From NCBI GenBank assembly GCA_031082005.1, contig JAVHLR010000001.1:191251-255250 (forward strand): a stretch of 64,000 nucleotides of DNA, in the 5' to 3' direction. The position numbers and the translations under genes were made by a program. The DNA is from Patescibacteria group bacterium. Lineage in GTDB: Bacteria > Patescibacteriota > Patescibacteriia > 2-12-FULL-60-25. How positions within the stretch are numbered: position 1 is the first letter of the stretch; every line of letters starts with the position of its first letter. The notes under the pieces are model-generated. The model was not told the origin of the DNA. It ran no database searches and was given only the letters and a program-made list of their open reading frames with translations. Positions 1-64,000 of the stretch are shown in pieces.

Positions 1-738
1 ATCCGGTAGCAAGACAGTCTCGGGCACCACATCCAGTCCAGAGATGAGGCTGATGCGATGTGCGAACACCTCGCGGAACGCCAGATCGCCAGCCTGGATA
101 CCATGTCTTAAAGAGGTTTCCTGGTCGCTTAAAGGTACGTTCTCGCGCGGAACACCGTAGAACTCGGCAGCATTATCCCTAAGGCCAGATGCCGTATTGA
201 GCATGGCTTCGACGCCTCGTGTAGTCTCTTCTGAATATGGTCTTCCTTCCTCATCGAAGGCGGATTCTAATGTCTCCATCTTGCCCATCGCCGCATTCCA
301 GTGACGAAACAGTCTCGTCGCTACGCCGTTCTTGATGGTGAAACCTGATTCACCGCGCTGGGCTTTGCCGATGACGCGGATTTCTTCATTCCCCATTTTT
401 ATCGTGCGTAATGTCGTTTCGTTCACCCCGCCGCCCCAAGATCGGACCTCTGTCTGCTCACCGTATTGGAGTGTTTCGAGCGTCTCGATGGTTTCGATGA
501 GCCGTTTGAAATCTCGATTGCCTGACCTCACGATTTGCCTGAAGAGCTCCTTGTCCAGTGCAATCGCTTTTTCGACCTGGGCTGTCGTACTTACCTCCGA
601 AAGTTCTTCCGGACTGAACAGGATCGCATCAGCTCTGGGCTTCGGTCGTGGCACGAACGTATCCTGTCCTTCAGGCGTGCGTTTCGGCTTCTGCGGCGGA
701 CCCACGATGAACCCTTGGGGGATATCGACGTTGAGCAT
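1..738 (-). CDS. Hypothetical protein, possibly PI3/4-kinase-like fold; runs off the window edge
   Basis: Hand-translated minus strand: ATG at 738, no stop down to base 1 (246 codons), absent from the ORF track. C-terminal part reads FREVFAHRISLISGLDVVPETVLLPD, resembling the 'E.aayrl...lGl.vvP.Tv' pattern of bacterial PI3/4-kinase-like proteins. Confidence 0.6.
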   Translation of the reverse strand, partial: MLNVDIPQGFIVGPPQKPKRTPEGQDTFVPRPKPRADAILFSPEELSEVSTTAQVEKAIALDKELFRQIVRSGNRDFKRLIETIETLETLQYGEQTEVRSWGGGVNETTLRTIKMGNEEIRVIGKAQRGESGFTIKNGVATRLFRHWNAAMGKMETLESAFDEEGRPYSEETTRGVEAMLNTASGLRDNAAEFYGVPRENVPLSDQETSLRHGIQAGDLAFREVFAHRISLISGLDVVPETVLLPD

Positions 739-739
739 A

Positions 740-1003
740 TTATTTTTTCTCTCCTGTCTGCAGGCTGAAATTATTGTAGCCGTTTGAGTTCCTGACCAGC
801 GAGAGCAAGAAACGCTCGCCGTCTTGCGGCTTAAGGAATTCATGGTGCAGCTCATCCGGCGTTCCCATACTGCGCAAAGTATTTTGGAGCTGCATGGGCA
901 ACCCAGAGATATCTGCCGAGCCATCTTCGAGCAACCTCACCGGTATCGTCTGACCCGTCGGTTTTCCAGCGCTGTCCAGCGGATGATAGTAAATCGTCAA
1001 CAT
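740..1003 (-). CDS. Small hypothetical protein
   Basis: 87-aa ORF immediately upstream of and co-directional with the 1-738 ORF. Confidence 0.55.
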   Translation of the reverse strand: MLTIYYHPLDSAGKPTGQTIPVRLLEDGSADISGLPMQLQNTLRSMGTPDELHHEFLKPQDGERFLLSLVRNSNGYNNFSLQTGEKK

Positions 1004-1099
1004 AAAATTTGTGTATTCTCGTTCCTAAGCAGAGTAAAGAAAAATGGCTTATTTGGCAAACGAAAAAAGAGGCTTTACGCCTCTTTTTTCTTGCTTGAG

Positions 1100-2089
1100 C
1101 TATTTCGCTGGATTCAACGGCTCTTCCCCCGATAAGACCGCCATGATGTTCTTGGCCGCGACCATGCCCATTTCTTCGCGTGCCTCAATCGTGGCGCTGG
1201 CGATGTGCGGCGTAAGGATCACGTTGGGGAAACTCTTCAGTTCCAGGTTGTCCGACAGATCGCAATCGATCGCCGGTTCGCATTCGAAGACGTCGATCCC
1301 GGCGCCGGCTATGCGCTTGGCTTTGAGTGCGCGCAGCAGAGCTTTTTCATCCACCACGGGTCCGCGCGCCGTGTTTACCAGGAAGGCAGTTTTCTTCATG
1401 GAAGAGAACTGCGCCGTCGAAATCAGATGTCTGGTCGAGGGGAGTAGCGGCACGTGCAGCGAGATGAAATCAGCTTCCTTCAGCAGCTTGTCCTGGCTCA
1501 TGAAAGTCGCTTTGAAAGCGCGTTCCAGATCCACGTTCTGCCGCATGTCGGAATAGATCAAGCGCATGCCGAAGCCGTTGACCGCCCGGCGCGCCACGGC
1601 TGCTCCGATTCGTCCTGCTCCGATTATACCCAGCGTCTTGCCGTACAGATCCGTGCCGATTAGATTGTTGGGGGACCAGCCTTTATATTTTTTGGCTTTG
1701 GAATAAACGTCGGCCTCCGTGATCCTGCGGGCCAAAGATAGCATCAGAGCGAAGGTGTGTTCGGCGACCGCTTCATTCACTTTTTCCGACGGGGTATTGG
1801 TGACCACGATGCCGCGCTTCTTGGCTGCGTCCAGGTCGATGTTGTCGAAACCAACCGCATAGTTCGCCACGATCTTCAGTTGCGGTCCTGCTGCCGCCAA
1901 GACCTCGTCATCTATCCTGTCCGTGAGCAGCGGCAATAGCGCGTCGCAACCTTTCGCTTTCTGCAGCAATAGTTTGCGCGGAATCACCTCATCCTTATCA
2001 TAAACTTCCACTCTATACCCGTTTGCTTTTAGGGCTTTGATGCCCGAATCGGCGAACGGACGCGTGACGTAAACGTATGGTTTTGGCAT
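1100..2089 (-). CDS. D-isomer specific 2-hydroxyacid dehydrogenase
   Basis: NAD-binding GIIGAGRIGAAVARR, VNTARGPVVDE and LTPHIASAT motifs typical of the family. Confidence 0.93.
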   Translation of the reverse strand: MPKPYVYVTRPFADSGIKALKANGYRVEVYDKDEVIPRKLLLQKAKGCDALLPLLTDRIDDEVLAAAGPQLKIVANYAVGFDNIDLDAAKKRGIVVTNTPSEKVNEAVAEHTFALMLSLARRITEADVYSKAKKYKGWSPNNLIGTDLYGKTLGIIGAGRIGAAVARRAVNGFGMRLIYSDMRQNVDLERAFKATFMSQDKLLKEADFISLHVPLLPSTRHLISTAQFSSMKKTAFLVNTARGPVVDEKALLRALKAKRIAGAGIDVFECEPAIDCDLSDNLELKSFPNVILTPHIASATIEAREEMGMVAAKNIMAVLSGEEPLNPAK

Positions 2090-2161
2090 ATGGTTTTTAT
2101 GTGTCTTCCTGAGCTTGGCGAAGGATCTTTTGATGGATTCTTCACCATGCTGTTGTTTCTT

Positions 2162-3151
2162 TCAGGACGAAATGAATTTTTTAGAATTAAATTTGACTGA
2201 TAACCTTTTTCCTCTTCCCGATCCTTTGATCGCTTTTGCTGCTGCCCATTTCAGTGGAGGCAGAAGCAGATTCACGGCAGTGAGGATTATGATGAGCTTA
2301 GTCACCACGTTCTGCTCCGCAAAGAACCTGTCCCCGATATACAGCGCCACCGTATTGTTCATATAGACCATGCAGAGCGCAATAGTGATGCGTTCCGAGG
2401 CGGTTCGCCAGGGCGTGATGGCATATGAGAACCAAGCGATGCCACCCATGAAGGCGACCATCACGAGCACCGTGCCTAAATCATGTGGGTTGAAGGCTCG
2501 TGCTGAACCAGCCATGCTGTCTGCGGTCACGCCGGCGACAAGGATGCCGAACAGGATAAGCGAAATCTCGCGCCACCAGGCGTCATTCCGGTTGATGAAC
2601 TTGGGGAATTTATGTTTGACCGCCATGGCCGCGAAAAAGGGGACCACCATGGTGACGATCAGCGAAAGCAGCATGCTCCCGACCGGGAATTTCACGCTTT
2701 GTCCGACAACGACATACAGCAGGAGAGGCATGGTCAGCGGCGCGATGAGCGACGTCGTGACCGCGATGAGCATGGCCAAAGCCTGCCTGCCGCCGAACAG
2801 ATCCGCGACCAACGCGATGGTCAGGCCGGTAGGCGCCGCGCCTACGATGAGGAAAGCCAGAGCCCAGTCAGGCGCAAAGACCCAGGTCGGCAGCCACATG
2901 GCGAGCGGCATGAAGATCAGCATGACGAAGTTCGCCACAGACAGCATCTTCCAGTCTTTGAGGTAAGAAGTCAGCTCGCCCGGATTTATCCTGAAGCTCG
3001 AAACGAGGAAAATCAGCGTCAAAAGATATGTCGTGTAGGCATTCAAGAACTTGAGTTGCTCCGGAAAGATGACGCCTGCGATTAACGCCAAAAGGACAAT
3101 CATTATTTGGTTGTCGGAAATCAAGTGGAATATCTTGGGTAACAATTTCAT
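2162..3151 (-). CDS. Bile acid:sodium symporter (SBF/BASS)-like membrane transporter
   Basis: Many hydrophobic helices; GAAPTGLTIALVADLFGG and related SBF-like segments. Confidence 0.65.
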   Translation of the reverse strand: MKLLPKIFHLISDNQIMIVLLALIAGVIFPEQLKFLNAYTTYLLTLIFLVSSFRINPGELTSYLKDWKMLSVANFVMLIFMPLAMWLPTWVFAPDWALAFLIVGAAPTGLTIALVADLFGGRQALAMLIAVTTSLIAPLTMPLLLYVVVGQSVKFPVGSMLLSLIVTMVVPFFAAMAVKHKFPKFINRNDAWWREISLILFGILVAGVTADSMAGSARAFNPHDLGTVLVMVAFMGGIAWFSYAITPWRTASERITIALCMVYMNNTVALYIGDRFFAEQNVVTKLIIILTAVNLLLPPLKWAAAKAIKGSGRGKRLSVKFNSKKFISS

Positions 3152-3152
3152 C

Positions 3153-4169
3153 TCAACGGAGTTGCTTGACCTTCACCTGCGCTCGTTTCTGCATGGTCGG
3201 ATATTTTTCCAATATGCCGGCTGTCGCTCCCATGTGCGTCACGACACCGTGGGAATTCAGCGCTGCGATCTTCAATGCGGCATCCAGGTCGCCTTCGCGC
3301 ATCAAGCCCGAGGTGAAAGCGGATCCGAACGCGTCTCCGGCGCCCGTGGTGTTGAGGATCTTGCCGGGTAATGCCGTGGCATGCCACACCGCTCCGCGCG
3401 CCGTCATGTAGGCGCCATGCGCTCCGTCCGTGATGACGAGTGCCGTGCGCGGCAGTGCCCCGATCTTCTTCAGAAGTTCATCGACTTGGCGTGCCGGCAG
3501 ATTGGCGAGCAGACCAGCCTCTTCCTTGTTCAGGATCAAGACATCGGCCTGCATCAGATACGGCAGCAGTTTTTTCATCCCCATATCGAGTTCTGCTCCA
3601 CCCGGGTTCCAGGCGATTTTGATCAAGTTTTTCTTCGCATACGCAAAGACATCTTTGAGCAACTCCATGTTGCCGCCAAGGCTACTGACGTATAGCCAAT
3701 GGGTTTTTATCTGTTGCCACGGGATCTCTTTTTTTGCGATGTTGCGTGATGCGCCGCGCGAAGTCAGGATGGCGCGGTGGCCGGAACCTGCCAGGATGAT
3801 GATGGAATAACCCGTCCGTAACTTAGTGTCATATTGCACCAGGGTCTTGTCGATACCCTCGCGTTTGAACAGCTCTTCCACCTCGGTGCCCCCGACATCG
3901 TCTCCGATGCGCGCGATGCAGCCCGTCTTGAACCCGAAACGCGCGAAAGTCGTCGCTGCGTTGGCTGCGCCGCCGCCCGTCTCGAAAGCGATTTCATCCA
4001 ATTCGATCTTGGCGCCCATGGGCAAGCAGGCATCGAATCCATCCGGCGCAGACGCCGATTTTATCTTGTCGAAATGCTTGCTTTTCACGAATACGTCGCG
4101 CGTCGCGGCGCCGATGGTCACGACGTCATATTCGAAGCGTGCGCTTTTACCTTTTGTGGCTTTATTCAT
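3153..4169 (-). CDS. PfkB-family carbohydrate kinase
   Basis: N-terminal [27 protein letters not shown] and C-terminal [13 protein letters not shown] motif. Confidence 0.9.
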
Positions 4170-4195
4170 GCGGATATTCTACCATTTATGTCGCT

Positions 4196-5890
4196 ATGAA
4201 AAAAATCTACGCCTTATTGGTCGTTTTGTCGCTTTTCGTCCTGCCGGCGGCAGCCTCGGCTGCAGAGGTGATCAATGACTTCGCTGTCCAGGTAACATCT
4301 GACCAAAGTCGCCGCCTGATTTTCGAGGAGACCATCGCGTATGACTTCGGGGATGCAGTACGGCATGGCATCTATCGCTATATCCCGGAGGTTTTTGATC
4401 GGGATCGCTCTAAATACAACTATCGTCTGGAAGTCTTAGGCGTGCTGCGTGACGGACAGGAAGAACCGTATTCGGTTTCGCGTTCTTCCGGGCAGGTGAA
4501 CATAAAGATCGGCGATGCCGACAAGACCATCACCGGCCGGCATACCTATGCTATCCGCTACACCACTGATCGCGCCTTGAATTTTTTCGACGATCACGAC
4601 GAACTGTACTGGAATGTGACGGGCAACGGCTGGTCCGTCCCGATCGAACGTGCTTCGATATCCTTCGTCTATCCTGCGGGAGTATCCGTCGATTCGGTCA
4701 AAACGGATTGTTTCACCGGCGTCTACGGCTCGACCGAAAAAGCTTGCCGGCTTGAGGAACGAGCGAATGGTTCCGTCTTTAGCGCGACGCGTCTGCTTGA
4801 TGAGTATGAAGGTATGACGGTCGTCTATGGTTTTCCTGTCAGCACCTTCCCCAAGCCGACGATGGCCGAGAAGATCTGGATGCTGATCCGTGACAACGCT
4901 GCCGTCTTTTTCCCTTTGGCCGCCCTGCTCGTGATGGCCTGGCTCTGGTACACCAAGGGCCGCGATCCCAAACTCAATACCATCATCCCGGAATACGAAG
5001 CTCCCCAGAATCTGACGCCAGCCCTCATCGGCTCCGCCATGACCAACGGCACGGTGCCTGACCGCGCTATGACCGCCACCATCATAGATCTGGCGCGACG
5101 TGGCTTTCTGAAGATAGAGTTCGGAGAGAAAAAGGGTCTGTTCAAGGACGCGCAGACATTCACTTTCGTGAAGCAGAAAACCAGCGATGAAAGCTTGGCG
5201 GATTACGAAAAAACGGTGTTGGATGGTCTCTTCAAAGACGGTGAGCGCCAGTCTGTCGATGATCTCAAGGACGGCAAGTTCTATACCTCGGTCACGAAAT
5301 TCAAGACGCAGGTCGCTGCCGCGATAAACAAGATGGGTCTGTTCGACGCCAACCCGGTGAGCGTCCGCTTAGTCCATATCGTCGTGGCGTTTATCGTGGC
5401 CGGAGGGTTGTTCGTCTTCTTCAGCGATACCGCCTTGGGTACGTTTTGCGCTTTTTTAACCGGCCTTATCATTGCAGTCTTCGGGTGGTTCATGCCGCGT
5501 CGGACTGCGCAGGGCATCCAGCTTTTGACTGACATCAATGGTTTCAAGTGGTTCCTCTCTGTCACCGAAAAAGACCGTATGGATTTCCATAACGCGCCGG
5601 AGCGCACCCCGGAACAGTTCCAGGCATTACTGCCCTTCGCCATCGTATTCGGCGTCGAGAACAAATGGGCGGCGCAATTCGCCTCGATGAACATCCCGCC
5701 GCCGGATTGGGCCACGGGCAACACCTCATCGCTGAATGCTGTGATGTTGGCTTCCAGCCTGAATTCGATGCACTCTACGGCTTCGGCTGCGGCCTTCTCG
5801 CCTCCGTCGTCAGCCGGTAGCGGTGGCTCCGGTTTTTCCGGCGGAGGTTCAGGTGGAGGCGGTGGCGGTGGCGGGGGAGGCAGTTGGTGA
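4196..5890 (+). CDS. DUF2207-type predicted membrane protein with Gly-rich C-terminus
   Basis: Signal peptide [24 protein letters not shown] segments, tail [17 protein letters not shown]. Start moved to ATG 4196. Confidence 0.8.
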
Positions 5891-5897
5891 GCCGATT

Positions 5898-5924
5898 GTC
5901 ATTCCAGCGCAGGCCGGAATCCAG
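5898..5924. repeat. Palindromic intergenic repeat, GTCATTCCAGCGCAGGCCGGAATCCAG family
   Basis: Near-identical copy at 48193-48219; degenerate copies near 55777 and 63134. Confidence 0.8.
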
Positions 5925-5967
5925 AAAAAAGTAAGGGCGAACAGATGTGCCCCATTAAAAAAGATTC

Positions 5968-6003
5968 AGCCCCGTCGGAGAGTGTCCGGCGGGGCTTTTT
6001 TTA
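5968..6003 (+). terminator. Intrinsic terminator hairpin
   Basis: AGCCCCGTCGGA..TCCGGCGGGGCT followed by a T-run. Confidence 0.8.
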
Positions 6004-6014
6004 GGAAGGTGTTG

Positions 6015-6914
6015 TCAGGCAGCATTGCTTCGCCTGTGAACGAGCTTGCGCACGATGCGTCGCGCTTCGGGCCAATCGATCTGCCGGCCTTCGCGCCTCG
6101 CGATCTCTTTCACATCTCGTGCCAGCTTGAACTGGATGAGGCTCGCCAGATGCCGCGCGCCCTGCGGAGTTGGATGGTTCGCCAGGTATACCTCTACGGC
6201 TTCTTCGGGGTTGCGTTCCAACCACCGCTCGAAGCGCAGCGTCTGTTCGAGTGTGAGCTCCAGACGCTGTTCCGTCCGTTGCTCCGTCCTGTGCTCCAAC
6301 TGGAGCGCCAGGATCGGTACTTGCTCGTGGATGAGCTGAAGCTGGAAGTTCATCCGCAGCTCAAGGCTGGGCTTGGTGTTGCCGCTCACGTCGGGGCTGT
6401 CGTCTTCCGCGGACGGATCCGAGATGTAGGCGCCGACGCTGTCCGCCAAATCGAAGGTCGCGATAGCTTTGCCTAGCAGCTCTTGGTCGAGTTCGCTCCA
6501 ATCGATCATCCACAGCGAACGCATCCCATGTTCGGCATCAGGCTTCATCGGCCCTTTGCCCATGTGCGCCAGTTTGCGTCTGCCGCACCACATGCCGTCC
6601 TTGCGGAACTGGACGTCCTTGGGGAATTCATCCCGGTATTCTTCGAGCCGCTCGAAATCGAATGGCGTGAGCTCGAGGAAAAGGACCTTCTGGTCCAGCC
6701 CGATGGCTTTGACGTCCAGCGCTCCCGGCAGACTGTCATATACAAGGAACTTGCGCGCACCTTCGCCGGTCAGGATTTCCCTGGCCGCGAAATAACTGCC
6801 GCGGACTGCGCAATACAGCACAGTATCCGGTTCCGCTCTGAAAGCGGTGATGGCCAGCATGATCTGCTGTCCCAGTAGCCCCAAGCCACTCGGTCCATCC
6901 ATCGTCATTTCCAT
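6015..6914 (-). CDS. Hypothetical orphan protein
   Basis: Long ORF; start at MEMTMDG preceded by GGAG SD. Confidence 0.75.
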   Translation of the reverse strand: MEMTMDGPSGLGLLGQQIMLAITAFRAEPDTVLYCAVRGSYFAAREILTGEGARKFLVYDSLPGALDVKAIGLDQKVLFLELTPFDFERLEEYRDEFPKDVQFRKDGMWCGRRKLAHMGKGPMKPDAEHGMRSLWMIDWSELDQELLGKAIATFDLADSVGAYISDPSAEDDSPDVSGNTKPSLELRMNFQLQLIHEQVPILALQLEHRTEQRTEQRLELTLEQTLRFERWLERNPEEAVEVYLANHPTPQGARHLASLIQFKLARDVKEIARREGRQIDWPEARRIVRKLVHRRSNAA

Positions 6915-7014
6915 GGCCTTGCTCTCCAAAAAGAACACATTTAGCCGACGACCAGACTAAAGCACAAGACAATATCCAATATCGCTACTTCCGTCAAGGA
7001 CCGGAATAAAGGGA

Positions 7015-7044
7015 AACCCCGGCGCGGTGTGTCCGGTCGGGGTT
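7015..7044 (-). terminator. GC-rich terminator hairpin after the 7061-8032 gene
   Basis: AACCCCGRC...GYCGGGGTT inverted repeat followed on the minus strand by TTTCCCTTTATT. Confidence 0.65.
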
Positions 7045-7060
7045 CATTGTTGAGGTGGGT

Positions 7061-8032
7061 TCACTTCTTCTTCGTCGTCGGCAGTGGCGGCGGCCGCTTG
7101 CGCAGTCGTGCCGCCAGCTTCGCCAGACTCTCGTTCTTGGCGGGCTTCGGCTCGCTGCTCTTGGCGCGTTTCCCGTCTTTGTCGTCGGGGGGATCCAGCT
7201 CTTCCAGGAACAGCCTGATGAGTCTGGCGGGCGGATCCCTGGTCCAGCGCGTGTGTTTTTTGTAGAGCGGGTTCAGCACCGGCATGGCGCGGATGATGAC
7301 ACGGCACGTAGTCTCTTCATCGCCCGGCCACTCACCCTTGAGCATGAGTCTGCGCAGCGCTTCCGCATCTTCTTCCGTCAGCCCGTCGACAAGCTCCTCT
7401 AGGTTGCGTCCTACTATGCCCGAAAGTTCAGCGAGGGTACTCAATACCGTGAACGAGACGGAACTCCCCCTCCCGTCGGGCGGAACGCTCGCACCCGGAG
7501 CACGCGGTGCAGAATCGAATACGCTATCAGGGATGTGGGGCGCCGGACGCTTGCCGATGACATTCGGTGAGCTGTTTTCGGATTCAATCCCGGGCTCCGG
7601 CTCGCCTTCGTCAAAATCACCAAGCTCTGACAAGTCGATTTCCGTAGCGGATATCTCCGATGCATCGGTCAATGCTCCGAGACGAGATTTCGGTTGGTCA
7701 TCCGTCGCACTCCGGAGTTGGGGAGTCGGTTGAGGAGCCAAAGCGACTTCGACCATGGAACTGACTTCCGCATCGACTCCGGCAAGGCCGTGTGATGAGT
7801 TCCGTGCGTCCGCACCTGTCGATTCTGCCATGTCCAGCGGAGGCGTACTCCACTCATCGAGGTGTGGGCCATCCGATCCTACTGCGCCGGGCCGAAAAGT
7901 CTCGAGTTGGGTCCCGTCCGCCGACGCTTCCCAGTGGATGTCATCGTCTACTTCTGGTTGGGTTGTGGCGCCCGTGCCTACGGACCCCGTTTCGCTTGTT
8001 GGCGGTCCGGGTCCTTCGACGGCGAGCGCCAT
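7061..8032 (-). CDS. Hypothetical protein with long low-complexity acidic N-terminus
   Basis: Open frame; 1-nt start/stop overlap with the upstream gene ending at 8032. Confidence 0.75.
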   Translation of the reverse strand: MALAVEGPGPPTSETGSVGTGATTQPEVDDDIHWEASADGTQLETFRPGAVGSDGPHLDEWSTPPLDMAESTGADARNSSHGLAGVDAEVSSMVEVALAPQPTPQLRSATDDQPKSRLGALTDASEISATEIDLSELGDFDEGEPEPGIESENSSPNVIGKRPAPHIPDSVFDSAPRAPGASVPPDGRGSSVSFTVLSTLAELSGIVGRNLEELVDGLTEEDAEALRRLMLKGEWPGDEETTCRVIIRAMPVLNPLYKKHTRWTRDPPARLIRLFLEELDPPDDKDGKRAKSSEPKPAKNESLAKLAARLRKRPPPLPTTKKK

Positions 8033-8898
8033 CAGCCTTTTGGGTCTTGCCCTTCGCAGGGATCAGGGGTGGGGACTGCTGCCGGCTCCGCCTCGACGAG
8101 CTCGTCGAGCGGTTCGAGTTGCTCGAATCCCATCGCCTTTTCCGCAGCTTCGAAGATACCGATCAGATCGTTGAGATCGATGTCGCGCGTGATGATGTCG
8201 CTCGTCGCGACCGACATCACATAGCGTGCGTAGGGGAACGGCCCATTCGGGTTCTCCGTCTCTTTCTCGAGCAGCAGCTGGTCCACAGCCTCGAGCACTT
8301 CCGGCTTGATGCGTTTCTGCCAGACCGTGCGCGAGATGGCTGAGAGCACCTTGTGATGCGTGAGGACGGGTTGGAGATCCTTGGTCTCCGACCGATCCGG
8401 CGCGGCACGCTGCTTGAGTAACAGGTCGATGAGCCGTGCCACGAGTTCGCGGTGCACTTCGGTGCCCTCTTTCCAGGGCAGTGCCTGACGGAACTGCGCG
8501 TAGAAGAGCGGCGCATCTCCGTAGAGTACGAGCTCATGCGGCTTGAAGGCGTTCTCGAAGTCCTCGTCTGACTTGTCTTCCTCCAGAGCGAGGTCGATGT
8601 TGGCTGCTGCCAGATCGGACGTCATCTTGAGCGCTGCCTTGGTCAAGGCGCCGGTGAGTTCGATGGTGACGCGCTGGCGGATCCACTTGTCCGCGACGTC
8701 GCGCATGCGCTGTGTGGCGTTATAGGCCTTACGCCGTTGAGTCGGCGTCCACCAGGGGAGCTTGAGCTCGCGCAGCATGGTCAGCAATTCGACCATGAAC
8801 TGCAATTCTGGATGCTGCGCCAGGAAGTCTTCGGCCTCTTTGGCCAAGGCTTCTGCCGGGGCATCAGGATTCTGATGTATGAGCTTTGTCGTCGGCAT
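8032..8898 (-). CDS. Hypothetical orphan protein
   Basis: Start MPTTKLIHQN preceded by GGAGG; ORF-track N-terminal extension trimmed. Confidence 0.78.
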   Translation of the reverse strand: MPTTKLIHQNPDAPAEALAKEAEDFLAQHPELQFMVELLTMLRELKLPWWTPTQRRKAYNATQRMRDVADKWIRQRVTIELTGALTKAALKMTSDLAAANIDLALEEDKSDEDFENAFKPHELVLYGDAPLFYAQFRQALPWKEGTEVHRELVARLIDLLLKQRAAPDRSETKDLQPVLTHHKVLSAISRTVWQKRIKPEVLEAVDQLLLEKETENPNGPFPYARYVMSVATSDIITRDIDLNDLIGIFEAAEKAMGFEQLEPLDELVEAEPAAVPTPDPCEGQDPKG

Positions 8899-9004
8899 GT
8901 ATGAACCTCCGGTTCCCGTCTGAAAACGATTGAAGGAGCGATACGACACCTTTCCAAAAAAAGGCCTGGTTGTCAAGCTTAAACCCTATTTTGAAGCAAA
9001 TTAA

Positions 9005-9031
9005 GACCCGAGACACAGAGGGTCTCGGGTC
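9005..9031 (-). terminator. Terminator-like hairpin after the 9043-9672 gene
   Basis: GACCCGAGACACAGAGGGTCTCGGGTC. Confidence 0.65.
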
Positions 9032-9042
9032 ACTAGTTGGGG

Positions 9043-9672
9043 TCAGTTGAGGAGCGCGTCCTCCTCTTGAAGGGGCTTAGAGGCTTCGCTTTCCGGCGGA
9101 GCCGTACCGAGCAGGAGGACCAGGGCTTCCGCCAGATGTTTCAGCGCTTTTCTGCGGAACGCCTTGTCGATCAATTCCGGATCGGTCTGCTTAAGCCGCG
9201 CCTGTAGTTCGTCGGCGATGCGCTCTCCGTCTTCTTCTCCGTAGAGCCGGAGCTTGTCGCACCCCTGTTCGACCAGCAGTTTGAAGCGTGGAAAGTCGTC
9301 ATGCGCGCCCTTCTTGCCTAGGGTCGCGTTGATCGTCTCGACGATCTTTGCGGTTTCCCGCGCTGCATCAAAGATGAAAGTACGTAGAGTGTCCAATACC
9401 GCGGCGAGGAAGTCCGGGTGTGTCTTCCGCGGGTCATTTATCCAGCGGGCAATCACCGCCGCCGGTACTCCGATATTGGTCGCGGCCTGTTCGAGCACCT
9501 CGTCTTCGCTTCGGCTCTGATTGCGCAAAATCCCTAGGCCTATTTGGGCGATGCTGCCGAAGTCGTTCCGTGCAGCCTCCACATCCTCGTTGGTACGGAA
9601 CTCTTCCACTAGCGATGTATAGGTTTGCGTCAGACCGTACAAGGTAGGCCGTCTTGAGCCATCGTCTTCCAT
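9043..9672 (-). CDS. Hypothetical orphan protein
   Basis: 209 codons, GGGAG SD upstream of ATG 9672. Confidence 0.75.
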   Translation of the reverse strand: MEDDGSRRPTLYGLTQTYTSLVEEFRTNEDVEAARNDFGSIAQIGLGILRNQSRSEDEVLEQAATNIGVPAAVIARWINDPRKTHPDFLAAVLDTLRTFIFDAARETAKIVETINATLGKKGAHDDFPRFKLLVEQGCDKLRLYGEEDGERIADELQARLKQTDPELIDKAFRRKALKHLAEALVLLLGTAPPESEASKPLQEEDALLN

Positions 9673-9763
9673 GATGCATTACTCCCGGGTGAATGTGCTG
9701 AACGAGTATGTACAAAAAAGACCATCAGGTCAATGGTCTCATCGTCTCGCTTTGACCTCTCGG

Positions 9764-10684
9764 CTATTTTGCCTTCCCCCAACTGCCGAACAGCTCCATT
9801 TTCCTCATTGCTACTTCGCGCATCAAGAGATTCGCCGGTTCCAGGAGTTTGCGTGGGTCTATCACTTTCGGCATATCGGTCACGGCTTCTCGTATACCGG
9901 CCGTAAAAGCCAGGCGTAAATCCGTATCGATGTTTATCTTCGATACCCCGTGTTTGATGGCTAGTTTGATGTCGGCATCCAATACGCCGCGGGCCTCGCC
10001 AATCTTCGCTCCGTATTTTTCCGCCAATTCTTTCACATCTTCCATCACGCCGGACGCTCCATGCAGGACGATAGGGATTTTCACCAGCTTCGAGATTTTT
10101 TTCAGCCGATCGATGTCCAGATGCGTCTTGCCTTTGAATTTATACGCGCCATGCGCCGTACCGATCGCGACCGCTAACGCATCGCAACCCGTCTCTTTGG
10201 CGAACTGCGCGGCTTGCTCCGGATTAGTCAGATGTGCGTCCTTCTCTTCCACGCTCACGAAATCCTCGATGCCAGCGATGGCTCCAATTTCCGCCTCGAC
10301 CGATGCACCTTTGGCACGTGCCCATTTGACCACTTGCTTAGTCTTCTTCACGTTCTCGGCGTAGGGCAGGGAGGAGCCGTCGAACATCGCTGAAGTGTAC
10401 CCGGCATCGAGCGCGGCTTTGATGGTCTTGAGGTCTTTCCCGTGATCCACGTGCATAGCCACTGGGATTTTACCCTTAGCCGCTACCTTGATCATGGCCA
10501 CGAGATAATCCAGACCGGCGTACTCGATGGCCCCTTCGGAAGTCTGCACGATGACCGGAGATTTCATCTTCTCGGCCGCCGATATTACGGCTTTGAGGAA
10601 TTCCAGGTCGTTCACATTGAACGCCGGTACTGCATAACCTTTGGCACGAGCGGGAACGAGAAGTTTTTTGGTGGTGACTAACAT
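9764..10684 (-). CDS. fba: Fructose-bisphosphate aldolase, class II
   Basis: AMHVDHGKDLKTIKAALDAGYTSAMFDGS, VLHGASGV, ISKINIDTDLR-like motifs. Start trimmed to MLVTTKK because the 25-aa extension is translated repeat. Confidence 0.93.
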   Translation of the reverse strand: MLVTTKKLLVPARAKGYAVPAFNVNDLEFLKAVISAAEKMKSPVIVQTSEGAIEYAGLDYLVAMIKVAAKGKIPVAMHVDHGKDLKTIKAALDAGYTSAMFDGSSLPYAENVKKTKQVVKWARAKGASVEAEIGAIAGIEDFVSVEEKDAHLTNPEQAAQFAKETGCDALAVAIGTAHGAYKFKGKTHLDIDRLKKISKLVKIPIVLHGASGVMEDVKELAEKYGAKIGEARGVLDADIKLAIKHGVSKINIDTDLRLAFTAGIREAVTDMPKVIDPRKLLEPANLLMREVAMRKMELFGSWGKAK

Positions 10685-10700
10685 AGGTATTTTTATTCGT

Positions 10701-10756
10701 CGTCCTGAACGTAGCGTAGCGAAGTCGAAGGATCTTTCGACAAGCTCAAGATGACA
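10701..10756. repeat. Palindromic intergenic repeat (CGTCCTGAACGTAGCGTAGCGAAGTCGAAGGATC...AGATGACAC family)
   Basis: Related sequences at 2101-2131, 19153-19191, 36131-36208 and inside the Elp3-like gene at 46697-46768. Confidence 0.75.
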
Positions 10757-10796
10757 CAAGGTATCATATCAGCCCGGCAAGGATTGACGAAATGTT

Positions 10797-11795
10797 TTAA
10801 TGCCTATGCGTCTCCGCCTTGATTTTCGAAAACTTCTTCAAGACTTTTTTCATTCCCGCGCTTGCTAAGAGTCCTTTTTGCGGTCCTATCTCATGGATTA
10901 CGCTCCAGGCGTTTGCCGAGCCCCAGCGGAGCGCTTCTTCCATGTCTAAGCCTTTGAGCATCGCTACCGTCACGCCACAGGCGAAGCTGTCCCCGGCGCC
11001 AGTAGTCTCGACTGGTTTGCCGTCGAAGGCAGGCATGTGCCAGTGCGTCTTTCCGTCGAACGCGTCCGCGCCGTTTTTCCCGTCAGTGATGATCGCTGTC
11101 TTTGCCCCGAGTTTGATGAACTTATCCAGCAGACTGCACATCGTGCGTTCTCCGTCTGCCAAAAGCTGTTCCGCTTCATCTTTGTTCAGGATCAACATGT
11201 GGCTTTTTGCGATGAGTTTTTTTATCGCAGTAAGGCCACTCTTGATATGTGTCGTTCCTGGCTGGAAAACCAACTTCATGGCCGGAAAACAACCCAGGAA
11301 TTCAAAAATCTTTTTGTCGACAGATGCATGCTTCGCTCCCATGGCTGAATAGTAAAGGCATCTTGCTTCTTGGCATTCCGGTACGCTGTATGAACGGGGT
11401 TGGAAATACACTAACTGCGTTTTTTCGCCCTGATAGTTGATGATGGTGGCCTCGCTGGTGGGCAATTTCTTGTCCTCGACCAAAAACTTTAAGTCCACTT
11501 TTTCTTTGCGTAACGCTTCCCTTAAATGCCTGCCCGCGTAGTCATCGCCGACCCAGGAAATCAAGCCTGTACGCAATCCCAAGCGCGCTGCCCCCACTGC
11601 GGCGTTAGCTGAATTCCCGGCTGCCGGGACTTTAACGACCTGCCTCACCGGGATTTTGTCCGCATATTCCAAGCAGAGCAGGCAACGGTCTTTGTTGATC
11701 GAACAACTTAAGGTCGCATCATCTATCAGATAGAACACGTCGCGCAGCGATTCGCCGACGGCTAAGATATCTAGTCTGGGTTTCGTGGATGTCAT
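10797..11795 (-). CDS. PfkB-family carbohydrate kinase
   Basis: AAGNSANAAVGAARLGLRTG and ETTGAGDSFACGV motifs; start chosen at MTSTKPR (alternative at 11804). Confidence 0.9.
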   Translation of the reverse strand: MTSTKPRLDILAVGESLRDVFYLIDDATLSCSINKDRCLLCLEYADKIPVRQVVKVPAAGNSANAAVGAARLGLRTGLISWVGDDYAGRHLREALRKEKVDLKFLVEDKKLPTSEATIINYQGEKTQLVYFQPRSYSVPECQEARCLYYSAMGAKHASVDKKIFEFLGCFPAMKLVFQPGTTHIKSGLTAIKKLIAKSHMLILNKDEAEQLLADGERTMCSLLDKFIKLGAKTAIITDGKNGADAFDGKTHWHMPAFDGKPVETTGAGDSFACGVTVAMLKGLDMEEALRWGSANAWSVIHEIGPQKGLLASAGMKKVLKKFSKIKAETHRH

Positions 11796-11871
11796 ATGGC
11801 CCATAGGATACCAACCTTGACACGAAGCAGGAAATCGATTAATTTATCCGATTCCTGAAATAGGAGGCACC

Positions 11872-12531
11872 TTGAACAGTCTTGAGTTCGCCAGAGGTAT
11901 CGCACGTATCATGGACCGGAACGACAAATACGGTCTGCGCCGCTACGTCGAAGAACGCAGCGACGGGCTCACGAAGATCACGGATCCGTCGCGACCCTTC
12001 CGCGTCTTGGCCCACTTGGTTGTCGACCATGTGGCGCCGGAAGAGGTCGGCAAGTTACTGCCGCAAGAGAGGGTCACAGTGCGTGAAGCCGCACGTATCC
12101 TTATGGATTTGGCTGACCGCACGCGGATGTCTCACGGAGACAAGACGGTCGTGACTGATTCCGCGATGCACCAGCTGGTCCGGCGCAGCATCTTCATCTA
12201 CTTCCTTCACCTCATGGCGCAGGACAACAACGACCGGATGGAAATGCTCACGGAAGTCGTGACGCCGGAACCCGGCGAAGACATCGAGGTCAGGTTCTCG
12301 CATCGTGACGTTTATGTCAGTCACGCTGCTCAAGTCCGTTGGTCGGTGCTCGTCTCCGATCCCGAACGTTTCCACGTCATCGCGCAGTTCCTGGCGGCCT
12401 TCCGTCCCGAGGATTATCGGGAGGGATACTACCGCCTGATGGCGACCGTGGTCGACATGTCTCCGTCGCCCGACGCCGAAACGCTGCGCAAGCTGCTGAC
12501 CCAGGTGCGCAAACCCGGCGTCGTCAACTGA
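11872..12531 (+). CDS. Hypothetical protein, tandem paralogue 1
   Basis: TTG start after TAGGAGG SD; C-terminal region aligns with the next two ORFs. Confidence 0.75.
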   Translation: MNSLEFARGIARIMDRNDKYGLRRYVEERSDGLTKITDPSRPFRVLAHLVVDHVAPEEVGKLLPQERVTVREAARILMDLADRTRMSHGDKTVVTDSAMHQLVRRSIFIYFLHLMAQDNNDRMEMLTEVVTPEPGEDIEVRFSHRDVYVSHAAQVRWSVLVSDPERFHVIAQFLAAFRPEDYREGYYRLMATVVDMSPSPDAETLRKLLTQVRKPGVVN

Positions 12532-12564
12532 CGAGCGCTGGAAGAATCTGGATCGCCTCTCACA

Positions 12565-12590
12565 AACGGCAGCCCCTCTAGGCTGCCGTT
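12565..12590 (+). terminator. Terminator-like hairpin (no U-tract)
   Basis: AACGGCAGCCCCTCTAGGCTGCCGTT; 3' end overlaps the TTGACT -35-like box of the next gene. Confidence 0.6.
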
Positions 12591-12648
12591 GACTTTAATA
12601 GGGATTTACGTTAAAGAAAGTAGTTCTTTCACCAAGGAGAGTGCGGAC

Positions 12649-13326
12649 ATGTCCGAAATCAAGCTCAAGACATTCATGAACGAGTGCCTCGTCGAACTCG
12701 CCAAGCGGTTCAATGTCGACATGACCATGGACCCGAACCACGAACTGAAGATCGACGTCCTCAATCCCACGCGCTACCCGCTCGCCAGCAACGCCCTTCT
12801 CCGGATGGCTCCGGACGCTGACCCGAAGCTCTTCGAGATTAATGGGGACATCTCGCCCACGCACTTCGTCACCATGATCGGTGCCTGCCTGGGCGTGAGC
12901 GGCGAAAATCCCAAAGACCTCGAATACTTCGCGCTATGCACGAGCTACCTCGCGACCGCGCGTAACCTGACTGCCATGTGTTTCGACATCTTCGACGGCA
13001 TGGAGCCGGTGGAGGCTTTGCGCAAGATGGACGCTGTGGTCGAAGTCAAGGGTTTGGCTGAGGAACTGGGACAGGTCGGTGCCGAAGCGTTGGCGCTTTC
13101 CAAGCTGCAGGAGCGGCTCGTCTGGCTGGACCTCATGCTCGATCCGCCGTTTCTCGTCATCGCGGCCAGCGCCATTGAAGGTCTGCCGCCCAAGCAGGCC
13201 AAGTCTGTTCTTCAGACCGCCTGTACAGCTGTGAGCGTCTTGCCGGAGCGTCCTGATCCGGACAGCTTCCGCGTCATCCTGCGCAATACGCGCGAGCTCA
13301 TCCTGACCTGCACCACGACGAAGTAG
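12649..13326 (+). CDS. Hypothetical protein, tandem paralogue 2
   Basis: AAGGAG SD; shares ISPxHFVxxIxxCxG and LMLDPxxxxxAAxAxxGLxPxQ with the next ORF. Confidence 0.8.
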   Translation: MSEIKLKTFMNECLVELAKRFNVDMTMDPNHELKIDVLNPTRYPLASNALLRMAPDADPKLFEINGDISPTHFVTMIGACLGVSGENPKDLEYFALCTSYLATARNLTAMCFDIFDGMEPVEALRKMDAVVEVKGLAEELGQVGAEALALSKLQERLVWLDLMLDPPFLVIAASAIEGLPPKQAKSVLQTACTAVSVLPERPDPDSFRVILRNTRELILTCTTTK

Positions 13327-13347
13327 TCTGATTTTCCGCCTACCAAA

Positions 13348-13373
13348 AACGGCAGCCCCTCTCGGCTGCCGTT
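13348..13373 (+). terminator. Terminator-like hairpin (no U-tract)
   Basis: AACGGCAGCCCCTCTCGGCTGCCGTT overlapping the -35 TTGACA. Confidence 0.6.
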
Positions 13374-13400
13374 GACATTTCACCCGGTTTGAAGTATAAG
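13372..13400 (+). promoter_or_regulatory. Sigma-70-like promoter
   Basis: TTGACA - 17 bp - TATAAG upstream of the 13432 gene. Confidence 0.7.
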
Positions 13401-13431
13401 GACATTGTATCTTTAACAAGGAGTGGCCAGA

Positions 13432-14082
13432 ATGCCGACCAATCTAGCGCGGTTCGCGGTCGAGTGTATCCCCGAGATCGAATCACGTCTGGGCGCCAAA
13501 CTGGTGCACGCCCAGGGCGTAGGGTTCAAGACGGAGCACCTGGATCCTGTCCGCTACTTCAGCCTCTGCCCGGCGCTGAAGAAGCTTCTTCCCGAAGGGG
13601 TCTCGTGTTCCGCGTTCGACATCCAGGACCCCAGCGAGATTTCGCCCGCCCACTTCGTCTCGCTGATCGAGGGTTGCTACGGCAAGATCGATAAGGAGCA
13701 CGTCGCGAAATGCCCCGACTGCACCGAGTCAGTTCGTCGTTTGGCCTCTGCTATGTTCTCGATCCTGGACGGTGCCGATTCGGACGATGCCCTTGGCTCC
13801 CTCACGGAGGAAGGTGTCGCAGAGTCGATGACGATCATGCGCGTCTATATCGGCGGAACCGGTGACGCGCGCCAGACACGCTGGGCCAACCTCATGCTCG
13901 ATCCAAGGTACGTTGCGACCGCTGCCAGGGCGCTCGATGGCCTCACCCCGGAACAGGGAAAGGAAACTCTCGCCACTGCTTTCCAGCTCGTGACTGATCT
14001 GCCCGAGCCCCCGGAGCTGTGGAGCTTCGAACTGCTGATGAACAGCTCGCGGCTGCTCGTCGTCGAGCGCCCCGACAAATAG
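13432..14082 (+). CDS. Hypothetical protein, tandem paralogue 3
   Basis: AAGGAG SD; clear homology to paralogue 2. Confidence 0.8.
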   Translation: MPTNLARFAVECIPEIESRLGAKLVHAQGVGFKTEHLDPVRYFSLCPALKKLLPEGVSCSAFDIQDPSEISPAHFVSLIEGCYGKIDKEHVAKCPDCTESVRRLASAMFSILDGADSDDALGSLTEEGVAESMTIMRVYIGGTGDARQTRWANLMLDPRYVATAARALDGLTPEQGKETLATAFQLVTDLPEPPELWSFELLMNSSRLLVVERPDK

Positions 14083-14114
14083 CGGCGCTCTCCCTTCCGC
14101 CTCGCCACAATCAA

Positions 14115-14140
14115 AACGGCAGCCCCTCTCGGCTGCCGTT
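14115..14140 (+). terminator. Terminator-like hairpin
   Basis: AACGGCAGCCCCTCTCGGCTGCCGTT, identical to the 13348 hairpin. Confidence 0.65.
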
Positions 14141-14157
14141 TATGCGTATCGTGCACT

Positions 14158-15138
14158 TTATTTTTTTCTGCCGATGGCTTTTTTCGCCGCTGCGACGATA
14201 TCTTTGGCCTTCATGCCGTATTTCGTCAGCAATTCGTCCGGCTCGCCTGATTCTCCGAAATGGTCCGGCATCCCGACAGTCTCGAGCGGTGCCGGATTGA
14301 AACGACCCAGGCATTCTGCGACCGCTCCGGCCAAACCGCCCGTCGTCTGATGCTCTTCGACCGAAACGCAGCAGCCGGTTTTCGCAACGCTCTTGATGAG
14401 CGACGCTTCGTCGAAAGGTTTCAACGTATGACAGTTCAAGACCTCTGCTTCGACACCTTCTTTCTCGAGCTCGTGTGCGGCGAGCAGAGCTTCATGCAGG
14501 AGCGGTCCGCAAGCTGCGATCGTCACATCTTTGCCCTCGGTACAGGCGTACGCTTTGCCTATCTCGAAAGGCGTTTCCTTGGTCGTGATGACTGGCGTCT
14601 TTTCTCTGGCGAAACGGAAATAACACGGACCGACCATCTCTGCGACGGCGTGCGTGCATTTGCGCGTCTCTTCGTAGTCGCATGGCACGACCACTGTCAG
14701 GTTGGGGAGTACGCGCGTGATAGCTAAGTCTTCCAGCGCTTGATGCGTCGCCCCATCCGCTCCGACAGAAATCCCGGCGTGCGCACCGGCGACTTTGACA
14801 TTGGCTTTCGTGTAGCAGACTGACACGCGCAACTGATCCCAGGAACGACCCGGCACGAACACGGCATAGGAAGAGACAAAAGGTACCTTGCCGGTGAGCG
14901 CCAGCCCTGCGGCCACGCCCATCATGTTCTGTTCTGCTACGCCGCATTCCACGAAACGCTCGGGGAATTTTTTCTGGAAGGGGAGGACTCGCGTGGATTC
15001 CGCGAGGTCACCTGTAAGAACGAAGATTTCAGGATTTTTTTCGCCCAGTTCGACCAGCGCATCACCGTAGCCGTTGCGTGTCGGAATTTTTTCGACGTTT
15101 TGATCGAAGATCCGGAAATTAAGGGTTGAATTTAACAT
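14158..15138 (-). CDS. Transketolase, C-terminal subunit
   Basis: GDLAESTRVLPFQKKFPERFVECGVAEQNMMGVAAGLALTGKVPF and GISVGADGATHQALEDLA motifs. Confidence 0.92.
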   Translation of the reverse strand: MLNSTLNFRIFDQNVEKIPTRNGYGDALVELGEKNPEIFVLTGDLAESTRVLPFQKKFPERFVECGVAEQNMMGVAAGLALTGKVPFVSSYAVFVPGRSWDQLRVSVCYTKANVKVAGAHAGISVGADGATHQALEDLAITRVLPNLTVVVPCDYEETRKCTHAVAEMVGPCYFRFAREKTPVITTKETPFEIGKAYACTEGKDVTIAACGPLLHEALLAAHELEKEGVEAEVLNCHTLKPFDEASLIKSVAKTGCCVSVEEHQTTGGLAGAVAECLGRFNPAPLETVGMPDHFGESGEPDELLTKYGMKAKDIVAAAKKAIGRKK

Positions 15139-15222
15139 ATTGGATTGCACATCTTGCTTCGCGCCAGGCATTTCGTTATTTCGTGAGCGAGGTACGAAGC
15201 ACGCTGTACGAGGTACGTTTTT

Positions 15223-16122
15223 TTATTCATGTTCGCTCGTTATTTGTCCGCCGAGCGTGCGCAGCTCCATCAATGCCACGCGCGCTTCATCTACATTGGG
15301 CGGCTTGCCGTGCCACTCGAATCTGTTCTCCATGAAGTCCACGCCTTTTCCTGGGATGGTATGGCAGATGATCACGGTCGGATTCTCGGCGATGGCGCGC
15401 GCCTTATCGGCAGCGGCGATGAGCTCTTGGATGTTATGTCCATCGACTTCGACGACGCTCCAATTGAAGGCCTTGAATTTATCGGCTAGCGGTTCGAGCG
15501 GCATGATGTCTTCCGTGAATCCATCGATTTGGATGTTGTTGCGGTCCACGAATGCCGTAAGCTCGCGCAAGTTCAGTTTGCCGGCGAGCGTTATGGCTTC
15601 CCATGTTTGCCCTTCATCCAGCTCTCCGTCAGACATCAGACACCAGGTGTGGTAGACGGGGCGTACCTCGTTCTCCGTACTCCGTACTTCGTTAAGTTTT
15701 GCGTTAGCTCTCGCTGCGATTGCCATGCCTACAGCCTGTGACAGGCCTTGCCCCAATGGCCCGCCTGACGTCTCGATCGGTACATCTGGTCTGAAATGGC
15801 TATTCGAATGTCCTTGCAGTCGCGTGCCGAGTTTCCGCAGCGTCTTGAGTTCTTCGCGGGGAAAATATCCGCGGTTGGCGAGGGTCGCATACAGCACTGG
15901 GCAGATATGGGCATTCGAGAGGATGACGCGGTCGCGTTCGGCCGCTCCACGTGTCTCCGGTGTGATCTTGGCGATCTCGAAATACAATGCCGTGAACACA
16001 TCGGCCATGCCGAGAGGTCCGGCTGAATGGCCGCTTTTCGCCGCCAAGAGCATTTCGATGATGTCTTCGCGTATCCGATTGGCGATTTTTTCCAGTTCGA
16101 TCAAACGTTTTTCCGTAAGCAT
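15223..16122 (-). CDS. Transketolase, N-terminal (TPP-binding) subunit
   Basis: GHSAGPLGMADVFTALYF, SGGPLGQGLSQAVGMAIA, MSDGELDEGQTWEA and DRNNIQIDG motifs. Confidence 0.92.
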   Translation of the reverse strand: MLTEKRLIELEKIANRIREDIIEMLLAAKSGHSAGPLGMADVFTALYFEIAKITPETRGAAERDRVILSNAHICPVLYATLANRGYFPREELKTLRKLGTRLQGHSNSHFRPDVPIETSGGPLGQGLSQAVGMAIAARANAKLNEVRSTENEVRPVYHTWCLMSDGELDEGQTWEAITLAGKLNLRELTAFVDRNNIQIDGFTEDIMPLEPLADKFKAFNWSVVEVDGHNIQELIAAADKARAIAENPTVIICHTIPGKGVDFMENRFEWHGKPPNVDEARVALMELRTLGGQITSEHE

Positions 16123-16228
16123 GAATATATTGTACACCATTGACGTTGTTTGGATTCCATATGAAAAAAAGCGGCCAGACCTCGTCCGACCGCTTTTTCG
16201 CCTAAGCTCAAAATGCTGGGCTCGTTAC

Positions 16229-17026
16229 TTACTCTATTACGTTGATCGTACCATTCATCACCGGATAGATGCCGCAGCCGTAGTCGAACGATCCGACTGT
16301 GCTGAACACTCTCTGGTAGCTTTCCTGGTATTTCAGGTCCTGCGACTGCCAACCGTTGCCCACGATGCGATGCAATGAGCTGTCGGTGTTGGTCCAGGTC
16401 ACGAGCGTACCCTTCTTGACGGTCAATGATGGTGGGACGAACCCGTTCTCTTTGCTGCCGATGCTGACGGTGACTGCCGTCTGATCCATCTGCTTGTCTA
16501 TCGCGATGTTCGTCGTCAATGTCATCACGTCGGCTGGCGTGAAGTCGGAACTCAAGACGAGCGCCGTGCCGACTTTGTAATCGGCATAGAAAGCATCCGG
16601 CAAGTCGTCGATCTGATTCTTCCAGGCGATGCCATACAGGGTTTCCGCCATCTGCTGCGAAGGCACGTGGCGCAATATGCCGCCCTGATCGATCACGTAT
16701 GTCCGTGGGTCAGTGGTGACTTTCACCATCTTGACGCCTGGGCGATAGGTGACGTTGCGGCGTCCGAGCGGGACGGTCTGCAACATCGTATCGGGTATCT
16801 GCTTCACCGTGGAGAAATCCTTGTACCAGGTGAAGTAGGTCTTTTCGTTAGGGAAGACGTAACGACGTCCGTCCCAGCCGAAATAATAGACCGTTTGGCC
16901 CGATCCTTTGATCAGATCGCCAGGTGAGAAAACGGTCGTCACCGCAGCGTTCGCAGCCATCGGCACGACCGATGTGGCGAGCGTAGCGGCCATGGTCAGA
17001 GCGCCGAATAATTTGCTCATGCGCAT
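16229..17026 (-). CDS. Exported protein: N-terminal domain shared with the adjacent gene plus C-terminal cupredoxin-like domain
   Basis: Signal peptide; C-terminus GFVPPSLTVKKGTLVTWTNTDSSLHRIV...FDYGCGIYPVMNGTINVIE. Confidence 0.8.
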   Translation of the reverse strand: MRMSKLFGALTMAATLATSVVPMAANAAVTTVFSPGDLIKGSGQTVYYFGWDGRRYVFPNEKTYFTWYKDFSTVKQIPDTMLQTVPLGRRNVTYRPGVKMVKVTTDPRTYVIDQGGILRHVPSQQMAETLYGIAWKNQIDDLPDAFYADYKVGTALVLSSDFTPADVMTLTTNIAIDKQMDQTAVTVSIGSKENGFVPPSLTVKKGTLVTWTNTDSSLHRIVGNGWQSQDLKYQESYQRVFSTVGSFDYGCGIYPVMNGTINVIE

Positions 17027-17099
17027 AGTTTATGTTTTTTATTTAGTCCAAGGTTAATGTCCTTGGTTATTAGTTAGTCGTATTAAAGTGCCACGATTG

Positions 17100-18536
17100 T
17101 CAGGGCTGTGCAACCACGCTGACCGGTGAGGATGTGTTCTCTGCGGTTTTGGATAATGCATCAGTGGCTTTACCGCCGAAGGTTAGCGTACCGATCGTAT
17201 TCCAGGGACCCGTCGACACCGTGCAAGGCGCCGCTCCTTCGCAATGTTTGAGGACTGCACCATCTTTCATGACATCGATCGACAGTATTCCGTCATCATC
17301 CGAAGCACTGACGGTCACATCCAGTTTTTCTCCGAGATAGATCGAATCCTTGGCTGGCGATACCGTGATGCTCGGTTCGTCATTTTCGCTGACAGTCACA
17401 TATTTGGGGAAAGATGTGTATTTGGTCTCGTAGTTGCTGGTCACTCGGCCTTTAACCTCATGGACCGTCCCCAATGTTTGGTTGGTCAGATAGCCCGTCC
17501 ATTGGCATAAGTGCGAACCGTTGGCGCAACTTCCGACTATCTGGCTATCCACGAAGATATCGACGCGTCCGACAGCGATTTCAGAGTTTACGTCGATCGT
17601 TACCCCGACCAACTGATTCGGTTTGACTTGCGTGCGTGCCAAACGCACCGTCACTTTATCCGTGCCGTTGGCTACCGTGGTTAGCGTCTCCGTATCCGTC
17701 AGTGTCGTCGCGTCCAGTTTCGTGACGATCGCTTTCGCTACATAGCTGCTGGCCGTATTGGACGGCGGGATCTGATAATCGCTCGAACATGCCGTCACGG
17801 CATTGCAGCTTTTGATGAGCGTGGTATCGATGAACAGCTCTATCTTACTTATGGCTCCGACGCTCGGTGCTGATGCGGATAAGGTGACGATCTCGCCGGC
17901 CATTGCGTTCGTTTTGGAGACGGAAAAGTCGAAGGCAGTCGGGGGAGTAGTGGGTTCGGTCGGAGTGGTGCTGGTCGGGGTATCCGTCGGTGTCGTCGGG
18001 GTGCTGGTGAGTTTCAGGTTGAAATTGATGGTTGACGCGCTTGCTGACTCTGTCGCCGGTGCGAAATCAGCAACGGCTACGATCGGTGCGCCGATCTTGT
18101 AGTCCACGAAGAAGCCGTCCGGTAGATCATCGATTTTCTTGTTCCAGTCTGCGCCGTACAGGGATTCGGCTAGATCTTCGGTCGTGATCCAGCGCAGTGT
18201 CCCGTTCGCGGCGACGGCATAGACCTTGGGAATGCTTTCCACCTTGATCATGCGCACGCCCGGCTTGTACGTGACGTTCTTGGCCAGGGAGATGGCTTGC
18301 AGCTCGTCCAACGACAAGGCTTTGACGCCGGTGAAGTCGTTGTACCAAGTCTGATAAGTCTTAAGATTAGGGAAAACGTAACGTTTTCCGTCCTCGCCGT
18401 AATAGTACACTGCGTCGCCCGGTCCTTTGATGAGGTCGCCGCTTTGCAGCGTCGTCGCGCCCGTTGGCATCGGCAATAGTGCACTCGTCATGCAAGCTAT
18501 GAGCGCCAGGTTATGTAAAGTTTGCTTGAGTTTCAT
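17100..18536 (-). CDS. Exported protein: same N-terminal domain plus Ig-like repeats
   Basis: GDLIKGPGDAVYYYGEDGKRYVFPNLKTYQTWYNDF parallels the 16229-17026 product; T/P-rich linker then beta-rich repeats. Confidence 0.8.
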   Translation of the reverse strand: MKLKQTLHNLALIACMTSALLPMPTGATTLQSGDLIKGPGDAVYYYGEDGKRYVFPNLKTYQTWYNDFTGVKALSLDELQAISLAKNVTYKPGVRMIKVESIPKVYAVAANGTLRWITTEDLAESLYGADWNKKIDDLPDGFFVDYKIGAPIVAVADFAPATESASASTINFNLKLTSTPTTPTDTPTSTTPTEPTTPPTAFDFSVSKTNAMAGEIVTLSASAPSVGAISKIELFIDTTLIKSCNAVTACSSDYQIPPSNTASSYVAKAIVTKLDATTLTDTETLTTVANGTDKVTVRLARTQVKPNQLVGVTIDVNSEIAVGRVDIFVDSQIVGSCANGSHLCQWTGYLTNQTLGTVHEVKGRVTSNYETKYTSFPKYVTVSENDEPSITVSPAKDSIYLGEKLDVTVSASDDDGILSIDVMKDGAVLKHCEGAAPCTVSTGPWNTIGTLTFGGKATDALSKTAENTSSPVSVVAQP

Positions 18537-18659
18537 ATGCCTCAAAGAATAACAATTTTACCGCTGCTTGGCGATACACCCGACCTAAAAGGCGCGATTC
18601 GTCGCGCCATGAGTATCCTTCGTCTCGAATGCGAATCGCTGGATGCAGATGCTGCTGCT

Positions 18660-19142
18660 TCAACCGTCTAGTCTCCTGTGCCAATACATGGCCTTGATTG
18701 AACGCTTTGGTCTTCCATTTTTTACGCCGAACGTCCAATTGTGCTGTCCCGGCGTTTTTTTCGAGGACAGGTTGCTTATGGCTTTTCCCTTGCCGACATA
18801 AAAACCGACATGTTCGTGTCCAAAAGAAAAATTCTTGTCTTTCTTGTCGTCCATCGCGTCCCAGACCAGGATGCATCCCGTTTTGGGTCGCGCGACTTTT
18901 TTCCATCCCGATTTCTCCAGGTCACGGACTAAACCAAAGACCGTCACATGCGACTCTTGGATCAGGTCGAAGTGCTTCAATGCGAAAGAGGGGAAGTAGG
19001 CACAGGAAAGGTTCCCGTTTTGCGTCAGGTCTCTGTTTTTTCCGTCCACTTTGCCGTACACATGACGGAACATCTCCGTTCCGACAGCTCCCTTGATCAG
19101 CGCGATGTATGTTTCGAATAACTGCAATGTGACTTTCGGCAT
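18660..19142 (-). CDS. Possible NlpC/P60- or CHAP-like cysteine hydrolase
   Basis: LSCAYFPSFAL (possible catalytic Cys) and GHEHVGFYVGKGKAISN (possible catalytic His). Confidence 0.55.
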   Translation of the reverse strand: MPKVTLQLFETYIALIKGAVGTEMFRHVYGKVDGKNRDLTQNGNLSCAYFPSFALKHFDLIQESHVTVFGLVRDLEKSGWKKVARPKTGCILVWDAMDDKKDKNFSFGHEHVGFYVGKGKAISNLSSKKTPGQHNWTFGVKNGRPKRSIKAMYWHRRLDG

Positions 19143-19203
19143 ATTCGGATATCGTCATCTTGAGCGGCGTCGAAAGATCTTCAAGATAATGTTCTTATCA
19201 TGA

Positions 19204-19836
19204 TTAGATATTTTTCAATCCTTCCAGCGCTGCCCGCGGGTCAGTTGAACTGAAGATGCTGCTGCCCGCATAAAAAATCGATACGCCGGCGGTTTTCAGT
19301 TCGGCGATATTATCTTTCGTCACGCCGCCGTCGAAACTGACCGCTAGATCCGGCCACCTTTTTTTCAGCTGTTGGACCTTATCGATCGTATGCGGAAGGA
19401 TTTTTCGACCGTTGAAGCCAGGCTCTACCCCCAGTACGAGAACCTCATCCACCATTTCAGAGAAAGGCTCCAGCTCCTCGATTTTAGTCTTTGGATTCAA
19501 GGCGAGGCCGCAGCGCCAACCGTTATCCTGGCAGAACATCAGCAACTCGGCATGGTCTATCGGCGCTTCGATATGCCACACGGCTCCCATGATTTTCTTA
19601 TTGTCCGTAGCTGCAAGCAAGTAGCTGCGCGGATCGCTTACCATCAGATGAAGGATGAAATTTGGCCCGTCCTTGAGCTCCCGCAATGCGTCTAGATCAT
19701 GCCAGTCGCTGTTGGGCACCAACGTATCGTCCAACACATCAAGTTGGAGTATATCTGTGGCGTCTTTGATCTTTTCCCATCTGGCCTTGAACTCGGTTTC
19801 GTCCTGGACCAGGATGGTGGGTATTACGGTGTTCAT
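19204..19836 (-). CDS. Ribulose-phosphate 3-epimerase family protein
   Basis: LQLDVLDDTLVPN, LHLMVSDP, VLGVEPGFNGRK, VSFDGGVTKDNI motifs. Confidence 0.85.
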   Translation of the reverse strand: MNTVIPTILVQDETEFKARWEKIKDATDILQLDVLDDTLVPNSDWHDLDALRELKDGPNFILHLMVSDPRSYLLAATDNKKIMGAVWHIEAPIDHAELLMFCQDNGWRCGLALNPKTKIEELEPFSEMVDEVLVLGVEPGFNGRKILPHTIDKVQQLKKRWPDLAVSFDGGVTKDNIAELKTAGVSIFYAGSSIFSSTDPRAALEGLKNI

Positions 19837-19922
19837 AATTTTTCGTTTATTCCTCGTTGGTCATCGCCGCCAGCCAACCGTCAGACAGGTGCAGACGGGA
19901 ATCCAGCGCCAGTGTGCGCGTT

Positions 19923-20360
19923 TCATCCAAGTTGTTTGACTCGCCTCACATGTCTCCCGGCAGTCGGGGCCTTGGTCTTCAAGAAGAGTTCGAGAAGTTT
20001 TTTGGCTTCTGCGGGTTTTTGTCTCCAGCCCGAGAAGGCTATCACGTTGGCGTCGTTATGCTCACGTGCCAGCTTCACGGTCTGTCCATCGAAAGCATCG
20101 AAAGCGCGAACTCCCTTGATACGATTGGCTGCCATGGTCACACCCACGCCGCTGCCGCAAGACAGTATGCCGCGGCTGCCCGGGTTGCGCGCCACCAGTT
20201 TCGCCAGTTTTTGTGCTACCAGCGGGTAATCGTCGCCCGCCTCGAAATCTGGCGTCAAATCCTCCAGAACCCAGTCAGCCTCATCCGTCAGGACCTTTTT
20301 TAGCGCTTCTTTCAGCCCATGTCCCGCATGGTCAGCTCCGATATAAAGGATTTTATGCAT
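19923..20360 (-). CDS. rpiB: RpiB/LacA/LacB family sugar-phosphate isomerase
   Basis: MHKILYIGADHAGHGLKEAL, GILSCGSGVGVTMAANRIKGVRA. Confidence 0.92.
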   Translation of the reverse strand: MHKILYIGADHAGHGLKEALKKVLTDEADWVLEDLTPDFEAGDDYPLVAQKLAKLVARNPGSRGILSCGSGVGVTMAANRIKGVRAFDAFDGQTVKLAREHNDANVIAFSGWRQKPAEAKKLLELFLKTKAPTAGRHVRRVKQLG

Positions 20361-20416
20361 ATGCGGGAAGTTTATCACATTATTCCAGGGGTTGACGTCA
20401 GGGCTAAAAACACCGC

Positions 20417-23400
20417 ATGATAGACAGACCAAATATGACGAACGACAATGAAACTCGAGCAAAAAGTCCGGACGCGCCTGCCGTAGCCCCATCCCGACCT
20501 AATTTTCCTCAAATAGAGGAAGAGATTTCCGGTTTTTGGAAAAAAAACGATATTTTCCGCCGTTCCATCGATGAACGTCCTGAAAACAAAGGCTATGTTT
20601 TTTATGATGGTCCGCCTTTCGCCAACGGCACGCCGCATTATGGCCATCTTTTGCAGTCAGTCATCAAAGATGCGGTCCCGCGCTATTTCACCATGCAAGG
20701 CTATCGCATCCCGCGCGTTTGGGGTTGGGATTGTCATGGTCTTCCTGCCGAGAACCTGATCGAAAAACGCCTCAAGCTGAATTCCAAGAAAGAGATCGAA
20801 AGTTTCGGCATCGACAATTTCAACCAAGCTTGTGCTTCGTCCGTGATGGAGTTCACCGGCGAATGGGATCGTTATGTGCACCGCATCGGCCGCTGGGTCG
20901 AATTCGAAGGCGCCTATCGCACCATGGACGCTTCATATATCGAATCAGTCTGGTGGGCTTTTTCCGAGCTCTGCGCCAAAGATCTGGTCTACAAAGATTT
21001 ACGCGTCTCTTTATATTGTCCGCACTGCTCCACGCCGCTCTCGAATTTCGAGATTGCGATGCAGAACTCGTATCTCGATGTGGCCGATCCCGCCATCACC
21101 ATTAAGTTCAAGCTCAAAGAAGAGGCCGACACGTATCTCCTGGCTTGGACGACGACGCCTTGGACCCTACTCGCCAACGTCGCCTTGGCGGTCAATCCGA
21201 CCGAGATGTACGTAAAGGTTCGTGTAGATGCCGATAATGCGTCCTATATAGTCGCCGAAAAACTGATGCAGTCCGTCTTCCGTCAATATTACCCGTTGGC
21301 CGAAGGCGAACCCCCGTTCGAGGTCGTATCAAAAATCCAGGGGAGTGATTTGGTCGGTTTAGCTTATGAGCCCCTGTATCCGCTTTCTCCGGAGAACCTG
21401 GAGATACTCACGGCGCGCGCCGGAAAGAATTTGCATCACGTGGTCGGCATGGATTACGTGACCATGACTGACGGTACCGGCATCGTGCATACTGCTCCGG
21501 CTTTCGGCGAAGAAGACTTCCAAGCCTCCAAGGTTCATGATCTGCCGGTCGTCGTGACCGTCGATGACGAAGGCAAACAAAAACCCGAAACCGGATTCGT
21601 CGCCGGCATCTATATCAAGGATTCCGATCCAAAGGTGATCGCGGACCTCGAAGCCCGTGGTTTGCTTTATCGCAGCGAGAAAGTCGAGCACAGCGTTCCG
21701 GCCTGTTGGCGTTGCAATACACTGTTGTTCTACAAAGCACAATCAGCTTGGTTCGTGAACGTGACGAAGCTTAAGCCCAAGATGCTCGAGACGGCCAAGA
21801 AGATCAATTGGCACCCCGAGACCTTCAAGACAGGACGCTTCGGCAATGGTCTGGAGACCGCACCGGACTGGTGCATTTCACGTACGCGTTTTTGGGGCGC
21901 ACCCTTGCCTGTTTGGCGCTGCACCCAATGTTCCGAACAGAAGATCTTCGGTTCGGTTGCCGAACTCGAGAAAGCCTCCGGCACCAAGATCGGCGCAAAA
22001 GAGATGATGGAACTGCATCGTCCGAATATCGATAAGATCACCGTGCCCTGCGCGTGCGGCGGTACGATGCAGCGCATCCCGGACGTCTTCGATTGCTGGT
22101 TCGAGTCGGGTAGCATGCCTTTTGCTTCAGTACATTATCCCTTCGAGAAAAAAGATTGGTTCGAGCAGAACTTCCCGGCCGATTTCATCGCCGAAGCGCA
22201 GGACCAGACGCGCGGTTGGTTCTACACCCTGCATGTCCTGGCTACGGCCTTGTTCAACAAGCCCGCCTTCAAGAACGTAATCGTGACCGGCATGATCTTG
22301 GCGGAAGACGGCAAGAAGATGTCCAAGAGCCTCAAGAACTATCCCGATCCCTGGGACCTCATGATCAATTACGGTTCCGACAGCTTGCGTTATTATCTCC
22401 TGTCTTCCCCCGTGCTGCAGGCCGACTCCTTGAACTTCTCCGAGAAGGATGTGGCCGTCATCCAGCGTACTCTGTTCGGCACGTTGTGGAACGTCCGCGC
22501 CTTCTATCTTATGTATGCCGGCGCCGACCAGCCCGAAATGACGAAGCCGCGCAGCATGCATGTGCTCGACCGCTGGCTCTTCTCGCGCCTCATGTCCGTC
22601 ACGCGCGACATCACGTCCAACATGGAGAACTACGACCTCGTCGCCGCGACGCGCCCCCTGCGCGCCTGGGTGGACGATCTATCGACCTGGTGGCTCCGTC
22701 GTTCGCGCGAACGCATGAAGGGGGCGGACGATTACGAGAAGCAGGATGCGTTGCGCACTTTGCGTGAAGTCTTGCTCGAGACGGCCAAGCTCTTGGCTCC
22801 CTTCACTCCGTTCATGGCGGACAGACTGTATCAGGACATGGCCGGACCTAAGATGTCCGTTCATCTCGACCGCTGGCCCAAGGTCGAAGACAAGGTTATC
22901 GACGAACAACTGATGACGGATATGGCCTGGGTCCGCGACGTCGTCACTTCCGGTCTCGAGTTACGTGCGCGTCATAAGATCCCCGTGCGCCAAGCGCTCG
23001 CCAGCCTGACGGTGTCGATGCGTGACGCCGCTCTGTCTGCGCGCCTGACTCTGCGCACCGAACTTCTCGCGCTCATCAAAGACGAACTGAACGTCGAGAA
23101 CGTGATCTTGAACGGCGGTATCGATACAGGTGAACAGGCCTGGACCGCCGAACTCGATACGAACATCACGCCGGATCTTAAGAAGAAGGGGATGGCTCGT
23201 GAGATCGCACGTCAGATCATGAATCTACGTAAAGAATCAGGTCTTACCCCGCAGGACTCAATCCAGGTCAGCCTCGCGGTCAGCGATCAGGGTTTGCGCG
23301 ACACGCTCGAAGAAATCGCGGACTCGGCTGTCGCCGGTGCTAACGTCCAATCCCATTCCGTCGGTGAGACGTTGGATGCGGAAATAGTTTCGCAGACAGA

Positions 23401-23449
23401 AGTGAAACTAGACGGCCAACCGATCCAGATAGGAATCAAGAAAGTCTAG
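20417..23449 (+). CDS. ileS: Isoleucine--tRNA ligase
   Basis: PFANGTPHYGHLL, GWDCHGLPAE, EDGKKMSKSLKNYPDP (KMSKS). Confidence 0.97.
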   Translation: MIDRPNMTNDNETRAKSPDAPAVAPSRPNFPQIEEEISGFWKKNDIFRRSIDERPENKGYVFYDGPPFANGTPHYGHLLQSVIKDAVPRYFTMQGYRIPRVWGWDCHGLPAENLIEKRLKLNSKKEIESFGIDNFNQACASSVMEFTGEWDRYVHRIGRWVEFEGAYRTMDASYIESVWWAFSELCAKDLVYKDLRVSLYCPHCSTPLSNFEIAMQNSYLDVADPAITIKFKLKEEADTYLLAWTTTPWTLLANVALAVNPTEMYVKVRVDADNASYIVAEKLMQSVFRQYYPLAEGEPPFEVVSKIQGSDLVGLAYEPLYPLSPENLEILTARAGKNLHHVVGMDYVTMTDGTGIVHTAPAFGEEDFQASKVHDLPVVVTVDDEGKQKPETGFVAGIYIKDSDPKVIADLEARGLLYRSEKVEHSVPACWRCNTLLFYKAQSAWFVNVTKLKPKMLETAKKINWHPETFKTGRFGNGLETAPDWCISRTRFWGAPLPVWRCTQCSEQKIFGSVAELEKASGTKIGAKEMMELHRPNIDKITVPCACGGTMQRIPDVFDCWFESGSMPFASVHYPFEKKDWFEQNFPADFIAEAQDQTRGWFYTLHVLATALFNKPAFKNVIVTGMILAEDGKKMSKSLKNYPDPWDLMINYGSDSLRYYLLSSPVLQADSLNFSEKDVAVIQRTLFGTLWNVRAFYLMYAGADQPEMTKPRSMHVLDRWLFSRLMSVTRDITSNMENYDLVAATRPLRAWVDDLSTWWLRRSRERMKGADDYEKQDALRTLREVLLETAKLLAPFTPFMADRLYQDMAGPKMSVHLDRWPKVEDKVIDEQLMTDMAWVRDVVTSGLELRARHKIPVRQALASLTVSMRDAALSARLTLRTELLALIKDELNVENVILNGGIDTGEQAWTAELDTNITPDLKKKGMAREIARQIMNLRKESGLTPQDSIQVSLAVSDQGLRDTLEEIADSAVAGANVQSHSVGETLDAEIVSQTEVKLDGQPIQIGIKKV

Positions 23450-23470
23450 ATTAAGCCAAAAAAAGTAGAT

Positions 23471-23492
23471 CGCCCCGGAATGATCCGGGGCG
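23471..23492 (+). terminator. Terminator hairpin after ileS
   Basis: CGCCCCGGAATGATCCGGGGCG. Confidence 0.6.
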
Positions 23493-23500
23493 ATTTATGA

Positions 23501-23529
23501 TTGACAATCCAGACTTTTCATGTTTATCT
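23501..23529 (+). promoter_or_regulatory. Sigma-70-like promoter
   Basis: TTGACA - 17 bp - TTATCT upstream of the 23574 gene. Confidence 0.55.
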
Positions 23530-23573
23530 ATCCCATCGCAATCGTGCGATCGCTCCTTCGAAAGGATGAAGAT

Positions 23574-25469
23574 ATGGACGAGAAAGAACTCCAGGCCCTC
23601 GCGGCCGTTGAGCCGGAAGTCGCTAGGAAGTTTGTCGAGTTCGAACGGAAGTGCCGCGAGTTCGAGGCGGCACACCCAGGCACCGCAACACTGTGTCCGA
23701 AGAGTACCGCTGATCCGCTCTTTGAGCTGTGGCGTCATCGTTGCTACGACGATCTTGGTTCATGGTTCATGGAGCTGATGTACAGTCGAGTCTGGTTGAA
23801 GATGCCGGAGGTAGAGGCCTTCGTACTCGCCTGCACGGTGGACCAAGGCTCACGCCACAATCACCGTGACTCGAAATACTTTCTCAGGGAGACGCTGTGG
23901 CACGTGATGTGCAATAATTCCTGGTTCGCCGGTGCATCAGACGAGCTGATGACTAAGGTCTGGGATGCTTGGGTCGCTGCCTGTAAGTCATCAAGCATGC
24001 TGATCTCCAACAACCCATGGAATCTGGCCCATCGCGAGATATGGCGGCTGCATGAATGGCCGACCGCACGTCTCCTTGACCATGCCGTCGATGCCGTCGA
24101 TTCCTTCATGCATGCTGCGGACCATGCCCAAGTACCGAAACCCAGGCTGCACGAGATGCGAAAGGCTGCAGACGGTGATTGGAGCGCGTGGCTCAAGGTG
24201 AAGAGCAACGGCAATCCGCCGCCTTTGATCCGTCAACGTCTGCAACCCCTCTTCCTGAAGCACGTCGAACGCTGGGCGCTGCAAGCTCGCGACGCCAGGG
24301 TGGCCGAACGCCGGCAGAAGAAAGCGGAAGCGCGACTGAAACGCGATGAAGAACAGCGTCAATTTCGGGAGCGCGAGTCTAAGGTTGCGGACGCATTGAA
24401 CGCGCTACGTGAAGTCTTGCGGCAGAGCGTCGAGAAACTGGCGGCCGAGCATGATAAACAGGCGCTCCGCGACATGCTCAAGCGAAGGCAAGAGATGGTC
24501 GATTTCGCACCTGGTTGCAGTGACGCTCTGCGCGAAGAAGTCAGGAGCTTCCCGAACGCCCAGTTGATTGACAAGATTGACAAGGCTTTGGCCATCATCG
24601 AGCAGCGTGCACGCGAACAGGAGATGCGGCTGCAGCAGTATCGTGCGCATATTGGACAGCGCGTCCGGCAGATCGTCACGGTCTTCAATGGACTGTTCGA
24701 CCTGGCAATCGACCCCGAGGCTGTGCTGAACGGTACGGTCACTGGCGAATATGCTTCGATCCACTCCGCTCCCAGAGGATCGGGCGTCGGGTTTAGGCTT
24801 CGGCAGTCACTTTGTCTGACGCAAGAACTTCACATGTTCGGAAAGACACGCACCTGGCTCGAACTTGAGGAAGGCGACATCGAGGACGAGATGCTGGATG
24901 CTTATCAGACCGCAAACCTCATCACCTGGCACGAGCTCTCGCATCTAGCCTCCGCATCCACGGTCAGAGCTTGTCTCGAGAAGATTGCTTTTCCTCCTGA
25001 CCTGACCAAGGAGCAGCAGGCGCACGCCCGCGAAGTCGTGCTCGACGCGTTAGCTTTCCGTCTGGGGAGCACGTTCTACGTACATCAGTCTCCGGGTAAG
25101 CCGCTCATCACGAGCGAGAGAGCGCGTCTTCACGTCCTTCGCACTGCCTTGGTCTGTATGGCCCGCCGCGTCATCCGCCATTTGCCCGACGCAGAGTTGG
25201 ATGCGAACCAGGAGGCTCTGTTGCTCCGGCTCCACGCCGAACTCAAGAGTCAGGATGCGGCCTTGGTGCAGACGAGGCAGGCTCTGCGTTACTTGGAAGC
25301 AGCGTTCGGACCTATCATCCAGCGAGGTGGGGTTATCCGCGACTACTATGCGGCTCTCTTCCGTCTGACGCTGAAGTCCGCGGACATCGCCAGCGTCACC
25401 TTCTGCGGCTCCCTCCAAGACAGGGAAGAAGATTCTGAGACCTTCACTCCCCAACACATCCTCCACTAA
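23574..25469 (+). CDS. Hypothetical large protein, coiled-coil, with HELSH (HExxH-type) motif
   Basis: SD GAAAGGATGA before ATG 23574; LITWHELSHLASAS in the C-terminal half. Confidence 0.75.
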   Translation: MDEKELQALAAVEPEVARKFVEFERKCREFEAAHPGTATLCPKSTADPLFELWRHRCYDDLGSWFMELMYSRVWLKMPEVEAFVLACTVDQGSRHNHRDSKYFLRETLWHVMCNNSWFAGASDELMTKVWDAWVAACKSSSMLISNNPWNLAHREIWRLHEWPTARLLDHAVDAVDSFMHAADHAQVPKPRLHEMRKAADGDWSAWLKVKSNGNPPPLIRQRLQPLFLKHVERWALQARDARVAERRQKKAEARLKRDEEQRQFRERESKVADALNALREVLRQSVEKLAAEHDKQALRDMLKRRQEMVDFAPGCSDALREEVRSFPNAQLIDKIDKALAIIEQRAREQEMRLQQYRAHIGQRVRQIVTVFNGLFDLAIDPEAVLNGTVTGEYASIHSAPRGSGVGFRLRQSLCLTQELHMFGKTRTWLELEEGDIEDEMLDAYQTANLITWHELSHLASASTVRACLEKIAFPPDLTKEQQAHAREVVLDALAFRLGSTFYVHQSPGKPLITSERARLHVLRTALVCMARRVIRHLPDAELDANQEALLLRLHAELKSQDAALVQTRQALRYLEAAFGPIIQRGGVIRDYYAALFRLTLKSADIASVTFCGSLQDREEDSETFTPQHILH

Positions 25470-25471
25470 AT

Positions 25472-25504
25472 AACCCGGCTCGCCACCTCTGGCGCAGCCG
25501 GGTT
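25472..25504 (+). terminator. GC-rich terminator-like hairpin
   Basis: AACCCGGCTCGCC ACCTCT GGCGCAGCCGGGTT. Confidence 0.75.
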
Positions 25505-25537
25505 TCACGTTTACCTATTATTTCTTTCTTCCCTTTA

Positions 25538-25631
25538 GAACAGGGGATAGGGGCTTTTTCGTCAGCGAGGACCTGTTCGAGGTAGATGAAAACGAGCCCC
25601 GCAGCGACGAAAAAGCCCTTACCCCCTGTTC
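25538..25631. repeat. Composite hairpin element copy 1: 26-nt inverted-repeat arms around a conserved ~42-nt core
   Basis: Left arm GAACAGGGGATAGGGGCTTTTTCGTC, right arm its reverse complement with 2 differences; core AGCGAGGACCTGTTCGAGGTAGATGAAAACGAGCCCCGCAGC. Confidence 0.85.
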
Positions 25632-25641
25632 GTTCCTACCA

Positions 25642-25670
25642 TTGACAAAAACCTTTAATTACGCTATGTT
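25642..25670 (+). promoter_or_regulatory. Sigma-70-like promoter
   Basis: TTGACA - 17 bp - TATGTT upstream of the protein kinase gene. Confidence 0.65.
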
Positions 25671-25718
25671 CCTACATTCCGGGAATGGGCCCGGACGATC
25701 TTTGAAAGGATAACTAAG

Positions 25719-27434
25719 ATGGCTAGCCGTAACAGTCTGCCGTGCGTCATCGAGAGCCGATTGCCCGACAAAGGCGGCCGTAAGCGCGTCCTGCGCTACG
25801 AGCTTCTTTCTGTCCTGGGGCAGGGCGGGATGGCCACGGTTTACCTGGCCAACGACCTAACTCCTCCGGACTGGTACCGCGAAGCCAACGGCGACAAGCC
25901 GCGGCGCGTGGTGCTGAAGTACCCGCATGAGGAGGTTTTGCAGATTTCGGTCGACGCGCTCGACCGCTTCGTCAGGGAGGCCAACCTCCTCAAGTCCGTG
26001 AACCACCCGAACGTGGTGCGGATTTGGAACATGGGTGTGGATCAGGACACTCACCCCTTCATCGTGATGGAGCTGGTTGAGGACGCCCAGAGTCTCGACG
26101 CTCTGAAAGTGAAGTATTGGGAGAATTTCCTGAACGACCAGGGCAAGTCGGAGAACGGCAAGATCGAGCGATCGCTTGTTCCTGTCTCTATGCTTGTTCC
26201 GTTGTTGCGCCAGGTGCTCGACGCGCTTGAGGCGCTGCACGCCAAGAACATCGTGCATCGCGACATCAAGCCCGAGAACATCCTGGTGACGGATCAGGAT
26301 GGCCGAGACGTGGTGAAGCTGACGGACCTGGGGATCTCCAAGAACCTTACTCCGCAGCCCGGGCCAAGTCTCACGAGCCAAGGCGTGATCGTCGGGACGC
26401 CGTATTACATGTCGCCTGAAGCCGCGATGGAATGCAAAATCCATCCGGTGACGCGCGAGACATGGTACGTCGGTCCGTACAGCGATTTTTGGTCTCTCGG
26501 TGCATCGGCTTTCGAGCTCGTCACGGGCTTCCTGCCTTTCGACGCGGACGCCAACGAGTTGCGCAAGCCGACCAACGGAGCGCGTTCGGAGATCATGGCC
26601 GAGCAGCTCATGGCGCGGCTCGTCCTGGCCAAGGTCGTCGACAGCCAGATCGGTCACCGCGACATCAAGGACTTCGTCCATGATCCGAATCCGCATATGG
26701 TCGAGTTCATAGACCTGTGCCTGATCAAGGATCCGTGGGATCGGCCTAAGGACGCGACAGCGTTGCGTAAGCTGCTCGACAAAGCCGAGGAGTGGGAACG
26801 TCGGCACAAACTGCCCTTCTCGTTGCCCGGCAAAAGCACCTCATGGCGCGAAGCCGATTCCCTGGCTCCGACACGCGAACTGGTTTCGAATCCGCCACCA
26901 CAGACTCCGGCAGTATCTTCGGAAGTGACCGGACGCAGTAGGTTGTCCAGGATTAAAGTCGCTTGGGTACCTGTAGCTATCCTGGCGTTCGGGACCCTCG
27001 TGCTGCTGGCCTGGCTGTTCGATCTGCATGGGCGGTTCTATGACTCACGACCTGCGCTTCAGGATTCAGCAGCCGCATCGGGTTCGTTCCTGTCATCTAC
27101 AGCTCCGCCAGTCGCTTCGACAGTTTCACCAGCCACCGCTACGGCTTCAGCCAAGCGCACGCCAGGATCTGGGCCGGAGCCAGGCTCTCGTGCCTATGGA
27201 ATCTACCGGAGTGGCGTGTCCGCTTACGCGGCTGGGAATTGCTCCCAGGCCAAACGCTTCATGAACGGGGTCTTGGCGGTCCATCCGTCGTTCCCTCCGG
27301 CCATGAAGGTTCTGGGCGAGTGCGCGTTGCGCGGCAAGCGCTTCGACGAAGCTCGGCAGTATCTTGAGCTGTACCAGTCGTTCGACGGCGTCGAGCCATT
27401 GTCGGCTGAAGCGCAGAAGTTCCTGGCCCGGTAG
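25719..27434 (+). CDS. Transmembrane Ser/Thr protein kinase with C-terminal TPR-like region
   Basis: LGQGGMATVYLA, NIVHRDIKPENILV, LTDLGIS, GTPYYMSPEA; TM VAILAFGTLVLLAWLF; C-terminal SAYAAGNCSQAKRFMNGVLAVHPSF. Confidence 0.93.
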   Translation: MASRNSLPCVIESRLPDKGGRKRVLRYELLSVLGQGGMATVYLANDLTPPDWYREANGDKPRRVVLKYPHEEVLQISVDALDRFVREANLLKSVNHPNVVRIWNMGVDQDTHPFIVMELVEDAQSLDALKVKYWENFLNDQGKSENGKIERSLVPVSMLVPLLRQVLDALEALHAKNIVHRDIKPENILVTDQDGRDVVKLTDLGISKNLTPQPGPSLTSQGVIVGTPYYMSPEAAMECKIHPVTRETWYVGPYSDFWSLGASAFELVTGFLPFDADANELRKPTNGARSEIMAEQLMARLVLAKVVDSQIGHRDIKDFVHDPNPHMVEFIDLCLIKDPWDRPKDATALRKLLDKAEEWERRHKLPFSLPGKSTSWREADSLAPTRELVSNPPPQTPAVSSEVTGRSRLSRIKVAWVPVAILAFGTLVLLAWLFDLHGRFYDSRPALQDSAAASGSFLSSTAPPVASTVSPATATASAKRTPGSGPEPGSRAYGIYRSGVSAYAAGNCSQAKRFMNGVLAVHPSFPPAMKVLGECALRGKRFDEARQYLELYQSFDGVEPLSAEAQKFLAR

Positions 27435-27451
27435 TATCTCCTTCCTCATGA

Positions 27452-27480
27452 ACCCCCGACGGTCTTGCTGTCGGGGGTTT
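27452..27480 (+). terminator. Terminator hairpin
   Basis: AACCCCCGACGGTCTTGCTGTCGGGGGTT. Confidence 0.75.
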
Positions 27481-27580
27481 CACGCTGACGGATAGAGCAA
27501 ATATCCGAAAAGATCCGACAGGTTTCGTCTGCGTGGGACTTCGTGTAACCTAAGAATATTCGTAGAGGGGAGTGTGCTCT

Positions 27581-27940
27581 TTGGAAACTATGGGTTTGGC
27601 CTTGAGCCGTGAGCAAAACAGGCAGAAGGCTTTCTGCGCGATGGTATTCGACGCCTTGACCTGTCTTGAAGACATGTCATGGATGGAAGAACATCGTGGG
27701 TTAGCGAATGGCTTGTTCGTTAAGCACGGGGAAACTACCGTCCGTGCCTGTCTGCTCTTCCACGCTTCTTACGGCAGTTCCCCTCCGGTCGGGGAAACCG
27801 CTTACTGCTTCGACTTCCCCGGGCCTGACTCTTTCCTGGCCATGATGTACGCGCTGGGGAAGGCTCGACTCGAACCGGATCTTTTCTCTGCCATCTGCAG
27901 GGTCTGCAGGATAAGAGAGGATTTGTCGGTAGGGCCGTGA
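27581..27940 (+). CDS. Small hypothetical orphan protein
   Basis: TTG start placed after AGAGGGGA SD; GC-rich hairpin follows the stop. Confidence 0.6.
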   Translation: METMGLALSREQNRQKAFCAMVFDALTCLEDMSWMEEHRGLANGLFVKHGETTVRACLLFHASYGSSPPVGETAYCFDFPGPDSFLAMMYALGKARLEPDLFSAICRVCRIREDLSVGP

Positions 27941-27987
27941 CGCCTTCCCGCACTACTCGTCCTATCCACGGATCCTGTTCCGCAAAC

Positions 27988-28013
27988 GCCCCGACGGTCC
28001 TCACCGCCGGGGC
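27988..28013 (+). terminator. Terminator hairpin
   Basis: GCCCCGACGGTCCTCACCGCCGGGGC followed by TCTTCTTTTT. Confidence 0.75.
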
Positions 28014-28090
28014 TCTTCTTTTTGATGCGGCTTATTTCCGGGTGCGATAGATTGCCTCTCGTCTCCTTTCAAGCTAAACTGAACCCGCTT

Positions 28091-28648
28091 ATGATCGCAA
28101 CTTTACGCGGGAAAGTCCTGGAAGTACATGCATTTTTTTTGGTTTTGGAGGTCAACGGAATCGGCTATCAGATCAAGTCATCTTCGCCGATATTGTCCAA
28201 GACGCAGGCCGGTGAAGATCGCCTCTTCTATATCCACGATCACGTCCGTGAGGACGTGCGCGACCTGTATGGTTTCGGTTCTTGGAGCGAGCAGGAATTT
28301 TTCGAGAAGTTGCTCGGTATCTCGGGTGTCGGTCCCAAAGTGGCCTTGACGCTCATGTCCGTCGGCCCGCTCGAACAAGTGAAGTCGGCCGTCATGCGTG
28401 GCGACTTGTCTCTCCTGACTTCGGTACCTGGAGTCGGCAAGAAGACGGCGCAAAAAATCATCCTTGAACTCAAAGGTCTGCTCGTCGAAGACGAATCCAC
28501 CCTGCCCGGTGACTCGGAGGTCGCGGATGCGCTCGTCTCGCTCGGTTACACTTTGCAGCAAGCGCGTGAAGCTTTGAAATCCGTCCCGTCCGAAATTTTG
28601 TCCATCCCCGAAAGGATAAAGATCGCTTTGAAGTATTTAGGCAAATGA
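28091..28648 (+). CDS. ruvA: Holliday junction branch migration protein RuvA
   Basis: MIATLRGKVLE, GVGPKVALTLMS, LTSVPGVGKKTAQKIILELKG. Confidence 0.95.
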   Translation: MIATLRGKVLEVHAFFLVLEVNGIGYQIKSSSPILSKTQAGEDRLFYIHDHVREDVRDLYGFGSWSEQEFFEKLLGISGVGPKVALTLMSVGPLEQVKSAVMRGDLSLLTSVPGVGKKTAQKIILELKGLLVEDESTLPGDSEVADALVSLGYTLQQAREALKSVPSEILSIPERIKIALKYLGK

Positions 28649-29673
28649 ACCTCATCGAAATAAATGATCGCGAGCGATGGGATGCTTGGCAGCGTTCCCA
28701 GGTCTTGTCGCAATTCACGCAATCCTGGGCTTGGGGCGAACTGCGCGGAGAGGGTGGAGCGCCAGTCAGGCGTTTTGTCCTTCAGGACGAAACAGGGGAA
28801 TGGCTCGCCGCGGCACAGATGAGTTACCGTGCCAAAAAATTCAACACAGGTTTTTGGCGTGCGGAACGCGGACCGGTTTTCGCTTCGACGCTTTCGGCAG
28901 AAAAGAAGATAGAAACATTTTGGGAATTTTGCCGTCAGTTGGATGCACAGAAGGGATTGCATGATCGTTCGTTGTTCTGGCGCTTCGAACCGAGCGTCGA
29001 ACTCGAGGAGTCGCAGGGTATGATGACGACATCTTTTCGCCGCGCCTCCCACGGCGATCCCTCTTCGACACTGATCTTGGACGTATCGCGGACGCAGGAT
29101 GAGATTTTGGCCGGCATGCACGAGAAGACGCGCTACAATATCCGGCTCGCCGGACGCAAAGGTGTGACGACGCGTATCGCCGACAAACCTTCCGACCTGG
29201 AAGCGTTTCTTGATCTTGCCATCGAGACGGCTGCACGCGACGGGTTCATGCAGTATGGTCGCGAACATCTGAAGCGCACTTACCAGGTGATGCATTCCAA
29301 CGGCTTGGCGCAGATCCGCTTGGCCGAGCATCAGGGAAAGATACTCGTCGCCGATATGGAGATGCTCTTCGGCGATACTGTAACGTACCTCCACGGCGCA
29401 TCCTCATCCGCTTCGCGCAATCTCATGGCACCGTATCTGGTGCATTGGGATGCGATCGTCGATGCGCAGCGCAGAGGTTTCAAATACTACGATTTTTGGG
29501 GCATCAACCCGCAATCGAAAGCTATGTATTATTACCGCGATGCCTGGGAAGGCATCACGCGATTCAAACTCGGCTTCGGCGGACGCCGCGTAAACTACAT
29601 CGGTACTTGGGATCTGCCGCTGAATTATTTCTTGTATCGTTTGGTGTACATCAAAGAGATTTTGAGGGGATAA
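28645..29673 (+). CDS. FemAB-like peptidoglycan bridge aminoacyltransferase
   Basis: HEKTRYNIRLAGRKGV, YDFWGINPQSKAMYYYRDAWEGITRFKLGFGG. Confidence 0.85.
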   Translation: MNLIEINDRERWDAWQRSQVLSQFTQSWAWGELRGEGGAPVRRFVLQDETGEWLAAAQMSYRAKKFNTGFWRAERGPVFASTLSAEKKIETFWEFCRQLDAQKGLHDRSLFWRFEPSVELEESQGMMTTSFRRASHGDPSSTLILDVSRTQDEILAGMHEKTRYNIRLAGRKGVTTRIADKPSDLEAFLDLAIETAARDGFMQYGREHLKRTYQVMHSNGLAQIRLAEHQGKILVADMEMLFGDTVTYLHGASSSASRNLMAPYLVHWDAIVDAQRRGFKYYDFWGINPQSKAMYYYRDAWEGITRFKLGFGGRRVNYIGTWDLPLNYFLYRLVYIKEILRG

Positions 29674-29824
29674 CCTCCCACGCCATCTTTTGTTCTCAAA
29701 GAATCGTCATTGCGAGGAGCGTGAAAGAAACCGTAGGGCGACACGGCAATCTTACATTGTGGCAAGATTACTTCGCTGTGCTCGCAACGACGGATCAGCC
29801 GATTCGTTATCTTAAAAAAGTTTA

Positions 29825-29848
29825 ACCCCGGTGTGGTCACACCGGGGT
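29825..29848 (-). terminator. Terminator hairpin of the 29855-32829 cluster
   Basis: ACCCCGGTGTGGTCACACCGGGGT, followed on the minus strand by TAAACTTTTTT. Confidence 0.75.
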
Positions 29849-29854
29849 CTTGAG

Positions 29855-30778
29855 TCAGTTGGCGTATTCGCGCCGGAACGCCTCGAAGACGTTCATGGCG
29901 CGAGCCAACAAGTTTCCTTTCAGGCACAGCTCGTCGCACAACATCATGTTGCGGTAACCGATGTCGTAGAGCCAGGCTAGTTCGGAGAAGTCCACGCATT
30001 CCGGCACAGGGCCATTGATGCAGGAAAGGAGAAGACGGGAAGCGACGCAGGCTTGCGGATCTTTTTCGAGCACAAGCTTGGTCGCTTTGAGGACGTCGTG
30101 CGGTCGATCGACCTCCACGTACAGGTCGCCGCGTGCCGCGACAAGCGTTATGCCGTCGCTTTTCTCGAAATCCTTGGCGACATACTCGAGCCCGCGACGC
30201 GATTCGATCTTGAGCATGATCTGCGCGTCAGTGCCGATCAGTTCACGAAAAAGGTCGACATCGCGTTGCTCCTCGACGTACGAGAGGAACCAGCGTTTGA
30301 TGCCCGCTTTCTTCACTCGTTCGATCTTGGCCAGCTCCTGTGCGGTGAAGATGGGTCCTAGTACTTCGAGTGCCGGATCGCGTACGTGCAGCGATTCTCC
30401 TTCACGTACTTTGTAGTGTGGACCTCCGACGAAGACTAGCCTTAGCCCATCCTCCTCCAGGTGATGCAGCTGCGCGCCGTCTGCCCCGGCCTTGAACAGC
30501 ACATCGCTGGGCGTCGGAACCCTGATCGGATGGTTGAGCCGGATGTCCAAATGGTCCTCGTTCGGTAGCACTTCGGCGATCCGTAGTTGTCTGCCTTTGA
30601 CGTCGAACCAAAGGGGAACGTCAGCTTGCGCCGACGCGATGGCTAGTTCCTGCTCCAACTCGGTCTGCGACATCATCGCGCTGTTCAGGCGGATGCCCGC
30701 GATGCGCTCGTCATCAGCGAACTCGAGGAAGTGGGGGAAGCTGGGCCAGAGAGTCACGAAGAGTTTGAGGTCTGCCAT
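29855..30778 (-). CDS. Pyruvate kinase-like TIM-barrel domain protein
   Basis: IMLKIESRRGLEYVAKDFEKSDGITLVAARGDLYVEV matches the pyruvate kinase KIE...DGIMVARGDLGVE region. ORF track start (31171) trimmed to ATG 30778, just after the VWA stop. Confidence 0.78.
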   Translation of the reverse strand: MADLKLFVTLWPSFPHFLEFADDERIAGIRLNSAMMSQTELEQELAIASAQADVPLWFDVKGRQLRIAEVLPNEDHLDIRLNHPIRVPTPSDVLFKAGADGAQLHHLEEDGLRLVFVGGPHYKVREGESLHVRDPALEVLGPIFTAQELAKIERVKKAGIKRWFLSYVEEQRDVDLFRELIGTDAQIMLKIESRRGLEYVAKDFEKSDGITLVAARGDLYVEVDRPHDVLKATKLVLEKDPQACVASRLLLSCINGPVPECVDFSELAWLYDIGYRNMMLCDELCLKGNLLARAMNVFEAFRREYAN

Positions 30779-30780
30779 GG

Positions 30781-31782
30781 CTAGTCGTCCAAGAGCGACT
30801 TGGTCTTCTTGCCTCTGGCAGCCCCGAGCAACCTGGACTTGCCGCGAGCCGAGGTGTCGTCCTTGGGCGGAGGGCTCGAAGAAGCTGCAACGACGTGGAT
30901 AGTCGAAAGAGCTTTCGAGACGATGGCCACCTGCTCCGACGTCTGCCGTCCCTTGATCTCGTCCCGGAAGTAGGGGACTCTGTCGGTCTCGAGAGCCAGA
31001 AGGCCGAACGTCACGTCCACGACGCGTTCCGGGACATCTAGGTCGGAGATGCGTTCTTCTCCGATGAGCTTCGCCCAGTCGCTGCGTATCCGTCTGTCGG
31101 TCGTGCTCATCCTGTCGCCGTGCCCTTCCTCGTAGGTCTTGCGGATCAGGTAGACGGAATACTTGGCGCACAGTTCGGCGAAGACGGCTCTGGTCGTGAT
31201 GCTCTCCTGCAAATTCACGTGGCAGTAGCGCTTGGCCAGGTCGGGCTCGATCCTGTCATACGGAGATTCGTCACCGATGAAGATCATGACCGGCTTGCGG
31301 ATCGCCTTGGGGAAGGCGACGTTACGTGCGAAGTACAGGGCGGCCAACTCATACGTCTCGTATGTCTGACCGCCGCCGCCACCTTCGATGACGAGCTCCT
31401 GGAGCCGCGTCTTGATGTCAGTCCCCTTGGTGAAAGGGCGTACTTGCAACGGATACGTCTCGTTGTTCCTTGCATCGCCAATAGCCGCGAAGCTGATCTC
31501 CATGTCCTTGCCCAAGTATTCCTGACCCTCGAGTTCGAGGTACGGGGCTTTGGAGAAGATGACTCCTGGCCATTTGCCCATCGACCCTGTCTGATCGCAG
31601 ATGAAGATGAGCGGCCAAGAGCACTGTGTGGAGATGGTCTTCGGCACGAGATCCTGGCATGTCCTGCCGCTCCCTCGCGCTTCTTCGTAGCTCCTCCCTG
31701 CGTGCGCGACGTATTGCTGACGTGCTTGCGCGAAATCATGCCCTTGCCAACAACCCGGTTCGTAATCAGCGCCTTCTGCCAT
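30781..31782 (-). CDS. VWA domain-containing protein
   Basis: FICDQTGSMGKWPG (MIDAS-like DxTGS), GGGGGQTYETYELAALYFA, VMIFIGDE. Confidence 0.82.
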   Translation of the reverse strand: MAEGADYEPGCWQGHDFAQARQQYVAHAGRSYEEARGSGRTCQDLVPKTISTQCSWPLIFICDQTGSMGKWPGVIFSKAPYLELEGQEYLGKDMEISFAAIGDARNNETYPLQVRPFTKGTDIKTRLQELVIEGGGGGQTYETYELAALYFARNVAFPKAIRKPVMIFIGDESPYDRIEPDLAKRYCHVNLQESITTRAVFAELCAKYSVYLIRKTYEEGHGDRMSTTDRRIRSDWAKLIGEERISDLDVPERVVDVTFGLLALETDRVPYFRDEIKGRQTSEQVAIVSKALSTIHVVAASSSPPPKDDTSARGKSRLLGAARGKKTKSLLDD

Positions 31783-31794
31783 GTCGTGCTCCTT

Positions 31795-32829
31795 TCATTC
31801 TCCTGCGATCTTCTTCATGTCCGTATGGATACGTCCGAACGACTGCTGTCTGACTTTGCGGAATGACTCCGTCAGGTCTTCCTGTGACCAGTTCGGCCGT
31901 CCCAACAGATCCCTGACGACCAACCGTTTGATGAACTTGCAGAGCGGCCCGGGTGTATCGGACGGGACGCTCAAACGTGCGACAGAGTCGTACGTTCCGC
32001 TCAAGGCATAGACCAGAGTCTTGCCCAGGCTGAACAGGTCGGATTCCGGGAGCAGCGGTTTTTCCTCCATCTGCTCCGGAGGCGCGAACTGTTCGGTGTA
32101 TCCCTTGGGTTTCGTGCTGGCTGTCGGTCTTATGCAGGTCAGTCCGAAGTCCACGAGCGAGATGCGGTGTTTCTTCGCATCCACGATGATGTTCTGCGGC
32201 TTGATGTCGCCGTGGATCACTCCCTCAAAGTGCAGGAACTGCAGCGTGTTGAGGACGCGATCCGCGATCCAGGCTACGTTTTCCGCGTCGAGCGCACCGA
32301 CTTTCTGCACGAGTTGCTCGAGCGTCGGCCCTGGCACATAGCTCATGACGAGCACGAGGCTGCCGTCGTCCATCCGCAACAGATCTTTCATGTGCGGCAG
32401 GCAATAGTGCCCCAGGTTCCAGATCGCCTTGGCTTCTTCGAGCAGAATGGCCTCATGCGCGGGGCTGTGCAGGAATCCCTGCTTCAGGCACACCGGTTCT
32501 TTCGCCACCCTATGTTCGGCCTTGTACGTCACGCCGAATCCGCCTTCCGCGATTTTGGATACGATGCGGTAGTTGCCGATCGTCTTGTCAGGCTTGTGGA
32601 CCTGCTGATGCTCCCGTCTTTTCGTCGGGTCAGACAGGACGGCGTAGGCATACGAAACGAGTTCGAGTTTTTCCTCATCGCCTTCCACACCGTCCGGGTA
32701 GTACTTGGCGGTCAACGCATTGCACGCGGCCGCCAGGACCTCTGATCCGGCATGCGGATGGACCTGGAGTATTTGATAGAGATCCTCCAGGGTCAGGTTG
32801 TGTCGCTGCGATCCCTGTGTTCCGCCCAT
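31795..32829 (-). CDS. J-domain-like/protein kinase fusion
   Basis: N-terminal LYQILQVHPHAG...AKYYPDGVEGDEEKLELVSYAYAVLSDPTKRREHQ (YPD for HPD); kinase IAEGGFGVTYKAEH, GVIHGDIKPQNIIV, LVDFGL. Confidence 0.9.
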   Translation of the reverse strand: MGGTQGSQRHNLTLEDLYQILQVHPHAGSEVLAAACNALTAKYYPDGVEGDEEKLELVSYAYAVLSDPTKRREHQQVHKPDKTIGNYRIVSKIAEGGFGVTYKAEHRVAKEPVCLKQGFLHSPAHEAILLEEAKAIWNLGHYCLPHMKDLLRMDDGSLVLVMSYVPGPTLEQLVQKVGALDAENVAWIADRVLNTLQFLHFEGVIHGDIKPQNIIVDAKKHRISLVDFGLTCIRPTASTKPKGYTEQFAPPEQMEEKPLLPESDLFSLGKTLVYALSGTYDSVARLSVPSDTPGPLCKFIKRLVVRDLLGRPNWSQEDLTESFRKVRQQSFGRIHTDMKKIAGE

Positions 32830-32979
32830 GTCGGCCTCTCCTTGTTGTCAACGAACAAGGTTTACTTACGTCATTGCTGCGTTTAAGTCAATGATTGAGT
32901 CCGACGGTCCCGACTTGACTGAATCGCCGATTTTTGTTAAGAAAACACGTTGTTCTTTCCATCTAAGGGAGGTAGATCC

Positions 32980-34491
32980 ATGACCCAAAACGTTGATCCT
33001 CGGTCACGGCGCTTCAGCCGTTACCACTGTTCAAGCAATACGCCGCCGGCGCTGGAAGCCATCCTGCGCTCGCTAGGCAAACTTAGCCGATCCAGAGGCG
33101 GCATCGCCAACAGGCAAGCGGTACGCTCCCTCGCGCAGAGGGCGGATCCTCACTACCACGACAAAGGGAAGTCGGACGACCTGTGTCGCTTCCTCATCAA
33201 CACCAGCGTCTTGCTGGAGACTACTGCAGGATCGCGGCTGTACTATGACGAAACGCGTGCGGCGCACGTTTTCGCATGTTGTCAGGAAGGTCGCGAGCCT
33301 GATCAGGCGGCGGATGCGGAAGAACGTCTGCGCGAAATCATGTGCGCAAACTCCGCGCCGGACGAGTCAGTGTCCGGACCCGCGACGGGCCGATCAGTGA
33401 GTGCGGCGCCGCCGACGCAATCTACCGTCGATGTTCAGCGATCGGAGACGGACGCGCCGCACGCTCTGCATGTCATCTTCCTCACGCCGATCGAGTACGA
33501 TTTGTGGGTGTGTATCCAGAGCATGGCGACTGATGATTCCGGCAGATACACGGTGCAGATCCCGTCTGCCGTGGACAGGCTGTATCACGAATGGGCATCT
33601 TCGCAGCTGAAGTGCACTCCCGACGAGTACGCTGCGGGACTCGCTATCTACATCTCCAAGGGTCTGCTGAAACGGTTGGACGGATCTGAAGAATATGTCT
33701 TCATGCAAGATCCGACCACCATCCACGCAGTTGAGGTTCCGGAACGGCCGGTGAAGCAAGTCAGTCGGCAAGACTTGGACGCTGTCTCCGCTTTGGAGCA
33801 CGAATTCCGGTTACGGCAGGACGTTGCTTTGGGCCAGAGCTTGGCTGACGCGCTCGACGGCATAGTCCCGCCAGACAAGATGCAGAGTGCCTACACTAAG
33901 TTCGTGGGTGGTCCGAACACCATCACGCACAAGTACAGCTACTGGGGCATCATCTGGCGCCAACCTACGGAGGGGTCGCATGAGACCTACGTCTGCCTGC
34001 CCGGCTTCGAGCGGTTCACGCTGGAGCTGAAGGAACCGATCCAGGATACGGCACAAGCCGATCCGTTGCAGTCATCCACCATGCCAAGCCCTGCTCCGGA
34101 TCCCGATGATGATTTCGTGGGTCCGCCCTCCGAGCGACGCGTGATCATCACCCCACCGCCAGCCGGTTCTTTCCCTGCGCTCGAAGCTTCGTCGCCGGCC
34201 GACGCTTCTGCTGCGGAAGACGAACAAAAACGTCGCCGCATCGAGGCCATGGAAGACGACGAGCTGCAGCGCAAGCTCGAAGAGTGGCGCCGCATGCTCG
34301 AGACTCTCCCTCATTCCATTCTTCTTGCCGAGGACGAACTCCGTAACAGGGCACGGGCGCGCAAACGCAACCAGCTCGCCGCCCGACTCGAAACGTTGCG
34401 CGCCGAGCAGCAGCGTCTCGAGAACGAGGCGCGAGACAAAGCGGCTGAAGCAGAGCGTCTAGCTGCGGATCTGGCCGCGCTCGACAGATAG
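32980..34491 (+). CDS. Hypothetical orphan protein with C-terminal coiled coil
   Basis: GGGAGG SD before ATG 32980; divergent from the kinase/VWA cluster; charged heptad-like C-terminus. Confidence 0.78.
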   Translation: MTQNVDPRSRRFSRYHCSSNTPPALEAILRSLGKLSRSRGGIANRQAVRSLAQRADPHYHDKGKSDDLCRFLINTSVLLETTAGSRLYYDETRAAHVFACCQEGREPDQAADAEERLREIMCANSAPDESVSGPATGRSVSAAPPTQSTVDVQRSETDAPHALHVIFLTPIEYDLWVCIQSMATDDSGRYTVQIPSAVDRLYHEWASSQLKCTPDEYAAGLAIYISKGLLKRLDGSEEYVFMQDPTTIHAVEVPERPVKQVSRQDLDAVSALEHEFRLRQDVALGQSLADALDGIVPPDKMQSAYTKFVGGPNTITHKYSYWGIIWRQPTEGSHETYVCLPGFERFTLELKEPIQDTAQADPLQSSTMPSPAPDPDDDFVGPPSERRVIITPPPAGSFPALEASSPADASAAEDEQKRRRIEAMEDDELQRKLEEWRRMLETLPHSILLAEDELRNRARARKRNQLAARLETLRAEQQRLENEARDKAAEAERLAADLAALDR

Positions 34492-34508
34492 TCCCACCCG
34501 AACTAAAG

Positions 34509-34539
34509 ACCCGGCTCACCTCACTTGGTGCAGCCGGGT
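34509..34539 (+). terminator. GC-rich terminator-like hairpin
   Basis: ACCCGGCTCACC TCACTT GGTGCAGCCGGGT; resembles the hairpin at 25472. Confidence 0.75.
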
Positions 34540-34557
34540 TTCCCTTTATGCCGGTTC

Positions 34558-35460
34558 TTATTCCGCGGATTGTTTTTCCGCTTTTTTCATTTTTATGTCA
34601 TGCGCGATCAACGTCCCGTCTTCTTTGATCGCAGGATAATTCATGATGACCGTCTTGTATCCGTCCTGTCTGAACATGATGCGGTATGAGCCGCGCTGCA
34701 CGATGAAGGCATAGCGCCCCTTGGCCGAAGTGATCTGCGTCTCCAGCAGTTTATTGAAACGCGTCTCGAAGATGCGTACCACTACTTTCTCGATCGGCCT
34801 TTTGTTGCTTTCGTCCCGGATGGTGCCGAAGGGCGGTTGCGGCGGCTTGAAAGTCAGGAAACGACCGGCCAGTATCGCGACGTAGATCACGAAGATGAGC
34901 CATATCAGGATCGACTGCCACAGGATGTAGAGGATCGTCACGGAAACGGCCAGACTCAAGAGAAGCAGGATGTTCATCTCGTTCTTGTTCAGGTTCAGCC
35001 GCAACGAAAAGAATCCGCTGCCGCGTTCCGCGCCGGGATCGATCGGGATGTTCTTGGTCATCGCGCCGAAATCCTTGATATTGATGCGCTTGGTCGAAAG
35101 GATGTTGTCGTAGACCGAAGGGTTTTTTTCTTTGGTCACGTTTCGGGAGGGGAACGAGAACCCGTGCTTCGAGACTTCTATCGTATATTCCCCGCGCGGG
35201 GCGATGAGACGATAGCGCCCCTCCGCATCCGAGACCGTCGTACGCACCACCAACCCGTGTACATTTTTCAGGCTGATCGTGGCGAGCGCTTCCGGTTTTT
35301 CCGTCACGCTGTTGAAGATCGTGCCGAACCCGCTTTTGCGTTTGCGGAATGCGACATACATGGGGAAGGTCAGCCGGAGCGACAGAATAAGAAAAGCCGC
35401 ATAAACCGCAGCGGTGATAAGCGTCAGGTTATTGAACTGGAGCTGGATGAACTCCGACAT
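34558..35460 (-). CDS. Membrane protein with carboxypeptidase-regulatory-like repeats
   Basis: Repeated VRTTVSDAEGRYRLIAPRGEYTIEVSKHGF / LLETQITSAKGRYAFIVQRGSYRIMFRQDGY; several TM segments. Confidence 0.78.
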   Translation of the reverse strand: MSEFIQLQFNNLTLITAAVYAAFLILSLRLTFPMYVAFRKRKSGFGTIFNSVTEKPEALATISLKNVHGLVVRTTVSDAEGRYRLIAPRGEYTIEVSKHGFSFPSRNVTKEKNPSVYDNILSTKRINIKDFGAMTKNIPIDPGAERGSGFFSLRLNLNKNEMNILLLLSLAVSVTILYILWQSILIWLIFVIYVAILAGRFLTFKPPQPPFGTIRDESNKRPIEKVVVRIFETRFNKLLETQITSAKGRYAFIVQRGSYRIMFRQDGYKTVIMNYPAIKEDGTLIAHDIKMKKAEKQSAE

Positions 35461-35520
35461 GCCGATAGTTTACGATATAACCCCCTCTTGGGTAAGAGGG
35501 GGTTGGTGGAAGGCGTTGTC

Positions 35521-36111
35521 TTATGCCAGCAACTTACCGAGTAGTCCGGCTTTTTGCAGCAGCTCGACCGTCTTTTCTACGGGCAGACCCATCACGTTCG
35601 AGTAGCTACCCAGGATGTTCTTGATGAACAGACCGCCGATGCCTTGGATGGCGTACGACCCCGCTTTATCCATCGGTTCGCCGGTTCTCACGTACCAGGA
35701 GATTTCTTTGTCCGTCATCTTACGGAACAGGACCTCTGTCGTATCGACCAGTGCGAATCTCTTGTCGTCTTTCTGCAGGCAGATCGCCGTGTAGACTTGA
35801 TGTTTCTTGCCCTGCAGTTTCTTCAGCGTCCGTTTGGCGTCTGTCGCGCTAGTCGGTTTGCCGATCGGTTTGCCGTTTTGCGCCACAGTCGTATCCGAGG
35901 CCAACACCCAGCGGCCTGGGTATTCCTTGGCGATGACAGCGGCCTTGTCTTTCGCCAATCGCAAGACCATCGCCTTGGCGTGTTCATTCTTCCGCGGCGT
36001 TTCGTCCACGTCCGCCGGATGAATTTCGATCGGGATATGCAGACGCTCCAAAAGTTCACGCCTGCGCGGCGAGCTTGAAGCGAGGATAAGATGTTGTGTT
36101 TTGTGTTTCAT
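35521..36111 (-). CDS. maf: Maf-family nucleoside triphosphate pyrophosphatase
   Basis: LILASSSPRRRELLERL, WVLASDTTVAQNGKPIGKP, YAIQGIGGLFI. Confidence 0.94.
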   Translation of the reverse strand: MKHKTQHLILASSSPRRRELLERLHIPIEIHPADVDETPRKNEHAKAMVLRLAKDKAAVIAKEYPGRWVLASDTTVAQNGKPIGKPTSATDAKRTLKKLQGKKHQVYTAICLQKDDKRFALVDTTEVLFRKMTDKEISWYVRTGEPMDKAGSYAIQGIGGLFIKNILGSYSNVMGLPVEKTVELLQKAGLLGKLLA

Positions 36112-36130
36112 GTTTTTTCGTTTCCTATCT

Positions 36131-36208
36131 GTCGTCTTGAGCTTGTCGATAGACCTATAATAAGATCCTTCGACTTCGGCTGTCGGTCAGCCTTCGCTCA
36201 GGACGACG
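36131..36208. repeat. Palindromic intergenic repeat, GATCCTTCGACTTCGG family
   Basis: Outer halves GTCGTCTTGAGC... and ...GCTCAGGACGAC; compare 10701-10756. Confidence 0.65.
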
Positions 36209-36223
36209 ATTTTTTTCTATTGC

Positions 36224-36952
36224 TCACGTCAGCTGATCGAACAGTATCTTGAAGAGCGTAGCCTGGAATCTGGCGATCACCGGGTTCTCGATGATGGTGG
36301 CCGTATCCGTGTTGTAGTCGATGAACGCGATCTTGTCGCCGTACACCAGCTGCGTTATCCCGTAGTCGAAGAGCCCGTAGCGCGGCGGTACGACTTTGAT
36401 GGCGCGTTCCAAGCGCGGTTTCTTTTTTTTCATGACTGAAGAACTCGTGATGACGAAGCGCTGCAGACCTTTCCCGTCACGCCTTTCACGATACTGCGGC
36501 GGTAGGTAACGTTCGCCCTCCGCGAACTCGTGTTGCGCGCTGTAACGGTAGAAAGTGTCGCCGCGCTTTAGCGTACGCAGCAGGTCGTCGAAGACAAAAC
36601 GGATGCCCTGGATACCGTCGAAAGATTTGACCGTCGGCTTTTTGGAGTTGACCGCGTACGCACGCTCCAAGTCAGGCAACACTTTTTCGAAGTCCGCGCG
36701 TGCGGCATCAAGCAGGCTCTGTAGTTTTTCTGGCGGTTCAGCCGCGAACCATCTTTGCTTGCCATGTGGCACCAATGAGACGAGACCCTTCTCTGTCATT
36801 CCGGGAAGCACTTGATAAACGCCTGGGCGGTGGACTTTTGAGCGTCGAGATATCTCCGACACGTTGGCCGCTCCATGCTCCAGTAAGGTGAGATATACCG
36901 CGCTTTCCTCGGGCGAGAGGCCAAGGGTACGTAAGATGCTTGTCTTTGGCAT
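36224..36952 (-). CDS. TrmB-family transcriptional regulator
   Basis: LRTLGLSPEESAVYLTLLEHGAANVSEISRRSKVHRPGVYQVLPGMTEKGLV winged-helix N-terminus. Confidence 0.85.
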   Translation of the reverse strand: MPKTSILRTLGLSPEESAVYLTLLEHGAANVSEISRRSKVHRPGVYQVLPGMTEKGLVSLVPHGKQRWFAAEPPEKLQSLLDAARADFEKVLPDLERAYAVNSKKPTVKSFDGIQGIRFVFDDLLRTLKRGDTFYRYSAQHEFAEGERYLPPQYRERRDGKGLQRFVITSSSVMKKKKPRLERAIKVVPPRYGLFDYGITQLVYGDKIAFIDYNTDTATIIENPVIARFQATLFKILFDQLT

Positions 36953-37125
36953 ATGTGTAGTTGATTATTACACATCCAAGATAATACGAAAATAGCACAA
37001 ATGTCAACGGAAAGTGGGTATAATCTGTAAACTCATTACACATTTTGTAAAAAGATAGGACAGTTGTAGAAAAGACGTGTAGCTTGGTCGAGCTAGACGA
37101 ACCTTACAACAGAAGAGGTGATAAC

Positions 37126-37698
37126 ATGCCTACAAAGATCACGTGTACCGCTTGCCAAGGATCCGGAGGATTGTGCGCTAAACATCAGGTTGATCGGTCC
37201 GAAACCGGCAACCCCATAGCCTACGCCGCATGTTGTGTCGCCTGCATGAGCTGTTATGGCTGGGGCCAAATTTGGAGATTCACGGACAAAGAGCGCGCGG
37301 ACTGGCTGAAAGTCTGTCAAAACGTAAGCAGCCTGCGGGGTGAGGTCTCGCGGCACGAAGAGGACTCGCTGGCGGTCGTGAAATTCTGGGGCAGATACAT
37401 CGGAGCTAACGAACGCGATATGGGGCGCTTACGCTTGATTCATGCATATCTCCACTCTGTCCTAAAAGCATCTGGCTCAAGACTGAGTTGCGATTGCTCC
37501 CAACATCGGGCCTACATCCTGAAGGAGCTCCTGAGGTTGTTCTCGGAGTTCGAGGAATTGCGCGTCTATAACAATGCCCATGGCCATGGGCTCGGAACGC
37601 ATACGCTGGATTTCATCAAACTTTCCGAGCTGGCAGCAGAGGCGATAATTCTGCCAAAGCCGGATCCATTCGAGATCATATTCGGGAATAAGTTCTGA
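37126..37698 (+). CDS. DnaJ-type zinc-finger-like (CxxCxGxG) protein without J-domain
   Basis: CTACQGSGG and CVACMSCYGWGQ; AGAGGTG SD. Confidence 0.72.
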   Translation: MPTKITCTACQGSGGLCAKHQVDRSETGNPIAYAACCVACMSCYGWGQIWRFTDKERADWLKVCQNVSSLRGEVSRHEEDSLAVVKFWGRYIGANERDMGRLRLIHAYLHSVLKASGSRLSCDCSQHRAYILKELLRLFSEFEELRVYNNAHGHGLGTHTLDFIKLSELAAEAIILPKPDPFEIIFGNKF

Positions 37699-37716
37699 TT
37701 GGAATAATCTTCCTTG

Positions 37717-37739
37717 CCCCGGCGACAGATCCGCCGGGG
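37717..37739 (+). terminator. Terminator hairpin
   Basis: CCCCGGCGACAGATCCGCCGGGG then T-rich sequence. Confidence 0.75.
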
Positions 37740-37921
37740 ATTTCGATTTTTTGGAAAACTTATTTACAAGTTATTTTGACTTTCGATCAGCTTTTAGACA
37801 AATCAGTTCTGCCGACGCCGCTGGTCTCGCATGACAGATTTTCTTTTTGTATAGGACGACGCACGGAAGTAGGAGTACGTTGCCTGGACGAAGCGGACTT
37901 TACAACTGAAGAGGTGTAACC

Positions 37922-38407
37922 ATGCGCTGCACTAAATGCTACGGCAAAGGGCAACGGGAAAACTGGCGCTATCCGGCCACTGATAATTTTGGTGATTCAG
38001 ATGGGGAAAAGCCAAAATTCCTCGGGTATGTGAAGTGCGAAGAATGCGGAGGCACAGGTAAGACGCCGGAGGACAAGTTGATTCCATGCCCGGTCTGCCA
38101 CGGCCGAGACACCATCATTCTGAACGGTCTTCATGTGGATAGTCAGACAATCCGCTGGACCAACTTCAGGTGCCCAGCTTGCTCCGGTGAAGGGCTGGTC
38201 AGAAAAGGCTTCAATTTTGAACGCGAGCCCAGCATCATCGACGAAAGCCGAAAAAAGTACGAACTCAAGATCTTGTTGATCAAGCTGTTTGGAGGCTCTG
38301 TCAAAATACGGTCTAGGATTAGGAGGGGTCATGGGAACCTGGGAAGAATGCGTTGCCTGCCACGGGGTCGGCACAATCACCGTAATCTGTCCGGTCTGCG
38401 AAGGTAA
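37922..38407 (+). CDS. CxxCxGxG zinc-finger-like protein
   Basis: CTKCYGKGQ, CEECGGTGK, CPVCHGRD, CPACSGEG; leader resembles that of the previous gene. Confidence 0.7.
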   Translation: MRCTKCYGKGQRENWRYPATDNFGDSDGEKPKFLGYVKCEECGGTGKTPEDKLIPCPVCHGRDTIILNGLHVDSQTIRWTNFRCPACSGEGLVRKGFNFEREPSIIDESRKKYELKILLIKLFGGSVKIRSRIRRGHGNLGRMRCLPRGRHNHRNLSGLRR

Positions 38408-38996
38408 GAAAGAATGGAAACAGAAACGCCACGGATTCCTGATCACTATCCAGTGCCCGCATTGCCGGGATGGGGGCGCCAAACCCCAGGGTAGGTTCAC
38501 GCACGCATGCATCGCCTGCAACGGTCGTCAGGGGATTCTCATCGTAAATGAACAGGATCGGAAAAACAAAGCCGAGATTCTAAAGACCTGGCGCGAAGCC
38601 GCTCGTTTAGCCTCTTTCCAGGAAGACGCTAGATCCTTCTGGTTCGGTGAGAGCCTGTTCCATCCGCGCACAGAGGTGATGGATTATTACCGAGCGATTC
38701 AGCAGGATAGCCAGAACAAGCGCAGGGCGATGTACGAAGCGGCGGCGACTTTAGGAGAGAGGCTCCGGCGCAGCGGCTGGACTGGTAAGTACTGCCTCGG
38801 CAGTTGGGCACGGATGGCTAGTTGCGACAAGTTCTTAGTGAAATCCGAGAAATACCTGCTCGATGCGGAGAACGTCTTGGCGGACATCGAAGCCGTGCGT
38901 CGCGCCGCCGCCGCTTATCGGGACTGGCTCGTCGAAGAACTGGAACTCGGAGAAGGTATCGACGAAGAGGGATACATCATCGGCTTTAATGGCTGA
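38331..38996 (+). CDS. CxxCxGxG zinc-finger-like protein
   Basis: TAGGAGG SD before ATG 38331; CVACHGVG, CPVCEGKK, CPHCRDGG, CIACNGRQG; overlaps the previous ORF by 77 nt. Confidence 0.7.
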   Translation: MGTWEECVACHGVGTITVICPVCEGKKEWKQKRHGFLITIQCPHCRDGGAKPQGRFTHACIACNGRQGILIVNEQDRKNKAEILKTWREAARLASFQEDARSFWFGESLFHPRTEVMDYYRAIQQDSQNKRRAMYEAAATLGERLRRSGWTGKYCLGSWARMASCDKFLVKSEKYLLDAENVLADIEAVRRAAAAYRDWLVEELELGEGIDEEGYIIGFNG

Positions 38997-39027
38997 TGCC
39001 CGAAGCACGCAAACACGCTGTCACTCT

Positions 39028-39051
39028 CCCCGACGGAAGACTCCGCCGGGG
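39028..39051 (+). terminator. Terminator hairpin
   Basis: CCCCGACGGAAGACTCCGCCGGGG. Confidence 0.72.
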
Positions 39052-39243
39052 ATTTCAATTCTGGAAAAATCCATTACATGTTTTTTACGTCAAAAACCCT
39101 AGGTTCATCGAAGAAATGTGAAGCATCTTTCATTTTCCGTAATTTCCTCTGACACTGGGCGAAGAAGCGTGTATCTTTCTGTGCAACGCACCTTTCATCA
39201 TTCAGCCAAGACTCAAGCGACATGCACGAAGGGAGATAAGAGA

Positions 39244-39825
39244 ATGGATACTGCGACCGCCATCCCAGTCGAAACTACTGAACAGCGCAGCCTCACCCCG
39301 CTCGACTATATGAGCTTGCCCGACACCGCCTGGAGCTGGGCCAAGAAGCTCATGCATCTCGCCCTGCTCCACCAGGAGAAGGCCTTGTCGCTCCGCCGAA
39401 GCATCCGCGCCCACGATTTGCACACGCCTTTCGCGATCCATCCGCTGCAGTGCGCGCTCGCGGTACTCTCCGAGCCTGGGCTCGACGGCGAACTCCGGGT
39501 CAAGCTCTTCGACGTCCTGCTCCACCACGAGCTTGAGGTGCAGACCGGCATCAAGCCCGACTTCCTGCCTCGGCCCATCCAGGAGATGATCCGCTCCCTC
39601 CGCTGTTTGAGCCGTGGCGAGCTGGGTTGGAGCGCTCCTCCCGAAATCCGCCTCGCCAAGCTCTACTCGCTAACCTTTAATGTCCTGGACGGCGAGATTC
39701 AGTCCGAATCATTCACCGATTTCCTTGGTCGCTTGATTCAAGACGCCGAAACCGAATTCGGTCAGCTCAACATCGTTGACATGGGACGCCTCGCACTGTC
39801 CCGGATCGCGAAACGGCCGGCTTGA
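39244..39825 (+). CDS. Hypothetical orphan protein
   Basis: ATG 39244 downstream of a GGGAG SD; hairpin after the stop. Confidence 0.72.
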   Translation: MDTATAIPVETTEQRSLTPLDYMSLPDTAWSWAKKLMHLALLHQEKALSLRRSIRAHDLHTPFAIHPLQCALAVLSEPGLDGELRVKLFDVLLHHELEVQTGIKPDFLPRPIQEMIRSLRCLSRGELGWSAPPEIRLAKLYSLTFNVLDGEIQSESFTDFLGRLIQDAETEFGQLNIVDMGRLALSRIAKRPA

Positions 39826-39874
39826 TGCCGACGAAAAACACGATCTTGGCTTAACAAGCAAGCGCTCTATCCTT

Positions 39875-39900
39875 ACCCCGGCGGCAGGTTCGCCGGGGGT
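39875..39900 (+). terminator. Terminator hairpin
   Basis: ACCCCGGCGGCAGGTTCGCCGGGGGT. Confidence 0.75.
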
Positions 39901-40482
39901 TCACTTTTTTGCGGCGGCTTTTATCGCTTGTTCGATCGCTTGTCTGATCTCGCCTTGCCCACTGTCCGTCACGTTGGAATGAAGGATGAGTTTTATTCCA
40001 TGTTCGTCTTTTGCCACCTCGCGTTGCAGTGCAAGGATTTCCGATTTTTTCAGTTTGTCTATCTTATTCGCGATGACGGCGAAGGGGACAGAGGTCGTTT
40101 CGAGGAAAGTCAGCATCTCGCGGTCTATATCGCTCAAGCCGAGGCGCGCATCTACGATGACCAGGACGAATTTCAGATGTTCGGCTCGGGTCATATAGTC
40201 ATTCAACAGATTCTCGAAAGCGATACGCTTCTCTTTGGACGCCTTGGCAAAACCATAACCCGGCAGGTCGATAAGGAAAAATCTTTTATCTACGTCGAAG
40301 ATGTTGATGGTCCGTGTCCGTCCCGGTGAGGCACTGACCCGGGCTAGATTTTTTTGGTTCACCAGATGGTTGATCAACGAAGATTTCCCGACATTCGAAC
40401 GACCGACCAACGCAATTTGCGGCCTATCGCTTTTAGGCAGGTCTTCGATATTGACGATGCTTTTCAGGAAAGTGGCGTTCAT
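39901..40482 (-). CDS. engB: Ribosome biogenesis GTP-binding protein EngB/YihA
   Basis: IALVGRSNVGKSSLINHL, DLPGYGFAKA, IANKIDKL. Confidence 0.94.
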   Translation of the reverse strand: MNATFLKSIVNIEDLPKSDRPQIALVGRSNVGKSSLINHLVNQKNLARVSASPGRTRTINIFDVDKRFFLIDLPGYGFAKASKEKRIAFENLLNDYMTRAEHLKFVLVIVDARLGLSDIDREMLTFLETTSVPFAVIANKIDKLKKSEILALQREVAKDEHGIKLILHSNVTDSGQGEIRQAIEQAIKAAAKK

Positions 40483-40541
40483 GTGATGTGTGTTCGTCCT
40501 CCAACATAGCTTATCTCGTATCTTTGCACAAACGCAAAACA

Positions 40542-40579
40542 CCCCGACGCACCTGTCAGATGACAGGCATGCATCGGGG
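40542..40579 (-). terminator. Terminator-like compound hairpin after the 40592-41491 gene
   Basis: Nested inverted repeats CCCCGA...TCGGGG and CCTGTC/GACAGG. Confidence 0.6.
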
Positions 40580-40591
40580 CGTCGAGTTTAT

Positions 40592-41491
40592 TCAGCCGCG
40601 GAAGCGCGGTTGCTGGATTCCTTCGAGGTAAGTCTGCCAGAAGAAGTAGCGCCGTTCTATCGGCTGGGGGAGCTGGATCCCGTACTTTGCCGCCAGCGTC
40701 AACAGAAGGTGATTGCCGTAGCTGCGGCAACTGCATTGGATGTCGCGTATCCTATGGAAGCGCTCTTCGCCGTTCCCTTCTGGCGAGATGTCGATGAGCA
40801 TGGCATCCGCATCTTCCAGTATTTGGGCGCCGTTTACGTCGACAGGAAAGCGATTCATGTTCAGCACCGCGAGCATACGTATGTCGCCGTGCAGCACGAA
40901 GAGCCCATCTGCCGGCGAAGACGCGTGCTGCCAACGCCAGGCTCCGTGGAAACCTTCGAACTCATCGGTCTGATCGCGATACACGGCCGGTACGGCTCGC
41001 GCCAGGAACGCGGGGTCATGCGGCGGCTTGATCCAGCGGATTTCAGCTTCGGCTTCGGAGGCAAACGGAGCGTCGAACGCCTTGTCCTTGAGCTGCGTGC
41101 GGTTTGTCGAGACGCTCCGTCCCTTGAGTTTGCCGCCTTCATTGACCAACTCCAGTTGCAGGCTTGCATCAAAGCCGCCGAAGAGCTCCCGCATCCATAC
41201 GGCGAATACTGGATGGTGAAGGAACGTCATGTGCCACTGTCCATATTCGCGGCTGACATCAGGGCTGTTCGGTACGAAGAGGTAGTTCGCTTCCTCCGTC
41301 GCCACTGCCAGACGTTCCATTATCTCCATATCATCGTCAGACTGAAAAATGTCCCTCTCCGCCTGTGGGGCGATGTACTTTGTGCAGCTACCGCAGAGAC
41401 GGCCGGGCGGTTCGCTTATAGCGGCGAGCACTTCGAAGTTTTTCCGAGTCAAAGGCAAAATACGCGATGCAATCGGGATGGAAAGTGGCAT
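40592..41491 (-). CDS. Hypothetical orphan protein
   Basis: GGAGG SD; TTGACT-17-TAACCT promoter-like sequence upstream on the minus strand. Confidence 0.7.
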   Translation of the reverse strand: MPLSIPIASRILPLTRKNFEVLAAISEPPGRLCGSCTKYIAPQAERDIFQSDDDMEIMERLAVATEEANYLFVPNSPDVSREYGQWHMTFLHHPVFAVWMRELFGGFDASLQLELVNEGGKLKGRSVSTNRTQLKDKAFDAPFASEAEAEIRWIKPPHDPAFLARAVPAVYRDQTDEFEGFHGAWRWQHASSPADGLFVLHGDIRMLAVLNMNRFPVDVNGAQILEDADAMLIDISPEGNGEERFHRIRDIQCSCRSYGNHLLLTLAAKYGIQLPQPIERRYFFWQTYLEGIQQPRFRG

Positions 41492-41617
41492 TGCAGTACC
41501 CCTCCGGTTAGAATGAGCGTTGCGAGGAGGTTAAAGATATTCGTTGCGCTAGTCAAGTCGGGTAGAACCGAAAAACCGCAGCAGATTAATGCCGCGGTTC
41601 TATGCTTTTTTTCCGGC

Positions 41618-42523
41618 TTAACCTCTTTTCAGATAGACCTTAACGAAACTGCTCTTTAGTTCCGCAGCCTTCCCGGACATTTCATCGGCTTTGCCGCTCT
41701 GGGCTAGGTTCAGGACTGCTTCCAGATTAGCTCGGATCGCTTTAATCTCGGCGTCGTTCGCTGCGCTTTCCACTTCTTTTAATTTAGCGTCCGCTTCTTT
41801 GTACGCCTCGATGACAGCTGCCGCATCCTTCGCGTCAGCTGCCGCGATGACCTTCTCCATCGAGTCGTGGAAATCAACTAGATATACAGCGAGCATCGAA
41901 AAACCGTTGCGCTTCAGCAGTTCCTGGAAGATGTTCCGCACTTTTTCGAACTCAAGATGCGACAATTGTAAGTCGCCGGATGCGATAGCTTCTTTTTGTG
42001 AGTTTATGAGCGCGTCGACTTCGTTCAGGTCGGTCGCGAACATCTTGTCGCCACGTAGAGAGTAAGGACGGTAAGAGGAATATTTCTTTTTGAACGCGGA
42101 ATACTCCGCTATGAGCCCGCCGTAGTTTTCGACAGATGCTTCGCGTTGTCCTTGACCCGTCGTGAACAGCGTCTGTTTGTAGTGGTTATTCATCCGGTTG
42201 AAATCTTCCAGAAAGAATTTGCGCGTAAAGAAGTTGCTGTAATAGGAACCGGCGATAGCGATGGCTAAGAATGCGACAGCCCCCACGGAAAGCAGCAGTT
42301 TGGTATTCGGTTTCCAGCTCGCCTTTCGTGTATCCCAGCCGAAAACGCGATACAACCAGCAGAATCCGCTGATAGCAGCGAAGAAAGCAGCAGCCGCGAT
42401 CGCATAAGCCAGGATTTGCCACAATCCACTTAGCCAGAACAGGCCGAGTATCAGTGACGTTTCCGCCAGAATGACGCGCAAGACTCTATCGAGCAGGCTT
42501 TCGTTAGGTGTCGGACAATTCAT
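41618..42523 (-). CDS. Membrane protein with N-terminal DUF2892/YgaP-like region
   Basis: ESLLDRVLRVILAETSLILGLF...ISGFCWLYRVFG resembles the DUF2892 GFCPLY region. Confidence 0.65.
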   Translation of the reverse strand: MNCPTPNESLLDRVLRVILAETSLILGLFWLSGLWQILAYAIAAAAFFAAISGFCWLYRVFGWDTRKASWKPNTKLLLSVGAVAFLAIAIAGSYYSNFFTRKFFLEDFNRMNNHYKQTLFTTGQGQREASVENYGGLIAEYSAFKKKYSSYRPYSLRGDKMFATDLNEVDALINSQKEAIASGDLQLSHLEFEKVRNIFQELLKRNGFSMLAVYLVDFHDSMEKVIAAADAKDAAAVIEAYKEADAKLKEVESAANDAEIKAIRANLEAVLNLAQSGKADEMSGKAAELKSSFVKVYLKRG

Positions 42524-42533
42524 ACGTCAAAAA

Positions 42534-43163
42534 TTATTTCTTATCGACCCCTAGGATCTGCCCAAGGCGGTCACGGTCAAATCCCAGTATATACTCCGGC
42601 TCGTCATCCTCATAACGTATCTCCGTGACAGGCACTCCCATCTGTCCTGTTTTTTTGACCATCTCCTGTGCCGCTTCTTGGTCCTGGTCGACCATCACGA
42701 CCTCATGCTCCACTTTGTTCTGGTCCAACCAGGATTTTTCCATCGTGCAGTATGGGCACGTCGTCGAAGAATAGAGTCTGACGCCTGTCGGTTTGGGCGG
42801 ACCGACATCCGCAGCGCCGTGAATCAGTTCTTTTATCTTCTGATCGGCTTCCGCCGCCAGCCAAGCTAAGTTAGGATCATGTAACATGGCTTTGAGTATT
42901 CCCGTCTGTCCGGTTCCGATAAAGACTTCATTGCCTTTACGTAAGATCGAGATGCCGCACGGCAAGAAACCGACCAGATTACGATCAGTAGTCAGAAGTT
43001 CCTTGATCCAGTCGGGACGGCAGACTAGCACCATCGCACCAGCATCATCGGGGAAGTCGGTACTGCCGAGATTTTTCCAACCTTCCTGCTCTGCACGTCT
43101 GACTAGTTCGTTTTTCGTCGCTTCGTAATCGCGATTGCTTTTCCTGAAATAGGCTAAGTTCAT
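42534..43163 (-). CDS. DUF302-like domain fused to glutaredoxin
   Basis: N-terminal GFLPCGISILRKGNEVFIGTGQTGILKAMLHDPNL; C-terminal VRLYSSTTCPYCTMEKSWLDQN...MGVPVTEI (CPYC). Confidence 0.78.
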   Translation of the reverse strand: MNLAYFRKSNRDYEATKNELVRRAEQEGWKNLGSTDFPDDAGAMVLVCRPDWIKELLTTDRNLVGFLPCGISILRKGNEVFIGTGQTGILKAMLHDPNLAWLAAEADQKIKELIHGAADVGPPKPTGVRLYSSTTCPYCTMEKSWLDQNKVEHEVVMVDQDQEAAQEMVKKTGQMGVPVTEIRYEDDEPEYILGFDRDRLGQILGVDKK

Positions 43164-43462
43164 ATGTTTGAGTGTCTGCAGATTAGTTTCTTGATGTCGC
43201 TGAACATCGTCGTCTTGGCAGGCGCATAGCACACGCGTTTGCCGTCTCGTTTTGGCTCTAACAGTCCTTCATCCGCCAAGGCCTTGAGATGATATGACGT
43301 CACCGCCACGCTCAAACCCAGACCCTCCGCGATATCCGAAACGCAAGCGTTCTTGGTCACGAAGATGCGGCACAGTATGCGCATGCGGTTGGCGTCACCG
43401 ATGGTCTGGAACATGCTGGCCAAGTGCTCCAAGTCGGTCGAAGTCGATTTTTTAGTCTTCAT
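43160..43462 (-). CDS. ArsR-family transcriptional regulator
   Basis: LASMFQTIGDANRMRILCRIF...VSDIAEGLGLSVAVTSYHLKALADEGLLEPKRDGKRVCY; 4-nt overlap with the downstream gene. Confidence 0.92.
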   Translation of the reverse strand: MKTKKSTSTDLEHLASMFQTIGDANRMRILCRIFVTKNACVSDIAEGLGLSVAVTSYHLKALADEGLLEPKRDGKRVCYAPAKTTMFSDIKKLICRHSNI

Positions 43463-43612
43463 ACGTTCAAATGATGGTTTGAATGATAGTGCGGCGCGTT
43501 GAGGGTGTCAAGAGGCGGGAATCTGGCCAGTACTGTCAAGATAAAATAAAAAGCGACGTATAATGTCGCCTTTCGTCTGATCCCTCATAGCTCCGTCAGG
43601 AGCGAAGTGGGA

Positions 43613-43666
43613 TGGTGCACCCCAGACGATTCGAACGTCTGACCTCCCCGGTGGGCACCGGGGCGC
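43613..43666 (-). other. tRNA-like 3' half with encoded CCA (degenerate tRNA or tRNA-like element)
   Basis: Minus strand: AGACG-TTCGAAT-CGTCT T-arm then GGGGTGC-A-CCA; no convincing D-arm. Confidence 0.4.
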
Positions 43667-43693
43667 TCTTCAATATACTGCTACGTCTTCTCT

Positions 43694-43768
43694 GTGCTCC
43701 CGCCAAGAATCGAACTTGGATCTCGAGCTTCGGAGGCCCGTGTTCTATCCGTTGAACTACAGGAGCAC
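43694..43768 (-). tRNA. tRNA-Arg (anticodon CCG)
   Basis: GTGCTCC/GGAGCAC acceptor, GTTC/GAAC D-stem, loop CTCCGAA, T-arm CCAAG-TTCGATT-CTTGG. Confidence 0.92.
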
Positions 43769-43891
43769 GCAAAAGACGTATCGGCTGGCCGCAATATAGC
43801 CCGAAAAGTTATGTAGAGCAAGCCTTTCCGTTCGTCTTGCGTGCTTGACGACATATCCTTTAGAGGTTATTATCACGCCACAAATTGATTT

Positions 43892-43967
43892 GCGACGGTA
43901 GCTCAGCCGGTAGAGCAGGGGCCTCTTAAGCCCAAGGTCCCGGGTTCGATCCCCGGCCGTCGCACCA
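43892..43967 (+). tRNA. tRNA-Lys (anticodon CTT)
   Basis: GCGACGG/CCGTCGC acceptor, GCTC/GAGC D-stem, loop CTCTTAA, CCGGG-TTCGATC-CCCGG, encoded CCA. Confidence 0.95.
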
Positions 43968-44032
43968 GACAAAAGAACCCCTATCGGAGTTCTTTTGAAT
44001 ATCTGCCTCTTCCATTTTTTCTCCTTTTTTCA

Positions 44033-44122
44033 GCTGGGATGTGAGGCGTATTCTTAGCCGAGGATGTGTTCGAGGTAGACTGGCGCGAGCCCCGCAGGCA
44101 AGAATACGCCTCACATCCCAGC
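44033..44122. repeat. Composite hairpin element copy 2: perfect 23-nt inverted-repeat arms around a conserved ~44-nt core
   Basis: GCTGGGATGTGAGGCGTATTCTT / AAGAATACGCCTCACATCCCAGC; core AGCCGAGGATGTGTTCGAGGTAGACTGGCGCGAGCCCCGCAGGC. Confidence 0.9.
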
Positions 44123-44206
44123 GCCCCTCCCTTTACATTTTCGCCGTTCATGCTAATCTCGAGCCTGCCCTTTGCAGAGCCTTGACCAACAGGAGAGTTT
44201 ACAATC

Positions 44207-44533
44207 ATGGCGCAGGAAAGAAATCGAGCGCAGTCATCGCAACGACCGGGTAACGTCGTCAAAGCATCTTTCCCTATCGGGGATCTGCTGGGCGACGGCC
44301 GCAAGAGCAAACCGGGGCTGCATGCCGGCTCGAAGTGCATCGCGTTCAAGGATGGGAAAGACTGCGGCGCAGTCATCGCGGAGTCGAACCACTCCGAGGT
44401 CCCCATTTGCCGCCCGTGCCAGCAAAGATTGCGCGACGTCGCGATAGGACGGGGGTGGGATATCAATGATCTCGTCGCCATCTCACAGAGACTGCGTCGG
44501 GAGAACGGTCTCAAACGCGAATCCGCGGCATAG
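44207..44533 (+). CDS. Small putative zinc-ribbon protein
   Basis: GSKCIAFKDGKDCGAVIAESNHSEVPICRPCQQRL; CAGGAGAG SD. Confidence 0.7.
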   Translation: MAQERNRAQSSQRPGNVVKASFPIGDLLGDGRKSKPGLHAGSKCIAFKDGKDCGAVIAESNHSEVPICRPCQQRLRDVAIGRGWDINDLVAISQRLRRENGLKRESAA

Positions 44534-44543
44534 GCGCAACACC

Positions 44544-44816
44544 ATGAAAATTGAGCGCTCAACCGGACAAGCGGGGATTAGTTATTCTCCGATGGTCCAG
44601 CCGACCGGCAATCCCTCTCCGCCGGTAAAATCCAGGTTCGCTGGCAAGCGATGCGTGGCCATCAAAGATGATGGCTCGGTCTGCAATGCTATCATTTCCT
44701 CCTACACCGTCCTGCCCTGCCAGTTCTGCACTCCGTGCCACGAACGCTACATGCGCCGTGGCCTGAAGCTGCCCATCGACGCCGCTAAACGCAAAAAACG
44801 CGGCCTCGACGTCTGA
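44544..44816 (+). CDS. Small putative zinc-ribbon protein, paralogue of upstream gene
   Basis: [36 protein letters not shown] aligns with the 44207 product. Confidence 0.68.
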
Positions 44817-44827
44817 AGTCTCGACAA

Positions 44828-44853
44828 GCCCCAGTCACTCTCATGACTGGGGC
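44828..44853 (+). terminator. Terminator hairpin
   Basis: GCCCCAGTCACTCTCATGACTGGGGC then GTCGTGTTTTTC. Confidence 0.75.
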
Positions 44854-44907
44854 GTCGTGTTTTTCTTGCTGAAATACGCTGGGAATGGTAATTTTCATGC
44901 ATTCAAT

Positions 44908-46368
44908 ATGAGCGACAAACAAAACAAAAGCGACGCAGGCGAAGCCAAAGCTATAACCCGTCGCGACGCCGATTATTCCGAGTGGTATCAGGACGTAGTC
45001 GAGCAGGCTGATTTAGCCGAGCACTCACCGGTCCGCGGCTGCATGGTCATCAAGCCTTATGGTTATGCTTTGTGGGAGAACATCCAGAAAGATTTGGATG
45101 CACGCTTCAAGGCTAAAGGCGTGCAGAACGCGTACTTTCCGCTGTTCATCCCGGAAAGTTTCCTCAAGCGCGAAGCGCAGCATGTCGAGGGCTTTGCTCC
45201 TGAAGTCGCGGTCGTGACTCACGCTGGCGGACAGAAATTAGATGAGCCACTGGTCGTCCGTCCTACGTCCGAGACCATCATGTATGATGTCTTCTCGCGT
45301 TGGATCCATTCATATCGCGACCTGCCTCTCCTCATCAACCAATGGGCCAACATCGTGCGTTGGGAAATGCGCACGCGCCTCTTTTTGCGCACCACGGAAT
45401 TCTTGTGGCAGGAAGGTCACACCGTCCACGCGACCGAGGATGAGGCTGACGGATTCGCGCGTCAGATGCTCGACGTCTATCGTGATTTCGCCGAAGATAT
45501 CATGGCTATCCCCGTCATCCCAGGAACCAAATCCGATTCCGAAAGGTTCGCCGGAGCCGTTCGCACTTATTGCATCGAAGCTATGATGCAGGACGGAAAA
45601 GCTCTGCAAGCCGGTACATCCCACATGCTAGGGCAGAATTTTGCCAAAGCTTTTGGTGTTAAGTTCCTCGATGCTGACGAAACCGAGAAATTCGGTTGGC
45701 AAACGAGCTGGGGGGTCTCCACTCGCCTTATCGGAGGCCTCATCATGGCACATGGCGATGATAAGGGCTTGGTCATGCCGCCTAAGCTTGCGCCGTTCCA
45801 AGTCGTTATCGTGACCATCGGTACGAAGGCAGAAGAGCGTGAAGCCGTCGTGACTAAAGCCAAGGAGATTTCCGAACAACTGACTGCGGAAGGCATCCGT
45901 GTGAAGATCGATGACCGCGACAACCTGCGCCCCGGCGCCAAGTTCTTCGAATGGGAAAAGAAGGGTGTGCCGGTCCGTCTCGAGCTTGGACCTAAGGATC
46001 TCGCGGCCGGACAAGTCACTTTGGTCCGACGCGATACCGCAGAGAAACAATCCGTGAGCGAAGAAGGGATCGTCGATGGAATCAAAGATCTCCTCGCGCA
46101 GATCCACACCAACCTCTACGACCGCGCGCTCAAATTCCGCGAAGAGCATACGCTGCCTGTCGATGATTTCGCTGACTTCAAATCCAAAGTCGAAGGCAAT
46201 TTCGTAAAAGCCCATTGGTGTGGTTCAGCCGAATGCGAAGCCAAGATAAAAGAAGAGACCAAAGCCACGATACGTTGCATTCCGTTCGACCAGCAGTCTG
46301 AAAAAGGGAAGTGCATCCTCTGCGGTGCCGAATCCTCCGGCCGCGTCATCTTCGCCAAGGCGTACTGA
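44908..46368 (+). CDS. proS: Proline--tRNA ligase (short, archaeal/eukaryotic-like type)
   Basis: [63 protein letters not shown]. Confidence 0.94.
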
Positions 46369-46428
46369 TTACGCATAAGATTTCAAAAAGAGCCCGATCG
46401 GGCTCTTTTTGCTTCTCGAAATCGCTCT

Positions 46429-48165
46429 TCAGATTTTTTTCACCATATACGTATCCTGTTCCTCGTATCCCAGCATCTCATAATACGCCCGCACGCCGAT
46501 ACCGCTGATGACGGCCATTTTTTCATATCCTTCTTGTGCCGCGATCTTCTCGGCTTCTTCCATTAGCCTGCGCCCATAACCCTTATGTTGCGCCGCATCG
46601 CTACGTGTCTGCTTTAGATCGAGTGCTGTGCCGTAAGTATGCAGTTCGCGCACGATCGCCGCGTCGCGCAGGACGGGGAAAGAATTATAGATAGAAGTCA
46701 TCTCGAGCAAAGTCGAGGGATCTTCCGATTGGAAGGTCTCTCCACGCGCTCTGCTTGGTCGAGATGACAATTGAGGTAATCTCAATCTCAAGAACGCGAA
46801 AACCGCCTTCCGTGCTTCATCTTCTATCGTTAAAAATAACTCTCTCCCTCCGGCACTCTCATATTCTTCGATGAAGAACTTCGTCGCCACGTTCGTATCG
46901 ATTTTCGTATGCCCGACTTCGCGGCAGCGCAGGCATCTGCACGATAATCCGCGGCGTTCCATCTCTTGCGTCAGATATTCGCGCAGATTCGTCACTTTGT
47001 TGCCGAAAGAGATGTCTTTTGACGGGAAGTCGCGGATTAAGCGCGAAATACGGCAATAACGCGGTACGCGCGATTTCATCTCGACCAGCAAGTCTATCAA
47101 TTCGCGACCATCCAGTGGTGTGAATTCTCCTCGATCCGCCCACTCCTTAAGCTCTGAATTCGGCAAGACTACGCACGGATAGATTTTGATCATGTCAGGA
47201 CGAAAGCGTGCGTCCCCGAAGAGCGTCTCGAAATCCTCCAGGTCTTTTTTTGGCGTCATGCCAGGCTGTCCGGGGAGGAAATGATAATCTACTTTGAACC
47301 CTGCCGTCTTGAGTAATACTGTCGCACGTTCAACATCAGCGACGGTGTGTCCGCGTTTGGTGAGTTGGAGAATCTCATCGCGCAAAGTCTGCACGCCAAG
47401 CTCCACGCGCGTACATCCGATCTCGCGCAGGCGTTTTATCTCTTCCGCATTCACCCAATCCGGTCGCGTCTCAATCGTCAGTCCGATGATGCGATAAGCG
47501 GCTGACTCATTTTTCTTGAGCGCTTCGGCAAGCCCTTCTCCCTCTGGTGAAGGGGGAGTCAGAGGGGGTGAGCTCGGCTCTGTCGGATCTGCCTCATCGG
47601 ATCCCTCCTGCGTAAGGAGAGGAAGCTCGTTCGCCGCGTCAAAGCAGCGTTTGATGAACCATCTGCGGTAATTCCAGGGGTAGTTGGACCATGTACCGCC
47701 TTTGATGATGAGTTCGATTTTCTTTGCCTCGTGCCCGTTGCGTTCCAAGGCTTTTACACGTTGCGCGACTTGTTGATATGGATCGAATTTCAGGCTCAAG
47801 GCGCGCGCCGCTGCCGGTTCGCTCGAGATATAGCTCTTTGGCATCCTGACTTCAGTCGGGCAGTATACGCAACGGCCAGGACAGGCCCAGGGTTTAGTCA
47901 GGACGGTAATCGGTGCGACCCCGGAATCCGTGCGCACGTCTTTTACCCGCAACGCTTTTTCGAGTTCAGGGCTGACTTGAAGTAGATTTTTTTCCGTAGC
48001 CGAGCGATATTCTAGCCACAACTCCTGCGCGTTCGGGAATCGATAGATCGTCCCCGCCATGACCTCGCGCATACAGGCAAAGACACCATCACGAGTGACG
48101 TTTTCCATGTTAGAAGCTTTTTCCAGGATGCTTCGTGTCAATTCTGATGGGGGATTTGGCTGCAT
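46429..48165 (-). CDS. Elp3-family radical SAM/GNAT tRNA wobble-uridine modification enzyme
   Basis: VLTKPWACPGRCVYCPTEVRMPKSY (Fe-S cluster), IGLTIETRPDW, RVELGVQTLRDEIL, C-terminal GNAT AAQHKGYGRRLMEEAEKIA. Confidence 0.93.
   Translation of the reverse strand: MQPNPPSELTRSILEKASNMENVTRDGVFACMREVMAGTIYRFPNAQELWLEYRSATEKNLLQVSPELEKALRVKDVRTDSGVAPITVLTKPWACPGRCVYCPTEVRMPKSYISSEPAAARALSLKFDPYQQVAQRVKALERNGHEAKKIELIIKGGTWSNYPWNYRRWFIKRCFDAANELPLLTQEGSDEADPTEPSSPPLTPPSPEGEGLAEALKKNESAAYRIIGLTIETRPDWVNAEEIKRLREIGCTRVELGVQTLRDEILQLTKRGHTVADVERATVLLKTAGFKVDYHFLPGQPGMTPKKDLEDFETLFGDARFRPDMIKIYPCVVLPNSELKEWADRGEFTPLDGRELIDLLVEMKSRVPRYCRISRLIRDFPSKDISFGNKVTNLREYLTQEMERRGLSCRCLRCREVGHTKIDTNVATKFFIEEYESAGGRELFLTIEDEARKAVFAFLRLRLPQLSSRPSRARGETFQSEDPSTLLEMTSIYNSFPVLRDAAIVRELHTYGTALDLKQTRSDAAQHKGYGRRLMEEAEKIAAQEGYEKMAVISGIGVRAYYEMLGYEEQDTYMVKKI
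46697..46768. repeat. 72-bp palindromic repeat inside the Elp3-like coding sequence
   Basis: GTCATCTCGAGCAAAGTCGAGGGATCTTCC...GGAAGGTCTCTCCACGCGCTCTGCTTGGTCGAGATGAC. Confidence 0.8.
47532..47571. repeat. Second repeat-like insertion inside the Elp3-like coding sequence
   Basis: GCCCTTCTCCCTCTGGTGAAGGGGGAGTCAGAGGGGGTGA, encoding low-complexity PPLTPPSPEGEG. Confidence 0.6.
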
Positions 48166-48192
48166 TAAGTATTTGTCGATCGCTCCTCTTTC

Positions 48193-48219
48193 GTCATTCC
48201 AGCGCAGGCTGGAATCCAG
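48193..48219. repeat. Palindromic intergenic repeat, GTCATTCCAGCGCAGGCTGGAATCCAG
   Basis: Near-identical to 5898-5924. Confidence 0.8.
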
Positions 48220-48289
48220 AAGATCTCAATCCCCATTTTTACGAGGATGACGGACTTGGAGGTTTAATCAGTGTCGATTGAGTGAGCTA

Positions 48290-49075
48290 ATGGCTTATGT
48301 TAAGCTGACGACCAGCATGACGCAAAACGCCGAAACAATCAAGCGTAGCGTAGACGATTTCTACGAAACGCAAGGCACCTCATTTTCCTCCACGCGCCAC
48401 GCGCCGTGGGGGGTCATGAAGTTGGTGCAAGAATCGCTCAAGTCTGGCGATGTTTTGGTTGATTTTGGTGCCGGAAACGGTCGATTGGGTTTAGGGATTC
48501 CGGATAGCGTCAGATACAACGCCGTCGAACCATCCTCGTCTCTTCGTGCCGAAGCGGCTAAGATCCTCGCGGAACGTAAGAACGTCGAAATAATTGATGG
48601 TGGATTCGTTGTAGGGGAGCAGCATGCTACGTCCATACAGGAATCATCCGCCGACGCTATTGCATGTCTCGCTGTCCTCCACCATATTCCGACTGACGCC
48701 GCGCGACGCGCTGCAATCGCCAAACTCGCGCGTATCCTCAAGCCGGGCGGAACCTTGATTTTGACCGTGTGGAATCTGCGCTGCAAGAAGTTTTTCCGCA
48801 ACAAGACGCTCGCCGAGCGCATTCGTATCTGGCTCGCTGCGCATCTGCGCTTGTCGATGGTGTCCGGTGGAGGCAAGGGAGATGTGATGGTTTCGTGGAA
48901 GGCTAATGGTGCTTCTACGGTGCGCTACGTTCACGCTTTCACTTTGGACGAATTGAAAAAACTTTTTGATCCAATGATATGGGAGATAGAAGTCATTTCT
49001 GCTTGGGGAAACGAAACCCCGACATCTCTCGAAGAAGGGAGGAATTTGGTCGTCAAAGCTCTGAAGAAACAGTGA
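48290..49075 (+). CDS. Class I SAM methyltransferase, Trm9/ALKBH8-like
   Basis: FSSTRHAPWGVM, LVDFGAGNGRLG, AVLHHIPTDAARRAAIAKLARILKPGGTLILTVWNLR. Exact start uncertain (48278/48290/48317). Confidence 0.82.
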   Translation: MAYVKLTTSMTQNAETIKRSVDDFYETQGTSFSSTRHAPWGVMKLVQESLKSGDVLVDFGAGNGRLGLGIPDSVRYNAVEPSSSLRAEAAKILAERKNVEIIDGGFVVGEQHATSIQESSADAIACLAVLHHIPTDAARRAAIAKLARILKPGGTLILTVWNLRCKKFFRNKTLAERIRIWLAAHLRLSMVSGGGKGDVMVSWKANGASTVRYVHAFTLDELKKLFDPMIWEIEVISAWGNETPTSLEEGRNLVVKALKKQ

Positions 49076-49120
49076 AGCAGACCGAGTGGGTCTGCTTTTT
49101 TTGTCGGGCTAAGCCTGTTT

Positions 49121-49645
49121 TCAGTATTTCAGGAGCTCGAGGGCTCCAAGACACTTATAGATGTCGGCTGAAAGGGCTTTTCCGCTACGCTCTGCTGCTG
49201 CGATTTCGGCGCGTGTCATCCAGACGACTTTGATGCCGTCCTCCGTGGTGTCCAACTTCTGACCCACAAAACGGAGTTCGCCTCGCGTCCGGAAGATGTG
49301 GCTTTTGACGGCACTGATTCCTGCGAAAGCGTATGGTGCACACAGGAAATCGACGTCATCGGCTTCGTAACCTGTTTCTTCGCGGAATTCTCGAAGCGCA
49401 GCATCGTGCGGGATTTCCTCTTTTTCCAACCATCCTCCAGGGAAGTCGAGCATGTGGACTTGAGCTGGGTGGCGCCACTCTTCGATGAGCAGAAGTTTGT
49501 CGCCATCCTCCGCAACCACTAGGCAAAAAGGTTCGCGCTCGAGTACGAAGTAGGGGATATCTCGACCTTCGATCATGTCACGCCTGATACGGTACCAGTC
49601 GTTCGAATGTACGAGCGTACTCTCCAAGGTTCTTGTTTTTCCCAT
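49121..49645 (-). CDS. NUDIX hydrolase
   Basis: Nudix box GGWLEKEEIPHDAALREFREETGYEA. Confidence 0.93.
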   Translation of the reverse strand: MGKTRTLESTLVHSNDWYRIRRDMIEGRDIPYFVLEREPFCLVVAEDGDKLLLIEEWRHPAQVHMLDFPGGWLEKEEIPHDAALREFREETGYEADDVDFLCAPYAFAGISAVKSHIFRTRGELRFVGQKLDTTEDGIKVVWMTRAEIAAAERSGKALSADIYKCLGALELLKY

Positions 49646-49713
49646 GCCGACACCCTAACAACACCCGAATAAAAAAGCAAAAACGGGCTTCTGCCCGTTT
49701 TTTGCGCAAATCA

Positions 49714-50772
49714 TCACCTGAAATTCTTTTTGTTTCTCGCGTACTCGTACGCCGTGTCTGTCGTAATCAGGTTTTCCTCGACCAAGCCCGCCAATTCCTG
49801 ATCCAGGTCCTGCATCTTATCGGCCGACGAAGAGAAGATTATGTTCTGCAGTTGCTCTGTCTTGCCTTCGCGGATGGTGTTGCTGACGGCATGCGTATTA
49901 AGCATGATTTCCCTGGCGGCCAATAGCTTGCCGTCTACACTGGGCAAAAGGAGCTGTGAGATCACCCCACGCAAGACGAGCGAAAGCTGCAGACGGATCT
50001 GCTGCTGTTGGATCGCCGGGAATGCGTTGATGACACGTTCGATGGTCGATGCCGCGCCGTTGGTGTGCAGAGTCGCGAAGACCAGGTGACCCGTCTCGGC
50101 TAAGGTCAGGGCTGTCACGATGGTCTCCGGATCACGCATCTCTCCGATCAGGACCACATCCGGATCCTGACGGAATACATGCTTGAGCCCTTCAGCGAAA
50201 CTCTGGAAATCGATCCCTAATTCACGTTGTGAGATGAGCGATTGTTTCGCCTCATATGCGAACTCGATCGGATCTTCCAATGTCACGATATGGTCTGGCC
50301 TTGTTTGGTTGATGTGCTCGATCATCGAAGCGAGAAGCGTCGATTTTCCCGCGCCTGTCGGCCCGGTCACCAGGACTATGCCCTGGGAAAGCTCCACGAA
50401 GTCCAGCACGGCTTCCGGAACTTCAAGATCTTCAAGCGTAGGTATATGTGCGGGTATCAGACGGGCGGCCAGTGCGGGTCCGCCGCTTTTCCAGAAGATG
50501 TCCACGCGGAAACGCTCTTTGCTGGGGAGTTCGAATGACAAGTCGATATCGTTTTTTGCCTGGTATTGCTTCCATAGGGTCTCCGGCAAGATCTTTTCGA
50601 TTTCCTCTAACAACGTGTTCGCCGACAGCGCCTCGCCTTCGTCGCGATGCAGATTGCCGTAGACGCGATAGATGGGCGGAAGCCCGACCGCGAGGTGCGT
50701 ATCGGATGCATTGATGGCGACGGCTTTCTCGAAAAAACTGACGAGCTTGGTCGGATGTTTCGTGGTAGGCAT
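49714..50772 (-). CDS. pilT: PilT-type twitching motility ATPase
   Basis: VLVTGPTGAGKSTLLASMI (Walker A), IVTLEDPIEFAYEAKQSLISQRELG, VVLIGEMRDPETI, GHLVFATLHTN. Confidence 0.94.
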   Translation of the reverse strand: MPTTKHPTKLVSFFEKAVAINASDTHLAVGLPPIYRVYGNLHRDEGEALSANTLLEEIEKILPETLWKQYQAKNDIDLSFELPSKERFRVDIFWKSGGPALAARLIPAHIPTLEDLEVPEAVLDFVELSQGIVLVTGPTGAGKSTLLASMIEHINQTRPDHIVTLEDPIEFAYEAKQSLISQRELGIDFQSFAEGLKHVFRQDPDVVLIGEMRDPETIVTALTLAETGHLVFATLHTNGAASTIERVINAFPAIQQQQIRLQLSLVLRGVISQLLLPSVDGKLLAAREIMLNTHAVSNTIREGKTEQLQNIIFSSSADKMQDLDQELAGLVEENLITTDTAYEYARNKKNFR

Positions 50773-50853
50773 ATTTCCCGTACAGGATAGCATAAAAAAA
50801 AATCTCCGGCGCTTGATCTTGCGATGCTTGCGTCGGAGGATTATTTTTCCGGT

Positions 50854-51198
50854 TTATTGCGTCGATGTTTCCGGACTCGGGGTCGGCGTCTCGGCTGGAG
50901 CGACACCTCTGGTTTCGTGTATATGCTTCAGTGCTTCCTTAAGTCCTTTTCCGGCTTTGAATTTCGCCACGGTGACCGGAAGGATCTCCAAAGGCTTGGA
51001 AGTGTCTTGCGGATTGACTCCCATGCGCCCTTTGCGTGTCTTCGCCGTGAAAGCGCCGAATCCGGCGATCGTGACTTCGCCGCCCGCTTTGAGCGTATTG
51101 GTTATGACCTCGACTAACGCTTCGACGACATCCTCTGCCTGCTTTTTGGTTATGCCGACCTTGTCAGCCAAGTGTGAGATTAGCTCTGCCTTGTTCAT
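50854..51198 (-). CDS. HU-family DNA-binding protein
   Basis: MNKAELISHLADKVGITKKQAEDVVEALVEVI, VTIAGFGAFTAKTRKGRMGVNPQ. Confidence 0.95.
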   Translation of the reverse strand: MNKAELISHLADKVGITKKQAEDVVEALVEVITNTLKAGGEVTIAGFGAFTAKTRKGRMGVNPQDTSKPLEILPVTVAKFKAGKGLKEALKHIHETRGVAPAETPTPSPETSTQ

Positions 51199-51246
51199 AT
51201 TATTAAAAAGGTTAGGGCCTTACCTCCATAGGATAGCATTTATCGC

Positions 51247-52047
51247 CTATTTATCAAGAATTTCTCGGAGTTGCTGTAGGCTGATGGCTTGTTTCTTGTC
51301 AAGGTCGGCCGTCAGGAGCGCTGCATTTACCTCAATTGAACCCTTGATCTGCGGGTCGAATGCACGGCTTCCAGGCTCTAAAAATCGCTTTATTGCGGGA
51401 TTTTTCTCGAATCCGACGACTGAATCATGCCCCCCTGTCCGTCCCACGTCTGTCAGGTAGGCCGTCCCTTGACCAAGGATTTTGGCGTCAGCTGTCGGGA
51501 TGTGGGTATGGGTGCCGATGACGGCCAGAGCCCGCCCATCGACATAATGCCCGAAAGCCTCTTTTTCGCTCGTCGCCTCGGCATGCAAATCGACAAAAAT
51601 CGGTAAATCTGGATTTTCCTTTGCCACCTTATCGAAATATGTGAACGGCAATTCACCTTCTTCCTTCATCAGCAGGTTGCCGTTCAGGTTAAGCAGGACG
51701 AAAGATTTCTTCCCCTTGGTCAGTATCGTATAGCCCATACCTGGTTGCCCTGGTTTGATGTTAGCTGGTCTGACCAACCTGCCCGCCCACTGCGGATCGC
51801 CGAAGCACGCGACACCAAGTTCATTTTCCCACACATGATTGCCCGAAGTGTAGGCATCGAAACCCAGTGCATCCAGTTCGCGCAACGTTTTTGGCGTGAT
51901 GCCGCGACCATGCGACAGATTCTCGACATTGCCGATGATGAAGTCAGGGGAATATTTTTCTATCCACTTCGGCAAGACCGCCGTCAGGCCTTTGCGCCCG
52001 ATGGCGCCCACGATATCGCCGAAAAAAAGTATCTTTACTTTGTTCAT
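51247..52047 (-). CDS. YmdB-family metallophosphoesterase
   Basis: ILFFGDIVGAIGRKGL, NVENLSHGRGITPKTLRELDALGFDAYTSGNHVW, DLHAEATSEKEAFG, GTHTHIPTADAKIL. Confidence 0.93.
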   Translation of the reverse strand: MNKVKILFFGDIVGAIGRKGLTAVLPKWIEKYSPDFIIGNVENLSHGRGITPKTLRELDALGFDAYTSGNHVWENELGVACFGDPQWAGRLVRPANIKPGQPGMGYTILTKGKKSFVLLNLNGNLLMKEEGELPFTYFDKVAKENPDLPIFVDLHAEATSEKEAFGHYVDGRALAVIGTHTHIPTADAKILGQGTAYLTDVGRTGGHDSVVGFEKNPAIKRFLEPGSRAFDPQIKGSIEVNAALLTADLDKKQAISLQQLREILDK

Positions 52048-52143
52048 CCTGCCATTATGGCGGTTGGGAATAAAAAAGCAAATTCAAAGGGCGGACATCC
52101 CTGTCCGCCCTTGTCTTATCCTTTTGTCTTTTTGTCGTCGGAT

Positions 52144-53679
52144 TTATCTCGCGTACTCGATCACGCGTGTCTCGCGGATCAAGGTCACGCGAATCTCTCC
52201 AGGATATTTCAGCTCTGCTTCGATTTTGTTGGCGATATTGCGTGCCAGCTGCGCAGCCGAGAAGTCGTCCATGGCTTTCGGATTCACGAAGATGCGTATT
52301 TCGCGGCCGGCCTGGATGGCGTAGACCTTGTCTATCCCCTGGAAACTCGATGCGACTGCTTCGAGCTCCTCCAGACGCTTCACATACATCTCGAACGAAT
52401 CTTTGCGCGCGCCCGGCCTGGCTCCGGAGATGGCGTCAGCTGCTTTCACGATGACTGCCTCCAAAGTCTTCGGTTTATCTTCATGATGTCCGATGGACTG
52501 GTAACAGATCTCCTCCGGCATGCCGAACTTCTTCATGATCTGGTAGCCAAGTTCCGGATGTCCACCCTGCAAGTCGTGATCCACGGCTTTGCCGATGTCG
52601 TGGAACAGGCCGCCCTTCTTGCACACTGTGATGTTCGCTTTCAGCTCTTCACCGATCAACGCCGAGAGGTTGGCGACCTCCATGGAGTGCTGTAGCGCAT
52701 TCTGACCGTAAGACGTGCGGTATTTGAGGCGACCTAAGATCTGCACCAGCTTGGGATCGATGCCGGCCATGGAGATACCGAGTTGGTACAGGGCATCTTC
52801 GCCGGCTTTCTTGATATCGAGCGCAAGCTCGCGTTTGGCTTCGTCCACGGCTTCCTCGATGCGTCCCGGATGGATGCGTCCGTCGGAAATCAGTTTATCC
52901 AACGAGCGTTTGGCGACTTGGCGTCGGATAGGGGAGAACCCGGAGATCGTGATCATGCCTGGTGTGTCGTCGACCACGAGTTCGCAGCCCGTCAGGTTCT
53001 CGATGGCCTTGATGTTACGTCCTTCTTTGCCGATGATACGTCCCTTCATTTCGTCACTCGGCAACTCAAGGTTCGTCGTCGTCGTTTCTGCCACGACCGT
53101 CGAGGCCAGCCTTTGTATGGCCACTCCGATGATGTTCTTGGCTTTGCGTTCGATCTCTTCCGTCTCTTGTTCATCCAATTTGCGGATGCGCGACATGAGT
53201 GTGTCCTGGTTCTGCTCCTCAACGAGTTTCAGGATGCGTTCTAAAGCCTCTTCCTTGGTCAAAGCCGCAACCTGCTCGAGTTTACGGGTTTCTTCCAGCT
53301 TCAGCTCTTCGATGGTTTTTTGCTCCTCGACGATTTTGTTCTTCAACTCGTCGATCGTTTTCCTTTCATCGTCCAACGCCAAAAGTTTGCTCGCGAATTC
53401 TGATTCGCGACGATTGAGCTCTGCTTTCTGCGCTTTGAGCTCTTCGGCTCCTTTCTTTTCGTCGAGACGGGCCTCTTCAAGGATTTTTATGGCCTTGTCT
53501 TTGGCTTTGACCAGGATTTCTTGTTCCTTGGTCTGGGCTTGGCTGACTAGACGGCTAGCTTCGGCTTCTGCGTCGGCTACCCGTTGTTTGATCTTGCGCG
53601 CTTTTTCGGACGCCAGATAATTGGCTGCCAGGAAGCCGATCAAAGCTCCGATGGCCAGTCCGAACAATGCGTAAAACAT
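52144..53679 (-). CDS. rny: Ribonuclease Y
   Basis: N-terminal TM and coiled coil, KH motif GRIIGKEGRNIKAIENLTG, HD motif LFHDIGKAVDH. Confidence 0.96.
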   Translation of the reverse strand: MFYALFGLAIGALIGFLAANYLASEKARKIKQRVADAEAEASRLVSQAQTKEQEILVKAKDKAIKILEEARLDEKKGAEELKAQKAELNRRESEFASKLLALDDERKTIDELKNKIVEEQKTIEELKLEETRKLEQVAALTKEEALERILKLVEEQNQDTLMSRIRKLDEQETEEIERKAKNIIGVAIQRLASTVVAETTTTNLELPSDEMKGRIIGKEGRNIKAIENLTGCELVVDDTPGMITISGFSPIRRQVAKRSLDKLISDGRIHPGRIEEAVDEAKRELALDIKKAGEDALYQLGISMAGIDPKLVQILGRLKYRTSYGQNALQHSMEVANLSALIGEELKANITVCKKGGLFHDIGKAVDHDLQGGHPELGYQIMKKFGMPEEICYQSIGHHEDKPKTLEAVIVKAADAISGARPGARKDSFEMYVKRLEELEAVASSFQGIDKVYAIQAGREIRIFVNPKAMDDFSAAQLARNIANKIEAELKYPGEIRVTLIRETRVIEYAR

Positions 53680-53939
53680 ATCAATGGCTTAACGCATGGA
53701 TACGGCAGAATTGATCCAAATTTGGATGGGATCCAACTTTTATCTAATTTTAGGGCTTAAACAACCGGAAAGATGATTTTGCGAATCAAGGTAAATTGGA
53801 TGAAGTCGATCCGACCCGAATACGACACTGCCGGAATCCTTTGCGGGTTAATACTAATGGTCGGTGACTCAAGGCTATCAAAAAAAAACGACGCCGTCCA
53901 GCGTGCTCGTCCTGCTGCAGAATCGTGAAAAAAAGAAGA

Positions 53940-53970
53940 CCCCGGGGCCTTAATCAGGAGGCCTCGGGGC
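53940..53970 (-). terminator. Terminator hairpin after the 53988-54530 gene
   Basis: CCCCGAGGCC...GGCCCCGGGG on the minus strand. Confidence 0.65.
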
Positions 53971-53987
53971 TATGAAGCGGGGGAGCG

Positions 53988-54530
53988 TCAGCGTTTGCCT
54001 GTTCGACACCATCCGGCGGATTGGCAAGCTTTCACGATCGGCTGGATGGTTTCGTCAGAGCCGCCTTCGCGCGAGTTTACGGTCAGCGTCAGTTCAATGC
54101 GCTTCAGCGTCGAAAGCCGGCAGATCGCGCCGTTCCATTCGGGATTCTTCGCATCCCGGAAGAATTCAAGGTTCGGATAATATCCGCGTCCGACGAGCGC
54201 CACGAAGAGCCCTTTCATACGCGCCATGTAGCCCGCAGGGCGGCTGCCGTATTGGCCGGGATACTCGATATCCACGAACTCCGGAGATCCGCCCTTGGTC
54301 AGCCAACCTAGGTAGTCCATGGGGATTTCGGCTGGCGCCATATCCCACCGCGTGAACTTCGGATCGAGGTCGCCGAGTGTGCAGCGCAGGTTCGGGATCG
54401 TCTTGTTGCCAGCCAAGAGATGCAGGTCGCCTTGGACATACGTCCAGTTGTCAGGGATAGCCGAGATGACCGGGCCTACGTCACGCAAGGACAGCGGCGG
54501 GAGCAAAAGGAACTCGATCGTCTTGAACAT
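53988..54530 (-). CDS. Hypothetical orphan protein
   Basis: AAAGGGGG SD before ATG 54530. Confidence 0.7.
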   Translation of the reverse strand: MFKTIEFLLLPPLSLRDVGPVISAIPDNWTYVQGDLHLLAGNKTIPNLRCTLGDLDPKFTRWDMAPAEIPMDYLGWLTKGGSPEFVDIEYPGQYGSRPAGYMARMKGLFVALVGRGYYPNLEFFRDAKNPEWNGAICRLSTLKRIELTLTVNSREGGSDETIQPIVKACQSAGWCRTGKR

Positions 54531-54630
54531 GCATTCCCCCTTTCGGAAGTGCCGCGACACATTAGTGGCATATCGATTTTTTGTAAAGCAAAAGCGGACA
54601 TAGTCCGCTTAGCTGGAGTCATGAGATTGA

Positions 54631-55026
54631 TTATTCGAGTTCGCCGATCTGCAGAGTTTCCAGGAAGCCGAGTGCTTTTTCGCCATGTTTTTTCACGGCA
54701 CTGAACATTTCGGTCGCATCTTTGCCGCAACCCTTGAGGATGGCCGGTCCTCCCGGATGGTTTTCTACGGTTTTCGTCACGTCATAGACCTTGCCATCGA
54801 CGACAAACCAACAATCTTCGGCCGTCGTATGTTTGGCTACATCATCTAGAGTGAATGTCGCCAGCTGTGCGCCCGTCTCATCACCCGAAGTCGTCGGTGT
54901 CGTCTGTTGTTCTGCTGCTGGCTGCTGTTGGGGTTGGGTTACAGCGGTCTGGCTGGTCGTTTGTGCCGCATTGCATCCAGCTCCGAACAAGGCGACGGTC
55001 AACGCGATGTAAGCTAGTTTCTTCAT
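54631..55026 (-). CDS. Secreted, possibly lipid-anchored, cytochrome b5-like heme/steroid-binding domain protein
   Basis: Signal peptide ending GAGCN; FTLDDVAKHTTAEDCWFVVDGKVYDVTKTVENHPGGPAIL...KKHGEKAL. Confidence 0.85.
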   Translation of the reverse strand: MKKLAYIALTVALFGAGCNAAQTTSQTAVTQPQQQPAAEQQTTPTTSGDETGAQLATFTLDDVAKHTTAEDCWFVVDGKVYDVTKTVENHPGGPAILKGCGKDATEMFSAVKKHGEKALGFLETLQIGELE

Positions 55027-55089
55027 ACGGATTATTTTTTGTATTCATGATTAAGGACATCAATAGTATAAATACGTTTTTTCTTGATG

Positions 55090-55755
55090 TCATCTTTCAG
55101 GTGACAGACTGTCAAGAATTTTCGCATCTTTGATGTCGAACCCTCCGATTCGCGTACGTCTTAATTCCGTGAGATATGCACCACAACCTAATGCCTCTCC
55201 GATATCGCGCGCCAAGGCGCGGATATAAGTGCCGCTGGAACACGAAACCTCAAAAGACAGTCGTGGCCAATCGTATTTGAGGATCTTAAGCTCGCTGATT
55301 TCTATTTGCTTCTTCGGTATCTCCACGCCCTCAAGTTGACCGCGACGCGCCAGCTCATAAAGCTTTTTACCTTTGATTTTTTTTGCGCTGAACGCCGACG
55401 CGGTCTGTTCGTATCCGCCGCGGAATTTGTTGAGCGCTCTTTCAAGCTCTTCGGTTCGTGGTACGTCATACGAGGCACGTTCAGTGATCTCTCCTTCCGG
55501 ATCCTCGGTCGTGCTAGTCGCTCCTAACCGTGCAGTCGCGATGTACGTCTTGTCCAAGCCGACCAGAGCGGTCAGTTCCTTCGTGCCCGGACCGATGCCC
55601 ATGATCAGCAAACCCGTCGCGAACGGATCCAGTGTCCCGGCGTGTCCGACTTTACGTGTCTTGAAGGCCCTTCTTACGCGATCGACGACATCGTGCGAGG
55701 TCATGCCCGCGGGTTTGTCGATGAGAAGCAGGTTAGGGGAGAGTGAGTCCATCAT
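55090..55755 (-). CDS. truB: tRNA pseudouridine(55) synthase TruB
   Basis: LLIDKPAGMTSHDVV, KVGHAGTLDPFATGLL, CSSGTYIRALARDIG. Confidence 0.96.
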   Translation of the reverse strand: MMDSLSPNLLLIDKPAGMTSHDVVDRVRRAFKTRKVGHAGTLDPFATGLLIMGIGPGTKELTALVGLDKTYIATARLGATSTTEDPEGEITERASYDVPRTEELERALNKFRGGYEQTASAFSAKKIKGKKLYELARRGQLEGVEIPKKQIEISELKILKYDWPRLSFEVSCSSGTYIRALARDIGEALGCGAYLTELRRTRIGGFDIKDAKILDSLSPER

Positions 55756-55776
55756 AAAGCCATCCTACCGCATCTC

Positions 55777-55809
55777 GTCATTCCAGCGAAGCCTAGAATT
55801 CGGCACCCA
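55777..55809. repeat. Degenerate GTCATTCCAGCG... intergenic repeat
   Basis: GTCATTCCAGCGAAGCCTAGAATTCGGCACCCAG. Confidence 0.6.
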
Positions 55810-55821
55810 GAAAAAAGCGAA

Positions 55822-55852
55822 GACCCGGTCTCGCGAGATAGCGTGCCGGGTC
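55822..55852 (-). terminator. Terminator hairpin after the 55891-56394 gene
   Basis: GACCCGG...CCGGGTC. Confidence 0.6.
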
Positions 55853-55890
55853 GGTTAGGTATGAAAGTTTTTTTGCCCTGTCGTGTCGGG

Positions 55891-56394
55891 TCAGGCGACC
55901 CACTGAACGGGCAGTTCGAGCGGCTGCATGAGCCAGCGCTCAAAGTGCGCTTTGACCTCTTGGTAGGTGGCGGCTTCGAACTGCACCCGCCAGCATCCTG
56001 GCGCATCGACATCAGGCACCCAGGCCGGATTCGGGTTGTTCATGCTGATGCGTTGTTCGCCTTTGGCCGTATCCTTCCACCAGAATACGACAGTTATCTT
56101 ACGCCTCTCGCGCTGGATCGACGCGAACAGTATCCGATCGTGCGGCACAATCTCCCACCAGCGGAAGTCCTCGATGGTACAGGCGTGTGACTCTGCGATT
56201 TTCGAGAAGCGTCGCAGTATCTTGGCCTGTTCTTCGACCCCGGGGAGTTCTTTGAGGAACGCCATGAGGTGTTTTGGATAGTCAGGCGGCGCAAGTCTTC
56301 CGTCAATCAGCCGCTTGTAGATGTCGCCGAAGACCTTGGTATCGTCGAGTTCGCACCTGCACGCTTCGAGCACGCGGTCGGATTTAAAGAACAT
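55891..56394 (-). CDS. Hypothetical orphan protein
   Basis: GGAGAG SD before ATG 56394. Confidence 0.72.
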   Translation of the reverse strand: MFFKSDRVLEACRCELDDTKVFGDIYKRLIDGRLAPPDYPKHLMAFLKELPGVEEQAKILRRFSKIAESHACTIEDFRWWEIVPHDRILFASIQRERRKITVVFWWKDTAKGEQRISMNNPNPAWVPDVDAPGCWRVQFEAATYQEVKAHFERWLMQPLELPVQWVA

Positions 56395-56467
56395 GTTCAC
56401 TCTCCTCGAACGATATTCTACCTCATGCGTGCCGATGCAGACGAAAGATATGTTGACACAAATTTTA

Positions 56468-56511
56468 AACCCGGCAGCGAGGATGCAGATCTTGTCTGCT
56501 GCTGCCGGGTT
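56468..56511 (-). terminator. Terminator hairpin after the pentapeptide-repeat gene
   Basis: AACCCGGCAGC...GCTGCCGGGTT. Confidence 0.75.
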
Positions 56512-56539
56512 CACGAGTTGTGGGCGGAAGGATCTCACC

Positions 56540-56974
56540 CTACTTGGGGTCGCGCATCGACTCTGCGATGGCGGCGAGGATGACGCGTTGTGCCTTGGGC
56601 TCTATCGTTGCTCCGCAGAAGCAGGCTGTCTCGATGCCTTCGACGCCACGGAATTCTACCCCGGTGAGATTCGCGCTACTGAAGTCCGCTCCGGAGATAC
56701 ACGCGCCTCCTAGGGTAGCCCCGCACAAGTCGGCGCCTATCAGATTCGCCGCCACCAAATCGGCATCCTCCAGTGCAGCGCTTTTCAGGCAGGCACCACG
56801 AAGGTCGGCTCTGTGGAGGTTGACCCCGGACAGACGCGCACCTTCGAGATGACAATTCGAGAAATCCGCTCCTGACAGGTCGATTTCCGCAGAATCATGG
56901 CGCACGTTGTCTCGCCAAACTCCGAAATCCTTGACCGAACGCTTGAGCATCTCGACCAATCTTTCATCTGCCAT
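56540..56974 (-). CDS. Pentapeptide repeat protein
   Basis: Consecutive A(D/N)LxX repeats: IDLSGADFSNCHLEGARLSGVNLHRADLRGACLKSAALEDADLVAANLIGADL. Confidence 0.9.
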   Translation of the reverse strand: MADERLVEMLKRSVKDFGVWRDNVRHDSAEIDLSGADFSNCHLEGARLSGVNLHRADLRGACLKSAALEDADLVAANLIGADLCGATLGGACISGADFSSANLTGVEFRGVEGIETACFCGATIEPKAQRVILAAIAESMRDPK

Positions 56975-57126
56975 GGTTCGTTCCTTCCTTTCTTGGGTTG
57001 TGAGGAACGGAATAAAATAGCGTAAAACAGGTAAAAAGTCAACCTTTTCACCCTAAGACGCCGATGATTGGTCGCTGACGGTATCTTCCATTGACTTTTT
57101 GGCCTATTTTCCGTATTCTGCGAGGC

Positions 57127-59145
57127 ATGAACGTATCTGATTTGGCCCGTCGTTTGAAGGTGACCCCGCATGAACTCCTGGAGAAACTCCCGGCGCTCGG
57201 TTTCGATATCGGTGGTCGCGCTATCAAAGTCGATGATATGGTCGCCGACCGTATCATGAAGAAGTGGTTCGAGAACGAACGGCGTGAACGTTTGCGCAAC
57301 TCGCTCTTATCCTCATCCGTCCTGCGACCCGGCGAGGTAGCGGCGCCACGTCAGCTCAAAGAAATCTTATTGCCGCAGGTTTTGGTGGTGCGTGATTTGG
57401 CCGGCAAACTCGGCCTGCCTGTGACCAAGGTCATCCAACAGCTCATGAAAGCAGGCATCCTGGCTTCACAGAACGAGCGCTTGGATTTTGAGACAGCCGC
57501 CATCATCGCGGAAGAGCTTGGTTTCAAGGCGAATCTCGAAGAGGGCAAAAAAGAAGACGCCATTGAGACAGTGCAGGCACTGGATCGCGTGAAAGAACTT
57601 TTTGCCGCTGAAGTCGAGGAAAACCTTAAGCCGCATGCTCCGGTCGTGGTGGTCATGGGCCACGTGGACCACGGCAAGACGAAGCTGCTAGACGCCATCC
57701 GCCGTACCAACGTCGTGGACAAGGAAGCCGGCGGCATCACCCAACACATCGGCGCGTATCAAGTCGTGCGTAAAAATCGCGCCATGACTTTCATTGACAC
57801 TCCAGGTCATGAGGCTTTCACCATCATGCGCTCACGCGGCGCCAAGGTCGCTGACATCGCCATCCTTGTCGTCGCAGCTGATGACGGTGTGCAGCCGCAG
57901 ACCAAAGAAGCCATCAACATCATCAAAGCTGCGCACTTGCCCTTCATCGTCGCGCTGAACAAGATGGACAAGCCCGAAGCCGATCCGGATCGCGTCTTGG
58001 CCCAATTGAACGAAGCTGGCGTATCGACCGAAGCTTGGGGCGGCGATGTTCCGTTGGCCAAGATCTCGGCCAAGAGTGGCCTGGGCATCGACGACATACT
58101 CGAAGTCATCCTGCTTGTCGCCGATCTGAACGCGGACAAGATACGTGCCAATCCTGACCGCTTAGCTGTCGGCACTATCATCGAATCGCATTTGGATAAG
58201 GGCGAGGGTCCGGTCGCGACTGTCCTGGTCCAGGCCGGCACTTTACATCGCAACGATTACATCGGCATCGGAGGAGCGGCTTATGGCCGCGTCCGCGCCA
58301 TGCGCGACTGGACGGGAAAGAATTTGGATGAAGCGCCGCCCGGAACGCCGGTGAAGCTGCTTGGTTTCAAGGTTCTGCCCGCTGTCGGAGACATCTTGGA
58401 AGTCCCGGCTGATCCCAAATTGCTCGAAGCCAAGAAAGCGAAGACCTCCATGCAGGTCGCGACCCAATTGACGGCGACCAAGACGATGAAGGCCGAAGGG
58501 GAAGAGGAAAACAAGAAAAAGACACTCTACGTCATCCTGAAATGCGACACGCTCGGTTCGCTCGAGGCGCTGCTCGGGATGTTCGAAAAATTCCAGCACG
58601 ATGATGTCGGCGTCGAGGTCATCCAGAAAGGCTTGGGAAACGTCAACGAGAACGACATCACCCGTGCCGAGAGTTCCCAACCGGCCGTCGTGTATGCCTT
58701 CAACGTCGCTATCTTGCCGCAGGTATCTGTTTTGGCGCGCGAGAAAAAAGTTGACGTCAAGGAATTCAAAATCATCTACGAACTATTCGATGACGTCATC
58801 AAGCGCCTCAATATCCTCGTTCCTCCGGAAGTGATCCGCACTCCGCTCGGGACATTCGAGACGGTCGCCATCTTCCGCACCGAACCTGGACGCATGGTCG
58901 TAGGCGGCAAAGTCAGGGAAGGAAAAGTCGTCAATAACGCCAAGATACGCGTGTGGCGCGGAGAGGATCCTATCGGCGAAGGCGTCGTCGATTCGATCCA
59001 AATCGGCAAGCAGACCATGAAAGAAGCTGCCGGAGGCCAGGAATGCGGAATTTCCTTCAAAGGCAAGACAAAGATCCAGGTCGGCGACAAACTGGAGATT
59101 TACCACGAAGAGGTCAAAGAACGGAAAATCGCCGTTTCAAGATAA
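57127..59145 (+). CDS. infB: Translation initiation factor IF-2
   Basis: VVVMGHVDHGKTKLLDAIR, GGITQHIGAYQV, FIDTPGHEAFTIMRSRGA, ALNKMDKPEADPDRV. Confidence 0.97.
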   Translation: MNVSDLARRLKVTPHELLEKLPALGFDIGGRAIKVDDMVADRIMKKWFENERRERLRNSLLSSSVLRPGEVAAPRQLKEILLPQVLVVRDLAGKLGLPVTKVIQQLMKAGILASQNERLDFETAAIIAEELGFKANLEEGKKEDAIETVQALDRVKELFAAEVEENLKPHAPVVVVMGHVDHGKTKLLDAIRRTNVVDKEAGGITQHIGAYQVVRKNRAMTFIDTPGHEAFTIMRSRGAKVADIAILVVAADDGVQPQTKEAINIIKAAHLPFIVALNKMDKPEADPDRVLAQLNEAGVSTEAWGGDVPLAKISAKSGLGIDDILEVILLVADLNADKIRANPDRLAVGTIIESHLDKGEGPVATVLVQAGTLHRNDYIGIGGAAYGRVRAMRDWTGKNLDEAPPGTPVKLLGFKVLPAVGDILEVPADPKLLEAKKAKTSMQVATQLTATKTMKAEGEEENKKKTLYVILKCDTLGSLEALLGMFEKFQHDDVGVEVIQKGLGNVNENDITRAESSQPAVVYAFNVAILPQVSVLAREKKVDVKEFKIIYELFDDVIKRLNILVPPEVIRTPLGTFETVAIFRTEPGRMVVGGKVREGKVVNNAKIRVWRGEDPIGEGVVDSIQIGKQTMKEAAGGQECGISFKGKTKIQVGDKLEIYHEEVKERKIAVSR

Positions 59146-59251
59146 ACAAGAAAAAACGGTAAGGGCGTCCCGATGTCATTGGGGCGCCCTTTTTGGTGAA
59201 AAGAATCGGATTTAAATTTCTGCTCCATGTGGATATCAGGATATTTCCGCT

Positions 59252-59605
59252 GTGTTGTCACGCCTTGCGCAAGCTCTATCGTACATGGTAGCTATAAAGT
59301 ATATGGAGGACGAATCTAAGCACGAGATTTTAGAGGCGATCAGTTTGCTGGCTGATAATGTTCAAAGCGTATCGGATCGCGTGGATGACCTATCTACACG
59401 GATGGGTAGAGTTGAAACTACAATGGTCACCAAGAGCTATCTGGACGATAAGCTCGCTGATTTGCGCGGCGATTTGATAGTTTTAGCCCGGAAGCAAAAT
59501 ACGAAGCTGAATATCTTGATCGAATCTTTGGTCGCCGAAGGCATATTGCCGCGGAAGGTCGCGGACAAGATTCTGGCCTTAGAACCTTTCCCTGAACTTG
59601 TTTAA
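59252..59605 (+). CDS. Small coiled-coil hypothetical protein
   Basis: Heptad-like ILEAISLLADNVQSVSDRVDDLSTRMGRVE; start uncertain. Confidence 0.6.
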   Translation: MLSRLAQALSYMVAIKYMEDESKHEILEAISLLADNVQSVSDRVDDLSTRMGRVETTMVTKSYLDDKLADLRGDLIVLARKQNTKLNILIESLVAEGILPRKVADKILALEPFPELV

Positions 59606-59654
59606 AAAATTGAAGCGGGCCGAGAGCATCGGTCCGCCTTTTGTGTCCGCCGGG

Positions 59655-59984
59655 TCAGCGGCTTTTCTTTTCGTCTTTCACTATATCCAACACCATCAGG
59701 AGCAGTATGAGCAACGTACACTGGCTGATGACCAAAAGGCCGACGGCCAAGTTGACGTTTTCGGCATTCTCACCGAGGGTCGGTCGGATATATATCCCGT
59801 AGATCGCCAATCCCGCCAATAAAGTGCTCACGAACAGCACCACGAAACTGTTGAACAGGAGAAAACGCGGTTGTCGTTTTTTCGGCGGCAATGTCGGCAG
59901 ACTGCTGTCCACCGAGTGCGGGCGCAAGCTGTCCATACGCTCCAGATCGATTTTCGGTGGAACCAAGGTCTGACCTCCTCGCAA
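59655..59984 (-). CDS. Small hypothetical membrane protein
   Basis: Two hydrophobic segments FVVLFVSTLLAGLAIYGIYI and VGLLVISQCTLLILLLMVL. Confidence 0.55.
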   Translation of the reverse strand: MRGGQTLVPPKIDLERMDSLRPHSVDSSLPTLPPKKRQPRFLLFNSFVVLFVSTLLAGLAIYGIYIRPTLGENAENVNLAVGLLVISQCTLLILLLMVLDIVKDEKKSR

Positions 59985-60073
59985 AAAAGGACTCTTCTGA
60001 CACTAGCAGACGGTAGCGTCCAGTCAAGAGTCGTTTGACCTAACTGCAGCCTCTTGATTAAATGCAGTCTGAT

Positions 60074-61051
60074 ATGAAGCTACTCATCACCGGCGGCGCC
60101 GGGTTCATCGGCTCGAATTTCATCCGCTATTGGCTGGAACAGCACTCCGAAGACCGAATCGTAAACTTGGATGCTTTGACGTACGCCGGCAACCTCGAGA
60201 ACCTGAAAGGCCTCGACGAATCGCGCCACTCGTTCATTCAAGGCGATGTCCGTAATCCGGAAGACGTCTCACGAGCGATGGATGATGTTGATGTCGTCGT
60301 ACATTTCGCTGCCGAATCGCACGTCGATCGCTCCATCGACGGTGGACGCGTCTTCCTCGAGACGAATGTCATCGGTACTTTCAATCTTCTCGAAGAAGTC
60401 CGTAGGCGTGAAAATCAGATCAAACGTTTCCATCACATCTCGACTGATGAGGTCTTCGGCAGTTTGAGCCTCGACGAACCGCGTCGCTTTGATGAACGCT
60501 CTCCGCATGATGCGCGCAGTCCATACTCTGCGTCCAAAGTCGCGGCTGAACATCTGGTCAGGGCTTATTGTCACACACATAATCTGCCGTTCACCATCTC
60601 CAATTGCTCAAATAACTACGGCCCTTATCACCACCCGGAAAAGTTGATTCCTCTCATGATAACTCGTGCTCTGCGCGACGAGCCCTTACCGGTGTATGGC
60701 GATGGTTTGAATATCCGCGACTGGATCCATGTCGCTGACCATTGCCGCGGTATCGAAGCGATCCTTCTGCGCGGAAAAGAGGGTGAGACGTATTGCCTTG
60801 GAGGGGATAGCGAAGTCCCGAACATCGAAGTCGTGAAAAGCATCTTGCGCCACCTCGGAAAACCGGAATCCCTGATCTCTTACGTCGAAGATCGCAAAGG
60901 CCACGACCGTCGCTACGCCATCGACTCGTCCAAGGCGCAGCGCGAACTCGGCTGGCAGCCGCAATATTCGTTCGAGGCAGGCCTTCAAGACACCATCAAT
61001 TGGTATTTGGCGAACCGCAGCTGGTGGGAACCTCTGCTCGCCAAAAACTAA
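60074..61051 (+). CDS. rfbB: dTDP-glucose 4,6-dehydratase
   Basis: LLITGGAGFIGSNFIRYWL, HFAAESHVDRSI, STDEVFGSL, YSASKVAAEHLVRAY. Confidence 0.95.
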   Translation: MKLLITGGAGFIGSNFIRYWLEQHSEDRIVNLDALTYAGNLENLKGLDESRHSFIQGDVRNPEDVSRAMDDVDVVVHFAAESHVDRSIDGGRVFLETNVIGTFNLLEEVRRRENQIKRFHHISTDEVFGSLSLDEPRRFDERSPHDARSPYSASKVAAEHLVRAYCHTHNLPFTISNCSNNYGPYHHPEKLIPLMITRALRDEPLPVYGDGLNIRDWIHVADHCRGIEAILLRGKEGETYCLGGDSEVPNIEVVKSILRHLGKPESLISYVEDRKGHDRRYAIDSSKAQRELGWQPQYSFEAGLQDTINWYLANRSWWEPLLAKN

Positions 61052-61086
61052 ACAAGTTCAGATAAATATGATAAGACTTTGGGGAT

Positions 61087-62697
61087 ATGAAAATCCTCAT
61101 TTTTGGGCGCGGATTCCTGGGGACGCGTATGGCAGAGGCCTGGTCTGACGCGGTTTTGTCTGATGCTAGGATTGATGATGCGGAAGCGGTCAAAAACGCC
61201 CTGGATGAGCACCGCCCAGATGTCGTGGTCAATGCTGCGGGCAAGACGGGCAAACCGAATATAGACTGGTGTGAAGCGCACCAAACAGAGACATTCCGCG
61301 GAAACACCATCGGACCTCTAGTCCTCGCTGAAACCTGCCAGACGCTCGGCATCCACCTGGTCCATCTCGGTACCTCGTATATATTCAATGGCCCGTCGCC
61401 CGATCCAGTCGGTTGGCGTGAAAACGATTTCGCCAACCCCGTCTCTTTTTATGCCCGCTCAAAATATTCGGCCGATATGGTCTTGTCGCGTTTGCCGCGC
61501 ACGGCAATAGTCCGAATCGGACCCCTTATCGATCCACTGCCCTCTCCTCGTAACTTGATCACTCGGCTTGTCTCATATGCCCAGGTCGCGGACGCAGCAT
61601 GCAGCGTGACCGTTGTCGCCGACCTCCTGGAGGTCGTTCACGCTCTGGCGGAACGCCGTGCGACCGGAACGTTCCACGCGGTCAATCCAGGGGCCTTGCG
61701 TTTCAAGGACCTGCTGGACGCCTACAAAGAAATCGTCGATCCCAGGCATCCGTTTGAGATGGTCCAGCCGGAAGATTTGTTGAACGACGGGTCAGTTACC
61801 AAGGCCCGTCCAAACCCGATTTTGCATTCCAAGCGTTTGGAAGAGCTTGGCATCCGTATGCGGCCGGTCAATAGTGTCCTACGTGAGGTGCTGGAGAAGT
61901 ACGCGAGAGAAAAAAGTTTAAGCTCTAAGTTCGGAACAGAAAATATGAATCAGCACAATACGCTGCCGCCGAAGCTGAGACGTATGAAAGGCGTCATCCT
62001 CGCCGGGGGCAAAGGCACGCGTCTCGCGCCGCTCACCAATATCACGAACAAACATCTTCTGCCCATCTACAACCAACCGATGGTCATGTATCCCTTGCAG
62101 ACGCTGCTTGATGCCGGCATCAAGGATATCCTACTCATCACCGGGCCCGATCATGCGCATCAATTCATCAAACTTTTCGGTTCGGGCAAGGCTCTTGGTT
62201 GCCACTTTAGCTACCGCATCCAGGATGAGGCTGGAGGTATCGCGCAGGCGCTGGGCTTAGCCGAGGATTTCGTGGGACAGGATAACTGCACCGTCATCTT
62301 GGGCGACAATGTTTTCGATGAGCCCGTGGCTTCCAGCCTCGCGTCTTTCTCGAGTGGCGCGTTGGCTTTCTACAAACCAGTCGAGAATCCGACAGAATAC
62401 GGCGTGATGGAGATCGACGAGATGGGTAATGTCCTGTCTATCGAAGAAAAACCTAAGCAACCGAAATCCAACCTCGCCCAAGTAGGGCTCTATGTCTACG
62501 ACCCGCACGTCTTCGACATCATCAAGACCTTGAAACCATCCGGCCGCGGAGAATTGGAGATCACTGACGTCAACAACCACTATCTCGCACAGCGCGAACT
62601 GAAGGCGCGCCGCATGGGCGGCATCTGGTGGGATATGGGGACGTTCCATGGCATGCAGGCTGCGAGCCAGCACTTCGCGCAAAAGGACAAAAAATAG
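61087..62697 (+). CDS. Fusion: RfbD-like NAD-dependent sugar-nucleotide reductase/epimerase + RfbA-like nucleotidyltransferase
   Basis: Single frame. N-half ILIFGRGFLGTRMAEAW, VNAAGKTGKPNIDWCE, YARSKYSADMVL; C-half MKGVILAGGKGTRLAPLTNITNKHLLPIYNQPMVMYPLQTLL. Confidence 0.93.
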   Translation: MKILIFGRGFLGTRMAEAWSDAVLSDARIDDAEAVKNALDEHRPDVVVNAAGKTGKPNIDWCEAHQTETFRGNTIGPLVLAETCQTLGIHLVHLGTSYIFNGPSPDPVGWRENDFANPVSFYARSKYSADMVLSRLPRTAIVRIGPLIDPLPSPRNLITRLVSYAQVADAACSVTVVADLLEVVHALAERRATGTFHAVNPGALRFKDLLDAYKEIVDPRHPFEMVQPEDLLNDGSVTKARPNPILHSKRLEELGIRMRPVNSVLREVLEKYAREKSLSSKFGTENMNQHNTLPPKLRRMKGVILAGGKGTRLAPLTNITNKHLLPIYNQPMVMYPLQTLLDAGIKDILLITGPDHAHQFIKLFGSGKALGCHFSYRIQDEAGGIAQALGLAEDFVGQDNCTVILGDNVFDEPVASSLASFSSGALAFYKPVENPTEYGVMEIDEMGNVLSIEEKPKQPKSNLAQVGLYVYDPHVFDIIKTLKPSGRGELEITDVNNHYLAQRELKARRMGGIWWDMGTFHGMQAASQHFAQKDKK

Positions 62698-62780
62698 CCA
62701 GTATGGGGAGTTTGGGGTACTTGCCTCATGTTTGCCTATGCAGTAGTCTTTCTTGACTGTTATTCGTAAACTTTATTTAT

Positions 62781-63104
62781 ATGGAAATCACTCTCACAGA
62801 CCAGAATTTCGATCAGGAAGTCATCAAATCAGCGACTCCGGTATTGGTTGATTTTTGGGCTCCCTGGTGCGGGCCCTGCCGCATGATGGCGCCGATCATC
62901 GAAGAGCTGGCTGAAGAAATAGATGGTTCGAAGCTCAAGATAGGCAAGCTTAACGTCGACGAGAACGGTGTGACCGCACAGCAGTTCAATATCATGTCTA
63001 TTCCGACCTTCCTCGTCTTCCAGGGCGGCAAAGTCGTCGACCAGTTCGTCGGCGGAATGACAAAGGCAGCTTTCAAGGACAAGCTGGCTAAATACATCGC
63101 TTAA
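62781..63104 (+). CDS. trxA: Thioredoxin
   Basis: VLVDFWAPWCGPCRMMAPIIEELA, SIPTFLVFQGGKVV. Confidence 0.97.
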   Translation: MEITLTDQNFDQEVIKSATPVLVDFWAPWCGPCRMMAPIIEELAEEIDGSKLKIGKLNVDENGVTAQQFNIMSIPTFLVFQGGKVVDQFVGGMTKAAFKDKLAKYIA

Positions 63105-63133
63105 TTTTCTCCGCAGGTCAGATGTAGCCATCT

Positions 63134-63161
63134 GTCATCCCGGGCCAGGACCCAGGATCTA
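63134..63161. repeat. Degenerate GTCATCCCGGGCCAGGACCCAGGATCT intergenic repeat
   Basis: Inverted repeat ending 10 nt before the trxB start. Confidence 0.55.
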
Positions 63162-63170
63162 GAAAAAAAT

Positions 63171-64000
63171 ATGGAAACTCGCAATCTCATCATCATCGGC
63201 TCCGGTCCGGCTGGTTACACTGCCGCTGTTTATGCTGCCCGAGCCGAACTCAAACCGCTCATGTTCGAAGGACGCGACCCGGGCGGCCAGCTCATGACCA
63301 CGACGGAAGTCGAGAATTTCCCCGGCTTTCCGCAAGGAGTCTTGGGTCCGGAACTGATGGCTAAGATGAAAGAGCAGGCGCAACGTTTCGAGACGGAAAT
63401 CATCTCCGATTTCGTCGAATCCGTCGATCTTTCTGCTCGACCATACAAAGTGGTGGCTGGCGGACAGACCTACGAGACGCGGAGCATCATCATCTCGACT
63501 GGTGCGACAGCACGCCGTCTTGGCTTGGAGTCAGAGAAAGCGCTGTACGGCAAAGGTGTCTCTGCCTGCGCCACTTGCGACGGTTTTTTCTTCAAAGGCA
63601 AGGTCGTGGCTATCGTCGGCGGAGGGGACAGCGCCATGGAAGAGGCGAACTTCCTCACCCGTTTCGCCGAGAGAGTTTACCTCGTCCACCGTCGCGACTC
63701 GTTCCGCGCTTCCAAAGCTATGCAAGAGCGGACTTTCAATAACCCGAAGATCGAGGTCGTATGGAATTCCGCTGTCGAAGACATCCTAGGTGTCGACGTC
63801 GGTCATGTCACGGGCGTGAAACTAAAAGACACGGTCACGGGCGAGACTCGAGAGATGGCGTTGGACGGAGTTTTCGCCGCCATCGGCCATGATCCCAATA
63901 CCTCGTTGTTCAAAGGCGTCATTGACCTGGACGAGAAGGGCTACATCAAGACCGTCCCTGGTTCGGCGCGCACGAATATCCCGGGAGTTTTCGCTGCCGG
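63171..64000 (+). CDS. trxB: Thioredoxin reductase (3' truncated by window)
   Basis: LIIIGSGPAGYTAAVYAARAELKPLMFEG, CATCDGFFFKGKVVAIVGGGDSAMEEANFL. Open to the window end. Confidence 0.94.
   Translation, partial: METRNLIIIGSGPAGYTAAVYAARAELKPLMFEGRDPGGQLMTTTEVENFPGFPQGVLGPELMAKMKEQAQRFETEIISDFVESVDLSARPYKVVAGGQTYETRSIIISTGATARRLGLESEKALYGKGVSACATCDGFFFKGKVVAIVGGGDSAMEEANFLTRFAERVYLVHRRDSFRASKAMQERTFNNPKIEVVWNSAVEDILGVDVGHVTGVKLKDTVTGETREMALDGVFAAIGHDPNTSLFKGVIDLDEKGYIKTVPGSARTNIPGVFAA

Follow-up and report, generated by a model that had tools for sequence, protein, structure and literature searches.

REPINs, the REP doublets that RAYTs mobilize, are short, dispersed, intergenic hairpins with conserved blocks and a paired region that compensates. 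Compensatory changes are seen in these hairpins, their length and pairing both matter, and single-stranded DNA intermediates have been proposed for them (PMC3116915). Rickettsia palindromic elements (RPEs) are about 100–150 bp long and can sit in frame in protein genes; nearly half of those in R. conorii are located within ORFs (PMC10969869). IS200/IS605 elements are recognized as hairpins and target the lagging strand, in which they have a biased orientation (PMC6006769). Template switching creates and repairs hairpins, and it can account for perfect co-varying stems without selection on RNA (PMC8794818).

Here, we explored two hairpins in a window of 64,000 nt, which is the whole stretch of DNA that was analyzed, together with their source genome (G000; 1.3 Mb, assembled in seven contigs). 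We found that they belong to a family of about 95-bp palindromic, probably mobile DNA elements, in which the centre is conserved and every copy has arms of its own. The literature was searched by sequence and by subject and no published account of the element was found; the family is previously undescribed. REPINs, RPEs and IS200/IS605 are closest to it in kind, and each of them has a defining feature that is lacking or was not seen here. Unlike in REPINs, the conserved block is central and the variable paired region lies outside it, with outer arms whose identity is at chance level or close to it; no RAYT was found in G000, and the orientation of the elements is locked to one replication strand. 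The elements are palindromic, as RPEs are; a single copy among about 30 lies within a gene, in frame, and the arms are private to each copy. With IS200/IS605 they share the lagging-strand orientation and, as we infer, recognition as a hairpin, but no Y1 transposase is linked to them, no autonomous copy encoding TnpA was found with these ends, and they have no apparent left/right-end architecture or guide sequences. They are short, non-coding and dispersed, and their copy number varies among relatives, as is expected of a MITE. However, they have no terminal inverted repeats that are conserved across copies; the arms are private in the genus of G000, and some copies in the genome G278 have end sequences in common. 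Integron attC sites are likewise recognized as folded single strands and have variable stems. Our elements, in contrast, are dispersed singly, with no integrase-linked array and no attC core-site consensus that could be seen by eye. Template-switch hairpins are the product of a mutational process and not a mobile family, and that process leaves the common core unexplained.

A preliminary description of the window had placed two hairpins at 25538–25631 (copy 1) and 44033–44122 (copy 2), and both coordinates and description held exactly. All of their features are on the + strand. In copy 1, the left arm of 26 nt (25538–25563) is 92% complementary to its inverted-repeat partner (25606–25631), and the core CGAGGACCTGTTCGAGGTAGATGAAAACGAGCCCCGCAG lies between them (25566–25604). 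In copy 2, the arms (44033–44055 and 44100–44122) are 23 nt long and 100% complementary, and they enclose the core CGAGGATGTGTTCGAGGTAGACTGGCGCGAGCCCCGCAG (44059–44097). Both cores are of subtype 1 and were found by the core pattern and by the covariance model. The left flanks are polypyrimidine tracts, at 25518–25537 (pyrimidine 0.90 across 20 nt) and at 44010–44031 (0.95). To the right of copy 1 is a promoter-like site (25642–25670) in which TTGACA (25642–25647) is followed after 17 nt by TATGTT, and its −35 box is 37 nt from the core end. This site is upstream of a protein-kinase gene at 25719 (Pkinase domain). The promoter-like site of copy 2 (TTTACA ... TAATCT, 44132–44159) has its −35 box 34 nt from the core end. 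Copy 1 had been said to lie between a terminator-like hairpin and a promoter, and both are present. The core pattern matched twice in the window (0 matches expected from shuffles), the arms of the two copies are the top two inverted repeats of the window, and the hairpin z-scores of the copies were −6.2 to −8.0 on either strand.

The strict core pattern found 21 copies in G000, 20 of which are on one strand. A covariance model trained on 15 copies raised the count to 30, with 29 of them on the + strand of contig C3. One asymmetric two-strand motif is common to all, CGAGGA-(N)TGTYTGA...GAGYYCCGCAG, with a variable centre between its parts. Core subtype 1 is CGAGGA(TG/CC)TGTTCGAG-R-TAGACTGAAACGAGCCCCGCAG, and subtype 2 is CGAGGACTGTYTGAG-(variable inner stem)-CGAGTTCCGCAG. 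A similar hairpin at 1040351–1040438 of C3 has a divergent core, CGAGGATCTTTTCACCCCAGCCAAGCTGGACGAATACCACAGC, which may represent a third core type. Across the 420 kb of DNA that was sampled, a core is present in almost every long hairpin (arms of 19 nt or more), and the coreless remainder consists of simple repeats and of terminator-like hairpins with short loops.

Of 57 related genomes, 16 (G000 included) carried the family according to the structure model of subtype 2, with 1 to 26 copies each, and no copies were detected in the other 41. Copy numbers were 26–30 in G000, 13 in G003, and 10–12 in G029, G046 and G054. The strict pattern was found in 5 of 380 genomes across the phylum (G000 included), with other families among them, and genome sizes are 0.4–2 Mb, which would fit the Patescibacteria suggested in the preliminary description. 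In the G278 and f44 genomes, the core also occurs inside longer palindromes of about 130–150 bp. Several G278 copies have common end sequences, CATTAAAGCAAWCAG ... TTTGCGTCCATG, and lie on both strands; a search with this conserved end pattern as written gave no match. In IMG/VR the subtype 1 pattern had no match, and neither did copy 1 DNA in phages. The subtype 2 pattern matched two putative viral contigs in IMG/VR, which suggests a wider host range. Their cores (L190:9041–9080 and L191:1283–1318) have partly complementary flanks, and the L190 element had no match in phage or plasmid collections.

The arms are about 26 bp long, a length that is near-fixed. In 15 aligned copies, 24 of the 26 arm pairs have changes on both sides, with 95.8% of cells paired and an arm covariation score of 0.82 vs. 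0.17 in shuffles. The main conserved feature of the arms is a T-rich or A-rich run 6–10 nt from the core. Farther than about 10 nt from the core, the arms of different copies are no more alike than by chance in G000, G003 and G046, and slightly more alike than that in G029. Siblings with outer arms more similar than under the null were found for one pair in G029 and for none of the copies in G000. The tandem copies 440161/440052 are alike in their inner arms and not in their outer arms. The proposal that one core is combined with unrelated, self-complementary arms is true genome-wide for most copies, in which the flanks are mutually complementary and dissimilar from copy to copy; in about 10 of 50 (hand count), the core is intact and the arms are degraded. 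The preliminary description had named a known Rfam family, or other copies lacking self-complementary flanks, as evidence against it. Most other copies have such flanks, and no real match was found in Rfam at gathering or relaxed thresholds, the sub-threshold ones being mostly microRNA models.

Two young sister pairs (in G042 and G029) have arms that are alike along much of their length. All of their differing arm pairs are compensated (5/5 and 5/5), transversions included, and 0 arm changes are one-sided. In an orthologous pair of G000 and G003, 2 arm differences are compensated and 5 are one-sided. Mismatches in good arms, read on the element strand, are G.T in 19 cases vs. A.C in 5 (p-value ~ 0.003). 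The preliminary description took self-complementary arms as a sign of selection on structure. Complementarity at birth followed by homogenization through template switching would give the same pattern, and some copies have lost their arms from an intact core. Because template switching both makes and mends such stems, perfect co-varying arms are not alone proof of structural selection.

The orientation of the elements was compared with the replication strands. The excess of one strand in G000 (29 of 30 copies) has a two-sided p-value of ~ 6 × 10−8. Three copies are in the first half of C3 and 27 in the second. In the second half (620000–1241385), the + strand has a GC skew of about −0.14 and most genes lie on the − strand; the elements are on +, that is, on the C-rich strand, inferred to be the lagging one from GC skew alone. 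Since GC skew is about 0 in the first half (C3 1–620000), the three copies there say little on the strand rule. In G003, the asymmetry of GC skew and elements is mirrored relative to C3. Of 20 stretches sampled from G001, G003, G029 and G046, 19 had the element on the C-rich strand (p-value ~ 2 × 10−5 if independent, although some stretches come from one contig and are partly non-independent). The two known exceptions to the rule are 821606 in G000 and 178098 in contig C8 of G001. Orientation is independent of genes: the + strand carries the copies that adjoin + genes, the copy within the + gene prmC, and the copies that separate divergent genes. The inverted pair 821606/822974 was considered as a composite transposon and rejected; the enclosed 298-aa gene is lipoprotein-like by eye and not transposase-like, and the orthologous site in G003 has a decayed element.

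A Y1/RAYT gene (PF01797) was not found in G000, whose seven-contig assembly could miss a copy, and the matches in other genomes never adjoin cores. Four contig ends of G001 (L092, L097, L099, L100) carry Y1 transposase fragments. A repeated IS200-like element probably breaks the G001 assembly, and a similar copy could be absent from the G000 assembly.

All copies in G000 except the one in prmC are intergenic. Where a gene on the opposite strand lies to the right, its stop codon usually marks the end of the right arm. The uniform-placement estimate for this abutment was about 1 × 10−13 in 12 hand-picked nearest-stop cases, a value that overstates the significance because ORF calling was greedy and the cases were picked after inspection. 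In 14 of 15 pattern hits from two genomes, a −35-like box begins 34–40 nt past the core end; one of these 14 is a TTGACA in prmC coding DNA, and the fifteenth hit has TTGAC inside another element. Most copies have a polypyrimidine tract as left flank, and only 2.2% of background 20-mers have a pyrimidine fraction of at least 0.8. The intragenic copy is located in prmC/hemK (L078:7026–8087; C3 ~1033025–1034086), in the linker before the methyltransferase motif. It is in frame, and the PrmC_N and methyltransferase domains are still recognizable. In G003, the prmC orthologue is without the element and bears another short palindrome, CTCCCCTTAAGCTAAGGGGAG, at this position.

The genomes of G000 and G003 are largely collinear, in reversed order. 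Three sites common to both have conserved arms, and at about six sites the two have an element at the same place and in the same orientation, with unrelated arms and sometimes a different core subtype. Tandem clusters have their intact copy at the right end in about ten cases (hand count; one tie, one exception), with the decayed ones to its left. These clusters and the reoccupied sites point to repeated renewal at one boundary, through either site preference or retained function. A search for empty sites in G003 gave no clean, precise junction; the flanks align, and the sites hold other elements, decayed remnants or unalignable DNA. No single uninverted arm was found at these orthologous sites. 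Dispersed palindromes of G003, CTCCCCTTA..TAAGGGGAG and GTCATTCCCGCG..CGGGAATCCAG, occupy sites of the element in G000.

Our preferred reading, held with middling confidence, is that the elements are non-autonomous miniature mobile DNA similar to MITEs and REPINs; mobility and mechanism are deduced here from sequence comparison. At the replication fork, the core would fold into a hairpin of single-stranded DNA. A putative trans-acting enzyme would recognize the folded core, which would be the part that it requires, and would insert the element in one orientation beside C-rich tracts. The arms of young copies may be perfect through template switching (quasi-palindrome correction), which would rewrite one arm from the other. 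Arm sequence could then drift or be replaced with no loss of pairing until the copy dies, after which the arms would decay. We favour non-autonomous mobile hairpins because copy number is variable, orientation follows the replication strand, arms decay, and one insertion is in frame. The compensated sister pairs, the copies with lost arms and perfect cores, and the clusters with an intact rightmost copy support the same reading. Against it are the results that no transposase or other mobilizing enzyme was found, with no transposase as a neighbour, and that no clean empty site with an insertion junction was seen. Many orthologous sites are occupied in the same orientation in two species, which demands a strong site preference or a retained function. 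The excess of G.T over A.C could also be a sign of selection on a hairpin that is transcribed or single-stranded, and core conservation could itself reflect host function.

Host function is the main rival, and we consider it somewhat unlikely. It takes the hairpin as a host-selected structural element at gene boundaries, namely a structured RNA, an mRNA 3'-end hairpin or a protein-bound DNA hairpin, with the core as ligand or protein site and arms that merely need to pair. The two-sided changes in 24 of 26 arm pairs and the 19 vs. 5 mismatch excess on one strand accord with it, as do right edges set by opposite-strand stop codons, with −35 boxes 34–40 nt away, and orthologous sites that retain an intact copy despite different arms or even core subtypes. 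However, the family was undetected in most relatives and is variable in number, a U-tract is absent on both sides, and the arms are sometimes gone while the core persists. One copy is in frame in prmC. Orientation is set by the replication strand even beside genes of opposite direction and between divergent genes, so that the element has no uniform position in transcripts. Of the three options in the preliminary description, the self-propagating structured repeat is best supported; the host ncRNA is disfavoured by patchy copy number, by orientation that follows replication and not transcription, and by the in-frame insertion in prmC. A further explanation, and a very unlikely one, is that the elements are long intrinsic terminators, or that they are insulators whose loop binds a protein. 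They often directly follow stop codons and form strong hairpins on both strands, but no poly-U is found past the stem in either orientation, a separate ordinary terminator lies upstream of copy 1, and copies also occur between divergent promoters under a strand rule that tracks replication.

The arms may instead be made afresh at each insertion into single-stranded DNA of the replication fork, so that only the core is transmitted and about 26 nt of the target are duplicated in inverted form through snap-back or template-switch synthesis. The termini of such an element would be made by template switching and not copied from a donor. The near-fixed arm length, the private outer arms in G000, the chance identity beyond about 10 bp (near chance in G029), and the tandem copies that differ in outer arms all agree with this. 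The common arms of the G042 and G029 sister pairs mean that some arms are inherited, and no empty site has a single uninverted arm; we regard this explanation as quite improbable. The remaining option of the preliminary description, a recombinase or IS end, found no support. Although hairpin architecture and lagging-strand orientation are similar (PMC6006769), it is extremely unlikely that the elements are IS200/IS605 ends or REP ends linked to a RAYT, given that PF01797 has no match in G000 and is not adjacent to cores elsewhere, and that the conserved part is internal while the arms vary.

As non-autonomous mobile hairpins, these elements would add a lineage of small genomes, for which experimental tools are few, to those known to have miniature mobile hairpins, and they would do so with an inside-out design. 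Their strict replication-strand orientation would be a natural readout of fork direction. The sister copies could be used to test whether selection or template switching keeps stems perfect, which bears on hairpin evolution in general.

Follow-up and report, generated by a model that had tools for sequence, protein, structure and literature searches.

What a protein kinase, a VWA protein and a stand-alone relative of pyruvate kinase (PK) could do together in a single operon is the question raised by a 64-kb stretch of DNA (hereafter the window) from a Patescibacteria group bacterium. A sequence-only reading had placed this locus close to the Ter-type stress systems, with a metabolic barrel in the position of the phosphatase, and had considered it a candidate signalling or conflict system. 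The kinase and barrel genes are called here JK (J-domain/kinase) and PKL (pyruvate-kinase-like barrel), and the window genome (1.31 Mb, 7 contigs) is called G000. The features of the locus are the following:

31795-32829, minus strand: JK, a J-domain-like N-terminus fused to a Ser/Thr protein kinase (344 aa; PF00226, PF00069)
30781-31782, minus strand: VWA protein with a DxTGS MIDAS motif (333 aa; DQTGSM and AF2/Foldseek fold)
30779-30780, minus strand: VWA/PKL junction of 2 nt, TAG CC ATG (from the sequence)
29855-30778, minus strand: PKL, a stand-alone barrel with a reduced B domain and no C domain (307 aa; PF00224)
29824-29849, minus strand: intrinsic terminator after PKL (11-bp stem GACCCCGGTGTGACCACACCGGGGTT, then the T run AAACTTTTTT)

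The initial description of three tightly packed minus-strand genes closed by one terminator is borne out by the coordinates. Transcription proceeds from JK through VWA and PKL to the terminator (29849-29824), with 12 nt, containing AAGGAG, between the JK stop and the VWA start, and with the PKL ATG only 2 nt past the VWA TAG, a junction which suggests that translation of VWA and PKL may be coupled. The terminator is the clearest among five terminator-like sites, where 3.2 are expected by chance. The three proteins score 536 (JK), 381 (VWA) and 485 bits (PKL) against their family profiles, the window copies being among the profile seeds, and these scores, together with the same gene order in independent genomes, indicate that the trio is not a chance assembly. 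Two further genes of the window encode proteins with no Pfam match: a divergent 500-aa gene with a coiled-coil-like C-terminus (32950-34491) lies about 120-160 nt from the JK start, and a 649-aa protein with a HELSH (HExxH-like) motif adjoins a Ser/Thr kinase with a TPR tail, the two genes together spanning 23520-27434.

JK exceeds the Pfam cut-offs both for DnaJ (PF00226, E 4.2e-10) and for Pkinase (PF00069, E 3.3e-31), in agreement with the predicted fusion of a J-domain-like region to a kinase; the J motif itself is not intact, being YPD instead of HPD, which makes stimulation of DnaK doubtful for the window copy. HPD is intact in many of the phage copies of JK described below. The kinase motifs HGDIKPQN and DFG are kept in JK, and the catalytic motifs are likewise intact in the kinases adjoining PKL elsewhere, except for the divergent copies of two other Patescibacteria-phylum genomes (G041 and G261). 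The product of the second gene has no match to any Pfam or NCBIfam model, and its identification as a VWA protein relies on the MIDAS motif, DQTGSM in the window copy and DxTGS in 86 of 90 homologues, and on its predicted structure (AlphaFold, pLDDT 89), for which Foldseek ranks VWA/integrin I-domain folds highest among PDB entries.

The third gene is the most unexpected member of the set. PKL matches PF00224 over the cut-off (E 8e-11), and its AlphaFold model, a confident pyruvate-kinase barrel (pLDDT 95.5, pTM 0.92), aligns with a PDB structure over 287 residues (Z 27.3, rmsd 3.1, 20% identity), all listed best matches being pyruvate kinases. As in pyruvate kinase (PF00224; TIGR01064), an A-domain barrel, a small B domain and conserved PEP/metal-site residues are present; in contrast to that enzyme, the B domain is reduced and the C-terminal regulatory domain is absent from the 307 aa, so that the structural alignment spans the A and B domains only and stops where the A domain ends. 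That PKL would simply be the housekeeping enzyme in truncated form, as the common fold might suggest, is nonetheless close to impossible: G000 has a separate pyruvate kinase, a 514-aa frame at C3:1004493 (404 bits), PKL members elsewhere score 383-484 bits against a profile from four family members while housekeeping pyruvate kinases reach 64 at most, and the NCBIfam equivalog score of PKL is 40.9 against a cut-off of 306.4 bits, far below all NCBIfam pyruvate-kinase cut-offs. The truncated-enzyme candidate was rejected on these grounds, and the barrel is, as had been supposed, a repurposed pyruvate-kinase fold.

Whether this barrel keeps the PK metal and phosphate ligands, a question that arose with the sequence itself, was addressed by comparing 68 PKL sequences, down to about 35% identity, with rabbit PK, whose numbering is used here. 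The equivalents of R73, N75, D113, K115, R120, K270, E272, R294 and D296 are invariant in all 68, the phosphate and metal ligands thus being kept, and that of T328 is Ser throughout. Among the invariant residues, K190, E192 and D218 of PKL correspond to K270, the catalytic Lys of PK, and to E272 and D296, its ligands for the divalent metal. At the positions of the PK K+ ligands S77 and T114 and of K207, which together with H78 belongs to the ADP site, PKL has A/V, V/L and Ser, respectively; the H78 position is also occupied by another residue. This pattern argues for a retained PEP/Mg2+ site that would lack the usual nucleotide and K+ sites, and since the ordinary ADP and K+ sites are most likely lost, PKL probably makes no ATP from PEP.

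PKL also differs from pyruvate kinase in that it nearly always adjoins a VWA gene. Among 286 genomes of the Patescibacteria phylum, the VWA protein was found only in G000, G041, G103 and G261, clear PKL matches were confined to the same four, each time with the two genes side by side; G365, which came from a second survey, also has VWA next to PKL, and no JK was found adjoining them. A scan of GTDB contigs gave 150 encoded PKL relatives. In the best 80 of these, VWA lies directly upstream of PKL at 74 loci, four of the six exceptions starting about 200 bases or less from the end of a contig, and JK lies upstream at 23; in a second scan, VWA was directly upstream of PKL in 14 of 14 viral contigs. 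The co-conservation on which the initial proposal depended is hence observed, most widely for the VWA-PKL pair. In a draw of 150 genomes around a Chloroflexi carrier, PKL was found in that carrier only, a result that does not amount to a frequency, as the kinship within the draw is unreported. No VWA-PKL or VWA-kinase domain fusion was found in the loci. Some archaeal loci show variations: an extra gene of about 300 aa lies between VWA and PKL in some NAD operons (L150, 7072-7962; L107, 6820-7719), and in L127 a J-kinase directly precedes PKL with no VWA between them, on a contig that also has a full NAD-operon copy (L150). In G103, the trio is followed downstream by a glutamine amidotransferase gene and a pair of GCS2-like genes of the glutamate-cysteine ligase family (L039, 10629-14391).

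A tree built from 94 barrels places the window PKL within a clade of 30 rows (SH-aLRT 100) that groups Patescibacteria, DPANN archaea, a Melainabacterium and nearly all phage copies. With the caution required by a quick tree with long branches and by metagenome bins, we take this mixed clade to reflect probable transfer between these organisms and phages.

The new element of this analysis lies in the genes around the pair. Of the best 80 of the 150 PKL loci, 49 encode a NadM-like NMNAT upstream and 41 a glutamine-dependent NadE, which is mostly just downstream, the order NadM-VWA-PKL-NadE being found in Chloroflexi, Myxococcota, Acidobacteriota and Planctomycetota (NadM, NadE, NADK and PncA were named in these loci from sequence and seed-built profiles, not Pfam). 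The archaeon GW2011_AR15 has the operon PncB-PncA-NadE-NUDIX-NadM-kinase-VWA-PKL-NADK, where PncB is a Pfam NaPRTase match; every step from nicotinamide to NADP is thereby present, with VWA, PKL and the kinase as additions. In G261, the trio sits among genes for NrtR, a NadD-like protein, an isochorismatase-family (nicotinamidase-like) protein, NAD kinase, ADP-ribosylglycohydrolase and NaPRTase. The kinase-VWA-PKL cassette in turn travels largely alone in Patescibacteria, DPANN archaea and huge phages. The window copy is such a stand-alone cassette, with no NAD gene nearby, which is why the NAD context was invisible from the window sequence. G000 and G103 have the trio but neither PncB nor NadC and no convincing NadE; the module is therefore not strictly tied to NAD synthesis there, and any account of it has to hold for cells without NAD synthesis as well.

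Phages add a second context. PKL is encoded, with 47% identity, by the 485-kb uncultured phage LR745208, and the trio is present on about 12 distinct viral contigs once near-duplicates are removed, the others being predicted viruses from IMG/VR; the order JK-VWA-PKL holds in all of them, although the VWA frame of one (L157) looks broken. The same huge phages carry NAD+ salvage genes (NadV, NadM, NadR), from which the trio differs in not being a synthesis enzyme set. A NaPRTase/NadV-family gene or NadE is found in 6 of 10 trio-bearing phage records, a co-carriage that lends weak support to the NAD connection, because NadV by itself is frequent among jumbo phages (33%; PMC9503650). Considering that the trio lies inside NAD-making operons and on huge phages, it probably controls or modifies NAD supply.

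How it would do so can be approached through the alternatives. The position of PKL between NadM and NadE could mean that it replaces a missing step of NAD synthesis; however, the AR15 operon already has PncB, PncA, NadM, NadE and NADK, and G000 has PKL without those genes. A complete set of salvage enzymes in one case, and a trio without recognisable NAD synthesis genes in the other, make a pathway-step role very unlikely, and the missing-step candidate, contradicted by the complete AR15 operon, was set aside. A tentative and rather unlikely reading, applying to the phage/Patescibacteria clade, is that of a conflict role, in which a phage or parasite cassette would protect NAD+ pools or reverse ADP-ribosylation, in defence or counter-defence. 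The trio-bearing viral contigs with their constant gene order, an ADP-ribosylglycohydrolase gene within 8 kb of the trio in about five of these roughly 12 contigs, the place of the window copy in a clade that mixes Patescibacteria, DPANN, Melainabacteria and phages, and its patchy occurrence in Patescibacteria all speak for it. Against it, about half of the genomic loci (best 80 of 150) belong to ordinary NAD operons, with free-living bacteria accounting for most of these, and no effector or nuclease is conserved beside the trio; PADLOC has no match for VWA or PKL and gives generic matches only for the kinase, with no specific known defence model.

The Ter-type system that was initially brought up, in which the barrel would have taken the place of the phosphatase, fares far worse. 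Like a TerY-type triad, the trio has a vWA protein beside a Ser/Thr kinase, and in one Parcubacteria genome a PP2C-type phosphatase gene lies next to the J-kinase, in divergent orientation to VWA-PKL (L080, 4852-5595). That is the only locus where this is so, and the window indeed has no PP2C gene, as had been noted, the sole genomic PF13672 match (C3:155110) lying about 35 kb outside it. In addition, TerD is lacking, with no PF02342 match in G000 and none in 13 of the 14 carrier genomes or records tested, and what the loci have in common is a setting of NAD(P) synthesis and salvage, not of Ter genes. A Ter system is thus disfavoured by the absence of TerD, and we regard this reading as extremely improbable.

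Closer in theme are the ADP-ribosylglycohydrolase (ARG)-centred NrtR-Nudix/vWA systems, whose core is an ADP-ribosylglycohydrolase and a phosphatase (Iyer et al., 2022, section 3.8; PMC9503650). Some trio loci (G261 and several phages) also encode a vWA protein, an NrtR-like Nudix protein and an ADP-ribosylglycohydrolase; the core here is instead VWA and the PK-like barrel, and a profile from three homologues found no ADP-ribosylglycohydrolase in the 64-kb window. These vWA genes in NrtR/ADP-ribosylglycohydrolase neighbourhoods are the nearest published theme, without this barrel, and the paper makes no mention of pyruvate kinase, adenylosuccinate or J-domain (PMC9503650). vWA/kinase modules near NAD and ADP-ribose genes are thus a known theme, while the core VWA-PKL pair is apparently undescribed, no description of the module having been found in the open-access literature.

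The same holds for a related operon, also without a description as a system in the open-access literature, that has a homologous VWA and a kinase-like gene in the same order as the trio. It differs by a divergent adenylosuccinate-synthetase-like (PurA-like) gene in the place of the barrel and by degenerate kinase motifs. It occurs as pseudokinase-VWA-PurA-like-NUDIX on actinobacterial and alphaproteobacterial plasmids, those of Rhodococcus, Tsukamurella, Agrobacterium and Acetobacter (L065, L067-L071), as kinase-VWA-PurA-like, without NUDIX, in Bxz1-type mycobacteriophages, and as VWA-PurA-like in a Vibrio phage; PurA-like and PKL partners are found together in G103, G041, G261 and L165. The aspartate loop of the PurA-like protein appears changed in these operons (e.g., WQQDFR for TTGRSRR). 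G000 itself has one operon of this kind, 200 kb away from the trio (L042; G000:C3:418000-437000). It encodes an NrtR-like NUDIX protein, a kinase-like protein, VWA, a PurA-like protein and a 453-aa protein of unknown nature; a 348-aa protein that, judged by eye, may be another VWA; and a kinase whose C-terminal part resembles a nucleotidyltransferase.

That the slot after VWA can be taken by a different metabolic-enzyme fold is also what one would expect if PKL were a pseudo-enzyme, i.e., a non-catalytic sensor of PEP or another phospho-metabolite reporting the energy state to VWA and the kinase. The ADP-site and K+ ligands that are not conserved and the missing C domain agree with such a sensor, but the invariance of the catalytic Lys and of both metal ligands, down to the most distant of the 68 sequences, does not, and a purely sensory role appears unlikely.

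We therefore replace the Ter-like conflict system with a proposed NAD(P)-linked VWA/PK-barrel module that would, in this lineage, be kinase-regulated. The gene order, co-conservation, fold, conserved residues, NAD-operon context and phage carriage observed here are best explained as a whole, with what we consider an even chance of being right, by a VWA-PKL pair acting in NAD(P) homeostasis with the kinase as a regulatory layer. The core would be the two-gene unit, tied to NAD(P) metabolism. Its barrel most likely works as a Mg2+-dependent enzyme, with PEP or another small phospho/keto acid of that type as ligand. From the gene order, the MIDAS of VWA may hold on to PKL, to a client (possibly an NAD enzyme) or to both, while the kinase, fused to a J-like region in Patescibacteria, DPANN and phages, would phosphorylate a member of the complex or a target. 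In this way the module would control, upwards or downwards, either how much NAD(P) is available or a product derived from NAD. Free-living hosts would have it as one section of the operon; NAD-dependent parasites or symbionts, and phages, would carry it as a portable cassette. A bolder and more speculative version, which we hold to be possible but below an even chance, is that of a new NAD(P)-handling complex, found across bacteria, archaea and huge phages, in which a PK-derived enzyme, gated by VWA and the kinase, uses a PEP-type substrate either to act on a pyridine nucleotide or as a response to one.

The synthesis of NAD generally counts as a solved pathway. The VWA-PKL pair in NAD operons of bacteria and archaea, and the cassettes of phages, Patescibacteria and DPANN, would suggest that NAD control or chemistry has a layer so far overlooked. 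Such a module would tie NAD pools to glycolytic metabolites and to protein phosphorylation in organisms where phages and their hosts fight over NAD.

Follow-up and report, generated by a model that had tools for sequence, protein, structure and literature searches.

As a rule, dispersed palindromes of bacteria have conserved stem sequences, and each kind is bound to a single lineage and a single transposase. Integron attC sites are recognised by their fold, are free in stem sequence, carry conserved extrahelical bases and show polarity within their arrays, in all of which they resemble the element described here. REP and REPIN sequences, which work with TnpA-REP (RAYT), are short, multi-copy, extragenic chromosomal palindromes thought to serve as single-stranded DNA substrates (PMC6006769, PMC3116915); MITEs are short, non-autonomous, intergenic inverted repeats, and Rickettsia palindromic elements (RPEs) are dispersed palindromes of ~100-150 bp that can lie in frame within genes (both PMC10969869). 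The element that we describe has likenesses to each of these systems but failed when tested for features that define REP/RAYT elements, attC sites, MITEs and Rfam families. In contrast to the usual dispersed palindrome, it has a short loop motif common to scattered members of many phyla and stems that are different in every copy. In its working it comes closest to a folded site of the REP or attC type, but it is filed as neither.

The window, meaning the whole stretch of 64,000 nucleotides that was analysed (G000:C3:191251-255250 of the 1.31-Mb home genome, G000, probably a Candidatus Uhrbacteria genome), holds the element at 44033-44122. The original prediction of perfect 23-nt arms (44033-44055 and 44100-44122, with 44 nt in between) is correct, and the 90-nt hairpin is exceptionally stable both as RNA (z = -9.3) and as DNA (z = -9.1), with 0 of 200 shuffles equalling its fold energy in either case. 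A first copy had also been mentioned and is present, with 26-nt arms (25538-25563 and 25606-25631) that are 92% complementary; these two are the only strong matches in the window, at 101 and 92 bits, to a covariance model trained on 22 copies from the genome. The features, all on the plus strand, are:

25538..25631, + strand: copy 1 of the same element, with arms of 26 nt and core GAGGACCTGTTCGAGGTAGATGAAAACGAGCCCCGCAG
44003..44032, + strand: left pyrimidine tract CTGCCTCTTCCATTTTTTCTCCTTTTTTCA, read from the sequence
44033..44055, + strand: 5' arm of 23 nt, private to the window copy by comparison of arms among copies
44056..44056, + strand: bulged A separating the outer from the inner stem; the register that implies this bulge pairs in 15 of 22 copies
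44057..44059, + strand: inner stem GCC, pairing with 44097-44099; the innermost pair is CG in 21 of 22 copies
44060..44097, + strand: conserved core of type A, GAGGATGTGTTCGAGGTAGACTGGCGCGAGCCCCGCAG, whose inner helix is GTTCG/CGAGC; 24 alignment columns are invariant among 22 copies
44100..44122, + strand: 3' arm, the perfect complement of the 5' arm by inverted-repeat pairing
44123..44131, + strand: right C-rich tract GCCCCTCCC, read from the sequence
44132..44159, + strand: putative promoter TTTACA-16-TAATCT of the downstream gene, assigned by eye; it lies beside the element in sister genome G003 too

The putative promoter was not among the output of the promoter scan. The tRNA-Lys gene is present as predicted, with its own CAAAAGAAC..GTTCTTTTG hairpin, and the downstream gene (44207-44533), which had been called a zinc-ribbon gene, has paired cysteines by eye but no Pfam family above the cut-off.

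That the hairpin belongs to a repeated composite element is borne out by the home genome, which has about 34 copies. A DNA search with the window element found more than 20 further copies, and the covariance model, built on 22 home-genome copies, gave 35 matches with E no greater than 1, of which 34 have E < 0.01, spread across more than 900 kb. Every home-genome copy has one of two cores, type A (GAGGATGTGTTCGAGRTAGACTGAAACGAGCCCCGCAG) or type B (GAGGACTGTYTGAG and CGAGTTCCGCAG on either side of a variable small hairpin), and arms of ~24 bp. Stems are good in 40 of the 51 copies tabulated from three sister genomes, 22 of these 40 being without mismatch. The arm sequences differ between copies (median best similarity 40%), although some neighbours share theirs (803233/803330, 88% arm identity). 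Among the 22 home-genome copies, 24 of 26 stem pairs vary at both positions, with a covariation score of 0.595, vs 0.172 when shuffled. The arms vary in sequence and remain paired, as expected from the earlier suggestion that pairing is maintained. Composition is stereotyped: the outer portion of the arm is G-rich and the inner portion T-rich (54% T in the inner 8 nt), and around 40 well-paired Uhrbacteria copies the 20 nt to the left are 39% C, 41% T and 4% G and the 12 nt to the right 54% C and 26% T. Home-genome copies adjoin housekeeping genes of every kind, and tabulated copies are nearly all intergenic or overlap gene ends. The exception lies in frame inside the ORF of prmC, the release-factor methyltransferase gene (G000:C3:1033435-1033537; loci L005 and L043), between RPETELM and DIGTGSG, a spot at which G003 holds a different hairpin insert. 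An Rfam 15 search of the element returned no family match, only weak sub-threshold matches to microRNA precursors, and neither sequence-string nor topic queries of the open literature brought up an account of it. Because a near-fixed centre is combined with private, perfectly matched arms, this looks like an undescribed dispersed element kept as single-stranded DNA at replication.

Within the home genus the orientation of the copies appears to follow the replication strand. In the home genome 34 of 35 matches share one strand, and in G003 the minus strand, opposite to the home genome, carries 19 of 20 copies; GC skew is near -0.14 in the home-genome half with most copies and +0.11 in the syntenic half of G003. 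Copies of the home genus therefore lie, as judged from GC skew, on the C-rich, lagging-sense strand regardless of gene direction. The strongly skewed region coincides with mostly co-oriented genes. Gene strand bias does not explain the pattern, since 28 of 29 copies have one orientation vs 71% minus-strand ORFs in the stretch examined (P about 5e-4; genes here are longest ORFs, not the calls of a trained gene finder). Orientation is also unchanged for home-genome copies between divergent genes or immediately before start codons. This tie, the behaviour of mobile DNA that uses a single-stranded lagging strand, is seen in one genus only, local GC skew giving no significant bias in other taxa. 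The skewed half spans G000:C3 ~640-1240 kb, where 31 of the 35 elements fall, and G003:C1 ~140-740 kb; skew in the other half is about zero, a pattern common to the sister species.

Orthologous sites in sister genomes carry the same element, the other type with other arms, 5'-side degenerate relics, or no element at all, and presence and absence are lineage-specific. In G003, compared over flanks ~80% identical, the same element with compensatory arm changes is found at 1052202 and 1070772, and different arms at the same position at 1076987 and 826093; G001 carries type B at 803330, where the home genome carries type A. Empty sites, which the original prediction had named as something to look for, exist in G003 at 803330 and 775032, and at one clear case (803k) no target-site duplication was recognisable by eye in flanks ~20% diverged. 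At the site of the window element, G003 carries one of type B with other arms, in the same position just upstream of TTTACA..TAATCT and about 640 bp from tRNA-Lys, with other sequence in between; in G001 about 3.3 kb separates tRNA-Lys from the downstream gene. Given the distance in G003, the predicted association with tRNA-Lys is not supported and the link is incidental; other copies sit beside housekeeping genes of all kinds. Degenerate copies that adjoin an intact one lie to its 5' side in 13 of 14 pairs (P 0.002, a hand count with polarity and remnants assigned by eye); four cases offer a comparable intact relative, and there the lost arm, again by eye, is the 3' arm. A second class of hairpin, GATGCAGnACGCGAA ... 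GACAAAGTnATGCGC with a GCGAGTAGCGGAGGC-like motif, occupies the same intergenic spots in the G003 orthologues of G000:C3:809439 and 1040344.

To follow the core beyond these species, we searched GTDB genomes with an exact pattern that enforced the core letters, so that its conservation across phyla is partly imposed. Among the matches listed are Betaproteobacteria (Dechloromonas, Gallionella, Thauera and Azoarcus), Coriobacteriia, Lachnospiraceae, Myxococcota, Omnitrophica, Gastranaerophilales and several Patescibacteria; type B is the form that recurs, patchily, in Betaproteobacteria, Coriobacteriia, Lachnospiraceae, Omnitrophica and other Patescibacteria. In the window's own class 10 of 239 genomes are positive and the reversed-pattern control gives 0, and the core motif is therefore both specific and patchy. 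The pattern places no constraint on flanks or outer arms, and in other phyla the outer arms pair with their own partner at a median duplex energy of -29.7 kcal/mol, vs -18.2 with swapped partners, a pairing revealed by this comparison and to which ungapped stem scoring is insensitive across phyla. The middle of the element folds into a small hairpin there too. Many copies are present in scattered genomes, with a near-fixed core and with arms that differ between copies, yet pair perfectly or nearly so. Tandem gene contexts in other phyla divide 20 (++) vs 20 (--), so the element shows no preferred sense with respect to genes; it occurs more often in convergent gaps (22) than in divergent, promoter-containing gaps (7), which are avoided. 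Searches of plasmids, phages and E. coli gave partial, weak or coding-gene matches only, none convincing, and viral contigs one match among 2.9 million. In Betaproteobacteria divergent pairs of cores bracket unrelated ORFs, suggesting that the core motif can serve as an element end.

A Y1/HUH transposase, also named in the original prediction, is not encoded in the home genome: Y1_Tnp (PF01797) has 0 matches in this 100%-complete genome, with 5 control genomes positive. No reverse transcriptase was found in the home genome, as would be looked for with a retroelement or group II intron derivative, and the DUF1016/YhcG nuclease, another candidate partner, is absent from it. Tyrosine recombinases were rejected because their number bears no relation to copy number, G001 having one and the element-free G005 five. 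The home genome has three extra tyrosine recombinase genes, at G000:C3:37090, 64978 and 78017 in its high-GC first 100 kb, which probably belong to integrated elements. No transposase recurs near 118 loci, and the sole large cluster of neighbouring genes there appears to consist of spurious ORFs of the element itself.

Set against the described systems, the element differs from each in definable ways. REPs have a GTAG/CGTC-type foot and family-conserved stems, whereas here no such foot with conserved stems was found, the tip is conserved and the stems are private (arms a median 40% alike), and the home genome is without the Y1 transposase. Unlike attC sites, the element has no R-box arms and no cassettes in the home genome; its arms are unconserved, its copies are dispersed over >900 kb, and no dedicated integrase came to light, G001 having one tyrosine recombinase in all. 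RPEs are known from genes and code for a conserved peptide, whereas this element has variable arms and is nearly always intergenic, prmC being its one in-frame case. MITE ends match a parent IS and their TIRs are common to copies; here no parent IS was found and the arms are private to each copy.

We favour, at a probability of roughly one half, the reading that the element is non-autonomous, dispersed palindromic DNA that acts as folded single-stranded DNA, with arms renewed by template switching or new insertion. On the single-stranded lagging-strand template the element would fold into a long hairpin, and the conserved internal loop at the hairpin tip may be the recognition target of a putative enzyme. 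New copies would take up positions next to the 3' foot of older copies, within the pyrimidine-rich tract by a neighbouring gene, which would leave relics on the 5' side. At replication, template switching from one arm to the other would restore pairing and at times make whole new arms, allowing the stems to drift freely while staying near-perfectly paired. Template switching is documented to create and repair perfect stems in the hairpins of RNA genes (PMC8794818), and IS200/IS605 and REP-type elements provide a precedent for single-strand processing and use of the lagging-strand template (PMC6006769). Weighing against this reading are the failure of the searches to find a mobilising enzyme, the lack of a recognised target-site duplication, the confinement of the strand bias to one genus and the overlap of the skewed region with co-oriented genes. 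The element lends itself to testing, in a natural setting, how replication forks give rise to perfect stems and mend them by template switching. It points to a putative hairpin-recognising enzyme, and it is a marker of genome plasticity in Patescibacteria, whose mobile DNA is poorly described.

The position of the copies at gene boundaries raises the alternative of a structured RNA at mRNA ends, a terminator, 3' stabiliser or insulator selected via the transcript. A stop codon abuts one side of most Uhrbacteria copies, copies occur preferentially in convergent and 3' positions, the fold is highly stable, and core and arms covary as in an RNA. Orientation, however, is independent of gene sense across taxa (the 20 vs 20 split) and single in the home genome, copies between divergent genes or just ahead of start codons included, and the element has no following U-tract, one copy in frame inside prmC and no Rfam family; we consider the RNA reading unlikely. 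Another alternative is an old, vertically inherited and immobile hairpin, with a core spread by tandem duplication and gene conversion and arms drifting by template switching. The element's occurrence at several orthologous positions in G003 and G001 and the arms shared between the neighbours at 803233 and 803330 (88% identity) are what such a history would leave, but it sits poorly with empty sites, type A/type B swaps at one spot, dispersal over >900 kb and a near-identical core in scattered members of many phyla, and we rate it as rather unlikely.

A hypervariable stem with a conserved unpaired motif, single-strand logic and array polarity all resemble attC, and betaproteobacterial divergent pairs flank unrelated cargo genes, as they would if the element were a site-specific recombination site, like an integron attC or IS200/REP end, served by a known recombinase class. 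Against this stand the lack of a Y1 transposase and of a cassette array, the element-bearing G001 with no extra tyrosine recombinase, and conservation of the loop rather than of arms as in attC R boxes, which together make it improbable. Finally, arms unique to each copy and intact copies at one end of small arrays recall a memory or guide system whose arms would be acquired pieces of foreign sequence, a hairpin counterpart of CRISPR spacers. We regard this as highly improbable: arm composition is stereotyped (the T-rich inner 8 nt), and arms are conserved between species with compensatory changes, so that pairing matters more than sequence. As candidate viral spacers, four arm 20-mers had no exact match in 2.9 million viral contigs, a comparison of low power.

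More broadly, folded single-stranded DNA of this kind could form a bacteria-wide class of recognition sites, with a universal internal-loop code GAGGACTGTYTGAG / CGAGTTCCGCAG, renewable stems and a putative chromosomal enzyme, spreading solo in Patescibacteria and bracketing cargo as divergent pairs in Betaproteobacteria; we put this forward tentatively, as possible rather than probable.

Among the betaproteobacterial loci, divergent type B core pairs at L101, L104, L107 and L149 stand ~0.9-1.3 kb apart around unrelated small ORFs, an arrangement that resembles a cargo-carrying non-autonomous element; one ORF between such pairs encodes an 8xMP membrane protein, the others having no family assignment, and GAGTAGCG/GAGCAACG motifs also flank the core in this group. 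The window itself contains another dispersed repeat, GTCATTCCAGCGCAGGCYGGAATCCAGAA, at 5898, 48193 and 55777, and three near-identical terminator-like hairpins, AACGGCAGCCCCTCTCGGCTGCCGTT, at 12554, 13337 and 14104, within 1.6 kb.
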